From: Actinomycetota bacterium
GTDB taxonomy: Bacteria; Actinomycetota; Acidimicrobiia; Acidimicrobiales; Acidimicrobilacustridaceae
DNA length: 53,857 bases
Assembly (NCBI GenBank): GCA_009703925.1
Contig: WLFD01000002.1
Location: 1 to 53,857 of the forward strand
Reading direction: 5' to 3'
Part shown: piece by piece, positions 1 to 53,857 of the stretch
Layout: every line of letters starts with the position of its first letter
Position numbering within the stretch: the first letter of the stretch is position 1
Position numbers and translations under genes: made by a program
The notes under the pieces: generated by a model
What the model saw: only the letters and a program-made list of their open reading frames with translations
Told to the model about the DNA's origin: nothing
Database searches by the model: none

Positions 1-496
1 GCGTGTCCGAGTCCTCGATGTTCGTCTCGCACCTGGAGTAGATGGCCCCCGTATCAAGTCCTTCGGCAACCTCCATGAGGCAGACGCCGGTGACCGCATC
101 GCCGGCGAGAAGGGCCCGCTCGACAGGGGCGGCACCGCGCCAGCGCGGGAGTAGCGAGAAATGGAGATTGACCATCGGCACCTGCTCGAGAATCCGCATC
201 GGAATGATCCGTCCGTACGCGACAACCACCGCAAGGTCGACGCCCGCGTCGAGCACGGCTTCGAGATCGTCGGTGACCGGTAGCCCGAGTTCCGTGGCTG
301 CCGCCTTGACCGGACTGGGCGAAAGCTCGCCGCCCCGACCTCGACGACGATCGGGGCGGGTGACTACAAGTGCGATCTCGAATCCGGCCGAGACGAGGGC
401 CCGCAACACCGGTACTGCGACGTCCGGCGTTCCCATGAACGCGAGACGTTTCGGATGCAGGGGTGGCCGGGTCGGCCCATGCGGATTTTCGGTCAC
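1..496 (-). CDS. fmt: Methionyl-tRNA formyltransferase, 3' part outside window
   Basis: Transfers a formyl group from 10-formyl-tetrahydrofolate to initiator Met-tRNA. About 165 N-terminal residues are visible and the gene runs off the left edge. The reading frame shows the family's early MGTPDVAVPVL stretch, then VVTRPDRRRGRG, SPVKAAA, the folate-pocket segment VNLHFSLLPRWRGAAPVERA, and TGVCLMEVAEGLDTGAIY. I chose the GTG at 494-496 because it is in frame, lies 7 bases after the def stop, and leaves a short N-terminal extension before the conserved core. The def-fmt pair is a common operon in which deformylase and formylase act at opposite ends of initiator methionine processing. The identification is sure. 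The exact start is less so, because no clear Shine-Dalgarno sequence is visible. Confidence 0.93.
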   Translation of the reverse strand, partial: MTENPHGPTRPPLHPKRLAFMGTPDVAVPVLRALVSAGFEIALVVTRPDRRRGRGGELSPSPVKAAATELGLPVTDDLEAVLDAGVDLAVVVAYGRIIPMRILEQVPMVNLHFSLLPRWRGAAPVERALLAGDAVTGVCLMEVAEGLDTGAIYSRCETNIEDSDT

Positions 497-503
497 GAGG
501 TGC

Positions 504-1046
504 TCAACGCAGACGCAGTCGACTCGAGCCGACCTCGGGCTCGGGAAGTGGCCCGGCATTGTTCATGCGCAAGTCCATGAGCGCGACGCGTGCCTCGTCG
601 AGTTGTTCCTTCGTCAGGTGTTCGACGAGGAGGACCCCGTCGAGGTGATCGATCTCGTGTTGAAAGACGCGACAGGCGAAATCGTCGAGCTCGAGATTCA
701 GTTCCCTGCCATCGAGATCGAAACCCGTGACATGCATCTCGGCCGGACGGATGATCTCCCAGTGCAACCCGGGCACGGAGAGACACCCCTCGGTGAATTC
801 CGCTTCGCCCCGACTCTCCACGATCGTCGGATTGATGATGACGCCCGGTTCGTCGTCGTAGTCGAAGACGAAGAAACGCTGCTGCACACCGATCTGCGGA
901 GCAGCGAGGCCCACGCCCGGGGCGTCGTACATCGTGACGAACATGTCGTCGATGAGCTTCACGAACGCGCCGTCGACGCGCGTCACGTCCGAAGCACGTT
1001 GCTTCAGAACAGGGTCTCCGATGATGCGGATCGCGTGAGGGGCCAC
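504..1046 (-). CDS. def: Peptide deformylase
   Basis: Removes the formyl group from the N-terminal methionine of nascent proteins, using a bound metal ion. All three signature motifs are present: GVGLAAPQIG at residues 44-53, EGCLS at 86-90 with metal ligand Cys88, and HEIDH at 130-134 with two metal-binding His and the catalytic Glu. The 180-residue length is normal. It starts at a GTG with no Shine-Dalgarno sequence. A TACCCT hexamer ends 6 bases upstream, which suggests a leaderless message. fmt follows 7 bases downstream. The start region is shared with a divergent methyltransferase gene. Confidence 0.96.
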   Translation of the reverse strand: MAPHAIRIIGDPVLKQRASDVTRVDGAFVKLIDDMFVTMYDAPGVGLAAPQIGVQQRFFVFDYDDEPGVIINPTIVESRGEAEFTEGCLSVPGLHWEIIRPAEMHVTGFDLDGRELNLELDDFACRVFQHEIDHLDGVLLVEHLTKEQLDEARVALMDLRMNNAGPLPEPEVGSSRLRLR

Positions 1047-1052
1047 ACCTCA

Positions 1053-1058
1053 AGGGTA
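1053..1058 (-). promoter_or_regulatory. Probable leaderless -10 element of def
   Basis: TACCCT reads toward def and is followed by 6 bases and the GTG start, the spacing expected if transcription begins at the start codon. No good -35 is visible. Its first two bases are also part of the opposed TAGCGT element of the plus-strand gene. Confidence 0.45.
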
Positions 1059-1062
1059 GCGT
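1057..1062 (+). promoter_or_regulatory. Probable leaderless -10 element of the divergent methyltransferase
   Basis: TAGCGT is followed by 6 bases (CGGAGC) and the GTG start at 1069. The central TA (1057-1058) is shared with the minus-strand TACCCT of def, so the two -10 elements overlap head to head. Confidence 0.42.
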
Positions 1063-1068
1063 CGGAGC

Positions 1069-1716
1069 GTGGCCAGCTCCTCCTCCCAGTACTTCTCCCG
1101 GCACCCCGAGGTCGACTCCGATCCCCGCTCGATCCAGCTCTCGCTGGCCGACATCGAACTCACGCTCACAACCGACACCGGGGTCTTTTCCGCCGACCGT
1201 GTCGATTCGGGCACCCGACTCCTTCTGCAGGAGGCACCATGGCCGACGACGGAGATGGGCAACATCCTCGACATCGGATGCGGCTACGGGCCGGTTGCGC
1301 TGACCCTCGCCCGCCGGTCTCCCTCCAGCACGGTGTGGGCCGTGGATGTGAACGAGCGTGCGGTTGCACTCTGCGCGGCAAATGCCGAAGCAAACGGGAT
1401 CGACAATGTCCGACCCGTCGTCGTCGACGAATCCGGTCGACCGGTGGCCGGCGATCCGGCCCATCTGGTCGAACTCGGCCCCGCGACGTTCGACGCAATC
1501 TGGTCGAATCCCCCGATCCGGATCGGCAAGGAAGCACTCCATGCCCTTCTCGTCCACTGGCTCGATCGTCTCGCTCCCGGGGGCAAGGCGTGGCTCGTCG
1601 TGCAGAAGCACCTCGGAGCGGATTCGCTCGGAGCGTGGCTCGAGGGTGAAGGATGGGCAACGACCCGTTTGGTTTCGCGGGCGGGATACCGGCTTCTGGA
1701 GGTCGCAGCACGATGA
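1069..1716 (+). CDS. RsmC/small-domain SAM-dependent methyltransferase
   Basis: A 215-residue class I methyltransferase of the small-domain (MTS) type, related to 16S rRNA guanine-N2 methyltransferases such as RsmC. The SAM-binding motif LDIGCGYGP is at residues 67-75, the acidic end of strand 2 follows in AVDVNERAVALC at 91-102, and the catalytic SNPPIR is at 146-151. The Asn-Pro-Pro motif is typical of enzymes that methylate exocyclic amino groups. It corresponds to the single-domain form, without RsmC's N-terminal pseudo-methyltransferase half. The GTG start has no Shine-Dalgarno sequence. The stop overlaps the next gene's start as ATGA, so the two methyltransferases are probably co-translated. 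An rRNA substrate is inferred, not shown. Confidence 0.85.
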   Translation: MASSSSQYFSRHPEVDSDPRSIQLSLADIELTLTTDTGVFSADRVDSGTRLLLQEAPWPTTEMGNILDIGCGYGPVALTLARRSPSSTVWAVDVNERAVALCAANAEANGIDNVRPVVVDESGRPVAGDPAHLVELGPATFDAIWSNPPIRIGKEALHALLVHWLDRLAPGGKAWLVVQKHLGADSLGAWLEGEGWATTRLVSRAGYRLLEVAAR

Positions 1717-2237
1717 CTCGCTCACTGGGTGGAACCGAACTGAAGCGCCTGCACCGCGAGTGGCGCCGCAAGGAACACGCCAAGCTCGCCCTGATGCTCG
1801 ATGGCGTCCAGAATCCGTTCAACATCGGTGCGATCCTGCGCACGGCCGCGGCCTATTCGGTCGATCATCTCTGGCTCGTAGGGTCACCGGAACCCAATGA
1901 TTCGAAGGTTCAGAAAACCGCTCTGGGAACACAGCGATTTCTCACGTGGACCATGTGCGAGACCTCGGCGGAGGCTCTCTCCGCGGCAAAGGCAGCCGGT
2001 TACAAGGTCGTCGGCGTCGAACTGGCCGAGGATGCAAAACCGCTCCACGAACTCGATCTGACGGGAAATGTCTGCCTCGCCATCGGCCATGAAGACCGGG
2101 GACTCTCGAAAGACGCTCTCGCCGATTGTGACGAACTCGGCTACATCCCGCAGCTCGGCCGCATCGGTTCACTCAATGTCGGCACGGCAACAGCCATCGC
2201 CTGCTACGAAGCGCGTCGCGCCGGCTGGACGGCTTAG
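1713..2237 (+). CDS. SpoU/TrmH-family RNA 2'-O-methyltransferase
   Basis: A SPOUT-fold methyltransferase that modifies ribose 2'-OH in tRNA or rRNA. All three SpoU motifs are visible: NPFNIGAILRTAAAY near residue 33, LAIGHEDRGLS near 121, and IPQLGRIGSLNVGTATAIA near 142, which together form the trefoil-knot SAM site. It is 174 residues from the ATG at 1713, which overlaps the previous stop as ATGA. A GGAGG lies 13 bases upstream of it. An in-frame ATG at 1653 would add 20 residues lying inside the upstream gene and is less likely. Its stop codon overlaps the stop of convergent priA. The specific target (for example tRNA Gm18) cannot be assigned from sequence. Confidence 0.88.
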   Translation: MTRSLGGTELKRLHREWRRKEHAKLALMLDGVQNPFNIGAILRTAAAYSVDHLWLVGSPEPNDSKVQKTALGTQRFLTWTMCETSAEALSAAKAAGYKVVGVELAEDAKPLHELDLTGNVCLAIGHEDRGLSKDALADCDELGYIPQLGRIGSLNVGTATAIACYEARRAGWTA

Positions 2238-4081
2238 AGCCGCAGGGGATCCACCTCGAGGCGCATCCTCCCCGGAGGCCGGCTGACCGTCGAGAGCGCG
2301 TCGCACAATGTTTCGTGGTCAGCCGCCCTTATGAGCCATCGGTCCTCAGATGGCCCGAGGACCTCGACCCCGTCGTGCTTCCCGAACGCCGCGATCCATG
2401 CCGGAGCCGAGGCTCCCGAAACGACGGCCATCGCCGTCGTGGGCGGATAACCGAGAGCGGAACGTCGCCCGGCTTCGGCGGTCGCCACCCGCGTCGGTTC
2501 CGCGAGCAGCGCCCCCTGGAGAACTTCGTGCTGGGGTAGCCGCGTCTGAACGAGGATTCGGCCGCCGCCGGCCCTGTCGCCCACCAGACGGGCGGCCCGG
2601 ACCATGATCGCCATCGCTTCTTCCGACGCCCGATAGCGGGGAGCGAGAAGTTCCTGATCGAAATCGAGGAACACCACGACGTCGGCCGAATCGATCTGAT
2701 GGAGGGCCGCTTCGGTTCCGATGACGATCCTCGTGCCGGTTCCACCGGCCGCACGAACCGTGTCCGCGGTCAGTTCGGTCACGGGTTCGCGTGCCAACGC
2801 TTCGAGTTCCTCGCGGACGCGGCTCACTCCCGCTCGGAGATTTTTCATCTTCGTCGCGCCGCAGTTCACGCAGATCGTCGGCCTGACCGCGTCGCATCGC
2901 AGGCAGACGAGCGTTCCGTCATCAGCTTGCACGACGGCGGCAGTGCATCGTTCGCATGTGGCGACTTCGCCACATGCGGCACAGCTCGACAAACGCGAGC
3001 GTCCCTTTCGGTTCAAGATGCAGATCACTCTTCCGCCGCTGCGCAGTGCATCGACGAGTTGAACGCTGTAGAGGCCCTCCCCCGGTGGAGCATCGCGCCG
3101 GTCGATGATCTCGATCCGCGGCCATCCGGCCCGCTCCGCCGAACGGGAAGGCACGAACAACCGACTGACCGCCAATGCCTCGAGCGACGGAGTCGGACTC
3201 ACGAGCACGCATGGCACGCCACCGCGACGGGCTCGTTCGATGAGCACATCGCGAGCGTTCCAGGTCGGAGCCTGCTCCTGCTGCAACGATTCATCGTGCT
3301 CGTCGAGAACCACGATCGCCGCCGGAGCGGCAACGGGTGCCCAAGCTGCCGCCCGGGATCCCATGACCGTGTACCCGCCCGAACGGGCCGCGGCCCAGTC
3401 GTCGGGCATGAGCGCCACGGGAAAGCCGGCCCTCCGCAGTCGGAGACCGAGTCGTCGAACAGTCGATGCAACGGGGCCCACGACGAGGATCGGTCCGCGT
3501 TGCGCCGCAGCGACCAGTACCGGATAGGGATCGGCCGCCGGAGGCAACCTGAGGGTTGCGAGCCCGGCGTCGAGTGCGTCCGAAGCCAGGGAGTGGACCT
3601 CGTCGGTGGCGATCGCCGACGGCGGCGGCCCGGTTCGAGAAGCCACACGCGGCAGCGCCCGGACAACCGTGCCGGCGGTGGCCGTTCGCAGGAACGATGC
3701 CGGCCGACCCGCCCATCGCCATGCTGCCCAGTCGGCGAGGTCGATCAACTCGGCAGGTGGACCCCATCCGGACACCTTCGCCAGCGGCTGGAGTCTGACC
3801 CCGGGAGGTGGCTCGACATCATCGGCGACGATCCAGCCCCCGACCCGGCGACCATGCAGTGCCACACGCACCGCGGTTCCGATCCGGATGTCGGCGTCGA
3901 TCCGATCGGGCACCTCGTAATCGAACAACTTGTCGATCGCCGGTACATCCGGCCGGACGCGAACGACCCTGCCCGCCGGAGGGCCGGCGATCTCCGGAGC
4001 TTCCTCTTCGACAGCCGGTACCGATTCGGGAATGTCGGGCGCGCCGAAGTCGAAGGCTGATTGTCGCGGGGCCGGGGGCAC
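2234..4081 (-). CDS. priA: Primosomal protein N' (PriA), ATPase-deficient actinobacterial form
   Basis: Replication-restart protein that recognises forked DNA. From the GTG at 4081 it is 615 residues. An N-terminal DNA-binding region (about 38-110) is followed by a degenerate helicase core. The Walker A position reads VVGPVAST, with no Gly-Lys-Thr, and the DEEH box reads LDEHDES (259-265). The eight zinc-ligand cysteines are intact at 367, 370, 376, 379, 393, 396, 404 and 407. Loss of ATPase motifs is a known trait of actinobacterial PriA, so it probably acts as a loader without unwinding. I chose the GTG because it lies 29 bases after metK with an AGAGGG upstream. A longer start at 4162 would overlap metK by 52 bases. 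The 3' end overlaps a convergent gene by four bases. Confidence 0.9.
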   Translation of the reverse strand: MPPAPRQSAFDFGAPDIPESVPAVEEEAPEIAGPPAGRVVRVRPDVPAIDKLFDYEVPDRIDADIRIGTAVRVALHGRRVGGWIVADDVEPPPGVRLQPLAKVSGWGPPAELIDLADWAAWRWAGRPASFLRTATAGTVVRALPRVASRTGPPPSAIATDEVHSLASDALDAGLATLRLPPAADPYPVLVAAAQRGPILVVGPVASTVRRLGLRLRRAGFPVALMPDDWAAARSGGYTVMGSRAAAWAPVAAPAAIVVLDEHDESLQQEQAPTWNARDVLIERARRGGVPCVLVSPTPSLEALAVSRLFVPSRSAERAGWPRIEIIDRRDAPPGEGLYSVQLVDALRSGGRVICILNRKGRSRLSSCAACGEVATCERCTAAVVQADDGTLVCLRCDAVRPTICVNCGATKMKNLRAGVSRVREELEALAREPVTELTADTVRAAGGTGTRIVIGTEAALHQIDSADVVVFLDFDQELLAPRYRASEEAMAIMVRAARLVGDRAGGGRILVQTRLPQHEVLQGALLAEPTRVATAEAGRRSALGYPPTTAMAVVSGASAPAWIAAFGKHDGVEVLGPSEDRWLIRAADHETLCDALSTVSRPPGRMRLEVDPLRL

Positions 4082-4110
4082 GCCGGGGCGCTGCCCTCTC
4101 GAGGTTCCCG

Positions 4111-5304
4111 TCAGAGACCGAGCGCCGACTTGAGGTCGTCCACCCGGTCGGTGCGCTCCCACGTGAAGGCGTCGCCGATGCGACCGAAATGGCCGTATGC
4201 GGCGGTGGCCTTGTAACGGGGCTTGCGCAGATCGAGATCGCGGGCGATCGCCGCCGGACGGAGATCGAACACATCCCGCACGGCGGCGGAGATCAGTTCT
4301 TCGTCGACGGTTGCCGTTCCGAATGTTTCGACCATGATCGAAACGGGATGGGCGACACCGATCGCATAGGCGACCTGGACTTCACAACGATCGGCCGCGC
4401 CGGATGCCACGAGATTCTTGGCGACCCAACGGGCGGCGTACGCCGCTGAACGATCGACCTTCGAGGGGTCCTTGCCCGAGAAGGCGCCGCCACCGTGACG
4501 GGCCATACCGCCGTAGGTGTCGACGATGATCTTGCGGCCGGTGAGTCCGGCGTCGCCGACGGGACCACCGATGACGAATCGTCCGGTCGGATTGACGAGC
4601 ACTTCGTAATCGTCGTCGGCAAACTGGGCCGGCACCACGGGACGAATGACGTGCTCGATGAGATCGGGACGGATCGCTTCTTCGCGATCGATGCCGTCGT
4701 TGTGCTGCGTCGAGATGAGCACGGTGCGCAGGCGAACCGGCTTCCCGTCCACGTAATCGAAGGTGACCTGGGTCTTGCCATCGGGCCGGAGGTACGGAAC
4801 GGTTCCGGCTTTGCGGACTTCGGCCAGACGCTCGGCCATGCGATGGGCGAGGTGGATCGGAAGCGGCATCAGCACGTCGGTCTCGGTGCAGGCGTAGCCG
4901 AACATCATTCCCTGATCGCCGGCGCCCTGCTTGTTGAGGATGTCCTCGCCGGACGTTCCCGAGCGGACCTCTTCGGAATCATCGACTCCTTGAGCGATGT
5001 CCTTCGACTGGGCATCGAGCGACACCATGACGCCGACGGTCGAACCGTCGTAGCCATAGGACTCGCGGTCGTAGCCGATCCCCTTGATCGTCTCGCGCAC
5101 GATCTTCGGAATGTCCACCCAACCCGACGTGGTGACCTCACCGGCGACGATGGCCAGACCGGTGGTGACGAGGGTCTCGCAGGCAACACGCGATTCCGGA
5201 TCCTGCTCGAGCATCGCATCGAGAATTGCGTCGGAGATCTGGTCGGCCATCTTGTCGGGATGACCTTCGGTGACCGATTCCGAGGTGAAAGTCCAACTGC
5301 TCAC
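4111..5304 (-). CDS. metK: S-adenosylmethionine synthase
   Basis: Makes S-adenosylmethionine from methionine and ATP, releasing phosphate and pyrophosphate. The 397-residue protein starts with the family's [11 protein letters not shown]. It has the adenosine-binding [12 protein letters not shown] near residue 126 and the phosphate-binding GGGAFSGKD near 271. The GTG start has a good AGGAG seven bases upstream, unlike many genes in this window that appear leaderless. It follows coaBC by 39 bases. A run of five T in that gap has no hairpin before it, so I do not call a terminator. No SAM riboswitch fits in the available space. Confidence 0.97.
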
Positions 5305-5343
5305 GGGAACTCCTGATGTTGGGTGAAAAAGAACTGGAGACTG

Positions 5344-6570
5344 CTAGTGCGCCGCACGGATCGACACAATGGCGTCGATCACGTGACGGGCGATGGACCG
5401 CTTGTCGGTCAGGGGCACATTGTGGTCCATGCCGGTGGCACTGACGAGGACTACTTCGTTGGTGTCGTGTTCGAAGCCGACACCGGGGGCGCCGACGTCG
5501 TTGGCCACGATGAGGTCGAGGTTCTTGCGGGCGAGTTTGCCCCGGGCGTTCCCCAGGACATTGTCGGTCTCGGCGGCGAAACCGACGAGTACCTGTCCGG
5601 CCGGCTTCCGGGTACCGAGATCGACGAGGAAGTCATGGGTCGGTTCGAGCAGGATGCGGGCCGGACCGTCGGAGCCGAACTCGTCCTTCTTGAGTTTTCG
5701 ATCGGCCACGACAACCGGTCGGAAATCGGCGACTGCGGCCGCCATCACGATGACATCCTGCGCCGCCGAAAGCGGCATGACCGCTGCTTCCATGTCGGCA
5801 GCACTCACGACTTCGATGACGGTCACCCCTGAGGGGGCCTCGCGGTCAACGGTCGTGACGAGCGTGACGTTGGCTCCACGCGCTGCAGCCTCGGCGGCGA
5901 TGGCATAGCCCTGCTTGCCGGACGAACGATTCGTGATCACACGGACCGGATCGATCGCTTCGCGGGTGCCGCCTGCGGTGACAAGGACATCGAGGCCGAC
6001 GAGATCCCGATCGGGAAGTTCGCCGTCGATGGAGAGCAGGGCCCGTTCGATCGCCGCAACGATGTCACCGGGATCTGCGAGACGACCGGTTCCGACATCA
6101 CCACCGGCCAGGCGACCTTCGGCGGGCGGCACGATGATCACGCCACGGGACCGAAGCGTTTCGAGATTGGCCTGCACCGATGGGTGCTCCCACATCTCGG
6201 TATGCATGGCGGGGCAAACAACCACCGGCGCCCGCGTCGCTATGAGTGTTGCCGTCAGCAGATCATCGGAGTATCCGGATGCATAGGCCGACAGCAGCCG
6301 AGCCGTGGCCGGAGCGACCACGATGACATCGGCTCCCTGGCCGAGCCGCGTGTGCGGAATGGGAGATTCCTCGTCCCACAGTGAGGTCTGCACCGGTTCC
6401 GAGGCCAGCGCCGAGAATGTGGTCTCGCCGACGAAGCGTTTGGCCCCCTCGGTCATTATCGGGGAGACGTGGGCACCGGCATCGACGAGTCGCCGACACA
6501 CCTCTATGGCCTTGTAGGCGGCGATGCCACCGGTGACGCCGAGAACGATGCGACGTCCGGCCAGATTCAT
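5344..6570 (-). CDS. coaBC: Bifunctional phosphopantothenoylcysteine decarboxylase / phosphopantothenate-cysteine ligase
   Basis: Catalyses two consecutive steps of coenzyme A synthesis. The N-terminal flavoprotein CoaC domain (about 1-185) has the FMN loop GVTGGIAAYK, the catalytic His73 in IPHTRLG, and the substrate clamp PAMHTEMW at 120-127. The C-terminal CoaB domain begins near 190 with VTAGGTREAIDPVR and NRSSGKQG. One oddity is that the CoaC ACGD motif, whose Cys supports reduction of the intermediate in the E. coli enzyme, reads AGGD here (GRLAGGDVGTGR, about 153-164). Length (408) is normal. It sits between rpoZ and metK in a conserved actinobacterial block. Confidence 0.95.
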   Translation of the reverse strand: MNLAGRRIVLGVTGGIAAYKAIEVCRRLVDAGAHVSPIMTEGAKRFVGETTFSALASEPVQTSLWDEESPIPHTRLGQGADVIVVAPATARLLSAYASGYSDDLLTATLIATRAPVVVCPAMHTEMWEHPSVQANLETLRSRGVIIVPPAEGRLAGGDVGTGRLADPGDIVAAIERALLSIDGELPDRDLVGLDVLVTAGGTREAIDPVRVITNRSSGKQGYAIAAEAAARGANVTLVTTVDREAPSGVTVIEVVSAADMEAAVMPLSAAQDVIVMAAAVADFRPVVVADRKLKKDEFGSDGPARILLEPTHDFLVDLGTRKPAGQVLVGFAAETDNVLGNARGKLARKNLDLIVANDVGAPGVGFEHDTNEVVLVSATGMDHNVPLTDKRSIARHVIDAIVSIRAAH

Positions 6571-6604
6571 GGTTCAGACGATCGACGGCGCGAAGGCCGA
6601 ACGA

Positions 6605-6955
6605 TCACTCGCCTTCGGAGTCGTCAGCGGCTTCGACGACCTCGAGAACTTCGATCTCTTCCACTGCACCGTCTTCGACAGCGACTTCCTCGGCGACGAT
6701 GCGCACCGGGATGATCTTGTCGGCGGCGATCTCCTCGAAAGCGATGGAGAGGGGCTTGCGGGCGACGGTCGTCACCTGCGGCGGAACGTTGGATCCGGTG
6801 CCGTCACCGAGCTGGTTGAAATAGGCGTTGATCTGGCGGGCACGCTGGGCGCCGAGGGACACCAAGGTGAACTTGGAGTCGACCTTCGAGAGAAGATTCT
6901 CGATCCGGGGGTTGACCATCGAGTCATGGATCTGAGCCACAGCACACACCTTCAT
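6605..6955 (-). CDS. rpoZ: DNA-directed RNA polymerase omega subunit
   Basis: Small subunit that helps assemble core RNA polymerase. The conserved part is VNPRIENLLSKVDSKFTLV, then GAQRARQINAYFNQL and TTVARKPLSIAFEEIAADKI. An acidic tail of about 30 residues follows. The start is uncertain. I use the ATG at 6955. A GTG at 6982 lies 10 bases after a TAGGAT hexamer, and an ATG at 6919 is the closest to the conserved core, but neither has a Shine-Dalgarno sequence. A perfect 7-bp hairpin lies just upstream of 6955. Its place between gmk and coaBC matches the usual actinobacterial order. Confidence 0.92.
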   Translation of the reverse strand: MKVCAVAQIHDSMVNPRIENLLSKVDSKFTLVSLGAQRARQINAYFNQLGDGTGSNVPPQVTTVARKPLSIAFEEIAADKIIPVRIVAEEVAVEDGAVEEIEVLEVVEAADDSEGE

Positions 6956-6960
6956 GTCAG

Positions 6961-6978
6961 GCCCGTCGGATGACGGGC
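6961..6978 (-). promoter_or_regulatory. Hairpin at the 5' end of rpoZ
   Basis: GCCCGTC-ATCC-GACGGGC forms a perfect 7-bp stem with a 4-base loop, 5 bases before the ATG at 6955. No T-run follows, so it does not look like a terminator. It could limit ribosome access, or lie inside the coding region if the GTG at 6982 is used. Confidence 0.35.
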
Positions 6979-6992
6979 GCACAAGAGAGGAA

Positions 6993-6998
6993 ATCCTA
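6993..6998 (-). promoter_or_regulatory. Possible -10 element before rpoZ
   Basis: TAGGAT lies between the gmk stop and rpoZ. A weak TGGCTG sits 16 bases upstream, at 7015-7020, as a possible -35. It would start transcription just before the GTG at 6982 and the 6961-6978 hairpin. Confidence 0.3.
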
Positions 6999-7009
6999 GC
7001 AGGAAGCCC

Positions 7010-7549
7010 TCATCCAGCCATACGGGCGTCGGAGATCAACCGTTCGACCTCCGCGACCGTGCGCTCGAGATCGTCGTTGACGATGCAGATCGCGCCAAGC
7101 CGGCGACCTTCGGCCAGTTCACCCTGAGCCACGGCTATTCGGCGCTCGGCCTGCTCGGGGGGATCTCCCCTGCCCCGCAGACGCTCGGCCTGAACCTCGG
7201 CCGACGGAGGCTCGAGAAGGATGAAGAGGGCATCTGGCGCCTGTTGGAGCACTTGGGCTGCTCCCTGGACGTCGATCTCGAGGACCACGTCGCGGTCGTC
7301 GCCGGCCTCGGGCCAGGGACTGCCGTAGAAGTTCCCGAGGAAGTCTGCGTATTCGAGAAAACCGTCGGCGGCGATCCTCGCCTCGAACGCCTCCCTGTCC
7401 ACGTAGGTGTAGGCATCGTCTGACTCACCCGGTCGCTGTGGTCGGGTCGTCCAACTGCGCGAGAGCCACAGACGAGGGTCGTCCTCGATCAGGCGCGCAA
7501 CGACAGTGCCTTTGCCGACTCCGCCCGGACCACAGACAACGATGATCAC
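7010..7549 (-). CDS. gmk: Guanylate kinase
   Basis: Phosphorylates GMP to GDP with ATP. The 179-residue protein begins with beta-strand VIIVVCG leading into the P-loop GPGGVGKGT at 7-15. The GMP-binding segment SRSWTTRPQRPGESDDAYTY and the lid region ERLRGRGDPPEQAERRI follow. I start it at the GTG at 7547-7549, which is 16 bases after the mihF stop. The open frame continues upstream through mihF, but that part is only a shadow. Linkage with mihF and rpoZ is conserved in actinobacteria. No clear Shine-Dalgarno sequence is visible, so translational coupling to mihF is likely. Confidence 0.94.
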   Translation of the reverse strand: MIIVVCGPGGVGKGTVVARLIEDDPRLWLSRSWTTRPQRPGESDDAYTYVDREAFEARIAADGFLEYADFLGNFYGSPWPEAGDDRDVVLEIDVQGAAQVLQQAPDALFILLEPPSAEVQAERLRGRGDPPEQAERRIAVAQGELAEGRRLGAICIVNDDLERTVAEVERLISDARMAG

Positions 7550-7565
7550 GCCGGAGACGAAAAGC

Positions 7566-7883
7566 TCAGCCGCCGAATGCGGCGAGAAGAGACTTGCGCT
7601 GCTGCTCGCCGAGACCACGGAGGCGACGGGTGTCGGCGATGCCGACCTCGTCCATTGTGCGGCGGGCCTTGACCTTGCCGACACCGGGGAGCGACTCGAG
7701 AACGGCAAGCACCTTGATGCCGGCGATGAGTTCGTCGGAATCGGCGGTCTCGAGAAGTTCGGCGAACGTGATCGAACCCATCTTCAGGCGTTCCTTGACC
7801 TCGGCGCGAACCCGGCGGGCTTCAGCGGCTTTGGCGAGGGCAGCTTGACGCTGTTCGGGAGTGAGTGTTGGCGGCTGCGGCAT
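7566..7883 (-). CDS. mihF: Integration host factor, actinobacterial type (mIHF)
   Basis: Nucleoid-associated DNA-binding protein specific to actinobacteria and unrelated to the two-subunit proteobacterial IHF. The 105 residues contain the family's basic N-terminal helix (QRQAALAKAAEARRVRAEVK), GSITFAELL, and the helix-two-turn-helix region with LESLPGVGKVKARRTMDEVGI and GLGEQQR. It is the first gene of the mihF-gmk-rpoZ-coaBC-metK-priA run. A TAGGGT hexamer ends 6 bases before its ATG, which points to a leaderless message. Confidence 0.95.
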   Translation of the reverse strand: MPQPPTLTPEQRQAALAKAAEARRVRAEVKERLKMGSITFAELLETADSDELIAGIKVLAVLESLPGVGKVKARRTMDEVGIADTRRLRGLGEQQRKSLLAAFGG

Positions 7884-7889
7884 GAGATC

Positions 7890-7895
7890 ACCCTA
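7890..7895 (-). promoter_or_regulatory. Probable leaderless -10 element of mihF
   Basis: TAGGGT, then 6 bases (GATCTC), then the ATG at 7881-7883. There is no Shine-Dalgarno sequence between. It lies in the 52-base gap after pyrF and would drive the mihF-to-priA run. Confidence 0.5.
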
Positions 7896-7935
7896 GCGCC
7901 TGCCTTCCGAAGGTCGTTACGCCGAACCGGAGACG

Positions 7936-8661
7936 TCAACTGGCGGACGAGACCGCCCTTGCGATGCCGGAGGCCGCGAGCACCGGATCCGACGCATGGG
8001 TGACCGCCCGGCCGATGACCAACAATCCCGCACCTGCAGTAACGGCTTCCTGCGGTGTGGCCGGACGCGCCTGGTCGTCGGCTCCGACTCCCGCCGGTCG
8101 GATACCCGGAACGACAGTGAGCAGATCCGGACCGAGGGCACGGACAGCGCCCAGATCGGACGCGGCACACACGACTCCCCCGCAGCCTGCTTCGACGGCG
8201 AACCTCACGCGGGATTCGAGCGAACCGGGATCGGCCTGTTCGCTTGTGAGCACCGTGATCCCGAGGCAGATCGGAAGCGCGAGACCCGCCATCGTCGCGC
8301 CGGTCGCGAATCCCTCGACGCCGGCAGCAAGATGATCGACTCCGGCGCGGGCGTGGACCGTCAGGTACGTAGCGCCCAGCGAACCCATGACCCGGGCCGC
8401 CTTGTTCACCGTCGTCGGAATGTCGAGAAGTTTGAGATCGGCGAACACCGAGTAGCCCTCGTCGATGAGCGCCTCGATGGCCTCCGGCCCGGCGGCGCTG
8501 AAGAGCTCGAGTCCCACCTTGGCCACGCCGAACCATGGCCGCATCACCCGGGCAACGCGCAGCGCTTCGACGATGTCGTCGAAGTCGAGGGCGAGGGCCA
8601 GTCGGGCGCGGATCGCGTCCGGTGCTCCATCGACGAACTCGTCGCCAGTCTCAACGGACAT
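7936..8661 (-). CDS. pyrF: Orotidine 5'-phosphate decarboxylase
   Basis: Last enzyme of UMP synthesis, converting OMP to UMP. ALALDFDD near the N-terminus and the catalytic DLKLLDIPTTV (DxKxxDI motif) identify a type I decarboxylase. PGIRPAGVGADDQ and VIGRAVTHASDP form the phosphate-binding end of the barrel. I choose the ATG at 8659-8661 because a GGAG lies 6 bases upstream. In-frame starts at 8667 (ATG) and 8673 (TTG) are alternatives. The gene overlaps the 3' end of pyrD by 11 bases. It is the distal gene of the pyr operon, and pyrE is not in the window. Confidence 0.95.
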   Translation of the reverse strand: MSVETGDEFVDGAPDAIRARLALALDFDDIVEALRVARVMRPWFGVAKVGLELFSAAGPEAIEALIDEGYSVFADLKLLDIPTTVNKAARVMGSLGATYLTVHARAGVDHLAAGVEGFATGATMAGLALPICLGITVLTSEQADPGSLESRVRFAVEAGCGGVVCAASDLGAVRALGPDLLTVVPGIRPAGVGADDQARPATPQEAVTAGAGLLVIGRAVTHASDPVLAASGIARAVSSAS

Positions 8662-9598
8662 GTGCATCTCCAATCAGTTCCCGGATCGAACCGACATCGT
8701 GGGCGCGGCACCACTCGCCGACTTCGTCGAGGATACGACCGACCGATCCGGGATCGGCGAAACTCGCTGTACCGACTTCGATCGCCGATGCGCCAGCGAG
8801 CATGAGTTCGATCGCGTCGACGCCGCGGGCAACGCCCCCGACACCCACGATCGGGATGTGCGGATGAGCGGCATGGACATCGAACACGGCACGCACAGCC
8901 ACTGGGTGGATCGCCGGACCCGAGAGGCCGCCGCCGCCTCCACCGAGACGGGGTCGACGAGTTTCAGGATCGATGGCCATTCCGAGGACCGTGTTGATCA
9001 GCGTCACCGCTTCGGCCCCTGCATCGAATGCCGCCGCCGCTATCGAAGCCAGATCGGAAACGTTCGGACTCAATTTGGCCCACATCGGCCGGCCGCATGC
9101 CGCAGACGCCCGGATGGCTTCTGTCGTCGAAGCGGTCGAGTGGGCAAACATCCGATTGCGATCATGATGATTCGGACACGAGATGTTGACTTCGACGGCA
9201 ACCACCTCGGCGGGCGCATCGGCGAGCATCTCCGCCGCACGGGCGTAATCCTCGACAGACGTGCCCCAGATGCTGGCGACGACACGCGCCCCGGTGGCGA
9301 TCACCGCCGGCAGTTCGTGTTCGAGCCACGCCCCGACGCCCGGCCCCTGGAGTCCGACGCTGTTGATCATCCCCGCCGGAGTTTCGTGGACCCTCGGTGC
9401 CGGGTTGCCGGCCCACGGCTCCGCCGAGAGCGACTTCACGACAACCGCACCGAGTCGCGACAGATCGACGTAGGCCGCTAGCTCGTCACCATGACCGGCG
9501 GTGCCCGACGCGGTCATCACGGGGTTCGGGAACCCGACGGAACCGACGACCGTCGAAAGGTCGGGGCCTCTGCCCTTCGATCGCGCCGATCGGGCCAT
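8651..9598 (-). CDS. pyrD: Dihydroorotate dehydrogenase, class 1 (1B-like)
   Basis: Oxidises dihydroorotate to orotate on FMN. The catalytic-loop VNISCPNH carries the active-site Cys that marks class 1 cytosolic enzymes, which separates it from the membrane class 2 enzyme. NPVMTASGTAG and NSVGLQGPG are at the N-terminal FMN/substrate region, and PIVGVGGVARG with ASAIEVGTA form the FMN phosphate site. It is 315 residues. The ATG overlaps the carB stop as TGATG. A class 1B enzyme normally needs the iron-sulfur subunit PyrK, usually encoded just before pyrD, but here carB abuts pyrD directly. Confidence 0.93.
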   Translation of the reverse strand: MARSARSKGRGPDLSTVVGSVGFPNPVMTASGTAGHGDELAAYVDLSRLGAVVVKSLSAEPWAGNPAPRVHETPAGMINSVGLQGPGVGAWLEHELPAVIATGARVVASIWGTSVEDYARAAEMLADAPAEVVAVEVNISCPNHHDRNRMFAHSTASTTEAIRASAACGRPMWAKLSPNVSDLASIAAAAFDAGAEAVTLINTVLGMAIDPETRRPRLGGGGGGLSGPAIHPVAVRAVFDVHAAHPHIPIVGVGGVARGVDAIELMLAGASAIEVGTASFADPGSVGRILDEVGEWCRAHDVGSIRELIGDAHVR

Positions 9599-12500
9599 CA
9601 GTTGCTTTCCGAACCTTCGGCACCCTCGTAACGCACGCCACGGTGGTATTCCTGCAACGAGCGCACCTGCATCGGATGCATGGAGCGATCGGCCATCCCG
9701 TTCGCCGCCGCAAGACCCGCAGCACCCGTCGTGAGGAGAGGAATGCGGTGCTTGCCCGCCGCGGCCCGGATGTGGGCGCCATCCGCCCGTGGACCGCGGC
9801 CCCGGGGCGAGTTCACGACAAGGGCGACCTCGCCGCCCTCGATCAGATCGACTGCCGATTGGCCGCCGTCGTCACCGAGTTTGGCCACGACAGTCGCGAC
9901 CTCGATGCCGGCTGCACGAAGGTGATCTGCGGTTCCTGATGTCGCGGCGATAAGGAATCCCAGCTCACGGAACTTCGTTGCGGCAGACACGCCGATCGCC
10001 TTGTCGCGATCGGCGAGGGACAGGAACACCGTGCCCGATGTCGGCAGGTTCGTACCCGCCGCCAACTGACTCTTCGCGAATGCGAGTCCGAAGGTCAGGT
10101 CGATACCCATGACTTCGCCGGTGGAACGCATCTCCGGGCCCAACAACGCGTCTGCTTCGGGGAATCGACTGAACGGAAGCACGGCTTCCTTGACCGCGAC
10201 ATGATCGCCCACGACGGGTGTGGTCAGTAGACCTTCCGCCCGAAGTTCGTCGAGGGTCGCACCGAGCATCACTCGAGCGGCGACCTTCGCCAACGGAACG
10301 CCGGTGGCTTTGGCCACGAACGGCACCGTCCGGCTGGCCCTCGGGTTGGCCTCGATGACGTACACCTCGCCATCCTTCACGGCGAACTGCACATTGATCA
10401 GCCCGATGACACCGAGAGCATCGGCGATGCGATGTGCGTACAGCTCGAGAGTCTCCATGGTCTCGGCGGAAAGCGAATACGGCGGGATGACACAGGCGGA
10501 ATCACCGGAATGAACGCCAGCCTCCTCGACGTGCTCCATGATTCCGCCGATGACGAAACCACCGGTTGCGTCGCGCAAGGCGTCGACATCGACCTCGGTG
10601 GCGTCCTCGAGGAAACGGTCGACGAGCACGGGTCGCTCGGCGGACAGTCCGCCCTCCTTGCCCAGACTTCCGAAACCGGCGAGTTCGGCCATCGCCCGGG
10701 CCAGGCCCTCGTCGTCATAGACGATTTCCATGGCACGGCCGCCGAGCACGTAGCTCGGGCGTACGAGAACCGGATAGCCGATACCTGCAGTGATGACGAG
10801 CGCCGCGTCGATATCGGCTGCCGTTCCGCCTGCGGGCTGGGGAATATCGAGTTGCGCGCACAATGCGTTCCAGAGCTCGCGGTCCTCGGCAGCGTCGATC
10901 GATTCCGGACTCGTCCCCACGATCAGTTCACGCGGCAGGGAGTTCGAGAGCTTGAGCGGTGTCTGACCACCGAGAGAAACGATCACGCCCACCGGCTTCT
11001 CGGCCTCGAGCACGTTCATGACGTCCTCGTGTGTCAGCGGTTCGAAATACAGGCGATCGGATGTGTCGTAGTCGGTGGAAACCGTCTCGGGATTGCAATT
11101 GATCATGATCGTCTCGAAACCCGCTTCGCGCAGGGCGAAACTCGCATGCACGCAGCAGTAATCGAACTCGATGCCCTGCCCGATTCGATTCGGTCCCGAA
11201 CCGAGGATGACGACCTTCTTCCGATCGGAAGAAACCACCTCGTCGGTGTCCTCGTAGGTCGAGTAGTGATACGGCGTTTCGGCTTCGAACTCCGCTGCAC
11301 ACGTATCGACCGTTTTGTAGGTCGGCAGGACACCCGCCGCTATCCGGGCGGAGCGGACGTCGTTCTCGGCCACCGACCAGAGGTACGCAAGTTGTGCATC
11401 GGAGAATCCGAGACGCTTCGCCCTCCGCCACGAAGAGCGATCCATCGCCGCAAAGCCGAGTTCGGCGAGGTGTTCCCGCTCCTCGGTGATCGACAGCATC
11501 TGGTCGAGGAACCACGGGTCGACGCGTGTCGCCTCGTAGAGGTCGTCGACCGACACACCCCGACGCAGGCATGCTTCGAGTTCGAAGATCCGTTCCGGAG
11601 TTCCGATCGCCGACTTGGCGACAAGCGCGTCCAGATCGAACTCGTCGTACTGGGTTTCGGCGGGATCACAGTTCAGGCCGAGGCGGCCCTGTTCGAGCGA
11701 ACGGAGTCCCTTCTGCAGGGATTCCGGGAAGGTCCGGCCGATGGCCATGACTTCGCCGACCGATTGCATCTGTGTGCCGAGGACTCCGCTGGTCCCCGAG
11801 AACTTCTCGAAGGCCCAGCGCGGAATCTTGGTGACGACATAGTCGATCGACGGTTCGAAACTCGCCGGAGTCTTCAGGGTGATGTCGTTCGGAATCTCGT
11901 CGAGGGTGTAACCGACAGCGAGTCGGGCGGCGATCTTCGCGATCGGGAAACCGGTGGCTTTCGAGGCGAGTGCCGACGAGCGACTGACACGCGGATTCAT
12001 CTCGATGATGACCATGTCGCCGTTTTCCGGGTTGATCGCGAACTGGACGTTCGATCCTCCCGTTTCGACGCCGACGCGGCGGATGATGGCGAAAGCGGCG
12101 TCGCGCATCTCCTGGTACTCGACGTCGGAGAGGGTCTGCGCCGGAGCAACCGTGATCGAGTCGCCCGTGTGAACTCCCATCGGATCGAAATTCTCGATCG
12201 AGCAGATGATCACGCAGTTGTCTGCGGTATCGCGCATGACCTCGAGTTCGTATTCCTTCCAACCGGCGATCGACTGTTCGATCAGGATCTCCGAGATGGG
12301 GCTGGCATCGAGACCGATCGCGGCGAGGCGTTCGAAATCCTCGGCGGTCTCGGCGATGCCAGTGCCGCGTCCTCCGAGGATGTAAGCGGGGCGGATGACG
12401 GCGGGCAGTCCGATGGTCTTGACCGCTTCGAGGGACTCGGCGAGCGTGTGGGCCGTGAGCGACTCGGGCGTTGCGAGGCCAATCTCGGCCATCGCCTGTT

Positions 12501-12897
12501 TGAAAAGCTCGCGGTCCTCGGCCGTCGCAATCGCCTTTGCATCGGCGCCGATGAGTTCGACGTTGTACTGATCCAGTACGCCGGCCTCGACCAGTTCCAT
12601 CGCCAGGTTGAGCGCCGTCTGACCACCAAGAGTCGGGAGCAGTGCATCGGGACGTTCGCGCTCGATGATCCGCGTGAGCACCTCGAGGTCGAGTGGTTCG
12701 ATGTAGGTCGCGTCGGCGAAGTCCGGATCGGTCATGATCGTCGCCGGATTCGAGTTGGCGAGGATCACGCGGAAACCCTCCTGGCGCAGGACGCGGCAGG
12801 CTTGAGTTCCCGAGTAGTCGAACTCGCAGGCCTGACCGATGACGATCGGCCCGGAACCGATCAGGAGGATCGACTTGATGTCATTACGGCGCGGCAT
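9598..12897 (-). CDS. carB: Carbamoyl-phosphate synthase large subunit
   Basis: Makes carbamoyl phosphate from bicarbonate, ATP and ammonia channelled from CarA. The 1099 residues contain the expected duplicated ATP-grasp halves. The first begins with [20 protein letters not shown] and the second with [19 protein letters not shown] near residue 560. [16 protein letters not shown] and [16 protein letters not shown] are the matching metal/ATP segments. The C-terminal part (from about 945, FLSLADRDK) is the MGS-like allosteric domain. carA ends immediately before its ATG, and its stop overlaps pyrD. Carbamoyl phosphate feeds pyrB here and also arginine synthesis. Confidence 0.98.
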
Positions 12898-14016
12898 CTA
12901 CCGACGTCCCTTCGCAGTTGCGTTCATCAGATCATCGAAAAGGTCGAAGAGGTAGGCCGCATCGTGCGGTCCCGGCCCTGCTTCGGGGTGGTACTGGACA
13001 CTGAATGCCGGGATGTCGAGACATTGCAGACCCTCGACGACACCATCGTTGAGATTGCGGTGCGTCACTTCGACGCCGGACACGAGCGAACCGTCGTCGA
13101 CGGCATAGTTGTGGTTCTGGCTGGTGATCTCCACCGTTCCGGTCGCCAGTCGGCGAACCGGATGATTTCCACCGTGGTGTCCGAACGGAAGCTTGTAGGT
13201 CGCCGCACCGAGTGCTGTAGCAAGCAACTGGTGTCCGAGGCAGATCCCGAAGATGGGGACCTCGCCGAGCAGACCATCGATGGTCGCAGGGATTCCGGTG
13301 ACTGCCGCCGGATCACCGGGACCGTTGGACAGGAACACACCATCGGGCTGTCGGGCCAGGACTTCCGATGCCGGGGTGTCGGCCGGCACCACCTCGACAG
13401 TTGCGATCCCGGAGAGATGACGCAGAATCGTCGTCTTTATGCCGAAGTCGTAGGCCACGACACGCTTGGGCTTGCGGCCCTCGGGCCCCGTGAAGGCGAC
13501 CTCGAACGGTGACGCACAGGTGACCATGCGGACCAGATCGACACCGGAGGTTCCGGCCTCGGCTTTGGCCGCCATCGCGAGTGCCGACTCGCCCGCCGTC
13601 CCGAACGCCCCCGGCATTGCCCCGGCATCGCGGATGTGTCGGGTGAGCCGACGAGTGTCGATTCCCCCGATACCCGGAACTCCGGAAGCGCGCAGGTAGG
13701 AATCCAGATCGGTTTCGGATCGCCAATTGCTTCGCCGGCGTGCCATCTCGCGGACGATCACTCCCCGGGTGAAGGGTCGGGCCGATTCGTTGTCGAGTGC
13801 GGTGACTCCGTAGTTCCCGATGTGGGGATACGTGAATGTGATGAGCTGACCCGCGTACGACGGATCGGTGATGATCTCCTGGTAACCGGTGAGCGCGGTG
13901 TTGAACACGACCTCACCTGTTGCGATTCCGTTCTCCGGTCGGGCACCGAGGACTTCGCCCTCGAACACCGTGCCGTCGGCCAGAACAAGCAGGCCTTCTT
14001 CAATCGGGGCGCTCAT
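12898..14016 (-). CDS. carA: Carbamoyl-phosphate synthase small (glutaminase) subunit
   Basis: Hydrolyses glutamine and passes ammonia to CarB. The N-terminal CarA domain includes [20 protein letters not shown] and a [13 protein letters not shown] segment. The class I glutamine amidotransferase domain (about 185-372) has the nucleophile Cys259 in [11 protein letters not shown] and the His343/Glu345 pair in QYHPEA. The 372-residue start at 14016 overlaps the pyrC stop as ATGA. An upstream in-frame start would lie entirely inside pyrC and is rejected. Confidence 0.96.
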
Positions 14017-15353
14017 CGTTGGGCCTTTCCATCGAGCACGGTCGGGACGCCACACAACATCGTGTGGCGAACCTTGCCCCGCAGTGTGCGGCCGGCATAC
14101 GGCGTGTTGGCGCTGAGACTCGCCAGTTCCGAGGGATCGACTGTCCACTCCTCGGTGGGATCGAATACAACGAGGTGAGCCGGTGAACCGGTCTCGATCG
14201 GCAAGCCGTGGATGTCAGCGATGCCCGCGATCTCGGCCGGCTGCCACGACATGGCGGCAAGGAGTTGCGTCATCGTGAGGATCCCCGGCTCGACCAGTTC
14301 TGTCACTCCGAGGGCCAAAGCGGTTTCGAGGCCGAGCATTCCGCAGGGAGCGTGATCGAACGGGGCCTCCTTCACTTCGGCGGTGTGGGGGGCGTGGTCG
14401 GTTGCGATCGCGTCGATGGTCCCGTCGGCCAGACCGGCCTTGACCGCGGCGACGTCATCGGCGGTGCGCAGTGGCGGATTCACCTTGAAGACCGGATCGT
14501 ACGAGGCGACCTCGGCATGCGTGAGTGTGAAGTGGTGGGGCGTGGCCTCCGAGGTGACAGGAAGACCGCGGGCTTTCGCTTGACGAACCAGTTCCACGGC
14601 ACCGGCAGTCGACAGGTGCTGGAAGTGGACGCGTGCGCCGGTGAGCCGGGCGAGAGCGATGTCCCGGAAGACCATCAGTTCCTCGGCCTCGGCAGGGATA
14701 CCGGGAATGCCGAGACGACTCGACCATTCGCCCTCGTGCATGTGGCCACCCTCGCTCAGGGCTTCGACTTCGCAGTGCTGCGCAAGTGTGACCGGCACCG
14801 ACAGACCCGACGAGTATTCGAGAGCCCGTCGCATGAGGCGATCGTCCTGCACGCCGCAGCCGTCGTCGGTGAACATGCGAACGCCCAGATCCGCCATCTC
14901 CGCCATGGGAGACAGAGCCTTTCCTTCGCGTCCGACGGTGATCGCTCCCGAGACCCGGACATCGCACAGACCGGCAGCCATCCCGGCCGACTGGACCTGA
15001 CGGACGACAGCGGCCGAATCGATCGTGGGTTCGGTGTTCGGCATTGCGACGATCGCCGTGAAACCTCCGAGAGCGGCAGCGCGGCTTCCAGACTCGATTG
15101 TCTCGGCCTCCTCGCGTCCCGGTTCGCGCAGGTGGGTGTGGATGTCGACAAGACCCGGAGCGACGATGCAACCGGTGACATCCAGCACCGGTGCGTCCGC
15201 CAGACCGAGTCCCGCAGCATCGAGATCGAGTCCGACCGCTGCGACCGTTCCGTCGGCGGCGATGGCGACATCGGCCACACGGTCGCCCGAGCGATCGACG
15301 ACGCGTCCTCCCCTGAGGATCCAGCCTGAACTCGTTGATGTGCTGTTGTCCAC
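14013..15353 (-). CDS. pyrC: Dihydroorotase, class I
   Basis: Cyclises N-carbamoyl-aspartate to dihydroorotate. The amidohydrolase metal motif [11 protein letters not shown] is at residues 70-79, then [31 protein letters not shown] and the active-site Asp in [10 protein letters not shown] follow. Length is 446 from the GTG at 15353, which has GAAAGG six bases upstream. An ATG at 15401 overlapping the pyrB end is a weaker alternative. It lies between pyrB and carA in the order pyrR-pyrB-pyrC-carA-carB, the same as the Bacillus pyr operon. Confidence 0.95.
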
Positions 15354-15393
15354 GTCTACCTTTCGCGATCGGTTGTTCGGTTCCCTGTCCGGA

Positions 15394-16374
15394 TCAGGCA
15401 TCGATCTCGCCGCCCCATTCGATCCCGCTGCCGAGGAGGAGGAAGAGCACAGCCATCCGAACCGCGACACCGTTGCGGACCTGATCGATCACGACGGCGT
15501 TGGGACGGTCGGCGACGTTTGCCGCGATCTCGACTCCTCGGTTCATCGGACCCGGATGCATCACGAGAGCGTGTCCGGGGAGCAGATCGGCCCGGCGTTC
15601 GGTGAGCCCGTAGGTCGCCGTGTATTCGCGCAGCGAGGGGATCAGGGCTTCGGTCATTCGCTCGCGTTGCATGCGAAGGAGGTAACAGACATCGGTGTTC
15701 GCGAGGACCGAGTCGAGGTCGTGGCTGACCTTCACGGGCCAACCTTCGAGGCTCGGGGGAAGCAGTGTGGGAGGAGCCACCAACGTGACCTCGGCGCCGA
15801 GGGCACTGAAGGCGGCGACGTTCGATCGGGCGACGCGCGAATGGCGGATGTCGCCGACGATGGCGATCTGTCGACCTGCGAGGTCCCCCAGGTTCTGGCG
15901 GATCGTGTAGCAATCCAGAAGAGCCTGCGTCGGATGCTCGTGCCAACCATCACCGGCGTTGATGACTGCCGAGTTCGCCCATTGAGCGATCTGGAGCGGA
16001 ACGCCGGCGGAAGCGTGACGGACGACGATCGCATCGACTCCCATCGCCTCGATGGTTTCGATGGTGTCGCGTAGCGACTCACCCTTCTTGACCGACGAGG
16101 TTCCGACGCTGAAGTTCATCGTGTCGGCGGAAAGTCGTTTCGCCGCAGTCTCGAAACTCAGGCGAGTACGCGTCGAGTCCTCGAAGAACAACGAGACGAC
16201 TGTCCGACCCTTGAGGGCCGGGACTTTCGGGATGGCGCGCTCACTCACCTCGACGAAGGAATCGGTGAGGGTGAGCACCCTGTTGATCCCCGATGCGACA
16301 TCGGGACCGAGATCGGCCACCGACAGGAGATTTCGAAGGTCACCGTGCCGGGGATTGGCGACTACCCGAGTCAC
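15394..16374 (-). CDS. pyrB: Aspartate carbamoyltransferase catalytic subunit
   Basis: Joins carbamoyl phosphate and aspartate, the committed pyrimidine step. The carbamoyl-phosphate loop FEDSTRTRLSFE is at 64-75, VGTSSVKKGES is at 90-100 with the loop reaching in from the next subunit, and HPTQALLD is at 147-154. HPGPMNRGVEI near the end binds aspartate. It is 326 residues. The GTG start overlaps the pyrR stop as GTGA. No pyrI regulatory subunit is present. With a PyrR leader upstream, control is probably at the RNA level. Confidence 0.97.
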   Translation of the reverse strand: MTRVVANPRHGDLRNLLSVADLGPDVASGINRVLTLTDSFVEVSERAIPKVPALKGRTVVSLFFEDSTRTRLSFETAAKRLSADTMNFSVGTSSVKKGESLRDTIETIEAMGVDAIVVRHASAGVPLQIAQWANSAVINAGDGWHEHPTQALLDCYTIRQNLGDLAGRQIAIVGDIRHSRVARSNVAAFSALGAEVTLVAPPTLLPPSLEGWPVKVSHDLDSVLANTDVCYLLRMQRERMTEALIPSLREYTATYGLTERRADLLPGHALVMHPGPMNRGVEIAANVADRPNAVVIDQVRNGVAVRMAVLFLLLGSGIEWGGEIDA

Positions 16375-16937
16375 TTGATCATCTCGCCGAGGTCCACGCC
16401 GTCCGGCGTGACGTCGACGGCCTCGTCGCGCCGTGTCGGGAGGTTCTTGCCCACGAAGTCGGGCCGGATCGGGAGTTCCCGGTGCCCGCGGTCGACCATC
16501 ACTGCAAGCTGCACGGCCTTGGCCCTGCCGTAGTCGGTGAGCGCATCGAGGGCGGCTCGGATCGTCCGACCGGTGAACAGCACGTCATCCACCAGAACGA
16601 CGACCCTCGAGTCGAGATCGCCGGGAATGTCGGTGACCGCCTCGGGAAGAACCGGGCGCAGTCCGATGTCGTCGCGGTAGAAGGCCACATCGAGACAGCC
16701 GACGGGGACCTCGTAGCCCTCGATGAGCCGGAGTGCTTCGGCGAGTTGGGCCGCCAGACGGATCCCACCGGTCTGGAGACCGACGAGAACCACCTCGTCG
16801 AGTCCGTGGTTCCGTTCGATGATCTCGTGCGCCATGCGTTTCGTCGCACGTTGCATGTCCTCTGCGGTCATCACCCGGGTCCGGGCAACAAAAACGCCCC
16901 CATAAGGGGGCGTAAGGCGTCGTTCGCGTTCAGCCAC
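16371..16937 (-). CDS. pyrR: PyrR, pyrimidine attenuation regulator / uracil phosphoribosyltransferase
   Basis: UMP-sensing RNA-binding regulator with phosphoribosyltransferase fold. The conserved region runs from MQRATKRMAHEIIERNHG through LVGLQTGGIRLA, the PRPP motif VVVLVDDVLFTGRT, and AVQLAVMVDRGHRELP to the C-terminal VGKNLPT. The start is ambiguous. The GTG at 16937 has a strong AGGAAGGA (16945-16952) upstream, but the first 16 codons then span an intrinsic-terminator hairpin. The ATG at 16871 matches the usual family N-terminus better but has no Shine-Dalgarno sequence. Its leader carries a PyrR-binding hairpin, so it very likely controls its own operon. Confidence 0.93.
   Translation of the reverse strand: MAERERRLTPPYGGVFVARTRVMTAEDMQRATKRMAHEIIERNHGLDEVVLVGLQTGGIRLAAQLAEALRLIEGYEVPVGCLDVAFYRDDIGLRPVLPEAVTDIPGDLDSRVVVLVDDVLFTGRTIRAALDALTDYGRAKAVQLAVMVDRGHRELPIRPDFVGKNLPTRRDEAVDVTPDGVDLGEMIK
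16890..16913 (-). terminator. Intrinsic terminator in the pyrR leader (attenuator)
   Basis: On the minus strand ACGCCCCC (16913-16906), loop TTAT, GGGGGCGT (16901-16894), then T continuing to 16890. This gives an 8-bp stem with a five-T run, a textbook Rho-independent terminator. It lies downstream of the PyrR binding hairpin and before or within the start of pyrR. Its 5' arm overlaps a segment that can instead pair with the binding hairpin. Confidence 0.78.
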
Positions 16938-16954
16938 GTCGTGGTCCTTCCTGT

Positions 16955-16985
16955 CCGTCCGGGCCTCACGGGACCCGCTTCACGG
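16955..16985 (-). promoter_or_regulatory. PyrR binding loop (anti-antiterminator)
   Basis: A lower stem CCGT/ACGG encloses a purine-rich internal loop (GAAG opposite G), then an upper stem CGGG/CCCG. The terminal region reads TCCCGTGAGG. From the last GG of the stem it matches 12 of 14 positions of the PyrR recognition consensus ARUCCNGNGAGGYU as I remember it from Bacillus. It sits 3 bases upstream of the Shine-Dalgarno-like AGGAAGGA. Bases 16963-16970 can alternatively pair with 16911-16918. Confidence 0.75.
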
Positions 16986-16995
16986 TCAGGAAGGG

Positions 16996-17001
16996 ACTCT
17001 A
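16996..17001 (-). promoter_or_regulatory. Possible -10 element of the pyr operon
   Basis: TAGAGT begins with the nusB stop codon TAG. A start 6-7 bases downstream would place the PyrR binding loop at the very 5' end of the transcript. No convincing -35 is seen, so read-through from nusB is also possible. Confidence 0.35.
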
Positions 17002-17439
17002 TCGCACCTGATCGGCGATTGCCGAAAGCACCCCGTTGACGAACTTGCCGCTGTCATCGGTCGAGTACCGCTTTGCGAGGATCACGGCCTCCGAGATCGC
17101 CGCCCCGGTCGGGACGTCGGGACGGAAAGCGAGCTCGAACGTGGCGAGACGCAGAATCGCCCGATCGAGTGCCGGCATCCGGTCGATCTCCCAGTTGCGG
17201 GCATGCTCGGCGATGAGTTCGTCGATCGCCTCGGCATTCGCCTCGACACCTTCGAGGATCTCGACTGCGAACGAATCGGGCTCGAGTTGCAGCGCCGCAA
17301 GGACGCCGCCGGAATCGCCGCCCTTCATCTCGGATTCGTACAGAAGATGGAAGGCGCGCTCGCGCGCTTCGCGTCGACTCCCCAGACCACCGGGATATGG
17401 ATTGCGTTCTTCGCCGGACTCGCCCGTTTCGGAGCTCAC
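16999..17439 (-). CDS. nusB: Transcription antitermination factor NusB
   Basis: Binds boxA RNA with NusE (ribosomal protein S10) and promotes antitermination in rRNA transcription. The 146 residues show the family's SRREARERAFHLLYESEM, the helix ARNWEIDRMPALDRAILRLATFEL, and the C-terminal ISEAVILAKRYSTDDSGKFV. The GTG start overlaps the efp stop as GTGA. An efp-nusB pair ahead of a pyr operon is a common gene order. Its stop codon may double as part of the pyr promoter. Confidence 0.96.
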   Translation of the reverse strand: MSSETGESGEERNPYPGGLGSRREARERAFHLLYESEMKGGDSGGVLAALQLEPDSFAVEILEGVEANAEAIDELIAEHARNWEIDRMPALDRAILRLATFELAFRPDVPTGAAISEAVILAKRYSTDDSGKFVNGVLSAIADQVR

Positions 17440-17999
17440 GCGCGGGTCAGGTATTCGCCGGTGCGGGTGTCCACCTTGACGCGTTCGCCGGGACCGACGA
17501 AGAGGGGAACCTGAATGACCAGACCGGTCTCGAGCGTGGCCGGCTTGCGGGCACCGGACACGCGGTCACCCTGGATCCCCGGTTCGGTTTCGGCGATGTT
17601 CAGTTCCACTGCGGCAGGAAGGTCGATACCGACGATCTCGTCGCCGAACATCTTGAGAACAGCTTCGGAACTCTCGACGAGATAGTTCGATGCCTGACCC
17701 AGTGAATCCGGGCCGACGTTCAGCTGGTCGTACGTGGTGTTGTCCATGAACACGTAGTCCTCGCCGGCGCGGTAGAGGAACTGCATCTCGCGCTTGTCGA
17801 TCATCGCCCGTTCGACCTTTTCACCGGCACGGAAGGTGCGGTCGGCCTGTGCGCCGTTGCGGATGTTCTTCAGCGTGGTGCGCACGAAGGCCCCGCCCTT
17901 GCCGGGCTTCACGTGCTGGAACTCGACGACCTCGAACAGGCCGTCATCGAGTTCGAGGGCCATGCCGTTCTTCAGGTCGTTGGTGGTGATGGTGGGCAT
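17436..17999 (-). CDS. efp: Translation elongation factor P
   Basis: Relieves ribosome stalling at proline runs. The 187-residue, three-domain protein starts TTNDLKNGMALELDDGLF. The tip loop HVKPGKGGAFVR at 29-40 has Lys34 at the position modified in other EF-Ps. Domain II and III include FLYRAGEDYVFMD and the C-terminal KVDTRTGEYLTR. It has a strong GGAGGA eight bases before its ATG. Two hairpins lie between it and the upstream peptidase gene. I see no EpmA/EpmB-type modification gene nearby, so the state of Lys34 is unknown. Confidence 0.97.
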   Translation of the reverse strand: MPTITTNDLKNGMALELDDGLFEVVEFQHVKPGKGGAFVRTTLKNIRNGAQADRTFRAGEKVERAMIDKREMQFLYRAGEDYVFMDNTTYDQLNVGPDSLGQASNYLVESSEAVLKMFGDEIVGIDLPAAVELNIAETEPGIQGDRVSGARKPATLETGLVIQVPLFVGPGERVKVDTRTGEYLTRA

Positions 18000-18019
18000 T
18001 GGGCTCTTCCTCCGGAAGG

Positions 18020-18041
18020 ATCGCCGAAGGTGTCCGGCGAT
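18020..18041 (-). promoter_or_regulatory. Hairpin upstream of the efp ribosome-binding site
   Basis: ATCGCCG and CGGCGAT form a perfect 7-bp stem around an 8-base loop, ending a few bases before the efp Shine-Dalgarno sequence. No T-run follows. It could be an RNA-stability or regulatory element. Confidence 0.3.
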
Positions 18042-18043
18042 GG

Positions 18044-18061
18044 GGCGCCGATTACGGCGCC
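18044..18061 (-). terminator. Hairpin across the peptidase stop codon
   Basis: GGCGCCG-ATTA-CGGCGCC is a perfect 7-bp stem that contains the stop codon at 18052-18054. It lacks a T-run, so it is at best a weak or factor-assisted terminator, or a 3'-end stabiliser. Confidence 0.35.
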
Positions 18062-19179
18062 GAGACTTTGGTGCTGTGGGTGAGGGGACGACACCCTTCG
18101 GGTGTTACGACGACGGTGTCCTCGATGCGAACACCCCCGTGGGCTGGGAGATAAACCCCCGGTTCGACCGTGACGACATCGCCGACGGCGAGCGTAGCAT
18201 CGCTCGTAGAACCCACTCCGGGGGCCTCGTGGATGTCGAGACCCACGCCGTGTCCGGTCCCGTGGCTGAATGCTGCCGCCCAACCGGCATCATCGATGAT
18301 TCTGCGGCAGGTGGCATCGACCTCGCGTGCGGCGATGCCGGGTCGGACGGCAGCAACACCGGCGGCCTGCGCAGCGGCCACGACCTCGATCATCCGGCTC
18401 GATGTGTCGTCGATCTCGCCGACGGCGATCGTTCGGGTCATGTCCGAGCAGTACCCGTCGACCACCGCACCGAAATCGATCACGACGAGATCGCCTTCGA
18501 CGATTCTCCGGCTTGATGGACGAGCGTGAGGCAGGGCGCTGTTGGGCCCCGAGGCGACGATTGTCTCGAAGCTCGGTTTCGTTGCTCCGAGTCGACGCAT
18601 CGCGGCATCGAGTTCGCCGGCGAATTCGAGTTCGGTCGGACCGTCGTCCAGCGTCGATCGCAGCGACGCGAGAGCGGCATCGGCGATCATCGCCGCCACT
18701 TCGATCCGAGCGAGTTCACCCGCGTCCTTCGAACGACGGAGTTTCTCGATGATCCCCTTCGTGGCGACGAGGTCGAGTCCGGGGAACCAGTCGGACCCGA
18801 ATTTCTGCTGGGCGCTCCATGTCACGTGATCGGCCTCGAGCCCGATGGTCGAGATCGACCCGGCGGCGATGATTCCGGCGATGATCGCCCGTTGATCGGT
18901 CGAGCTGATCTCGACCCGCGCACCGCAACCCGACTCTGCAATCTGTCGAGGCGCTTGCGTCGCATAGCGACCGTCGGTGACAAGGACGAAGTCCGACGGA
19001 GTCACCAACGCGATACCGGCTGATCCGGTGAACCCGGTGAGGTAACGGATGTTGGTCGCCGATGTCACCAGAAGCGCGCCGATCCGCTCGGCCTCGAAGT
19101 GGTCGCTCAATCGAGCAACCCGCCCGCCGGTAGCCATTGCCGGCAACGACGACAGCCGCTCGGCGATCGACTCGACCAT
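18052..19179 (-). CDS. Xaa-Pro aminopeptidase/dipeptidase, M24B family
   Basis: A metallopeptidase expected to cleave Xaa-Pro bonds. The 375 residues comprise a creatinase-like N-terminal domain (about 1-130, with TSATNIRYLTGFTGSAG) and a pita-bread catalytic domain. The five dinuclear metal ligands are visible: two Asp in VVIDFGAVVDGYCSDMTRT, His in SHGTGHGVGLDIHEAP, Glu in VTVEPGVYLP and Glu in GVRIEDTVVVT. I start it at the ATG at 19177-19179, five bases after the aroQ stop, because the longer frame overlaps aroQ. A peptidase between aroQ and efp is a common arrangement. Exact specificity is not established. Confidence 0.88.
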   Translation of the reverse strand: MVESIAERLSSLPAMATGGRVARLSDHFEAERIGALLVTSATNIRYLTGFTGSAGIALVTPSDFVLVTDGRYATQAPRQIAESGCGARVEISSTDQRAIIAGIIAAGSISTIGLEADHVTWSAQQKFGSDWFPGLDLVATKGIIEKLRRSKDAGELARIEVAAMIADAALASLRSTLDDGPTELEFAGELDAAMRRLGATKPSFETIVASGPNSALPHARPSSRRIVEGDLVVIDFGAVVDGYCSDMTRTIAVGEIDDTSSRMIEVVAAAQAAGVAAVRPGIAAREVDATCRRIIDDAGWAAAFSHGTGHGVGLDIHEAPGVGSTSDATLAVGDVVTVEPGVYLPAHGGVRIEDTVVVTPEGCRPLTHSTKVSAP

Positions 19180-19184
19180 GAGAG

Positions 19185-19634
19185 TCAGATCCCGAGGAGG
19201 CCGGCAACCGCCTCGACTGCAAGGCGATATCCGTTGCCACCGAATCCTGCGATCGTGCCGGAGGCCACGGGTGACACCACCGACGTGTGACGCCATTCCT
19301 CGCGGGTCGCCGGGTTGGAGAGGTGCAACTCCACGATCGGGCCTGCGAAAGACGCAAGCGCGTCGTGAATGGCCCAGGAGTAATGGGTGAAAGCGCCGGG
19401 GTTGATGATGATGGCCGCACACCGGGAGCGTGCGCCGTGGATGGCGTCGATCAGATCCGCTTCGGCGTTCGACTGGAGATGCTCGATGAGCAAGCCATGC
19501 GATGCAGCCTTCTCCGTGGAGGCGGCAACATGATCGGCGAGGGTCTCGGTGCCGTAGATCTCGGGTTCGCGATCACCCAGAAGATTCAGGTTCGCTCCCG
19601 ACAGCAGCAGGACGATCGGAGAGGTCTGCGTCAT
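19185..19634 (-). CDS. aroQ: 3-dehydroquinate dehydratase, type II
   Basis: Third step of the shikimate pathway. The 149-residue type II enzyme has ANLNLLGDREPEIYG with the catalytic Tyr on the lid loop, then QSNAEADLIDAIHGA, NPGAFTHYSWAIHDAL with the catalytic His, and ELHLSNPATREEWRHTSVVSP. An AAGGAG lies six bases before the ATG. It follows aroB by 10 bases and belongs to the aroC-aroK-aroB-aroQ run. Confidence 0.97.
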   Translation of the reverse strand: MTQTSPIVLLLSGANLNLLGDREPEIYGTETLADHVAASTEKAASHGLLIEHLQSNAEADLIDAIHGARSRCAAIIINPGAFTHYSWAIHDALASFAGPIVELHLSNPATREEWRHTSVVSPVASGTIAGFGGNGYRLAVEAVAGLLGI

Positions 19635-19644
19635 CGTGAACTCC

Positions 19645-20649
19645 TTATGCCCGCACGGCGTCTATCGCCGAGTCGATGAGCCGACGATCGACGCCGGTGG
19701 TGATTTCTACGCCATCGGGACCGTCAAGCACGAAGGTGATTCCATCAAGTGCCTTTTTGTCGCGCCCCATGAGGTCGACGAGTTGGTCATTGTCCATCCC
19801 CTCGGGAAGGGTCGACGGAAGGTCGTATGCCGCAACGACCCGACGATGTTCCGCCACGCGGGCGTCATCGATCCTGCCCAGACCCCGGGCGAGTTCGGCC
19901 GCGAAGATCAGACCGATCGCCAGCGCTTCACCGTGGCGCAGATCGTGGTTGCCGGCGATCTCGATCGCGTGGGCGAGCGTGTGTCCGTAATTGAGCGTGG
20001 CCCGCGCCCCACCTTCGCGTTCGTCGCCCGCCACCACAGAGGCCTTGATCCCGACACAGGCTGCGACCCGTTCATCGAGGGGAAGCGAGTCGAGATCCCC
20101 TCCCCCGAGGAAGTGGTACTTCGCCATCTCGCCGAGACCGCTGCGATATTCGCGCGGCGGCAGAGTGGCCAGCACCTCCGTGTCGCAGAGAACCGCGCTC
20201 GGCTGCCAGAACGCGCCCACGAGATTCTTGCCCTCGGGAAGATTGACACCGGTCTTGCCGCCGATCGCAGCGTCGATCTGGCCGAGCAGCGTCGTCGACA
20301 CATGGATGACAGGAACGCCGCGGTGATAGGAAGCCGCCGCGAAACCCGCCGTATCGGTGACGATCCCGCCGCCCACAGCCACGACGACATCGGAACGGGT
20401 GAGACCCCAACGGGCGAACTGTCGGCACAGATCCTCGACGGTCGCCATGCACTTCGCGTCCTCACCGTCGGGCATCTCGAAAACGCGATGCTCCCGGCCG
20501 GGATCGACAGATACCCCGATACCGGCCTGGGTGACAATGGCGACCCGACGGGCCGACTCGGGAATCACGGCTGCGAGCTCGTGGCGGGTACCGGCGCCCA
20601 CGTAAACGTCGTAGCAGCGATCGGCGAGCGGAACGGGAACGATGATCAT
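19645..20649 (-). CDS. aroB: 3-dehydroquinate synthase
   Basis: Converts DAHP to 3-dehydroquinate with NAD and a divalent metal. The NAD site is VVAVGGGIVTDTAGFAAASYHRG, followed by STTLLGQIDAAIGGKTGVN and the metal-binding Glu in YRSGLGEMAKY. The two metal His are in TLNYGHTLAHAIE and LRHGEALAIGL. At 334 residues it is slightly shorter than typical 350-360 residue enzymes. The ATG overlaps the aroK stop as ATGA. Confidence 0.96.
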   Translation of the reverse strand: MIIVPVPLADRCYDVYVGAGTRHELAAVIPESARRVAIVTQAGIGVSVDPGREHRVFEMPDGEDAKCMATVEDLCRQFARWGLTRSDVVVAVGGGIVTDTAGFAAASYHRGVPVIHVSTTLLGQIDAAIGGKTGVNLPEGKNLVGAFWQPSAVLCDTEVLATLPPREYRSGLGEMAKYHFLGGGDLDSLPLDERVAACVGIKASVVAGDEREGGARATLNYGHTLAHAIEIAGNHDLRHGEALAIGLIFAAELARGLGRIDDARVAEHRRVVAAYDLPSTLPEGMDNDQLVDLMGRDKKALDGITFVLDGPDGVEITTGVDRRLIDSAIDAVRA

Positions 20650-21191
20650 CGCTCCACCCGTCCCGACGATGCGACTGCGTCAAGAATCGACGACACCACT
20701 GCCGCTATCGGAAGCGAACTGTCGACAACGACATCGGCAACTTCGGCATAGAGATCCTGGCGCGTCGATTCCATCTGCATCAGCGTTCCCCGGGGATCGT
20801 CGGCCAGGGCCGGGCGGTGAGTTCCGTTGCGGACCCGCCCGAGAAGAACCTCGACCGGTGCCTTGAGCCAGACCACGAGGCCGGCATGTGCGAGCAGTTC
20901 GCGGTTGAGCGGTGAAAGCACGACACCGCCGGCCGCGGCGATCACCGACGAGGTTGGTTCCTCGATCAGTGCCCGCAGCACGTCGGACTCGAGCGAACGA
21001 AAAACCGCTTCGCCGTCGGTGGCGAAGATTTCGGCGACAGCCCGACCCGAGCGCTGCTCGATCTCGGCATCGGTGTCGCGGAAAGGTCGATCGAGAGCGG
21101 AGGCGATGCGGCGACCGACGGTCGATTTGCCGACACCCATCATCCCCACGAGCACCACGTGATCGGCAGTGGCCGCTGCGGACTCGGTCAC
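20646..21191 (-). CDS. aroK: Shikimate kinase
   Basis: Phosphorylates shikimate with ATP. The P-loop GMMGVGKST is at about 16-24, then the shikimate-binding FRDTDAEIEQRSG, IFATDGEAVFRSLE and the AAAGGVVLS loop. The lid RVRNGTHRPAL and the adenine-binding ESTRQDLYAEVADV follow. It is 181 residues. The GTG start overlaps the aroC stop as GTGA and its own stop overlaps aroB, so aroC-aroK-aroB are probably translationally coupled. Confidence 0.96.
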   Translation of the reverse strand: MTESAAATADHVVLVGMMGVGKSTVGRRIASALDRPFRDTDAEIEQRSGRAVAEIFATDGEAVFRSLESDVLRALIEEPTSSVIAAAGGVVLSPLNRELLAHAGLVVWLKAPVEVLLGRVRNGTHRPALADDPRGTLMQMESTRQDLYAEVADVVVDSSLPIAAVVSSILDAVASSGRVER

Positions 21192-22453
21192 GTTCGCGGT
21201 GCGCTTGCACCACCATCGAAGGCCTGATCGGCATCCCAGTTCAGCGGAACGGCCTCGGGGTCGAGTCCACCGGCGACGTCGAGTTGGGCGGTCTGCTCCC
21301 GCACCTGCACGCAGTAGGTGTCATGGTTCCGGACGAACTCGCCCAGCGAGTCGCCTCCGAACTTGCGCAGTGCTTCGTCGGCGAGGACGAGCGCAGCCAT
21401 GGCCTCGGCCACGACGCCCATGGCGGGAACGGCGGTCACGTCGGTGCGTTCCTTGAACGAGACCGTCGCATCCTTCGTGGCCGTATCGACAGTGGCCAGA
21501 ACCGGCTTGTTGAGCGTCGCAAGCGGCTTCATGGCCACATGGGCGACAAGGACCTCACCGGTGGACATTCCGCCTTCGATGCCGCCGGCGTTCGCGGTGA
21601 TGCGGCGATATTCGCCCGTCTCGGCGTCGAAGGTGATCGCGTCGTGGGCTTCGCTGCCCGGTCGACCTGCAACATCGAAACCGTCGCCGATCTCGACGCC
21701 CTTGACCGCCTGGATCGAGAGGAGGGCCTGCGCCAGACGACCATCGAGTCGACGATCCCAGTGGACATGACTTCCGAGTCCCACGGGAACGCCATAGGCA
21801 ACGACCTCGGCAACCCCACCGAGCGAGTCGCCGGCTTTCTGCGCGGCCTTGATCGCAGTGATCATCGCAGCCTCTGCGGCCGGGTCCGTGCAGCGCACTT
21901 CGGAATTGTCGACGTCGGCGAGTTGGTCGGGACCGGGACGGGCGGCAACCGAAGCGCGGACCGAGCCGAGTTGCACGATGTGGGAACCGATCTCCACACC
22001 GAGATGACGCAGAAGCGCCTTGGCGACAGCACCGGCAGCTACACGTGCCGCAGTTTCGCGGGCCGAGGCGCGCTCGAGGACATTGCGGGCGTCGTCAAAC
22101 GCGTACTTCTGCATTCCGGTGAGATCGGCGTGCCCCGGGCGCGGGGTCGTGAGTCGCTGCGAGGTTGCTCCCGGATGCGGAGACATCTCCTCGGTCCACT
22201 TGCGTTCCCATTCGCTGTTGCCGATCTCGATCGCAACCGGTGAGCCCAGGGTGACCCCGTGGCGCACTCCAGCGAGAATCGTCACTTCGTCGGCTTCGAA
22301 CTTCATCCGCGGGCCGCGTCCGAATCCCAGGCGGCGGCGAGCAAGCTCGGCACCGATGTCGTCGACGGTTATGGGCAGCCCGGATGGAAGTCCCTCGAGA
22401 ATCACAACGAGGGCTTTGCCATGGGACTCACCGGCAGTCAGGTAGCGCAGCAC
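21188..22453 (-). CDS. aroC: Chorismate synthase
   Basis: Makes chorismate from EPSP using reduced FMN. All three family signatures are visible: GESHGKALVVILEGLP at the N-terminus, HADLTGMQKYAFDDARNVLERASARETAARVAAGA in the middle (approximate span 108-143), and the C-terminal RTDVTAVPAMGVVAEAMAA. It is 421 residues, slightly long because of a C-terminal tail. It starts at a GTG six bases after TAGATT, with no Shine-Dalgarno sequence, and heads the aroC-aroK-aroB-aroQ unit. Confidence 0.97.
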   Translation of the reverse strand: MLRYLTAGESHGKALVVILEGLPSGLPITVDDIGAELARRRLGFGRGPRMKFEADEVTILAGVRHGVTLGSPVAIEIGNSEWERKWTEEMSPHPGATSQRLTTPRPGHADLTGMQKYAFDDARNVLERASARETAARVAAGAVAKALLRHLGVEIGSHIVQLGSVRASVAARPGPDQLADVDNSEVRCTDPAAEAAMITAIKAAQKAGDSLGGVAEVVAYGVPVGLGSHVHWDRRLDGRLAQALLSIQAVKGVEIGDGFDVAGRPGSEAHDAITFDAETGEYRRITANAGGIEGGMSTGEVLVAHVAMKPLATLNKPVLATVDTATKDATVSFKERTDVTAVPAMGVVAEAMAALVLADEALRKFGGDSLGEFVRNHDTYCVQVREQTAQLDVAGGLDPEAVPLNWDADQAFDGGASAPRT

Positions 22454-22459
22454 CCGACC

Positions 22460-22465
22460 AATCTA
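22460..22465 (-). promoter_or_regulatory. Probable leaderless -10 element of aroC
   Basis: TAGATT, 6 bases (GGTCGG), then the GTG at 22451-22453. It lies in the 68-base gap after the prepilin peptidase gene. Confidence 0.48.
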
Positions 22466-22521
22466 CCGGTCGACTCCCCCACCCCCGAAGACAGTTGACG
22501 GAGAAACTTCGCTCCGCCGAG

Positions 22522-23097
22522 TCAGGACCCGATCAGCGAGGCGCTGAACAGCACCGTGGCGATGGTTCCGAAGGCCAGAAACGGACCGAAAGGGAACGGA
22601 ACGTTCCGACGCCGGATGACGAGGAGGACGATCCCGGCGATGCTGCCCGAGGCGAATCCCAGAAGCATCGCCCACAGCACGAGCCGAACCGATTCGGTCA
22701 TGTCGGTGCCGAGCCATCCGACCGCCAATCCGAGGAGCACGGCCAATTTCACGTCACCGAACCCCATTCCCCGGGGCGACACGAGGTGGGCGACGAGAAG
22801 AACGCCGAAGTAGACCAATGCTCCGATGAACGCGAATTGCAGCCTGTCGAACGTGTCGTTGACTACCGAGAGCACCGACAGCGATGCCATCCCGATCGCT
22901 ATCGACGGCAACACGATCCGATCGGGAAGTCGGTACTCCCTCAGGTCGATGATGCTCAGAGCCAACAGGACAAGGAACAGGGCCACGTAGAGGACCGTCT
23001 CGGCGGGACCCGATTCGCGGAACCGCCACCAGCCGAGAACGGCAAGAACAACACCGGCCCCGACGGTCAGGGCGACGGTTCCCCGGGCTCTTCCCAC
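22522..23097 (-). CDS. A24 (prepilin) leader peptidase
   Basis: An integral membrane aspartyl protease of the prepilin-peptidase family, 191 residues with about six hydrophobic segments. The two catalytic aspartates lie in SIIDLREYRLPDRI (about residues 48-61) and in the MGFGDVKL motif (about 110-117). The N-terminal methyltransferase domain with its zinc cysteines, found in long PilD proteins, is absent. It starts at a GTG three bases after the aroE stop. No pilin or secretion ATPase gene is nearby, so its substrate must be encoded elsewhere. Its position between aroE and aroC is probably historical, not functional. Confidence 0.87.
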   Translation of the reverse strand: MGRARGTVALTVGAGVVLAVLGWWRFRESGPAETVLYVALFLVLLALSIIDLREYRLPDRIVLPSIAIGMASLSVLSVVNDTFDRLQFAFIGALVYFGVLLVAHLVSPRGMGFGDVKLAVLLGLAVGWLGTDMTESVRLVLWAMLLGFASGSIAGIVLLVIRRRNVPFPFGPFLAFGTIATVLFSASLIGS

Positions 23098-23099
23098 CT

Positions 23100-23945
23100 T
23101 CAGGCCAGCTTGTCGGCCACAACCGCGGTCATCGCCGCGACAGGTGCCGCCCTGCCGGTCCAGAGTTCGAACTGGATCGCGGCCTGATGCACGAGCATCG
23201 ATACTCCGTTCGCCGTCGAGGCGCCTCTCGCTGCCGCTGCAATCAGCAATGGTGTGCGCAGTGGCCGGTACACGATGTCGACCACCACCTGACCCGGGTG
23301 GATCAGCGAGACATCGAACGGCACCTCGTCATCCGAAGGATCTCCCATGCCGATCGACGTTGCATTCACGATGAGATCGGCCGACCGAAGTACTTCCCCG
23401 GCGTCATCCGGAGCCACCGCGCGACCCACGGCGCCGAGGAGGGCGACAGCCTTCTCGGCACGTTCGGAGGTGCGATTCACGATGACGACCTCGCCGGCAC
23501 CGGCACGGACGAGAGCGAGCGCGATGGACCGCGCCGAACCACCGGCGCCGAGAACGACACAGCGGCGGTCGGATGGATCGAACAGCAATTCCGCACCGAG
23601 TGCCGCGACGAAGCCGGCACCGTCGGTGTTGTGTCCGACGAGGTGACCATCGACATTGACGATGCAGTTCACGGCGCCGAGGAGTTCCGCGTCGGGCGTG
23701 AGCGAATCCGCACATGCCGCCGCGGCTTCCTTGTCCGGCATCGTGACAGATACGCCGCCCAGGCCCATGGCCCTGATCCCGGCGAAAGCATCGGGAACCC
23801 GCAGATGTTCGACCTCGAGAGCGACATACACCCAGTCGATATCGGCAGCTTCGAAGGCCGTGTTGAACAGAAGTGGCGAAAGCGAGTGTTCGACCGGCGA
23901 ACCGATCACCGCCGCAAGGCGGGTCTCACCCGTTGGAGCGCGCAT
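23100..23945 (-). CDS. aroE: Shikimate dehydrogenase
   Basis: Reduces 3-dehydroshikimate to shikimate with NADPH. The shikimate site SPVEHSLSPLLFN is near residues 16-28. The catalytic Lys lies in SVTMPDKEA and the catalytic Asp in GHNTDGAGF. The nucleotide-binding VVLGAGGSARSIALAL follows with NRTSERA, then NATSIGM. The usual His before the catalytic Lys is Asp here (PDK). It is 281 residues. The ATG directly follows the mltG stop with no gap. Confidence 0.94.
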   Translation of the reverse strand: MRAPTGETRLAAVIGSPVEHSLSPLLFNTAFEAADIDWVYVALEVEHLRVPDAFAGIRAMGLGGVSVTMPDKEAAAACADSLTPDAELLGAVNCIVNVDGHLVGHNTDGAGFVAALGAELLFDPSDRRCVVLGAGGSARSIALALVRAGAGEVVIVNRTSERAEKAVALLGAVGRAVAPDDAGEVLRSADLIVNATSIGMGDPSDDEVPFDVSLIHPGQVVVDIVYRPLRTPLLIAAAARGASTANGVSMLVHQAAIQFELWTGRAAPVAAMTAVVADKLA

Positions 23946-25166
23946 TCAGAACACCCCCCGTGCCTTGGCGTCGTTGACGGCCCGCTGAAAATCCGACGCG
24001 CTGTCGGTGAAGTAATGGCTTCCGTCGGCGTCGGTCAACACGTAGTAGGTCCAGTTGCCCGGCGCAGGGTTGAGCGCAGCATCTATCGATGCCTGGCCCG
24101 GCGAGTTGATCGGGGCCGGCGGTATCCCGTTCTTGAGACGGGTGTTGTAGGGCGAGTCGAACGCAAGGTCCTTCGTTGTCAACGAACCCTTTCGCTGCTG
24201 CAGGGCATACAGGACAGACGCGTCGATTCCGAGGCTCATGCCCTTTGCTATCCGGTTGTAGATCACACGGGCGATCTTCGGTCGATCCTCGGGGACTTTC
24301 GCCTCGGACTCGACGAGTGATGCAACGATCAGCGCTTCATAGGGCGTGATCTTGCGTTGTCCGGCGACCCCCGCCAACTTGGCCGTCGCATCAGGGAGCC
24401 CCTCGGCGGCAGACACCCGATCGAATGCGGCGATCATCTGGTCAATGAGTTTCTGCGGATCCGCATCGTTGGCGTTCGCAACTTCGTACTTCGCCGGGAA
24501 GAGAAAGCCTTCGAGGTTCGTCGATCCCGAGGGCTGCAGGGACGGATGGGAGGACGCAAGGGCAACATCCAGAGCCTCGGGTGACATCTTCGGGAAGGTC
24601 TCGAGGATCAGCGCCCGGATCTCCGACTCCCAGAGACCCTCACGGACGAGGAACTCGACTGTCCGCGGCGGCGCCGGTCCGGCCTTCAGGATGGCCACGA
24701 CGTCACCGGCCGAGGAACTCGTGCGCAGTCCTTCGTAATCACCGGCCTGAAATGACGATTGGCCTTCGAACTTCAGGTACCACTCGAACACCGATGCGTT
24801 CGCAATGATCTTCTTCTCCGCCAGTCGCGAGGAAACCTGCGAAACAGTCGCGCCCTTGGCGATCGTGAACGCGACTTCGTCGCCGGGCGAACCCGGATTG
24901 AGTTGTCCGTTGACCCAGAACCCGAAGACACCGACGACGGCGACGATCACAAGTGCGGCAACGGCGATCACGCGGCCCCAACGTCGGCCGCCACCTCCGT
25001 AGGACCCCGCCCCCGAGCCCATCGGCAACGATGTCTCCGGCGACCGCACCGACGCGCTGTCGGCCTGCGGCACAGGGATCGAGGGCGATGCGGAAGCTTC
25101 GGGTCCGGCCACGTCGGAGTCCGAATCGATCCCGAAGAGTTCAAATGGATCTGGTTGATCGGGCAC
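23946..25166 (-). CDS. mltG: Endolytic murein transglycosylase
   Basis: Membrane-anchored enzyme that cuts nascent glycan strands and so helps set peptidoglycan chain length. A Pro/Ser-rich cytoplasmic tail (1-64) precedes one transmembrane helix at about 65-84. A LysM-like segment (about 98-165) follows, then the YceG catalytic domain with LEGFLFPAKYEV, the catalytic Glu286 in VASLVESEAK, and PYNTRLKNGIPPAPINSPG. It is 406 residues with a GTG start and no clear Shine-Dalgarno sequence. The order ruvX-mltG-aroE is common in actinobacteria. Confidence 0.94.
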   Translation of the reverse strand: MPDQPDPFELFGIDSDSDVAGPEASASPSIPVPQADSASVRSPETSLPMGSGAGSYGGGGRRWGRVIAVAALVIVAVVGVFGFWVNGQLNPGSPGDEVAFTIAKGATVSQVSSRLAEKKIIANASVFEWYLKFEGQSSFQAGDYEGLRTSSSAGDVVAILKAGPAPPRTVEFLVREGLWESEIRALILETFPKMSPEALDVALASSHPSLQPSGSTNLEGFLFPAKYEVANANDADPQKLIDQMIAAFDRVSAAEGLPDATAKLAGVAGQRKITPYEALIVASLVESEAKVPEDRPKIARVIYNRIAKGMSLGIDASVLYALQQRKGSLTTKDLAFDSPYNTRLKNGIPPAPINSPGQASIDAALNPAPGNWTYYVLTDADGSHYFTDSASDFQRAVNDAKARGVF

Positions 25167-25188
25167 TGGTCACTCGTGTGGTCGGGGG

Positions 25189-25620
25189 CTAGAGCCCGGA
25201 TTCGGAAGATGTCGACGGTCGGCCATCGAGCCAGGCCTGCAACAGCACGGCGGCGGCCATTTTGTCGATGAGTTGACGACGCGCCTTGCCCTTCACTCCA
25301 GCTTCCTGGAGAAGTCGGGCGGCAGTCACCGTGGTGAGGCGTTCATCGTAGGTTTCAATCGGAATGGATGTGGAGCAGCGCAGTTCGGCAAGCTCCGATT
25401 CGATGCCCTGCGCAGCGGGACCCATCGACCCGTCAAGCGAAAACGGCATTCCCACCACGATCACGTCGACTTCGGCCTCGGCCGCAAGGGCGAGCAACCG
25501 TCGATGATCGAGGGCTACATCACCGGAACGTTCGACCATGTCATAGGGAGAAGCCACGGTCCCGGAGGAAACGGCGACACCGATTCGACGACTCCCGAAA
25601 TCCACTCCGAGAGCCCGCAT
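25189..25620 (-). CDS. ruvX: Putative pre-16S rRNA nuclease (RuvX/YqgF)
   Basis: RNase H-fold protein implicated in 16S rRNA 5'-end maturation. ALGVDFGSRRIGVAVS carries the first catalytic Asp, VIVVGMPFSLDGSMGP is in the middle, YDERLTTVTA has the acidic DER, and IDKMAAAVLLQAWLDG is at the end. It is 143 residues. The ATG lies five bases after the alaS stop, which suggests coupling. The alaS-ruvX-mltG order is widespread. Confidence 0.94.
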   Translation of the reverse strand: MRALGVDFGSRRIGVAVSSGTVASPYDMVERSGDVALDHRRLLALAAEAEVDVIVVGMPFSLDGSMGPAAQGIESELAELRCSTSIPIETYDERLTTVTAARLLQEAGVKGKARRQLIDKMAAAVLLQAWLDGRPSTSSESGL

Positions 25621-25625
25621 GGAGA

Positions 25626-28202
25626 TCAGGCGATTCCGGCGGCAGTCCGCACCAGCGCCAGTGCGTCGTCGAGAGCTCCGGGATCCTTGCCCCCGGCAAC
25701 CGCCAGATCAGCGCTCTTGCCGCCACCACCCTTCACGGCCTTGGCGGCATCGGCAATGAGTACGGATGCATTGAGTCCAGAATCGGGCCGAACGGCAGCC
25801 ACGATGGTGACTCCCCCTCCTTCGGGGGCGCTTCCGAGAACGGCAGCACGGATACCCGGAACATCTCGGACAGCGACGGCCAGATCGCGGAGCGAGTCGC
25901 GGTCGAGTCCATCGACGCGGCATACGACCACTCCGTCAACGGCAAGCTCTGCGAGTTCGCCGGAGCGCCCCGCTGCAGCCTGTCGTTCGAGATCGCGTAT
26001 CCGCGCCCTGAGTTCCTTCGATTCGGCAACGCGCCGCTCGACCGCGTCGACGAGTTCGTCGGTCGCAACACCGAGGATGTCGGCAGCCGCCCTGATCTGC
26101 GCTTCGTCATGACGAAGTCGTTCGATGGGACCCATTCCCGAGACCGCTTCGAGGCGCCGGATGTTGGAGCCGATGGATGCTTCGCTGATGATCTTGACCG
26201 GGCCGATGTCGCCGAGGGCGGAGACATGCGTTCCACCGCAGAGTTCGGTCGAGTGGGGACCGGCTTCGAGAACCTTCACGATGTCGCCGTACTTGTCGCC
26301 GAAGAACGCAATGGCGCCCATCTGTTCGGCGAAATCCTTGGTCGTCTCGAAGTGGCGGGCCGGAGCGTTCGACAGAACATCGGCGGCAACGAGATCTTCG
26401 ATCCTGCGGATCTCGTCATCGGTGAGTGCTTCATAGTGACTGAAATCGAAACGCAGTCGATCCGGCGCAACGAGTGATCCCTGCTGCTTCACGTGGTCGC
26501 CGAGGACCTCCCGGAGTGCCCAGTGCAGTAGATGGGTTGCCGTGTGATTCCTGCGGATCGCATCGCGCCGATCCGCGTCGATCGCGGCCGAGACGGTCTG
26601 GCCCACTTCGAATTCACCTTCGAAGGATTCGACTTTGTGGCGAACGATGCCGGGAGCGCCGTAAACGGTCTCTACGACACGGGCGCGGCCCGTCGGCGAC
26701 GTGAGCCAACCGGTGTCGCCAACCTGTCCACCCGATTCCGCATAGAACGGGGTGCGATCCAGCACAACCGAATCATCCGTGAGTCCGAGAACCACGGCGT
26801 CGATCTCGTAGGCATCGTTGCCGACGAATTCGGTGAGTCCCGACGTGGTGGCGAGATCGGCGAAGAACTCGGCACTCTCCCCCGGGCCGCCCTTGCGAGC
26901 TTCTTTGGCCCGACGTCGCTGTTCGGCCATCTCGAGATCGAAACCGGCCTGATCGACATCGTGTCCGCGTTCGAGACCGATCTCGCGGGTGAGTTCCAGC
27001 GGAAAACCATGGGTGTCGTGCAGCAGGAAGGCGACCGATCCACCGATCTGTCCGCCGTCGGAGAGTTTGTCGAGTTCCGCATCGAGCAATGCGGTACCGG
27101 ATTTGAGCGTCGAACGGAACCGCTCTTCCTCCCGGGCCACGACCGTGCGCACGAAGTCGTGCTGCTTCACGAGATCCGGATAGGCGTCTCCCATGACCTC
27201 CACCGTCGTGTCCACCAATGCGGGTGTCACGAGTTCACCGACATCGAGCAGATACGCCTCGCGCACAGCCCTACGGATGATCCGACGGAGCACGTAACCG
27301 CGTCCCTCGTTGGACGGGAACACACCGTCGCTGACGAGGAAGCTCATCGTTCGGGCATGTTCGGCGAGGATGCGCAGCGAGATGTCCGACCGATCGCCGG
27401 CACCCAGACGGGTGTCCGTGATCCGCTGCGCTGTTTCGACGAGCGGGGCGAGAACATCCGTCTCGAACACCGAGTCGACGCCCTGGAGCACACCGAGGAT
27501 TCGTTCGAGACCGGCGCCGGTGTCGATGTTCTTCTTCGGGAGTTCGGTGTCTGAGCCATCGACGTCGCGGGCGTACTGCATGAAGACGAGATTCCAGATC
27601 TCGAGGAACCGTTCATCGGCACCGCTGGCCGGACCACCGTCGGGCCCGTAGGCCGCACCCTTGTCGACGTAGATCTCCGAACAGGGCCCACATGGCCCCG
27701 GAGGACCGCCGGGCGGACCCCACCAGTTGTCCTCGTCGAGGAACTGGATGCGATCCGGGTTGACGCCGACGATGTCGCGCCAGATCTCGGCGGCCTCGTT
27801 GTCGGAAAGGTGGCAGGTGACCCACAGGCGATCGGGATCGATCCCGAACAGGTTCGTGACCATGTCCCATGCCATCGGGATCGCCTCGTGCTTGAAGTAA
27901 TCGCCGAAGCTGAAGTTTCCGAGCATCTCGAAGAAACTGAGGTGACGGGCGTCCCGTCCGACTTCCTCGAGATCGCTGTCCTTGCCCCCGGCCCGGACGC
28001 ATTTCTGGACGGTCGTCGCCCTCGTGAACGGCGGCTGCTCCTCGCCCAGGAAATAGGGCTTGAACGGAACCATTCCCGCAACCGTGAACATCAGGTCCGG
28101 GTCATGGGGAATGAGGCTGGCCGACGGAACAATGGTGTGGCCCCGGGCCTCGAAGAACGAGGTGAAGGCACGGCGCAGCTCGTTCGCAGTCATCGGATTC
28201 AT
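25626..28202 (-). CDS. alaS: Alanyl-tRNA synthetase
   Basis: Charges tRNA-Ala and edits mischarged Ser/Gly. The class II aminoacylation domain begins with FFEARGHTIVPSASLIPHDP and contains FTVAGMVPFKPYFLG and GNFSFGDYFK. The editing domain has the zinc-binding HTATHLLHWAL and CGGTHVSALGDIG. The C-terminal DHHA1/C-Ala part (about 720-858) ends with GGGGKSADLAVAGGK. It is 858 residues, a usual length. A TAGGCT hexamer lies nine bases before the ATG. No tRNA-Ala or T-box leader is visible upstream. Confidence 0.97.
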   Translation of the reverse strand: MNPMTANELRRAFTSFFEARGHTIVPSASLIPHDPDLMFTVAGMVPFKPYFLGEEQPPFTRATTVQKCVRAGGKDSDLEEVGRDARHLSFFEMLGNFSFGDYFKHEAIPMAWDMVTNLFGIDPDRLWVTCHLSDNEAAEIWRDIVGVNPDRIQFLDEDNWWGPPGGPPGPCGPCSEIYVDKGAAYGPDGGPASGADERFLEIWNLVFMQYARDVDGSDTELPKKNIDTGAGLERILGVLQGVDSVFETDVLAPLVETAQRITDTRLGAGDRSDISLRILAEHARTMSFLVSDGVFPSNEGRGYVLRRIIRRAVREAYLLDVGELVTPALVDTTVEVMGDAYPDLVKQHDFVRTVVAREEERFRSTLKSGTALLDAELDKLSDGGQIGGSVAFLLHDTHGFPLELTREIGLERGHDVDQAGFDLEMAEQRRRAKEARKGGPGESAEFFADLATTSGLTEFVGNDAYEIDAVVLGLTDDSVVLDRTPFYAESGGQVGDTGWLTSPTGRARVVETVYGAPGIVRHKVESFEGEFEVGQTVSAAIDADRRDAIRRNHTATHLLHWALREVLGDHVKQQGSLVAPDRLRFDFSHYEALTDDEIRRIEDLVAADVLSNAPARHFETTKDFAEQMGAIAFFGDKYGDIVKVLEAGPHSTELCGGTHVSALGDIGPVKIISEASIGSNIRRLEAVSGMGPIERLRHDEAQIRAAADILGVATDELVDAVERRVAESKELRARIRDLERQAAAGRSGELAELAVDGVVVCRVDGLDRDSLRDLAVAVRDVPGIRAAVLGSAPEGGGVTIVAAVRPDSGLNASVLIADAAKAVKGGGGKSADLAVAGGKDPGALDDALALVRTAAGIA

Positions 28203-28211
28203 GGTCCACGC

Positions 28212-28217
28212 AGCCTA
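28212..28217 (-). promoter_or_regulatory. Possible -10 element of alaS
   Basis: TAGGCT, 9 bases, then ATG. This gives an extremely short or absent 5' leader. The spacing is at the long end of the series seen in this window. Confidence 0.35.
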
Positions 28218-28242
28218 ATGACTGGCAACCGCAGGGGCCGAT

Positions 28243-28518
28243 TCAGTCCACTGCCGGCGGACCCGGCAAGTCGTCGCCTTCCGGAGCAATCGCTCCCGGA
28301 TCGCCACACTCATCCGGTTCGAGGATGCGGAAGCCTTCCCCCGTTTCAATGAACCTGATTTCCGACTGGCCGGGCCGACCGCGCTGCGGAGGCAGCAAAG
28401 TCTCCGTATCGATTTCGTATGTCGTGCCACTCCGAGCGCGATGACGACTCGCGAGGAGCAGCTCGATTGCCACTCCCACGATGAGTCCCGCGACGATCGC
28501 AACGACGGCTATGGCCAT
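28243..28518 (-). CDS. Small single-pass membrane protein, unknown
   Basis: I do not recognise this family. The 91 residues begin with a hydrophobic segment (about 3-24, AIAVVAIVAGLIVGVAIELLL) and a short basic stretch (SRHRAR). The rest is soluble, acidic and Pro/Gly-rich, with a C-terminal run of Asp, Glu and Pro. The N-terminus could be a signal anchor with the rest outside, but topology is not certain. It lies between a DUF948-type membrane pair and alaS. A TAGAAT hexamer, the closest in the window to the TATAAT consensus, ends 5 bases before the ATG, which supports real expression. Confidence 0.65.
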   Translation of the reverse strand: MAIAVVAIVAGLIVGVAIELLLASRHRARSGTTYEIDTETLLPPQRGRPGQSEIRFIETGEGFRILEPDECGDPGAIAPEGDDLPGPPAVD

Positions 28519-28523
28519 GCCGC

Positions 28524-28529
28524 ATTCTA
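28524..28529 (-). promoter_or_regulatory. Possible -10 element of the 91-residue membrane protein gene
   Basis: TAGAAT, 5 bases (GCGGC), then ATG. It lies in the 48-base gap after the 94-residue ORF. No -35 is evident. Confidence 0.4.
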
Positions 28530-28566
28530 CGCACTTGAATAATTTTCGTGCGGAATCAAGGCCTCT

Positions 28567-28851
28567 TCAGAGACCGGCGCGCTCAAGTTGCTCGCGCAGC
28601 AGATGTTCAGTCTGCTTGCGAGTCTGCTTCGTGGTCTCGGCGTTGGTCCGCAGACCGTCCACCAAAACAAATCCACGGTCGATTGCCACACGCACTCCGG
28701 AATCGGCAATCCCGACTGCGCGAGTCGCGGCGTCGCGCACATTCTCGGGCACATGACGCCGGGCAAGTTCTCGTGCACGGAGGTACCCGACGACAGTTCC
28801 GGTAGCTCCAACCACGGTGCCCACAGTGAACCAAGTAACGCGTTTGAGCAT
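28567..28851 (-). CDS. Small membrane protein, DUF6167-like
   Basis: A 94-residue protein with one N-terminal hydrophobic helix (about 5-24, including TWFTVGTVVGATGTVVGYL) and a charged, helical C-terminal part with likely coiled-coil character (TKQTRKQTEHLLREQLERAG). The RxxWFTxG start and the place between a DUF948-like protein and alaS resemble the DUF6167 proteins I recall next to alaS in Streptomyces. That family call is from memory and unconfirmed. Its ATG overlaps the upstream stop as TGATG, so the two are translationally coupled and probably work together at the membrane. Confidence 0.72.
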   Translation of the reverse strand: MLKRVTWFTVGTVVGATGTVVGYLRARELARRHVPENVRDAATRAVGIADSGVRVAIDRGFVLVDGLRTNAETTKQTRKQTEHLLREQLERAGL

Positions 28852-29309
28852 CAGGAAGTTCGCCGATCTTGACGCGACGTTGTGTTCAGCGAATTGCGCT
28901 TACGGCGCGACGACCCACGCTCTCCATCGCTGACCGCTAGAGGTGTGACAACTGCGATCGCGCGTTCATCGCGAGTGAGGCGACGCGTCGCACGATCCGA
29001 CGCAACCGATGCCGATGCGAGTTTCACAAGAGGATTGCGCATCACGAGCCAAGCCAGCCGCGACGTCGCTTCGACGCGTGCACTTACCGTCTCGGCGGTG
29101 TCGAGAAGAGAGTCGACACGTTCGATCTCACCATTGGCCAAGGCCACGGTCGCTCGAAGTTCGGCAACAGCGGAGAGTGTCTCGGCCCGAAGGTCCTCGA
29201 CGGTTTCGCGCAACGACCGGAGGGTGCCGATGAGTGACTGAACGGCCATGGCCACAACAACCAGTCCCACAATGGCGACAACGATCAACACGACCGAAAT
29301 CGAGTTCAT
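28851..29309 (-). CDS. DUF948-like membrane-anchored coiled-coil protein
   Basis: A 152-residue protein with an N-terminal transmembrane helix (about 3-27, VVLIVVAIVGLVVVAMAVQ). A long amphipathic helix follows (LRSLRETVEDLRAETLSAV and beyond), typical of DUF948 proteins. Residues 105-152 form a basic, Arg/Ser-rich tail. The start overlaps rarA's stop as ATGA, and its stop overlaps the next ORF. Function is unknown, though DUF948 proteins are often linked to general stress or cell-envelope genes. The tail differs from the helical core and may be poorly conserved. Confidence 0.72.
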   Translation of the reverse strand: MNSISVVLIVVAIVGLVVVAMAVQSLIGTLRSLRETVEDLRAETLSAVAELRATVALANGEIERVDSLLDTAETVSARVEATSRLAWLVMRNPLVKLASASVASDRATRRLTRDERAIAVVTPLAVSDGERGSSRRKRNSLNTTSRQDRRTS

Positions 29310-30655
29310 GTTCCATCCTCGTTGTGGTTCCGACGATTGTCCTGCATGCGTTTACGAACTTCGTCCTCATGACCGTGGGGTGAGGGGTCGTAATAGACCC
29401 GACCCTCGAGTTCCGACGGCCGATACTGCTGGTCGACCCAGCCCTCGGGGCTGTCATGAGGATAGTCGTAGCCCTGCCCGTGCCCAAGACTCTTCGCCCC
29501 CTTGTAATGACCGTCGCGGAGGTGATTCGGAACCTCGCCTCCCGCCCGTTCGCGCACGTCGGACTGCGCCCGACCCAGTGCCACGGTCACCCGATTCGAT
29601 TTCGGGGCCGTCGCCAGATGAACCACCGCATGGGCAAGGTTGAGTTGCGCTTCGGGCAGACCAACGAACTCGACCGCTCGGGCTGCGGCGTCGGCGACGA
29701 CGAGGGAGAACGAATCGGCCATTCCGATGTCCTCGCTTGCCAGCACGACGAGACGCCGGGCGATGTACCGGGCGTCCTCGCCGGCTTCGAGCATGCGGGC
29801 CAGCCAGTAGAGACCGGCATCCGGATCCGATCCCCGGATGCTCTTGATGAATGCCGAAATGACGTCGTAGTGATCGTCGCGGCCGTAGCGCAGAGCTTTT
29901 GTTCCGAGTGCCGCTTCGACATCGGCCACCGTGACCCGGATCAACTCGTCGACGATCGCTCCGGTCTCGTCGTGCGCGGCATCAGGATGCTCATGCGCGA
30001 GTGCAACGGCGACCTCGAGGCTGGTCAGGACGTGACGGCCATCGCCGCCGGCACGATCGACGAGCAGGGTGAGCGCCTCGGCATCGATCGTTGCCTTTTC
30101 CGCTTCGAGTCCGCGATGCGCGAGTTGCGTGCAGGCTTCGACCGACAGCGGCTCGAGGCGGAAGAGGGTGGAGCGACTGAGAAGCGGCGGATTCACCTCG
30201 AAGAACGGATTCTCCGTCGTCGCGCCGATCAGAACCAGCAATCCGCTCTCGACCGACGGCAGCAACGCGTCCTGCTGTGCCTTGTTGAATCGGTGAACCT
30301 CGTCGAGGAACAGGATCGTTCCCTGTCCGCGCTGACCCAGACGATCCTGGGCCCGGGCCGCAACTTCGCGCACGTCTTTGACCGTTGCGGTGACGGCCGA
30401 CAGCTGTTCGAATGCCTTCGACGTCGTTCGGGCCACAAGCTGGGCCACGGATGTCTTGCCCGTACCGGGCGGACCCCAGAAGATCACCGACGAGAGGCGA
30501 TCCGCTTCGATCAGCGCCCGCAGCGGCTTTCCCTTGCCGAGCAGATGCTCCTGGCCCACCACGTCATCGAGCGAATACGGGCGAAGCCGTGCCGCCAACG
30601 GTGCCTGACGGACGAGTCGATCTTCAGCTGCTGCAGCAAACAGATCCTCGGCCAT
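29306..30655 (-). CDS. rarA: Replication-associated recombination protein A (RarA/MgsA AAA ATPase)
   Basis: Clamp-loader-like AAA+ ATPase acting at stalled replication forks. After [20 protein letters not shown] come Walker [10 protein letters not shown] at 61-69, Walker [21 protein letters not shown] from about 114, and sensor [19 protein letters not shown]. The C-terminal tetramerisation region includes [30 protein letters not shown] and [12 protein letters not shown]. It is 449 residues. The ATG lies six bases after TAGCCT, a probable leaderless promoter. Confidence 0.95.
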
Positions 30656-30661
30656 CGGTCG

Positions 30662-30667
30662 AGGCTA
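30662..30667 (-). promoter_or_regulatory. Probable leaderless -10 element of rarA
   Basis: TAGCCT, 6 bases (CGACCG), then ATG at 30653-30655, in the 32-base gap after aspS. Confidence 0.47.
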
Positions 30668-30687
30668 CCGGTCGCCCGCGGCCCGAC

Positions 30688-32442
30688 TCAGTCGTTCTTC
30701 TTGGTGGGCAGCAGACGCAGGCCCAGTTCCTCGAGCTGTGCGGTATCGATAGGCGTCGGCGCATGCGTCAGCGGATCGGTTCCGGACTGGGTCTTCGGGA
30801 ACGCGATGACCTCGCGGATGTTCTCCTCGCCAGCGAGCAGCGCGACGAGACGATCGATCCCGAAGGCGAAACCGGCGTGGGGCGGTGCCCCGAACCGGAA
30901 TGCATCGAGGAGGAATCCGAAACGTTCCTGGGCCACATCGGGGGCGATCCCCAACAACGTGAACATCCGCTTCTGGATATCGGCGCGATGGATCCGGACG
31001 CTTCCCGAGCCGAGTTCCCAACCGTTGAGAACGAGGTCGTAGGCCTGCGAACGGACCTTGAGGAGATCGGCAGGCACACCGGTGTCGAGGAGGTGCACAT
31101 CGTCGGCATGCGGCATCGTAAATGGGTGATGGGCCGGGACGGGGGTCCCGTCTTCGTTGAGCGCCTCGAACAGCGGGAAGTCGACGACCCAGAGGAACTG
31201 CAGGCCACCCTCGGTCACCGGCGGGCGACCCAGTTCCAGACGGAGAAGGCCGAGCACATGACAGACCTTCGGTCGATCGTCGGCGACCAGCAGCAGCAGA
31301 TCGCCGGTCTTTGCTCCGGACGTGGCGACCAGACCGGTGAGTTCGTCCTCGGTGAGGAACTTCGCTACCGGCGAGTCGAGCTCGCCAGCGTCCTTGACCC
31401 GCATCCAGACCAGGCCCTTGGCACCCCAGCGCTTTGCCTTGTCGGTGAGGTCGTCGAGCTTGGAACGGGTGAACTCGGCGCCACCATCCACGACGATGCC
31501 CTTGATGCAGTCGGCCTTGAACGCGTTGAACTCCGTCGAGGCGAAGACCGGTGTGAGTTCGATGAGTTCCATCCCGAACCGCGTGTCGGGCTTGTCCGAT
31601 CCGAACCGTTCCTGCGCTTCGCGCCAGGTGATCCGGGGAACGTCGCTCATGGTTCCGCCGGTAACTGCTCCCACCGCCGCCGAGACCGCTACCGAGATGA
31701 ACGCGAGAACTTCTTCCTGGCTGACAAAGCTGGCTTCGGCATCGAGCTGCATGAACTCGAATTGGCGATCCGCGCGCAGGTCCTCATCGCGCAGGCATCG
31801 TGCGATCTGGTAGTAGCGATCGATGCCGCCCACCATGCACAGCTGCTTGAACAACTGGGGGCTCTGGGGCAGGGCGTAGAAGCTGCCGGGAGAAAGACGG
31901 CTGGGGACGACGAAATCGCGTGCACCTTCGGGGGTCGAGGCGATCAACATCGGGGTTTCGATCTCGACGAAACCCTGATCGTCCATGGCCTTGCGAAGTG
32001 ACGCGTTCACCTTGGCGCGAACTCGGAGGTTTCGTTGCATCCGCTCGGTGCGCAGATCGACATATCGATGCGCCAGTCGGACCATTTCATCGACTTCGAC
32101 CCGGTCGTCGAGTTGGAACGGCGGTGGTTCGGCGATGTTGAGGATCTCGACCTCACACTCCCCCAGTTCGATCTCACCCGTCGGGAGATTCGCGTTCGTC
32201 GTGCCGTCGGGACGGATGCGAACCGTTCCGGTGATCCTGACCACATACTCCGAGCGGAGATCGGCGGCGCCGTCGACAACGCACTGGACGAGCCCGGTGT
32301 GGTCGCGCAGGTCGATGAATGCGAGGTGTTCGCCATGCTCGCGGCGACGGGCGACCCATCCGCAGACGGCAACGGTGCGCCCGACGTCGGCGGCCCGGAG
32401 GGTCCCGCAATGGTCGGTTCGCATGGAAAGTGATTCGGTCAC
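30688..32442 (-). CDS. aspS: Aspartyl-tRNA synthetase, bacterial type
   Basis: Charges tRNA-Asp. The N-terminal OB-fold anticodon domain (about 1-110) has CGWVARRREHGEHLAFIDLRDH. The class II catalytic domain includes VEIETPMLIASTPEGARDF, motif 2 FKQLCMVGGIDRYYQIARCLRDEDLRADRQ, and C-terminal motif 3 GFAFGIDRLVALL. A GAD insertion (about 300-410) marks the bacterial type. The start is the GTG at 32442 with AGGA six bases upstream, 19 bases after hisS. Whether it also charges tRNA-Asn cannot be told from this window. Confidence 0.96.
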   Translation of the reverse strand: MTESLSMRTDHCGTLRAADVGRTVAVCGWVARRREHGEHLAFIDLRDHTGLVQCVVDGAADLRSEYVVRITGTVRIRPDGTTNANLPTGEIELGECEVEILNIAEPPPFQLDDRVEVDEMVRLAHRYVDLRTERMQRNLRVRAKVNASLRKAMDDQGFVEIETPMLIASTPEGARDFVVPSRLSPGSFYALPQSPQLFKQLCMVGGIDRYYQIARCLRDEDLRADRQFEFMQLDAEASFVSQEEVLAFISVAVSAAVGAVTGGTMSDVPRITWREAQERFGSDKPDTRFGMELIELTPVFASTEFNAFKADCIKGIVVDGGAEFTRSKLDDLTDKAKRWGAKGLVWMRVKDAGELDSPVAKFLTEDELTGLVATSGAKTGDLLLLVADDRPKVCHVLGLLRLELGRPPVTEGGLQFLWVVDFPLFEALNEDGTPVPAHHPFTMPHADDVHLLDTGVPADLLKVRSQAYDLVLNGWELGSGSVRIHRADIQKRMFTLLGIAPDVAQERFGFLLDAFRFGAPPHAGFAFGIDRLVALLAGEENIREVIAFPKTQSGTDPLTHAPTPIDTAQLEELGLRLLPTKKND

Positions 32443-32461
32443 GGTGGTTCCTAGGGTCGGT

Positions 32462-33742
32462 TCAGGAAAGTCGGGTGGCGACAACGGCGACGACGGCGAC
32501 TCGGTCGACCGTCTCCTGCCCGGTGTCGCCGCGGAGATCGCGGATGGTCACGGTGCCAGATTCTGATTCGTCGCCGCCGATGATGAGCACCAGTGCAGCA
32601 CCGGACTTGTCCGCCGATTTCATCTGCGATTTCATCGAGCGGCCATCGAAGGAACGCTCGGCCGCGATTCCCGCCCGACGGAGTTCGACGGAGAGATCGC
32701 GTCCTGCATCACCACCGGCGGTGTCGATCACGTAGACATCCACCCGCTGTTCGACAGCGTCGAAGACGCCTTCGGCGTCACAGGTGAGCAGCACCCGCTC
32801 GACTCCGGAGCCGAAGCCGATCCCGGGGGTGGCCGGACCACCGAGCGATTCGACGAGACCGTCGTACCGACCGCCGCCACCGATGGTGGACTGCGCGGCA
32901 TCGAGCGCACTGCTCACGAACTCGAATGTCGTGTGCGTGTAGTAGTCGAGGCCGCGTACAAGGCGCGGTTCGAGACGGAAGGGAACCCCGAGCGAGACCA
33001 GCCCGGCCTGTACGCGTTCGAACCGGACCATCGCCTCGTCCGAAAGTCGATCGGTGATCCGGGGTGCATCGACGATCGCGGCGATCGTTGTGGGCCGCTT
33101 GGAGTCGAGTACACGCATCGGATGCGCTTCGACCTTCTCGGCATCCGCCGGGTCGAGATCGCCGATGCGACCCACCAGCCAGCTCCGGATGTCATTGATG
33201 TACCGGCGACGATCCTCGGCCGTGCCCATCGAGTTCAGAACCAGTTCGACCTGACGCAATCCGATGGACGCGTAGAAATCCCAGAGAAGCGATATCACCT
33301 CGACGTCGAGGTCGGGATCGAGTGAACCGAGAGCTTCGAGACCGAGCTGATGATGCTGACGGAAGCGGCCTGCCTGCGGCCGCTCGTAACGGAAGTTCGG
33401 GGCGGCGTACCAGACCTTCCAGGGAGTGGCCGGACGATGCTGGATGTAGGCACGGGCTACTGAAGCGGTGCCTTCGGGCCGGAGCGCAAGGTGTCGATCA
33501 CCCTTGTCGAGAAAGTCGTACATCTCCTTGCGAACGACATCGGTGCCTTCGCCCATGCGGTTGAACACACCGATTTCTTCGAACATCGGGCTCTGGACGA
33601 GTCCGTATCCGGCGCGGCCAACCTGCGCGGCGAAGTCGGCGATGAGCCGTTGCCAGCGGGCCGATTCCGGAGGCAGGACGTCGCGGGTTCCCACCGGCGC
33701 CTTGAAGGCTTCAATTCGGGGGCTGGACGTCGATTCGGACAC
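32462..33742 (-). CDS. hisS: Histidyl-tRNA synthetase
   Basis: Charges tRNA-His. The class II core starts at FKAPVGTRDVLPPES and includes the histidine A-like LVRGLDYYTHTTFEF and GGGGRYDGLVESLGGP. ATPGIGFGSGVERVLL is motif 3, and an anticodon-binding domain follows from about 330. It is 426 residues from the GTG at 33742. A TAGTCT hexamer lies eight bases upstream, and a stem-loop between it and the previous gene probably ends upstream transcription. The hisS-aspS order is conserved. Confidence 0.96.
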   Translation of the reverse strand: MSESTSSPRIEAFKAPVGTRDVLPPESARWQRLIADFAAQVGRAGYGLVQSPMFEEIGVFNRMGEGTDVVRKEMYDFLDKGDRHLALRPEGTASVARAYIQHRPATPWKVWYAAPNFRYERPQAGRFRQHHQLGLEALGSLDPDLDVEVISLLWDFYASIGLRQVELVLNSMGTAEDRRRYINDIRSWLVGRIGDLDPADAEKVEAHPMRVLDSKRPTTIAAIVDAPRITDRLSDEAMVRFERVQAGLVSLGVPFRLEPRLVRGLDYYTHTTFEFVSSALDAAQSTIGGGGRYDGLVESLGGPATPGIGFGSGVERVLLTCDAEGVFDAVEQRVDVYVIDTAGGDAGRDLSVELRRAGIAAERSFDGRSMKSQMKSADKSGAALVLIIGGDESESGTVTIRDLRGDTGQETVDRVAVVAVVATRLS

Positions 33743-33750
33743 GATCGTCA

Positions 33751-33756
33751 AGACTA
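33751..33756 (-). promoter_or_regulatory. Probable -10 element of hisS
   Basis: TAGTCT, 8 bases, then the GTG at 33740-33742. There is no Shine-Dalgarno sequence in between. Confidence 0.42.
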
Positions 33757-33777
33757 CCGGTGCCGTCACTTGGGCAA

Positions 33778-33794
33778 CGAACCCTCCGGGTTCG
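33778..33794 (-). terminator. Stem-loop downstream of the rel-SGNH unit
   Basis: CGAACCC-GGA-GGGTTCG on the minus strand is a perfect 7-bp stem with a 3-base loop, followed by TTGCCC. It lies just after the SGNH gene stop and before the hisS promoter. The T-run is minimal, so it is a likely but weak intrinsic terminator. Confidence 0.45.
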
Positions 33795-33800
33795 CGGGGT

Positions 33801-34502
33801 TCAGACCGGAAGCGGCGGCGGTCCGGCGGCCGCGGCGATCATCGCCGCAAACCCTTCGGCGCCCTCGGTCCTGAGATGCAGACCGTCGTCATAGGTGAAA
33901 CCCGGGGTCGTGGCGACCACCGCCCAATCGGCGACCACGACGTTCGGATAGAGCGACGGCAGGGCCCGGATCGCTTCGTCGGCGGCGCCCACTGCCGGAA
34001 TCCACGGGACGCAGGTGACCCAGATCACCCTGTCGACATCTGCGAGCGAGCTCATGAGCCTCGCCGCCGCCGCCCCGAAATCGTCGCCACCCCAATTCGT
34101 GCACAGGTGCACGACCAGCACCCGGCCGACGAGGCCATCCTTCGCCTGCACGATGTCGATGCCCTGATCGATCCGGCGGCTCTCCTTCGAATCGAAGACG
34201 AGTTCCCAGCCGGCGAGGGCGGTCGGCATCGGAAGCTTCGCCCCCAGCGTGACGGAATCGCCGAGGACGTAGATGGAAGCGGGACCCGGAGCCAACTGTG
34301 AACCCGGGATGTCCCGGCGCATTGTCGTCGTCGTGGTCTCGGGTACGGCCGTGGTTGTCGACTCCTCCACGGAGATTTCCGGAGCCGATGATTCCGGGGC
34401 TGCCCCACCCGAACCCGATGCGGCGAGGAAAACCGCGCCCGCTCCGATCAGAAGGAGCAGAACAACGCCGAGAAGGCGCCGGCGTCTGACGCTTCCCGCC
34501 AT
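33801..34502 (-). CDS. Exported SGNH-hydrolase-like protein, OatA C-terminal type
   Basis: A 233-residue protein with an N-terminal membrane anchor (about 9-28), a Thr/Glu/Ser-rich linker (35-65, with runs of Thr), and an extracytoplasmic SGNH fold. The nucleophile motif YVLGDSVTLGA is at 78-88, the block III-like LCTNWGG is at about 133-139, and the Asp/His pair is in DDGLHL (Asp206, His209). This pattern resembles the SGNH domain fused to acyltransferase-3 in OatA-type cell-wall O-acetylation proteins, but here it stands alone. It may deacylate or acylate an envelope glycan. Its ATG overlaps the rel stop as TGATG. Confidence 0.78.
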   Translation of the reverse strand: MAGSVRRRRLLGVVLLLLIGAGAVFLAASGSGGAAPESSAPEISVEESTTTAVPETTTTTMRRDIPGSQLAPGPASIYVLGDSVTLGAKLPMPTALAGWELVFDSKESRRIDQGIDIVQAKDGLVGRVLVVHLCTNWGGDDFGAAAARLMSSLADVDRVIWVTCVPWIPAVGAADEAIRALPSLYPNVVVADWAVVATTPGFTYDDGLHLRTEGAEGFAAMIAAAAGPPPLPV

Positions 34503-36760
34503 CAGACGTCTGCGTCGAGCAGGTCCGACCGGACCGGTTCACCTTTGCCCGGAAGGACCCGGTACGCGTCGTAGATCCCGTCGATCTGCTTGATCCCCCA
34601 GAGCAACGGATCGAGGTGCGAGGCCTCGCCGAGTTCGAAGTCGAAACGCATAGTCGAGATCCGGTCGGAACCGGTGACGGTGTTGCACGAGACGATGTTC
34701 ACGTGGTGATCGGCAAGAGCCGCAGACACATCTCGCAACAGGCGGGAGCGATCGAGACCCTTCACTTCTATCGAGGCGATGAACATTGCGGCGATGTCGT
34801 TGTCCCACTCGACATCGATGAGACGATCCGACTGCCCGACCGCCAGCGAGACCGCGTTGGCACAGTCGGAACGATGCACGGAAACACCGCGGCCGCGGGT
34901 GACGAAACCCATGATCTCGTCGCCCGGAACCGGGGTGCAACAGCGGGAGAGGCGAACCATGACATCGTCGAGCCCCTCGACATGCACCCCGGACGGAGTA
35001 CCGCCGGCACGCGCCGAACGCCGGGGGGCGCGCACGGTCGTGGGCAGCTGCTCCTCGCGTGTCGGATCGCCACCTTCGAGCAATTTGCGTACGCGCTCCG
35101 CGACAGATTTGGCTGACAACTGATGTGAGCCAACTGCTGCGTAGAGAGCATCGAGCGTCTCGTACTTCAGCTCCTCCGCGATCTCGTCGAGGATCTTCGA
35201 CTGCTGCACCTTCTGCACAGGAAGACCTTCGCGACGCAACGCCTTGATGACATCGTCCGAGCCGTTCTCGATCGCATCCTCGCGTCGCTCGCGCGACTGC
35301 CACGCCCGGATCTTGTTCGAGGCACGATGGGTAACGACGAACTTGAGCCAGTCGAGCGATGGTCCGGAACCGCCAACCTTCGAGGTGAAGATCTCCACCG
35401 AATCACCGGACTGGAGTTCGGTGTCGAGCTGGACGAGCCGCCCGTTCACCCTCGCCCCGATGCACGCATGCCCGACTTCCGTATGGATCGCGTAAGCAAA
35501 ATCGATCGTGGTCGCGCCCTTGGGCAGCGTGATGACCTTGCCCTTCGGCGTGAAGACGAACACCTCGTCCTGATCGAGATCGATCTTGAGGTTGGCCATG
35601 AACTCCGTGGGATCGGAGGTTTCCGATTGCCAGTCGACGATGCGGTTCAGCCAGGCAAGATCAGCCGTGCTGCCGTGATCGTCCTTGTAGTTCCAGTGGG
35701 CAGCGACGCCGAACTCGGCCCGCCGGTGCATCTCGAGGGTGCGGATCTGGACCTCGAGCGGTTTGCCCTGCGGCCCCACGACCGTCGTGTGCAACGACTG
35801 GTAGAGGTTGAACTTCGGCATCGCGACATAGTCCTTGAACCGACCTTGAACCGGTTTCCAGGTGGCGTGAATCGAACCGAGCGCCGCGTAACAGTCCTTG
35901 ACGGTGTCGACAATGACCCGGATTCCGATCAGATCGAAGATCTCGTCGAAATCGCGGCCCTTGACGACCATCTTCTCGTAAATGCTCCAGAGGTGTTTCG
36001 GTCGACCGGTGACATCTGCAGCGATGTGCAATTCGCTCAAGCGCCCCCGAACGTCTTCGAGAACCTTCTCGAGATAGTCCTCGCGCTCGGGAGCGCGGGT
36101 GGCCACCATGTGGTCGATCTCGGCATAGCGCTTCGGATGCAACGACGCGAACGACAGATCCTCGAGTTGCTGCTTGAGTTCCTGCATCCCGAGGCGATGG
36201 GCCAACGGGGCGTAGATGTCGAGGGTCTCCTGTGCGGTGCGCTCCTGCTTCCAGGCCGGCATCGCGGCGATCGTGCGCATGTTGTGCAGGCGATCGGCCA
36301 GCTTGATGATCAGGACCCGCAGGTCCTTGGCCATCGCCACCAACATCTTGCGGACCGTCGCCGCCTGTTGGGCCTCTTTCGAGTCGAACTTGATGCGATC
36401 GAGTTTCGTGACGCCATCGACGATCCGCGCGACTTCGACACCGAATTCGCGCTCGACCTCGTCGAGTGTCGTCCCGGTGTCCTCGACGGCGTCATGCAGC
36501 AATGCTGCGGCGATCGTCACGTCGTCGAGACCCAGTTCGGCGCAGATGCGGGCAACAGCGACGGGATGGGTCACATAGGGCTCACCGGACTTGCGCGACT
36601 GGCCCCGATGGGCCGCCGCCGAAACCTCGTACGCCTTCGTGATGAGCCCGGTCGCCGCGCGCGGATGATGGATGCGAAAGGCGTCGACCAGTGGGGCAAC
36701 TTCCACCGAAGGCGGGGCCGTGTGGCGTCGCCACGGAAGCACCCGGTTGACTGTGGCCAC
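34502..36760 (-). CDS. rel: Bifunctional (p)ppGpp synthetase/hydrolase
   Basis: Stringent-response enzyme that makes and breaks (p)ppGpp. The HD hydrolase domain is intact: His51, His65 and the LLHDAVEDT motif at about 87-95. The synthetase domain has RFKD at 307-310, the RxKD form found in bifunctional Rel proteins (monofunctional RelA has ExDD). MPKFNLYQSLHTTV follows. TGS (about 405-465), a conserved cysteine region (LSRCCTPVPGDE) and a C-terminal ACT domain complete the 752 residues. The GTG start has CGGAG nine bases upstream. The sec genes lie upstream, a common order, but apt, often found between them, is absent. Confidence 0.96.
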   Translation of the reverse strand: MATVNRVLPWRRHTAPPSVEVAPLVDAFRIHHPRAATGLITKAYEVSAAAHRGQSRKSGEPYVTHPVAVARICAELGLDDVTIAAALLHDAVEDTGTTLDEVEREFGVEVARIVDGVTKLDRIKFDSKEAQQAATVRKMLVAMAKDLRVLIIKLADRLHNMRTIAAMPAWKQERTAQETLDIYAPLAHRLGMQELKQQLEDLSFASLHPKRYAEIDHMVATRAPEREDYLEKVLEDVRGRLSELHIAADVTGRPKHLWSIYEKMVVKGRDFDEIFDLIGIRVIVDTVKDCYAALGSIHATWKPVQGRFKDYVAMPKFNLYQSLHTTVVGPQGKPLEVQIRTLEMHRRAEFGVAAHWNYKDDHGSTADLAWLNRIVDWQSETSDPTEFMANLKIDLDQDEVFVFTPKGKVITLPKGATTIDFAYAIHTEVGHACIGARVNGRLVQLDTELQSGDSVEIFTSKVGGSGPSLDWLKFVVTHRASNKIRAWQSRERREDAIENGSDDVIKALRREGLPVQKVQQSKILDEIAEELKYETLDALYAAVGSHQLSAKSVAERVRKLLEGGDPTREEQLPTTVRAPRRSARAGGTPSGVHVEGLDDVMVRLSRCCTPVPGDEIMGFVTRGRGVSVHRSDCANAVSLAVGQSDRLIDVEWDNDIAAMFIASIEVKGLDRSRLLRDVSAALADHHVNIVSCNTVTGSDRISTMRFDFELGEASHLDPLLWGIKQIDGIYDAYRVLPGKGEPVRSDLLDADV

Positions 36761-36763
36761 CGC

Positions 36764-36844
36764 TCAGTACTCCGTGTTCAAGGTTGCGTCGGCAACGAGC
36801 GACATGGGTTCACCGTACAGGTTCGCCCCACATGCCCGGCACAT
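36764..36844 (-). CDS. Possible 26-residue CxxC micro-ORF
   Basis: A short open frame fills the gap between secF and rel exactly. Its ATG is 5 bases after the secF stop (4 bases lie between) and its TGA ends 3 bases before the rel GTG. The peptide starts MCRACGANLYGEP, which resembles half of a zinc ribbon, and ends in NTEY. Its last codons carry the CGGAG that serves rel. It could be a real small protein or a coupling leader for rel. Chance is possible at this length, so this is a candidate only. Confidence 0.35.
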   Translation of the reverse strand: MCRACGANLYGEPMSLVADATLNTEY

Positions 36845-36848
36845 CGGC

Positions 36849-37958
36849 TCAGCGCTTGCGGGTCTTCTTGCGCGGCCGGGGCGGTATCGCACCCGACGCA
36901 GTCGGCGCCGATGACGGTTTCGGCGCGGCCGTCGACGAGTTGCCCTCGGGGGCGACATTCGCCGTGTTGGCTCTGGCTTCGACGAGACGTTCCGGTGTCG
37001 CCGTGGTCGAGAGACCTTGGGCTTCGAGTCGTTCCCGGATGGTGCGGATCTTGGGCTGACGTTCCTTGAGGAACACGAGCACAGGAGTAGCCACGAAGAT
37101 CGACGAGTAGGCGCCGACGACCAAACCGATCGTCAATGCCACCGAGAACTCCTCCAGGGTGACCGCTCCCATGATGAACGCTCCGACGACGAGCAGCGAG
37201 AGCACCGGAAGCAGGGACGAGATCGTCGTGTTCAGCGACCGCAGCAGGACCTGATTCATCGAGAGCGAGGCCATCTGGGTGTAGCTCATGCGGCCGGTCA
37301 TTCCGACCAGACGCTCATTCTCCTTGATCTTGTCATCCACCACGATCGTGTCGTAGATGGAATAACCGAGGATCGTCAGGAACGCGATGACAGTGCCCGG
37401 GGTGACCTCGAACTGGAACACGGAATACACGCCGACGCTGATCAGGACGTCGTGGACCACTGCGACGATTGCGGCCAGAGCCATGCGCAGTTCGAGTCGG
37501 ATCGTGAGGTAGATCATGATCGCAATGAGAAAGACGATCAGAGCCCTGATGGCGGAAGCGGTGATGTCGCTTCCCCACGACGCACCAACCGTGGAGACAC
37601 TCACGTTCGCAACGTCGGTCTCTGCGAGTTCGGCGAGATTCTGACGGACCTCGGCGACGTGCTCGACCGAAGCCTCCGGCCCCTGCACGCGCAGGATGTC
37701 GGTTCCGACGATCTGGATCTTTGCCGCACCCTCGCCCACTGTTCCGAGCGAGTCCCGGGCTTCGTCGACGGAGACGCCGGGGGCCTGAACCTCCCAGGAC
37801 ACCCCACCCTCGAAGTCGATTCCGAGATTGAGCCCGCGGGTCGTGAGCGAGACCACGCTGATGAGCATGAGAAGCCCCGAGAGCACGAGCCCCCGCTTCC
37901 ACCACTTCACGAAATTGATGTTTGTTTCGCCTCGATTGAGGCGTCCGAGCACGCTCAT
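36849..37958 (-). CDS. secF: Protein translocase subunit SecF
   Basis: Membrane component that uses proton-motive force to assist Sec export. The 369 residues have a first transmembrane helix (about 27-46), then the SecF signature GLNLGIDFEGGVSWEV and a periplasmic domain. A five-helix block follows with VAVVHDVLISVGVYSVFQFEV, VIAFLTILGYSIYDTIVVDDKI and the NTTISSLLPVLSLLVVGA segment. A basic, Pro-rich cytoplasmic tail ends in KKTRKR. The start overlaps the secD stop as ATGA. Confidence 0.96.
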   Translation of the reverse strand: MSVLGRLNRGETNINFVKWWKRGLVLSGLLMLISVVSLTTRGLNLGIDFEGGVSWEVQAPGVSVDEARDSLGTVGEGAAKIQIVGTDILRVQGPEASVEHVAEVRQNLAELAETDVANVSVSTVGASWGSDITASAIRALIVFLIAIMIYLTIRLELRMALAAIVAVVHDVLISVGVYSVFQFEVTPGTVIAFLTILGYSIYDTIVVDDKIKENERLVGMTGRMSYTQMASLSMNQVLLRSLNTTISSLLPVLSLLVVGAFIMGAVTLEEFSVALTIGLVVGAYSSIFVATPVLVFLKERQPKIRTIRERLEAQGLSTTATPERLVEARANTANVAPEGNSSTAAPKPSSAPTASGAIPPRPRKKTRKR

Positions 37959-39538
37959 CGATTCGCCTCCTCGGTTGCAGCGGATACAGGCGCAGTGTTG
38001 CGGCCCCGAACTGGTTGCGGTCGCTCAGCGGGCAGGCCAAGCAGTTTCGAGTGCCCGAACCAGCGCGACTTCGTCACGAACTTCACGACCGGACGCATGT
38101 ACGCCCATGACATGAGCAGGTCGAGAAGCGTGGAGAGGGCGAGATAGAAGGCGAAGCCTCGGACCGGTCCGACCGTGAGCCACCAGAGAAGACCGGCACC
38201 GATCAGCGACGCGACGTCGGCCTTGACGATCGTCGAAAACGCCGAGACGAACGACTTGTCCGTCGCACTGCGCATCGAACGACCGTTGTTGATGTCTTCC
38301 TTGAGATGTTCGTAATAGACAACGTTCGAGTCGAGCGAGACGCCGATCGAAACGATGATGCCGGTGATGCCGGCGAGCGTCAGGGCCAGACCGTTGTTGG
38401 TTCCGAGCCACGAGATCACCGACCAGAGAAGCGCACCTTCGATCACGAGTTTCAGGATCGCGAACAGGCCGAGTACCCGGTAGAAGGCCATCATGTAGAT
38501 GGAAACGGCGATGAGACCGACGAGGCCGGCGACCAGACCGGCATGCAACGCATCCTGGCCGAGCGTGGCGGACACGATCTGGGCCTGCTGCTGCTCGAGT
38601 TCAACCGGAAGTGCGCCGTACTTGAGTGCAGTTGCAAGGTCCTTTGCATCGCGCTCCTTGAAACTGCCGGAGATCTGGATCTGATCGGCCTGGAACGATG
38701 CCTGCTGGATCGTCGGAGCCGAGAGAACCCGACCATCCAGCACGATCGCGAGCTGTCCACTCGGGCAGGTCGATGCCTTCGAGAAGCACTGGGCGGCGAC
38801 ACCGTTGAAGAGCCCGATGCCGTCGGCACCACCCTTGAAGGTCGGGCTGACTGTCCATTGCCCGTTCTGCAACGTGGCGCGGGCCGTTTCGAGCGCGCTG
38901 CCGGTCAGTGAGACCGGGCCCACCGCATATGTGGCGACGAGTATTCCGTCCTGACACTCGGGAAGGAGTGCCTGACCGGTCGGGTTCGACTGTTCGTCGG
39001 TCACGCCGTCGATACAGGTCTGGTTCGAATAGCCGCCGTTGGCGGGTGCGGTCGTGGTGGTGACCGGTTCGATTGTCGTTGTCGTCTCAGCCGGAGCCAC
39101 GGTGCTGGCGGTCGGGTCGGCGACAACGGTCGTGTCGGTCGACGCCGGTGTCGACGTGGTCGTCGTCTCCTCGACGGGCTCGGTCACGGGAATCGTTCCG
39201 AGGACCGGTCGGAACTGCAGTTCGGCCGTCTGACCGACCAGTGCGATCGCCCGATCCTTGTCCTTGACACCCGGAATCTGGATCAGGATGTTGTCGCCCT
39301 GACGCGTGATTTCGGGTTCGGCCACACCGAGCGAATCGATGCGCTGACGAATGATGGTGATCGCCTGATCGAGCGTGTCGCTCTCGACTGCGCCGGTCGG
39401 CTTGAGTACAACCGATACGCCACCCTGGAGATCGAGACCCAGAAGCGGCTTGTTCCCGGCGGTCAACGTGTAGATCAAGGCCGCTGCCGCGACGAAAACG
39501 ACAGTCAGGAGGGTTCCGTATCCCCGGAAACGCTTCAT
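37955..39538 (-). CDS. secD: Protein translocase subunit SecD
   Basis: Partner of SecF. The 527-residue protein has a first transmembrane helix (about 9-27), GLDLQGGVSVVL at 34-45, and the P1 head with ITIIRQRIDSLGVAEPEI and NILIQIPGVKDKDRA. The C-terminal translocase core has LVAGLVGLIAVSIYMMAFYR, ITGIIVSIGVSLDSNVVYYE and a DKSFVSAFSTIVKADV stretch. A Thr/Ala/Pro-rich low-complexity insertion of about 48 residues (121-168) splits the periplasmic domain. The start overlaps yajC as ATGA. Confidence 0.96.
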   Translation of the reverse strand: MKRFRGYGTLLTVVFVAAAALIYTLTAGNKPLLGLDLQGGVSVVLKPTGAVESDTLDQAITIIRQRIDSLGVAEPEITRQGDNILIQIPGVKDKDRAIALVGQTAELQFRPVLGTIPVTEPVEETTTTSTPASTDTTVVADPTASTVAPAETTTTIEPVTTTTAPANGGYSNQTCIDGVTDEQSNPTGQALLPECQDGILVATYAVGPVSLTGSALETARATLQNGQWTVSPTFKGGADGIGLFNGVAAQCFSKASTCPSGQLAIVLDGRVLSAPTIQQASFQADQIQISGSFKERDAKDLATALKYGALPVELEQQQAQIVSATLGQDALHAGLVAGLVGLIAVSIYMMAFYRVLGLFAILKLVIEGALLWSVISWLGTNNGLALTLAGITGIIVSIGVSLDSNVVYYEHLKEDINNGRSMRSATDKSFVSAFSTIVKADVASLIGAGLLWWLTVGPVRGFAFYLALSTLLDLLMSWAYMRPVVKFVTKSRWFGHSKLLGLPAERPQPVRGRNTAPVSAATEEANR

Positions 39539-39867
39539 CGGTCGGCACCGCCCTCGGGCGAATCCGTTTCGTCACCCGGTTCGAGTTCGCCGAGAGGCTC
39601 GTCGGCGATCTCCAGATCGGGAGCGATGACCAACGAAGCGATTGCGCGGCGGGCGATTCTGATCTCGACCCCCGGAGCGATCTGGAGTTCTACAAGATCG
39701 CCATCGATCGAGACGATGGTCCCGTAGATACCGGAGCCGGTCATGACATCGTCGCCCACCGAGAGGCCGGCGATGAGGGCATTGTGCCGTTTGAGCTCCC
39801 GCTGCTTCGGCACGATGAGGATCACCCATGCCACGACGAACAACAGGATCAGGATCAGAGGTGCCAT
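39535..39867 (-). CDS. yajC: Preprotein translocase accessory subunit YajC
   Basis: Small membrane protein associated with SecDF. A single N-terminal helix (about 3-20, LILILLFVVAWVILIV) is followed by PKQRELKRHNALIAGLSVGD and GSGIYGTIVSIDGDLVEL, then an acidic tail. It is 110 residues. It is the first gene of yajC-secD-secF. The 106 bases separating it from tgt show no clear promoter, terminator or RNA gene that I can support. Confidence 0.93.
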   Translation of the reverse strand: MAPLILILLFVVAWVILIVPKQRELKRHNALIAGLSVGDDVMTGSGIYGTIVSIDGDLVELQIAPGVEIRIARRAIASLVIAPDLEIADEPLGELEPGDETDSPEGGADR

Positions 39868-39973
39868 TGGTTCAGGTGCTCAATCGGTGTCGAGAGTCGG
39901 GACGGCAAACCCGGCCACGTTACCGCTCCCGGGGCGTCGCCTTTCCGCATGGGCACTTCCCGCCCCCTGAAGG

Positions 39974-41104
39974 TCAGCCCCAAACAGAAACCACGCCGGC
40001 CCGGAATGCGTCGTAGGTCCCGTGGGTGATCGCATTGCGGGCCTGTTCCATGAGCCCCAGAAGCCAGTGAACGTTGTGGATCGTCGTCAGGCGGGCGGCC
40101 GTGGGTTCGTTGACCGAAAGTAGATGGCGGAGGTACGCCCTCGACCAACGCGAACAGGCCAGACAGGAGCATCCGGCCTCGAGCGGACCGGAATCGCGGG
40201 CGAATCTCGCGTTGCGCAGGTTCATGCGTCCGTTGCTGGTGAGGATCGTTCCATGTCTCGCCAGACGGGTCGGAAGCACACAATCGAACATGTCGACTCC
40301 CAGCGCAACTGCCTCGACGATGCTGACCGGATCTCCGACGCCCATCAGGTATCGGGGTTGGTCGGTCGGGAGTGTCGCCGTCGTGGCATCGAGGGCCGGC
40401 AGCATCTCTTCGCGCGTCTCCCCCACCGAGAGGCCGCCGATGCCATAGCCGTCGAATCCGATCTCGACGGTGCGCACCGCGCTCTCTCGACGCATGGCGG
40501 CGTCGATGCCGCCCTGGACGATGCCGAACTGGGCCTGCGTCGAACCGCCGGCCCGTGCCGGAGCGTGCGCAATCTTCGCCCGCGCCGCCCATCTCGCCGA
40601 TCGGTCGACGGCGGCCTGCACAACCTCGTCGGTCGAAGGCAGCGGCGGGCAGACATCGAGCACCATCTGGATGTCGCTGCCGAGTGCCTGCTGGACTTCG
40701 ACACTGCCCTCCGGACTCAGATGGTGATAGCTGCCGTCGTATGTCGATTGGAACCGAGCGCCTTCGTCGGTCACCTTCGGTTCGAGGGAGAAGATCTGGA
40801 ATCCACCCGAGTCGGTGAGGACATGCCCCTTCCAATCCGCGAAACCGTGCAGTCCTCCCATTTCGGCAATCAACTCCGCACCGGGTCGAAGCATCAGGTG
40901 GTAGGTGTTTCCGAGGATGACCTCGGCACCGAGCATCTCGAGGTCCGCAGAGGTGAGTGTCTGCACCGCACCTCTGGTACCGACCGGCATGAAGCACGGA
41001 GTGCGGAACGATCCGCGGGCCGTGTGCACGACTCCCGTTCGAGCGCGATCGTCTGTCGCCGAGATCTCGAGTTGCAGTACACGTTCGGCGGTCGGTTCGA
41101 TCAC
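39974..41104 (-). CDS. tgt: tRNA-guanine transglycosylase (queuosine)
   Basis: Exchanges guanine 34 of Asp/Asn/His/Tyr tRNAs for the queuosine precursor preQ1. The 376 residues contain TDSGGFQIFSL with Asp98, VQGGIDAAMR, the GIGGLSVGE loop, and the nucleophile Asp274 in MFDCVLPTRLARHG. Zinc ligands are Cys312, Cys314 and Cys317 (CSCLAC) and probably His343. The GTG start overlaps the queA stop as GTGA. preQ1 synthesis genes are not in this window. Confidence 0.96.
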   Translation of the reverse strand: MIEPTAERVLQLEISATDDRARTGVVHTARGSFRTPCFMPVGTRGAVQTLTSADLEMLGAEVILGNTYHLMLRPGAELIAEMGGLHGFADWKGHVLTDSGGFQIFSLEPKVTDEGARFQSTYDGSYHHLSPEGSVEVQQALGSDIQMVLDVCPPLPSTDEVVQAAVDRSARWAARAKIAHAPARAGGSTQAQFGIVQGGIDAAMRRESAVRTVEIGFDGYGIGGLSVGETREEMLPALDATTATLPTDQPRYLMGVGDPVSIVEAVALGVDMFDCVLPTRLARHGTILTSNGRMNLRNARFARDSGPLEAGCSCLACSRWSRAYLRHLLSVNEPTAARLTTIHNVHWLLGLMEQARNAITHGTYDAFRAGVVSVWG

Positions 41105-42162
41105 GTAGTCATCCAGAGGTCGCGGCGGGTCAGGAGCATGGCATCTCCGAAGGACAGGAAGCGGTATTCGTCATCGAGTGCCTCGGCGTACAGATCTCGC
41201 CATCGCGGCCCCACGAACGATTCAATGAGCACCAGCAGGGACGATCTCGGCAGATGGAAATTCGTGAGCAACCGATCGACCACTCTGAATTCATACGCAC
41301 CCTTGATGAACAACTCGGTCCGACCGTTCGATGCCCCGAAGGCCGATGCGCTCTCGAGTGCGCGCACGGCGGTTGTACCGATCGCGACCACCCGTCCACC
41401 GGCGGCTTTCGTACGCTCACATGCCTCCATGGTTTCGGAGGGCACGCGATAGGCCTCCGAATGCATGATGTGCTCCTCGACAGTGTCGGTGGCGATCGGA
41501 CGGAACGTTCCCAACCCGACGACGAGTTCCACCTCGGCACGGGCGATGCCGCGTTGCTCGCAGTGGGCGAACACCTCTTCCGTGAGGTGCAGACCGGCGG
41601 TCGGGGCCGCCGCCGACGCCGGTCGCTGCGAGAAGACGGTCTGGTACCGCTCGGGTTCATCGAGTCGTTCGGTGATGTAAGGCGGCAACGGCATCACACC
41701 GTGCCGTTCGAGGGAGTCGAGCAGAGGAATCGACGACTCGAGTTCCACGATCCGGCGGCCCCCACCGAGATCGTCATGGACGACGATCCGCAGATCGCCA
41801 CCAGAGCCCACCGGAACCAGCTCCGTCCCCGGGGCAACCTTGCGACTCGGACGCACAAGCGCCTCCCAGCGCGATGCTCCCACCGAGTCGACGGCACCGT
41901 CATCGAGACGATCGAGAAGGAGCACCTCGGCGGCACCGCCACTCGCCCGCTTCAGATGCAGCCGTGCCGGCAGCACCCTGGTGTTGTTCACCACCAACAG
42001 ATCACCCGGTTCGAGCAGATCCGGGAGATCGCGCACGATTCGGTGGCCGGCGGAATTCAGCGGGCCCTGATCGACCAGCAGGCGGGCCGCGTCGCGAACA
42101 TCCAGCGGATGCTGGGCTATCGCCGAATCGGGCAGGTCGTAGTCGAAGTCGGAGGTCTCCAC
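41101..42162 (-). CDS. queA: S-adenosylmethionine:tRNA ribosyltransferase-isomerase
   Basis: Adds the epoxycyclopentane ring of queuosine from SAM onto preQ1-tRNA. The 353 residues start FDYDLPDSAIAQHPLDVRDA. They contain LLVVNNTRVLPARL, EALVRPSRKVAPG, RYQTVFSQRPASAAAPTAGLH and VGLGTFRPI, and the C-terminal NFHLPRSSLLVL. A GTG start is used. A TAACCT lies nine bases upstream and could be a -10. It lies with tgt and the ruv genes, a widespread grouping. Confidence 0.96.
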   Translation of the reverse strand: METSDFDYDLPDSAIAQHPLDVRDAARLLVDQGPLNSAGHRIVRDLPDLLEPGDLLVVNNTRVLPARLHLKRASGGAAEVLLLDRLDDGAVDSVGASRWEALVRPSRKVAPGTELVPVGSGGDLRIVVHDDLGGGRRIVELESSIPLLDSLERHGVMPLPPYITERLDEPERYQTVFSQRPASAAAPTAGLHLTEEVFAHCEQRGIARAEVELVVGLGTFRPIATDTVEEHIMHSEAYRVPSETMEACERTKAAGGRVVAIGTTAVRALESASAFGASNGRTELFIKGAYEFRVVDRLLTNFHLPRSSLLVLIESFVGPRWRDLYAEALDDEYRFLSFGDAMLLTRRDLWMTT

Positions 42163-42182
42163 AGCCCGTGCAGGTTAGGGCC

Positions 42183-43283
42183 TCAGGACTCGAACAACAT
42201 GCGTCCGGAGTCGGCAGCGAGTCGGGCGTCGGCGGGAGCGACGAGACCGAGATGCACCCAGGCCGCCGCCGTCGCCACCCGACCGCGGGGCGTGCGCATG
42301 AGAAGTCCCTGTTGGATCAGGAAAGGCTCGTAGACATCTTCAACGGTTTCTTCCGCTTCGCCGATGCTTATCGCGAGGGTGCCGAGTCCGACCGGTCCGC
42401 CGCCGAACTTGCGACACAGATTCGAGAGAACGGCTCTGTCGACCTTGTCGAGGCCGAGATCGTCGACGCCGAAGACTGCGAGTCCCTCGTGAGCGGTTTC
42501 GTGGTCGATGGAGCCATGCCCGCGGACTTCGGCGAAGTCGCGAACCCGACGAAGAAGACGATTGGCGATCCGGGGTGTGCCGCGTGCCCGACGGGCGATC
42601 TCCGCAGCACCATCGGGATCGATTTCAATGCCGAGGATGTTGGCGGCACGGATCACGATCGCCTGGAGTTCCTCGGCGTCGTAGTAATCGAGGCGGGCGA
42701 CAAGTCCGAATCTGTCGCGCAGCGGACCCGTGATGAGTCCGGTTCGGGTCGTGGCCCCGACGAGCGTGAACCGCGGAAGATCGAGTCGGATCGAACGCGC
42801 CGCCGGGCCCTTGCCCAACACGATGTCGAGTTGGAAATCCTCCATTGCCGGATAGAGGACCTCTTCGACGTTTCGACTCAACCGGTGGATCTCGTCGATG
42901 AAGAGCACGTCACCCTCGCCGAGTCGGGTCAGGATCGCGGCAAGGTCGCCGGCACGGTCGAGCGCAGGACCCGAAGTCACATGCAGACCCACCTCGAGTT
43001 CGGCGGCGACGATGCCCGAGAGCGTCGTCTTGCCCAATCCCGGCGGGCCGGCGAAAAGCAGATGATCGACCGACTGACCGCGGCGACGGGCGGCCTCGAG
43101 GATGATTCCGAGGTGTTCCTTGAGTTCGCGCTGGCCCACGAAATCGTCGAGATGACGGGGCCGGAGGCCTCCCTCTTCGCCGATGACATCGGTACCCGCC
43201 GGATTCGGACCGGCCACCCGTTCATCGAGTGCCGGTTCGAGATCGTCGGGCGACGGTTCGGGAGAAAGGATCTCGTCGCGCAT
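42183..43283 (-). CDS. ruvB: Holliday junction branch-migration ATPase RuvB
   Basis: Hexameric motor that drives branch migration with RuvA. After [18 protein letters not shown] come Walker [10 protein letters not shown] at 79-87, Walker [21 protein letters not shown], and [28 protein letters not shown] (approximate span 155-180, sensor 1). The C-terminal winged helix has [14 protein letters not shown]. It is 366 residues, with an N-terminal extension of about 20 acidic/Pro-rich residues. The ATG overlaps the ruvA stop as TGATG. Confidence 0.97.
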
Positions 43284-43897
43284 CAGGATGCCAACTGTTG
43301 CAGAGCGAGGCGGAGCAGTTCCGAGGTACCGGCATCATCCGGGAGCGAACGCACGGCGTCGGCGATCTCGTCCGGGCTGTACCCGAGTTCAGCCAGGGCA
43401 TCGCGTACGTCGCCGAGGGGAGTCGATCGACGACCTCCCGCGCCACCGCCGGTCGCAGTCGTGCCGGTGAGCGCTCCGATATCGAGCCCCGGGATATCGA
43501 GCTTCGACTTGAGTTCGATCAGCAGACGGGCCGCCGTCTTCTTTCCCACGCCTGGTACGAGGCACAGCGCGTCGAGATCGTCATCGGCGAGCACCCGAAC
43601 GAGCGACGCCGGTGGGTGTGCACCGAGAATGCCCAGAGCCAATGAGGGGCCAACTCCGTGGGCCGACAACAGCGCCTCGAAGACGATGCGCTCGTCGACG
43701 GTGGCGAAGCCGTAGAGCGTTTCGGAATCCTCGCGGCGGTGATGGTGTGTGTGCAGAAACACCTCGGAGCCCGGCTCGGACAGGCTCGCGGCGGTACCGG
43801 CGGTGATGATCACCCGGTAGCCGATTCCGGAAACCTCGATGAGCACCTCGCCCGTGGGCCAGCGATCGAGCAACGTGCCCCGCACCGAACCGATCAT
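43283..43897 (-). CDS. ruvA: Holliday junction DNA-binding protein RuvA
   Basis: Tetramer that binds the four-way junction and tethers RuvB. The OB domain starts [12 protein letters not shown] with [10 protein letters not shown]. Two helix-hairpin-helix motifs follow, including [16 protein letters not shown] and [20 protein letters not shown] Gly/Thr-rich linker (about 147-160) leads to the C-terminal RuvB-binding domain [16 protein letters not shown]. It is 204 residues. The start overlaps ruvC as TGATG. Confidence 0.96.
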
Positions 43898-44427
43898 CAG
43901 CGTGCTCCGGCGCGTGCCGCGGCCGCGCGCATGGGTGCCATCGCTATGTGACAGAGAGCGAGTGCTGCGGCATCGGCGGCATCGGGGGGATCAGGAAGCT
44001 TCGCCAGACCGAGCAGGGTCTGCACCATCTGTTGCATCTGGGCCTTGTCGGCGTTTCCCCAACCGGCCACCGCGAGCTTCACCTCGTTGGGCGAGTACTG
44101 CACCACCTCACACCCGGCGTTGACAGCTTCGACCATCGCAACACCGCAGGCCTGACCCACCGACATAGCGGTGCGGACGTTCACCTGGAACAGGACGCGT
44201 TCGACGGCGAGGGCAATCGGCGGGAATTCGGTCATGAGCGCCCGCAACTCGAACTGCAATTCGGCAAGGCGATGATGCACCTCGTCGGACGGCGACGTGC
44301 GGATGACACCGAGGGCGACGGCCTTCGGACGCGCCGTCGCACCGCTGACGAGCGCCGCGTTGGGCGGCACTTCGAGCACGCAATACCCGCAACGGGTCAG
44401 ACCGGGGTCGATTCCTAAAACGAACAC
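43897..44427 (-). CDS. ruvC: Holliday junction resolvase RuvC
   Basis: Endonuclease that cuts the junction symmetrically. The first catalytic Asp is in VLGIDPGLTRCGY. The second acidic residue is in AVERVLFQVNVRTAMSVGQA, and the last acidic pair is in DAADAAALALCHIA. ALLSGATARP-like text is replaced by ALVSGATARPKAVALG here. The 176 residues are typical. The GTG start lies seven bases after TACGAT, and it heads the ruvC-ruvA-ruvB-queA-tgt run. Confidence 0.96.
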   Translation of the reverse strand: MFVLGIDPGLTRCGYCVLEVPPNAALVSGATARPKAVALGVIRTSPSDEVHHRLAELQFELRALMTEFPPIALAVERVLFQVNVRTAMSVGQACGVAMVEAVNAGCEVVQYSPNEVKLAVAGWGNADKAQMQQMVQTLLGLAKLPDPPDAADAAALALCHIAMAPMRAAAARAGAR

Positions 44428-44434
44428 TCGTACG

Positions 44435-44440
44435 ATCGTA
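44435..44440 (-). promoter_or_regulatory. Probable leaderless -10 element of ruvC
   Basis: TACGAT, 7 bases (CGTACGA), then GTG at 44425-44427. It lies in the 83-base divergent gap with ABC-F. Confidence 0.48.
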
Positions 44441-44497
44441 GCGGTCCGCCCGGCACCGGCGGAGGATCGGCCCGACGGCCGGTGGCGCCCCGATCTG

Positions 44498-44503
44498 TAG
44501 CCT
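44498..44503 (+). promoter_or_regulatory. Probable leaderless -10 element of the ABC-F gene
   Basis: TAGCCT, 7 bases (GCCCCCG), then ATG at 44511. There is no Shine-Dalgarno sequence before the start. Confidence 0.48.
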
Positions 44504-44510
44504 GCCCCCG

Positions 44511-46172
44511 ATGTCAGCGACGATTCATGTCAAGGGAGTTTCGTTCTCCCGGGGCCCACACACCATCCTCGATCAGATCGACCTGACCGCATCCCCCGGG
44601 ATGCGGCTCGGGGTCATGGGGCCGAACGGTGCCGGGAAATCCACGCTGCTCGGCATTCTGGCGGGACGATTGCAACCCGAATCCGGAGTGGTGACCCGCC
44701 TGCCCGGCATCGCGACCGTCGGCGAACTCCGACAGGAGACCGAACGGATCCCCGAGGAGACCGTCGAGGCCTATCTCGGACGACGAACCGGTGTCGGACC
44801 GGCACAGACCGAACTCGACGAGGCGATGGAGGATCTGGCCTCCGCCGCCGAGGGTGCCGATGATCGCTACAGCGACGCCCTCGAACGCTGGCTCGCCTTG
44901 GGCGCAGCCGATTTCGAATCCCGCTCCGCCGAGGTCGTCGAATCGCTCGGACTGACGCCCGCCATCCTCGGCGCCCACATGACATCGCTCTCCGGTGGCC
45001 AGGCCGCCCGTGCCGGACTCGCCGCGCTGCTCCTCTCCCGGTTCGACGTCCTGCTTCTCGACGAGCCCACGAACGATCTCGACTTCGACGGACTCGAGTA
45101 CCTCGAGCGGTTCGTCACCGGTTTCCCGGGTCCACTCGTCGTCGTCAGTCACGATCGGACCTTTCTCGACAACGTCGTCACCCATGTCGCCGAACTCGAC
45201 GAGCACAACCATCACCTCACGCTCTTCGCCGGCGGCTGGAACGCGTTCCTCCACGAACGCGATGTCGCCCGACGCCACGCCGAGGAGGACTTCAGCCAGT
45301 TCGATGCGAAGCGATCCGATCTCCAGTCGCGGGCCCAACGCGAACGCGAGTGGGCTCACAAAGGCGTGAAGAAGGAGAAGTCGAACAACAGCGACGGCGA
45401 CAAGATGGGTCGGAAGTTCCGCAAGGACCAGACCGAACAGCTCGCATCCCGGGCCCGCCGAACCGATCGGGCGATGGAACGTCTCGATTCGGTCGACAAG
45501 CCGTGGGAGAGCTGGGACCTCCACTTCGAGATCGCTGTCGCACCCCGGGCGGGAGCTGTCGTCGCCCGCCTCGACGGTGCCGTCGTCGAACGCCCAGACT
45601 TCACGCTCGGCCCTGTTTCACTCGAAATCGGATGGGGAGAGACCATCGGCATCGTCGGACGAAACGGAGCCGGAAAGACAACACTCATCGACGCGCTCCT
45701 CGGTCGGGTTCCGCTCACCTCGGGCGTGCGCTGGCAGGGACCCGGCGTCGTCATAGGCGAGATCGATCAGGCGCGAGACATCTTCTCCGGCGACGGCACG
45801 CTTCTCGATGCCTTCATACGCACAAGCGACGCGAAGCTCGCCGAGGCGCGCGGGGTTCTCGCCAAGTTCGGTCTCGGCGCCGACCATGTGCAACGGCCTG
45901 CCTCCTCGTTGTCGCCGGGCGAACGGACGCGGGCCACACTTGCGCTGCTCCAGGCCGTCGGCGTCAACACTCTGGCCCTCGACGAACCCACCAACCATCT
46001 CGACCTGCCCGCCATCGAGCAGCTCGAGACGGCGATCGGCGTCTTCCCGGGAACCGTCATCCTCGTCACCCACGATCGTCGATTGCTCGAGACGATTCCC
46101 TTCACGAGACTCCTGCGGGTCGATGCAGGGAAGGTCCTCGACGAGACATCGTCGCTTCCCGATCCGGGCTGA
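44511..46172 (+). CDS. ABC-F family ATPase
   Basis: A soluble protein with two ABC ATPase domains and no membrane segments, of the ABC-F class that acts on ribosomes. Domain 1 has Walker A GPNGAGKST at 37-45, signature LSGGQAARAG near 160 and Walker B VLLLDEPTNDLD. Domain 2 has GRNGAGKTT near 384, LSPGERTRAT and TLALDEPTNHLD. The interdomain linker (about 245-330) is charged, helical and Lys-rich (GVKKEKSNN, KMGRKFRKDQTEQ). It is 553 residues. It could be a housekeeping translation factor or an antibiotic-protection protein, which sequence alone does not settle. Confidence 0.88.
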   Translation: MSATIHVKGVSFSRGPHTILDQIDLTASPGMRLGVMGPNGAGKSTLLGILAGRLQPESGVVTRLPGIATVGELRQETERIPEETVEAYLGRRTGVGPAQTELDEAMEDLASAAEGADDRYSDALERWLALGAADFESRSAEVVESLGLTPAILGAHMTSLSGGQAARAGLAALLLSRFDVLLLDEPTNDLDFDGLEYLERFVTGFPGPLVVVSHDRTFLDNVVTHVAELDEHNHHLTLFAGGWNAFLHERDVARRHAEEDFSQFDAKRSDLQSRAQREREWAHKGVKKEKSNNSDGDKMGRKFRKDQTEQLASRARRTDRAMERLDSVDKPWESWDLHFEIAVAPRAGAVVARLDGAVVERPDFTLGPVSLEIGWGETIGIVGRNGAGKTTLIDALLGRVPLTSGVRWQGPGVVIGEIDQARDIFSGDGTLLDAFIRTSDAKLAEARGVLAKFGLGADHVQRPASSLSPGERTRATLALLQAVGVNTLALDEPTNHLDLPAIEQLETAIGVFPGTVILVTHDRRLLETIPFTRLLRVDAGKVLDETSSLPDPG

Positions 46173-46183
46173 CAGAAAGACGA

Positions 46184-46232
46184 CGGACCCGCCGATCCGC
46201 AACCCCGGAGGGCACGCGGATCGACGGGTCCG
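46184..46232. terminator. Long inverted repeat between convergent genes
   Basis: CGGACCCG-C-CGATCCGC and GCGGATCG-A-CGGGTCCG make two 8-bp stem blocks separated by one mismatch, around a 15-base loop. A further GACAG/CTGTC pairing (46171-46175 with 46238-46242) can extend it. It lies between ABC-F and the short-chain dehydrogenase, which end toward each other, so it probably works as a bidirectional terminator. No T-run is present. Confidence 0.6.
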
Positions 46233-46261
46233 AAGTCCTGTCACTCGATCACTTCAGGCGA

Positions 46262-47038
46262 TCACTTCGGGCCGAGACGTGCCCCACCGTCGACGCGGAT
46301 GGTCTGGGCATTCATGTACGAGTTCTCGACGAGTTGGAGAACCATGCTCGCAAGCTCGCTCGAGTAGCCGAGACGCTTGGGGAACAGCACGTCCTTGGAG
46401 AGGTTGGCCTTGAACGCTTCGGATCCTTCACCTTCGCCATAGATCGGCGTGTCGATGAGACCCGGGGCAACCGTGTTGACGCGGATTCCGACAACGGCGA
46501 GATCGCGTGCGATCGGAAGGGTCATGCCGACAACGGCACCCTTCGACGCCGAGTAGGCGGCCTGCCCGATCTGACCATCGAACGCGGCGACCGATGCCAT
46601 GTTGACGATCGCTCCACGCTCTCCACCCTCGAGGGGTTCGGTCCGGCTCATCGCCGTGGCGGCGATGCGGATGAAGTCGAAGGTGCCGGTGAGGTTGATG
46701 TCGATCACCTTGCGCCAGTAGTCGAGGTTGAAGGCCGAGTCGTAGCTGCCGTCCTTGCCGATGGTGCGACTGGCGGCGCCGATGCCGGCGGAGTTGACCA
46801 GTGCGCGCAGCGGACCCATCTCGCCTGCGGCCTCGACCGCAGCGATGATGTCCTGCGTGTTGGTGACGTCGACATGGGCGAACGCGCCACCGATTTCGGT
46901 CGCGAGTGCGTTGCCCTTTTCATCGTTCACGTCGGCGATGAGGACCTTCGCTCCGCGGGCAGCGAGGGCACGTGCACATGCCTCGCCGATGCCCGACGCT
47001 CCGCCGGTGACGATTGCTGAGATTCCATTGATATCCAT
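46262..47038 (-). CDS. Short-chain dehydrogenase, 3-hydroxyacyl-CoA dehydrogenase type II-like
   Basis: NAD-dependent Rossmann-fold enzyme of 258 residues. The coenzyme motif [10 protein letters not shown] is near residues 11-20, with NSAGIG near 82. The catalytic Ser is in [13 protein letters not shown] and the Tyr/Lys in AAYSASKGA. The stretch [20 protein letters not shown] and the following PGLIDTP closely resemble mitochondrial HSD17B10 and related bacterial enzymes, which suggests fatty or branched-chain acyl-CoA oxidation. Substrate remains inferred. A TAGGCT hexamer lies eight bases before its ATG, right after the rnhA stop, so it may have its own promoter. Confidence 0.87.
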
Positions 47039-47046
47039 GGGGCGAG

Positions 47047-47052
47047 AGCCTA
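47047..47052 (-). promoter_or_regulatory. Probable -10 element of the short-chain dehydrogenase gene
   Basis: TAGGCT, 8 bases (CTCGCCCC), then ATG at 47036-47038. It starts one base after the rnhA stop codon. Confidence 0.42.
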
Positions 47053-47053
47053 C

Positions 47054-47554
47054 TCAGAAGAGCGTCATGCTCTCGCCTGTGCCGAAGGTGTCGGGCGGTC
47101 CCAGATCCTTCGGGGGCGCGTCCCCGGTGAGGAGTCGCTGGGCAGTGGCCGCTTCGACCGCCAACCGGTCGACGAGGTCGTTCATGGGATCGCCGGCATG
47201 GCCCTTGACCCAGCGGAACGTGACGTTGCCCCGTTCCAGTACAAGGGCGATGAACGGTTCCCAGAGATCGCGGTTGGCGACGGGCTGTCGCTGCGAATTG
47301 CGCCAACCCCGCCGGATCCAACCCTCGTGCCAGCGGTCCTTGAAGCAGTTCACGACATAGGTCGAGTCACTGACGATCTCGATCGCATCGGTGTGGGACT
47401 TCACCGCCTCGAAGGCCGCCGTCACTTCCATTCGCTGGTTCGTGGTGTGGGCCGCGGCGCCAGCGCCGAATCCGCCATCGACCTCGGCCCATGCCCATCC
47501 GCCCGGGCCGGGATTACCACTGCACGCACCATCGGTGTACACCACGAGAGTCAC
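47054..47554 (-). CDS. rnhA: Ribonuclease HI
   Basis: Degrades RNA in RNA-DNA hybrids. The four catalytic carboxylates are present: Asp in VYTDGACSGNPGPGG, Glu in NQRMEVTAAFEA, Asp in IVSDSTYVVN and Asp in GHAGDPMNDLVD. TFRWVKGHAG has the conserved His. It is 166 residues from the GTG at 47554. An upstream in-frame start would add six residues. A CACGCT lies 6 bases before the GTG, one base away from the TANNNT pattern used elsewhere. Confidence 0.95.
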   Translation of the reverse strand: MTLVVYTDGACSGNPGPGGWAWAEVDGGFGAGAAAHTTNQRMEVTAAFEAVKSHTDAIEIVSDSTYVVNCFKDRWHEGWIRRGWRNSQRQPVANRDLWEPFIALVLERGNVTFRWVKGHAGDPMNDLVDRLAVEAATAQRLLTGDAPPKDLGPPDTFGTGESMTLF

Positions 47555-47621
47555 AGACCAAGCGTGGCACACGCGGATGAGTACCTGTTACGTGGTGTTC
47601 ACAGACCTACCCGCCGGTAAC

Positions 47622-47635
47622 GCCCCGGCCGGGGC
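47622..47635. repeat. Perfect 14-bp palindrome in the rnhA/aceE divergent promoter region
   Basis: GCCCCGGCCGGGGC is its own reverse complement. It directly abuts CATCAT (47635-47640), which stands 6 bases before the aceE ATG as a possible -10. This is where a repressor operator would sit. A structural role as a GC-rich hairpin is the alternative. Confidence 0.45.
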
Positions 47636-47646
47636 ATCATTGACCC

Positions 47647-50349
47647 ATGAACCTCGATCAGTTCGCAAGCCAGTTGCCCGACGCCGATCCGGGCGAGACG
47701 GCAGAGTGGCTCGATTCGCTCGCCGCTGTCGTTGGCGCCCAGGGGAAGATGCGGGCGCGGTATCTCGTTTCGCGTATCACCGAACGGGCCCGGGAACTGC
47801 AGATCGGCACACCAGCCGAAGTCTCGACGCCGTACGTCAACACCATTCCGAGCGAGGAACAACCGTGGTTCCCCGGCGACGAGGCGATCGAGAAGCGGCT
47901 GCGGCAGTACCTCCGCTGGAACGCCGCAATGATGGTCGTCAATGCCAACAAGCACGACGACGGCATCGGCGGACATCTTTCGACGTTCGCGTCATCGGCG
48001 ATGCTCTACGAAGTCGGGTTCAACCATTTCTTCCGGGGGAAGGACAACGGTCGGGCCGGGGATCACGTCTATCTCCAGGGCCACGCCTCTCCCGGCATCT
48101 ACGCCCGGGCCTATCTCGAGCGGCGACTCGAAGCGTCGCAACTCGACCTCTTCCGCCGCGAGATCGCCGGGGGCGGCCTCACCAGCTATCCCCATCCGTG
48201 GCTCATGCCCGATTTCTGGGAGTTCCCGACCGTCTCGATGGGTCTCGGCCCACTCAATTCCATTTATCAGGCACGCTTCTGTCGATACCTCCACAACCGG
48301 CAGATCGACGACACCAGTGCGAGCCGGGTGTGGTGCTTCCTCGGCGACGGCGAGACCGACGAACCCGAAACACTCGGTTCGATATCGCTCGCGGGTCGCG
48401 AGCAACTCGACAATCTCGTCTGGGTCGTGAACTGCAACCTTCAACGACTCGATGGCCCTGTCCGCGGTAACGGCAAGATCATCCAGGAACTCGAAAGCGT
48501 GTTCCGCGGCGCCGGTTGGAACGTCATCAAGGTGATCTGGGGCGAAGGTTGGGATGATCTTCTCGCCCGCGATGTCGGCGGCGTCCTCGTTGCGAAGATG
48601 AACTCCACCCTCGATGGCGAATGGCAGCGTTATGCCGTCGAGTCCGGGGCGTACATCCGAGAGCACTTCTTCGGGCCCGACCCGCGTCTTCGCCAGCTTG
48701 TCGAGCATCTGAGTGACGAGGATCTCCGCGCACTTCCCCGCGGCGGCCACGATTACAAGAAGGTCTACGCCGCATACGCCGCCGCGACACAGGCCAAGGG
48801 TGCCCCGACCGTCATCCTCGCCAAGACCGTGAAGGGTTGGGCACTGGGCTCCACCGTCGAAGGGCGCAACGCGACCCATCAGATCAAGAAACTGAGTCAC
48901 GACCAGATCCGCGAATTCCGCGATCGACTTCGTCTCACGGACGAGATTCCCGACTCCGTGCTCGACAGTGACGAGCCCCCCTATTACCGACCTCCGGTGG
49001 ATTCGCCCGAGAACCGCTATCTCGTCGACTGCCGCCGCTCGCTCGACGGCCCGATCCCCACAAGGTCGCTGGACATCCGTCGTCCCCTCACCCTCCCGGA
49101 TCCGGAAGTGTTCACCGAATTCGCCCAGGGTTCGGGCGGACAAGCCGTATCGACCACCATGGCGTTCACGCGGATGCTCCGCGGCATGTGTCGATCCGTC
49201 GGGTTCGGCCACCGGGTGGTTCCCATCATCCCCGACGAGGCCCGAACCTTCGGCATGGATGCACTGTTCCGCGAACTGAAGATCTACGCGTCGCAGGGTC
49301 AGTTGTACGAACCCGTCGATGCATCACTGCTGCTTTCCTACGTCGAGTCCCGCGACGGACAGATCCTCGAAGAGGGCATCACCGAAGCCGGTTCGATGGC
49401 GAGCTTCACCGCGGCCGGAACGAGCTATGCCACGCGCGGCGTTCCGATGGTTCCGTTCTTCATCTTCTATTCGATGTTCGGCTTCCAGCGCGTCGCCGAT
49501 CTCATCTGGGCCGCGGCCGACGCGCAGGCAAAGGGTTTCCTCATCGGTGCGACCGCAGGACGGACCACCCTGATGGGCGAAGGCCTGCAACATCAGGACG
49601 GGCACAGCCTCGTCCTCGCTTCGACCGTTCCGACCTGTCAGGCCTACGACCCGGCGTTCGCCTATGAACTTGCGGCGATCGTCGAGACCGGCCTCCACCG
49701 CATGTACGGAGGTCCCGGAGGAAGCGGCGACAGTGTCTTCTATTACGTCACCTCCTACAACGAGAATTACGAGATGCCGGTGCGCCCGGCCGATCTCACC
49801 AATGACGAGATCATGAGCGGCCTGTACCGATGGGCTCCCTCGCCGGATGGCGTCGAGGCCAAGGCCACGATCGTGTTCTCCGGGAGTGCCCACCTCGCCG
49901 CCCGCGCCGCACAGGCTGCGCTGGCCGCACAGGGAATCGGCGTCGAACTCTGGAGCGCGACGTCATACAAGGCGCTCCGTGAAGACGCTCTGGACGTCGA
50001 GCGGTGGAACCGTCTGCATCCGACCGAAACGCCGCGTGTCGCGCGGGTGACGGAGCAACTGGGTTCCGCCCCCGGACCGATCATCGCCGTCACCGACTTC
50101 ATGAAGTCGGTTCCGGATCAGATCGCACGGTTCGTCCCGAAGACGTTCGTTCCGCTCGGAACCGACGGGTTCGGCCGATCGGACACACGCGAAGCGCTCC
50201 GACGGTTCTTCGAAACAGATGGAGCACACGTCGAAGTGGCGGTCCTCTCGGCTCTGGCTTCGGACGGGATCATCGATCCCGTCGAGGCCGAGCACGCCAT
50301 CATCCGGCACGGAATCGACACCGAATCCCCCGATCCCCTCACCCGGTAA
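47647..50349 (+). CDS. aceE: Pyruvate dehydrogenase E1 component, homodimeric type
   Basis: Thiamine-diphosphate enzyme that decarboxylates pyruvate and transfers acetyl to the E2 lipoyl domain. The 900-residue length and NKHDDGIGGHLSTFASSA are typical of the single-chain AceE. The ThDP/Mg motif runs from GDGETDEPE at about 233 to NCN at about 262. The segment HDYKKVYAAYAAA, the transketolase-like LEEGITEAGSMASFTAAGTS, and RTTLMGEGLQHQDGHSLVLA follow. E2 and E3 genes are not adjacent. This E1 type occurs in proteobacteria and actinobacteria, unlike the two-chain E1 of Bacillus. Confidence 0.97.
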   Translation: MNLDQFASQLPDADPGETAEWLDSLAAVVGAQGKMRARYLVSRITERARELQIGTPAEVSTPYVNTIPSEEQPWFPGDEAIEKRLRQYLRWNAAMMVVNANKHDDGIGGHLSTFASSAMLYEVGFNHFFRGKDNGRAGDHVYLQGHASPGIYARAYLERRLEASQLDLFRREIAGGGLTSYPHPWLMPDFWEFPTVSMGLGPLNSIYQARFCRYLHNRQIDDTSASRVWCFLGDGETDEPETLGSISLAGREQLDNLVWVVNCNLQRLDGPVRGNGKIIQELESVFRGAGWNVIKVIWGEGWDDLLARDVGGVLVAKMNSTLDGEWQRYAVESGAYIREHFFGPDPRLRQLVEHLSDEDLRALPRGGHDYKKVYAAYAAATQAKGAPTVILAKTVKGWALGSTVEGRNATHQIKKLSHDQIREFRDRLRLTDEIPDSVLDSDEPPYYRPPVDSPENRYLVDCRRSLDGPIPTRSLDIRRPLTLPDPEVFTEFAQGSGGQAVSTTMAFTRMLRGMCRSVGFGHRVVPIIPDEARTFGMDALFRELKIYASQGQLYEPVDASLLLSYVESRDGQILEEGITEAGSMASFTAAGTSYATRGVPMVPFFIFYSMFGFQRVADLIWAAADAQAKGFLIGATAGRTTLMGEGLQHQDGHSLVLASTVPTCQAYDPAFAYELAAIVETGLHRMYGGPGGSGDSVFYYVTSYNENYEMPVRPADLTNDEIMSGLYRWAPSPDGVEAKATIVFSGSAHLAARAAQAALAAQGIGVELWSATSYKALREDALDVERWNRLHPTETPRVARVTEQLGSAPGPIIAVTDFMKSVPDQIARFVPKTFVPLGTDGFGRSDTREALRRFFETDGAHVEVAVLSALASDGIIDPVEAEHAIIRHGIDTESPDPLTR

Positions 50350-50362
50350 GTAGGTTTCGGCG

Positions 50363-50953
50363 ATGGCAACACCCACTCTTCCCGTCACGGGCATACCCGA
50401 GGCCGACCAGTTGCTGGTCAGCGACCCACTTGCTCTGCTCATCGGCATGCTCCTCGATCAACAGGTCCCGATGGAATGGGCCTTCAAGGGGCCGTGGACA
50501 CTCACCGAACGACTCGGAGGCCTCGACGCCCGTTCGATCGCAGCCATGGACCCCGACGACTTCGTCGCCGTGTTCAGCGAGAAGCCGGCGTTGCACCGTT
50601 TCCCCGGTTCGATGGGCAAGCGGACGCACGAGCTCTGCACCTTCGTCGCCGAGAACTACGACGGCGACGCCGGAAAGATCTGGAAGGGCGTCCGCACCGG
50701 AGACGAGCTCTACGCGCGGCTCCGCGCCCTTCCCGGCTATGGCGACGACAAGGCGAAGATCTTCATGGCCATCCTCGCCAAACGACTCGGCAAGAAGCCG
50801 GTCGGCTGGGAGCAGGCGGCCGCGCCGTTCTCCGACGAGGCTCCGCGGTCGGTCGCCGACATCGGATCGGCCGAGGGCCTGCTTCGGGTCCGAGAGTTCA
50901 AGAAGGCGCAGAAGGCCGCAGCCAAAGCTGGAAAACCGGCGGCCTCGGCCTGA
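50363..50953 (+). CDS. HhH-GPD-type base-excision repair family protein
   Basis: A 196-residue helix-hairpin-helix protein related to endonuclease III/MutY-type DNA glycosylases. ALLIGMLLDQQVPMEWAFKG forms the N-terminal helix, and LRALPGYGDDKAKIFMAIL (about 116-134) is the HhH motif. The C-terminal Cys ligands of an iron-sulfur cluster are absent. A Lys/Ala-rich tail (KKAQKAAAKAGKP) could bind nucleic acid. I recall this as an actinobacterial family annotated as HhH-GPD-type repair protein, with activity not well defined. It starts 13 bases after aceE. Confidence 0.78.
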   Translation: MATPTLPVTGIPEADQLLVSDPLALLIGMLLDQQVPMEWAFKGPWTLTERLGGLDARSIAAMDPDDFVAVFSEKPALHRFPGSMGKRTHELCTFVAENYDGDAGKIWKGVRTGDELYARLRALPGYGDDKAKIFMAILAKRLGKKPVGWEQAAAPFSDEAPRSVADIGSAEGLLRVREFKKAQKAAAKAGKPAASA

Positions 50954-50987
50954 CCGAATCGTCACCCCGAATCGACGGATCGGTCAG
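50950..50987. terminator. Inverted repeat spanning two convergent stop codons
   Basis: CTGACCGA (50950-50957) and TCGGTCAG (50980-50987) are exact reverse complements around a 22-base loop. Each arm contains the stop codon of one of the two convergent genes. It may act as a bidirectional terminator. No T-run is present. Confidence 0.4.
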
Positions 50988-52540
50988 CGAACCTCGACGG
51001 TGCGACATCCCAGGGACTGGTTCGATCCCGATCCGACGTTGATGGCGGTGACGCACGCGGTCGCCGTCCCACGGGCAGCGTCGAGAGTGACGTTGAAACC
51101 GTGTGCGGATCCAAAGGCGGGATAGACGCTCCCGACATCGGGCCGCGGAACATTCGCAAACCATCGTCCCGAAACGACCCCGTTCACCCGGACCGCGATC
51201 TTGATCGGAGCGGAGGTCGATGGGTCGATGGTCCAGCCACTCACCGTGATTCTCCCGGGCGTGGCCGCCACGAGATTCTCGTAGTTCCCGAACGGCGATG
51301 TCGGGGCGATCGTCACCGTCCGGCATCCGAGAGACACGTTGTTGGATCGATCCGGACCGAACCCGTTGATCGCCCAGACGCACACATTGTGCGTTCCGGG
51401 CGCCGCGTTCACCGTCGCGACGTAGCCATGGTCGGGTCCGGCGTACGGGTAGACATTCCCCACATCCGGGCGCGAACGATCTGCACGGGCCTGACCGCCC
51501 CAAGCCCCGTCGACGTAGAGATGGACATCGATCGGCCGGTCCGGGGCATCCGGGTCGATGGCCCATCCGGACACGGTGACCTGCCCGTCGCCAACGACTG
51601 CGGAATCGAACGAACCACCGGTCTGTCGTTCGCCGTACCAAACGGCTGCTGTCATCGCGGCGGCATAACGCCAAGCGCCGCTCGACCAGACCTCACAGGT
51701 CGGGACGACCCCCGCTATCGGCGCCGACGTCGTCGGACAGAAGTGACCGAAGTCGGCGGAACGGACATTCACAAGTCCGTCGACACATGCCTGTGTGTCG
51801 GAAACCTCGAACGGATAACAGGGCATGACTTTCGTCCATCCCCCGCCGGGGGCGCGCATGTGCATGCCGCCGTCGACGTACATGATCGCCATTCCCTGTG
51901 TCTGATACTTCGCTACGACACGGCGGTAGCCGACGTTGACGAACGTCTCCGAACTCACCCGACCGGCAGGCAGGGTACCGATCCCCCAGGACACAGATGG
52001 GGAGTCGGTCAACGGCTGGATCGGCGCGTCGACTCCCAGACCCTCACCGGCAATCTGGTTCGGAACCGTCCCGACAACAGCCGGATCAACAACAGCGTTC
52101 GGCGGGCCTCCCACCACGACGACGCGCCTTCCGGGTCCTGCAATGTTGGCCAGAACCCGGTCCAGATCCGCTTCGTACTTCACGGCCGCCGTTGCCTCGG
52201 TCACCGGCGATCCGTCCGAGTTCTGCATGCATCCCGTCAAGGCGTTGCCCGTGAACGCGATCATCACGACCTTCGGTTGAAGTTCGCGTACGTCGCCCAC
52301 GATGATCCCCGCCCAGTCGCAGAGTGCAGTGCCACCGTGCGCCACGATTCGTACGTCGTAGGAATCTCCGAGTTGAAAGCCGATCATTGCGCGGGATTCG
52401 CTGACGAGTGAATCCCCGTAGACGAGAACAATCGGCTTCAGTGAACAGCCCGTCAGCGTGGATGCCGCAACAAGCGCTGCGACGATTGCGATCAGCAAGC
52501 GCCCGATGCGCCCCGTTCGCAATGTTTTCCGCACGTTCAT
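50984..52540 (-). CDS. SGNH-hydrolase lipoprotein with two C-terminal repeats
   Basis: A 518-residue exported protein. The N-terminus (basic residues, hydrophobic helix 13-28, lipobox LTGC with Cys32) predicts a lipoprotein. The SGNH domain has GDSLVSES from 42, TGNALTG from 97 and the Asp/His pair in VDGGMHM (Asp223, His227). Two homologous modules follow at about 310-410 and 415-518. They share VSGWxIDP, RPDVGxVYP, HGF/HGY, CVxAIN and SLGCRTV. Paired cysteines in each module suggest disulfides. Start at the ATG at 52540 with GAGG just upstream, five bases after the hydrolase stop. An esterase or deacylase acting at the cell surface is a reasonable inference. Confidence 0.82.
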   Translation of the reverse strand: MNVRKTLRTGRIGRLLIAIVAALVAASTLTGCSLKPIVLVYGDSLVSESRAMIGFQLGDSYDVRIVAHGGTALCDWAGIIVGDVRELQPKVVMIAFTGNALTGCMQNSDGSPVTEATAAVKYEADLDRVLANIAGPGRRVVVVGGPPNAVVDPAVVGTVPNQIAGEGLGVDAPIQPLTDSPSVSWGIGTLPAGRVSSETFVNVGYRRVVAKYQTQGMAIMYVDGGMHMRAPGGGWTKVMPCYPFEVSDTQACVDGLVNVRSADFGHFCPTTSAPIAGVVPTCEVWSSGAWRYAAAMTAAVWYGERQTGGSFDSAVVGDGQVTVSGWAIDPDAPDRPIDVHLYVDGAWGGQARADRSRPDVGNVYPYAGPDHGYVATVNAAPGTHNVCVWAINGFGPDRSNNVSLGCRTVTIAPTSPFGNYENLVAATPGRITVSGWTIDPSTSAPIKIAVRVNGVVSGRWFANVPRPDVGSVYPAFGSAHGFNVTLDAARGTATACVTAINVGSGSNQSLGCRTVEVR

Positions 52541-52544
52541 GCCC

Positions 52545-53318
52545 TCATCCGGCTCGCTGGGCGGCACTGGCCGAGCGCTGTCGGTCGAGCCAACCGAGCA
52601 GCACGGCAACGGCGCGGGGATCGTGGCGCAGCTGATGACCGCCACCCTCGATGATCCTCAGATCGGCTGCACCGTGTGCATCCGAGACTGCCCGGGCATC
52701 GAAGACCGGAACCATGTCGTCGTCGGATCCATGCAGGATGAGCAACGGTCGCGGCGCCAATGATTTCACTGCTGCGACCGCGCTCACCTGCCTGATCTCC
52801 CTCGCCCATGGTTCGAATGAGGGCGGGAACGATGCCGAACGGATGATCGCGGTTTCTCGAGCGTGTTGGAGAAGCCGTCGCGGATGATTCGCCCAATCGT
52901 CGAAATCGGCCGGTGATCCGATCGCAGCGACGCCGCGGATCTCAGGATCCAACGCCGCAGCATTGATCGACATGGATCCGCCGCTGCCGAATCCGGCCGC
53001 CCAAACCCCGTAGACGCCTTCGACGCTCCGGAGGAAGGCGGCGGCGGCAAGCAGATCGTCGCGCCAACCGAGCAACGAGAAATCGCCCTCCGACTCGCCG
53101 CAACCCCGGAAGTTGAACACGAGCACCATCCAGCCCATCTCGTTGGCGATGCGCTCGGCCAACTCGGGGAACGAACGTGCCGACAACCGACCGCCCTGAT
53201 TCAGATGGGGAAAACCGTGTGAGATGACAAGCCCCGGTACCGAGGTGCCTGGAGCTATGCGCGGACGCGCAATGTGGCCCGCAAGTTCAAGATCGCCTGA
53301 CCGGAAGAGCTTTTCCAT
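52545..53318 (-). CDS. Alpha/beta hydrolase
   Basis: A 257-residue serine hydrolase. The oxyanion region is VISHGFPHLN at about 31-40, and LVFNFRGCGESEG is at 66-78. The nucleophile elbow GFGSGGS carries Ser112. HGSDDDMVP near 196-204 gives the acid, and GGGHQL carries His228. There is no signal peptide, so it is probably cytoplasmic, unlike the SGNH lipoprotein that follows it by 4 bases. It resembles dienelactone-hydrolase/acyl-peptidase-like proteins, but substrate is unknown. The ATG at 53318 lies eight bases after TATGCT. Confidence 0.85.
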   Translation of the reverse strand: MEKLFRSGDLELAGHIARPRIAPGTSVPGLVISHGFPHLNQGGRLSARSFPELAERIANEMGWMVLVFNFRGCGESEGDFSLLGWRDDLLAAAAFLRSVEGVYGVWAAGFGSGGSMSINAAALDPEIRGVAAIGSPADFDDWANHPRRLLQHARETAIIRSASFPPSFEPWAREIRQVSAVAAVKSLAPRPLLILHGSDDDMVPVFDARAVSDAHGAADLRIIEGGGHQLRHDPRAVAVLLGWLDRQRSASAAQRAG

Positions 53319-53326
53319 CTGTATCA

Positions 53327-53332
53327 AGCATA
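53327..53332 (-). promoter_or_regulatory. Possible -10 element of the alpha/beta hydrolase gene
   Basis: TATGCT, 8 bases, then ATG. It would drive the hydrolase-lipoprotein pair. Confidence 0.4.
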
Positions 53333-53396
53333 CGGCCGGCAAACCGGTGCTCCGTCGCTCCCGCCGCAATCACCGCCGACCTGTTCGTCGAGTGGA

Positions 53397-53615
53397 TCAG
53401 TCCGCGCTGTCGAGACCGCTGCCATTCCCCTTGTAGGGCTTGTAGCAACGGTTGCGGGCTTCGGCCAACGTGTCGGGGCCGAAGCACAGGTAGGTCTCGG
53501 CAGCCATGAGTTCGGTGATGATCGACGGATCGTCGATGTTGTCGACGTCATACACGACGAGCGAACGCTTGTCGCCGACCCAACGGTTATGTTCGAACTT
53601 CACCGGACGTTCCAT
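53397..53615 (-). CDS. Conserved-looking small protein, unknown
   Basis: I do not recognise this 72-residue protein. It is soluble and acidic, starts MERPVKFEHNRWVGDKRSLV, and contains YDVDNIDDPSIITELMA and a basic/aromatic RNRCYKPYKGNGSG segment. There is no signal peptide or membrane segment. A TACGCT lies exactly six bases before its ATG, matching the leaderless pattern elsewhere in the window, which supports it being a real gene. It stands alone between the alpha/beta hydrolase and a partial gene. Confidence 0.68.
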   Translation of the reverse strand: MERPVKFEHNRWVGDKRSLVVYDVDNIDDPSIITELMAAETYLCFGPDTLAEARNRCYKPYKGNGSGLDSAD

Positions 53616-53621
53616 GTTTCA

Positions 53622-53627
53622 AGCGTA
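53622..53627 (-). promoter_or_regulatory. Probable leaderless -10 element of the 72-residue ORF
   Basis: TACGCT, 6 bases (TGAAAC), then ATG at 53613-53615. Confidence 0.45.
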
Positions 53628-53650
53628 GACGAGCACGCCGAGGTATCGGA

Positions 53651-53682
53651 GGTTCAGGCCATCGGCGGTTCAGGCCGTCGGG
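53651..53682. repeat. Imperfect tandem 16-bp repeat at the 3' end of the partial gene
   Basis: GGTTCAGGCCATCGGC is followed at once by GGTTCAGGCCGTCGGG. The unit differs at two positions. The second copy contains the stop codon of the partial gene and the first copy repeats a TGA 16 bases downstream, in another frame. Confidence 0.6.
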
Positions 53683-53857
53683 TCGCCGTTCTCGTCGGCG
53701 TCGGCGATCGCATCGAGTTGCGAACCGATCGCACCGATCGCTTCGAGATAGCGCTCGTTGCCGGCGATCACCTGAGCGACCCAGACATCGTCGATCGAGA
53801 GTTCCGCGTCGGCCGCCCGCCCGAGGACGTAGGCGAGAGCATCGTCCTCGGCCGCAA
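53670..53857 (-). CDS. Partial gene at right edge, unknown
   Basis: The C-terminal 60 or so residues of a minus-strand protein enter from the right edge. The readable end is acidic and helical, with DDALAYVLGRAADAEL, DDVWVAQVIAGNERYLEAIG and a tail ADADENGDPTA. I cannot assign a family. The frame is open to the edge and has the composition of its neighbours. The final 16 bases are nearly duplicated just downstream. Confidence 0.6.
   Translation of the reverse strand, partial: AAEDDALAYVLGRAADAELSIDDVWVAQVIAGNERYLEAIGAIGSQLDAIADADENGDPTA

Follow-up and report, generated by a model that had tools for sequence, protein, structure and literature searches.

Bidirectional Promoters and Leaderless Genes

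The closest described counterparts of the locus analyzed here are the bidirectional promoters of the Grainger and Wade groups (Warman et al., 2021; as presented in PMC12825309 and PMC10268837), in which a single symmetrical −10 region is used on both strands. A bidirectional promoter is defined by divergent start sites lying 7–25 bp apart, with reciprocal overlap of the key −10 positions (PMC10268837). In E. coli the commonest distance between divergent start sites is reported to be 18 bp, 10 and 23 bp being frequent too, and in the five E. coli bidirectional promoters described as tested the basal activity was too low for competition between the two directions, which arises once one direction is substantially activated (PMC12825309).

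Leaderless genes of actinobacteria are described as carrying TANNNT about 12 bp 5′ of an ATG or GTG start codon, with no conserved −35 element (PMC3160421; for M. tuberculosis, PMC3898074). Closely juxtaposed divergent promoters are said to be common in M. tuberculosis, and a divergent leaderless pair, prpD/Rv1129c, is reported there (PMC3898074). The lysG and lysE genes of the same species are divergent, have overlapping promoters, and give one lysE transcript that is leaderless (PMC5648196). As described, however, their intergenic region spans 108 bp and includes the site of a LysR-type regulator, and the leaderless lysE transcript comes from a second promoter, distinct from the one described as overlapping (PMC5648196). 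Searches of the open-licence literature on leaderless genes with bidirectional or overlapping promoters, and on leaderless genes in Acidimicrobiia or of deformylase, brought up no account of two leaderless genes using a common −10 element.

The divergent pair described below, def and a methyltransferase gene, combines features of these systems. Like the bidirectional promoters of the Grainger and Wade groups it has one symmetrical −10 region for both strands, its start-to-start distance of 23 bp corresponds to a preferred class of E. coli (PMC12825309, PMC10268837), and its −12/−11 positions would pair reciprocally. Unlike those promoters, its transcription starts would coincide with start codons and its geometry would be fixed by two genes. 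Like actinobacterial leaderless genes it has TANNNT about 12 bp upstream of a GTG start, but where the accounts of that signature in PMC3160421 and PMC3898074 treat single promoters, here two apparently leaderless genes meet at one −10 element.

The def/Methyltransferase Locus

The window, the whole stretch of 53,857 nucleotides that was analyzed, carries the divergent pair near its beginning. The pair and the genes around it are the following.

2–559, minus strand: fmt-like formyltransferase ORF that runs past the window edge (Formyl_trans_N, PF00551, E = 1e-29)
504–1046, minus strand: def, peptide deformylase, ORF of 180 aa with a GTG start at 1046 (Pep_deformylase, PF01327, E = 5.9e-47)
1069–1716, plus strand: MTS-domain methyltransferase, ORF of 215 aa with a GTG start at 1069 (MTS, PF05175, E = 2.4e-32)
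1713–2237, plus strand: SpoU-family RNA 2′-O-methyltransferase (SpoU_methylase, PF00588, E = 2.7e-35)
2234–4162, minus strand: gene with a PriA 3′ DNA-binding domain (ORF, domain match)
4111–5304, minus strand: S-adenosylmethionine synthetase gene (ORF, domain match)

The def product scores above two curated cut-offs (NF001159, 166.6 against 125; TIGR00079, 140.8 against 103.95). The fmt-like ORF overlaps the end of def and the two are likely co-transcribed; on the other strand, the start of the SpoU-family gene overlaps the stop of the MTS-domain methyltransferase (ATGA, 1713–1716), with which it is likewise likely to be co-transcribed. The original prediction had called the product of this plus-strand gene an rRNA methyltransferase. 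The second word stands, with the MTS domain as the sole clear match, and the first is not supported: none of the 25 NCBIfam matches listed for the protein attains its cut-off. Identity with RsmC or RlmG is not supported either, both model scores (51.6 against a cut-off of 295 and 45.3 against 468, respectively) being far under the curated NCBIfam cut-offs.

Between the start codons of def and the methyltransferase there are 22 bases, which corresponds to a coordinate difference of 23. Read directly, positions 1041–1071 are ggCCACACCTCAAGGGTAGCGTCGGAGCGTG, and the layout of positions 1044–1071 is CAC-N6-AGGGTAGCGT-N6-GTG, made up of these elements.

1046–1044, minus strand: GTG start codon of def
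1047–1052, minus strand: discriminator of def, variable in sequence, 6–8 bases among relatives
1053–1058, minus strand: −10-like hexamer TACCCT of def, gap of 6 to its GTG
1053–1062, both strands: shared core AGGGTAGCGT, family consensus AGGSTASCGT, matched in 43 of 43 shared-core loci
1057–1058, both strands: TA common to both hexamers, likewise shared in 43 of 66 loci
1057–1062, plus strand: −10-like hexamer TAGCGT of the methyltransferase, gap of 6 to its GTG
1063–1068, plus strand: discriminator of the methyltransferase, variable except for a frequent leading CG, 6–9 bases in fused relatives
1069–1071, plus strand: GTG start codon of the methyltransferase

Coordinates, hexamers, overlap, 6-base gaps and 22-base spacing all agree with what had been predicted. 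The first T of each hexamer stands 12 bases upstream of its own GTG, the register of TANNNT in actinobacterial leaderless genes, and at the TA of 1057–1058 the −10 elements overlap reciprocally on opposite strands, as in a bidirectional promoter. TTGACA, as a −35 element, is absent by eye on either side of the core, and the first codons of def occupy the would-be upstream promoter region of the methyltransferase. Among 20 genus sequences compared by eye, the six bases 5′ of each start vary, and a conserved purine-rich or Shine-Dalgarno element was found upstream of neither.

Leaderless Signature in the Genus

The spacing of TANNNT from start codons was surveyed in six genomes of the genus, window included (1,041,308 bases), in which 815 ORFs with a length of 120 codons or more passed a codon-position filter. 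For each gap from 0 to 30 the tally counts the ORFs in which TANNNT stands that many bases before a candidate ATG or GTG. Gaps of 6, 7, 8 and 9 bases are found in 61, 36, 27 and 17 of the 815 ORFs, and every other gap in 0–8; four rearranged control motifs gave no such peak in the same ORFs. The gap-6 starts comprise 39 ATG and 22 GTG codons, and their hexamers are variable at the NNN positions, with TAGCGT and TAGCCT among the ordinary leaderless hexamers of the genus. Judged from sequence, the peak is the signature described for actinobacterial leaderless genes in PMC3160421 and PMC3898074.

A Probable Shared Leaderless Core Promoter

The site is most simply read as a bidirectional promoter of the 23-bp class with two leaderless transcripts, and we put the probability that the def/methyltransferase core is a conserved bidirectional, leaderless core promoter of the −12/−11-sharing type at about 0.85. 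What the sequences themselves show is the motif, its register with both starts, a genus-wide leaderless rule, conservation of the motif across the Acidimicrobiia, and recurrent shifts between a shared core and separate hexamers. RNA polymerase, probably carrying the housekeeping sigma factor, would recognize TANNNT on either strand of a single 10-bp core, ANNNTANNNT. With the G of each GTG taken as +1, −12T/−11A of one promoter would pair with −11A/−12T of the other, and the −7T of each would form the outer ends of the core. Transcription would start about 7 bases downstream of each hexamer, at the first base of the def GTG or of the methyltransferase GTG, giving two mRNAs without a 5′ leader from start codons locked 23 bases apart (23–28 in relatives). 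Polymerases would exclude each other at the core; engagement of one direction at a time is suggested here by the overlap and is stated for E. coli (PMC12825309).

Start-site mapping is the usual way of finding bidirectional promoters. Because both start codons would report start sites, a promoter of two leaderless genes should be readable from DNA alone, and how such promoters come to be shared or split in evolution should then be traceable across species without RNA data.

Conservation of the Locus Across Acidimicrobiia

A gap length that differed in close relatives had been named in advance as grounds for refuting the prediction. That check was run and the gap held, the 23-base start-to-start register being kept in 20 of 21 genus genomes. 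In the exception, G013, there are only weak paralogous methyltransferase matches (best E = 3.6e-7), so the methyltransferase may be missing from that assembly.

Across a larger sample, 125 loci were examined, 45 of them from 61 whole genomes and 80 as named loci; removal of 6 duplicates, 2 loci with a distant def and 51 that lack an adjacent divergent def left 66 distinct loci. The def-side ANNNTA occurs at a gap of 6–8 in every one of these 66 loci. One core is shared in 43 of them (38 with in-frame starts on both sides around one ANNNTANNNT, and 5 with a mini-ORF), the hexamers are separate in 12, and 11 have a def hexamer only. Conservation of the core in 43 of 66 loci and of its def half in all 66 gives strong support to the predicted arrangement of head-to-head leaderless promoters with a shared core. 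The two gaps in the 38 fused loci are (6,6) in 21, (7,7) in 11, (8,8) in 2, (6,7) in 2, (6,8) in 1 and (8,9) in 1, with start codons 23–25 bases apart in 35 loci and 27–28 in the remaining 3.

In the five shared-core loci with a mini-ORF (L124, L130, L134, L137, and L143), a leaderless ATG or GTG at a gap of 7 opens a reading frame of 8–22 codons whose TGA overlaps the methyltransferase GTG, an arrangement that suggests translational coupling. In the 12 split loci, def and the methyltransferase have separate hexamers at gaps of 6–8; that of the methyltransferase is TACCGT in five (L029, L044, L047, L171, and L195), and TACGGT, TACCTT, TAGGTT, TAGCGT and TAGTCT occur among split loci as well. 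A tree of the two proteins with 66 rows, made by a quick method with SH-aLRT support only, needs 11 changes for shared versus not shared and 10 for the split state alone, counts that are blind to gain versus loss. Of the 11 def-only rows, all but one group in a single clade. This distribution is most simply read, though the tree leaves it unproven, as an ancient shared promoter split on many occasions.

Where the methyltransferase is found away from an adjacent def (49 named loci and the 2 with a distant def), TANNNT stands at a gap of 6–9 in 18 of 51 loci and is absent in 33, so the methyltransferase is not generally leaderless outside the divergent arrangement with def. The same def/methyltransferase site as in the window is also carried by L119 (JAGWYK010000003.1).

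Frequency of Fused Cores

The fused pattern CAYN6ANNNTANNNTN6RTG has 139 matches in 61 genomes, that of the window among them, against 41 for a reversed control, and 65 against 16 in the 21 genus genomes; the out-of-register N3/N3 form of the motif has 8 and 3 matches in the same two sets. These raw counts overstate true two-gene promoters because many matches in the genus (e.g., L049, L057, and L061) are flanked by a long ORF on one side only. Long ORFs stand on both sides at L050/L059, L069, L073, L074, L075 and the def loci, and at L218 in the 25-bp form. For that 25-bp class (N7/N7) there are 80 matches against 52 reversed in the 61 genomes and 15 against 14 in the genus, a modest excess confined to genomes outside the genus, yet 11 def/methyltransferase loci use N7/N7.

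Unlike in E. coli, where the 18-bp class dominates (PMC12825309), the leaderless 18-bp form (CAYN5TANNNTAN5RTG) is without excess, at 23 against 83 reversed matches in the 61 genomes and 3 against 49 in the genus. Since the reversed control has AT in place of TA, and TA may be the rarer of the two, these counts stand for no excess and not for true depletion. Among 173 divergent ORF pairs in the genus sample, at least 9 have TANNNT at a gap of 6–9 on both sides and at least 2 are fused, namely the window pair and one in L215; both counts are lower bounds because the filter missed the known G019 site inside L102.

Constraint on the Core and Alternative Explanations

Calling a locus fused required A, TA and T alone, which in the proposed architecture is what a doubly used −10 element demands. 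The GG and CG of AGGSTASCGT are nonetheless invariant in all 43 shared cores, beyond what TANNNT requires, whereas generic hexamers of the genus are free at NNN, and something besides a generic −10 element may therefore be constrained in the core. Both S positions vary (G 25 and C 18 at each), and bases outside the core are increasingly variable. Among the 20 genus sequences, synonymous change over the first 12 codons was 0.60 of that expected in def, with 2 of 167 windows as low, and 0.50 in the methyltransferase, with 1 of 202 as low, which is the 5′ window itself; the expectations are per residue. Low synonymous change at both 5′ ends fits each end serving the promoter of the other gene, but may be a general effect of gene starts.

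What, beyond initiating two transcripts, might such a core do? The original prediction held that it ties the expression of the two genes together. As a competitive switch, the core would couple def (with fmt) reciprocally to the methyltransferase (with the SpoU enzyme), which would add a function to the bidirectional promoter and replace nothing in that reading. Overlapping cores would make simultaneous binding sterically unlikely, competition is reported when one direction is strongly activated (PMC12825309), and the shared core is conserved across the order. However, basal interference was absent in all five E. coli promoters described as tested (PMC12825309), and coupling appears dispensable because separate hexamers are found in 12 of 66 loci, with 10 changes of the split state on the tree. 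We consider a switch unlikely; strong regulatory coupling of def and the methyltransferase as the main function is not supported, and the prediction as a whole is upheld in part. The fused, split and mini-ORF forms of this one gene pair would make a natural series for testing polymerase competition at shared promoters. That two promoters were packed together by genome compaction, with overlap as an economy and no selection on the sharing itself, is a real possibility, if short of an even chance. Changes between shared and separate hexamers recur on the tree and fused pairs are rare (2 of the 173 divergent pairs), but compaction leaves unexplained why one shared core was retained over much of the order, larger genomes included (G060, 4.8 Mb; G054, 4.2 Mb).

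The invariant GG and CG would be explained if a sequence-specific regulator or an alternative sigma factor recognized AGGSTASCGT as well. Their invariance holds in 43 of 43 loci across a diverse order, while generic leaderless hexamers of the genus vary, and split methyltransferase promoters often retain TACCGT (5 of 12). Yet the core is an incomplete palindrome, split loci use five further hexamers too, TAGCGT and TAGCCT are commonplace leaderless hexamers in the genus, and a regulator gene is absent among the neighbors examined, which together make a dedicated site of this kind quite improbable. Far less credible is a chance match combined with misassigned starts and conventional Shine-Dalgarno leaders. 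CGGAGC, directly 5′ of the methyltransferase GTG, does contain GGAG, but a single base separates it from the start and it lacks conservation, CGTGAC standing in place of CGGAGC in 13 of 20 genus sequences, and both start codons are in register in 38 of 66 loci. A chance match was rejected on the excess of the fused pattern, the peak at gaps 6–9, conservation over the 66 loci and the N3/N3 control.

Fused Cores at Other Gene Pairs

Fused cores with ORFs on both sides occur at several other divergent gene pairs: a zinc-type dehydrogenase and a molybdopterin oxidoreductase (L050, L059), an acyl-CoA dehydrogenase and an AMP-binding protein (L069), a luciferase-like protein and a methyltransferase (L074), and a NUDIX and a DNA-alkylation-repair protein (L075). 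An N7/N7 core in L218 lies between an inositol-phosphatase family gene and a 187-codon ORF.

More broadly, leaderless translation and bidirectional promoters may have come together in the Acidimicrobiia as a minimal divergent unit some 28 bp long, with starts, discriminators and a doubly used −10 element in fixed register. Such a unit would have the 23-type (−12/−11) geometry and not the 18-type, would be carried by several conserved gene pairs, and in the def/methyltransferase case would make the two directions interdependent through AGGSTASCGT. As a whole we hold this proposal to be tentative and rather doubtful.

The shared promoter of the dehydrogenase/molybdopterin oxidoreductase pair is present on two contigs of G015 (L223, L224), each time near a contig end, which may reflect either two copies or an assembly duplication. 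A fused core is also found between divergent genes for an IclR regulator and an aconitase-family (leuC-like) protein, at L032:1501–1534 and in L058, L062, L067 and L071. This core is flanked on one side by a leaderless IclR start and on the other by an ATG with a stop codon directly after it, observed as ATG TGA in L032 and L062; in L062 the aconitase-family ORF begins about 75 bases beyond this ATG-stop. Here a start-stop that is conserved would lie at the predicted 5′ end of an mRNA.
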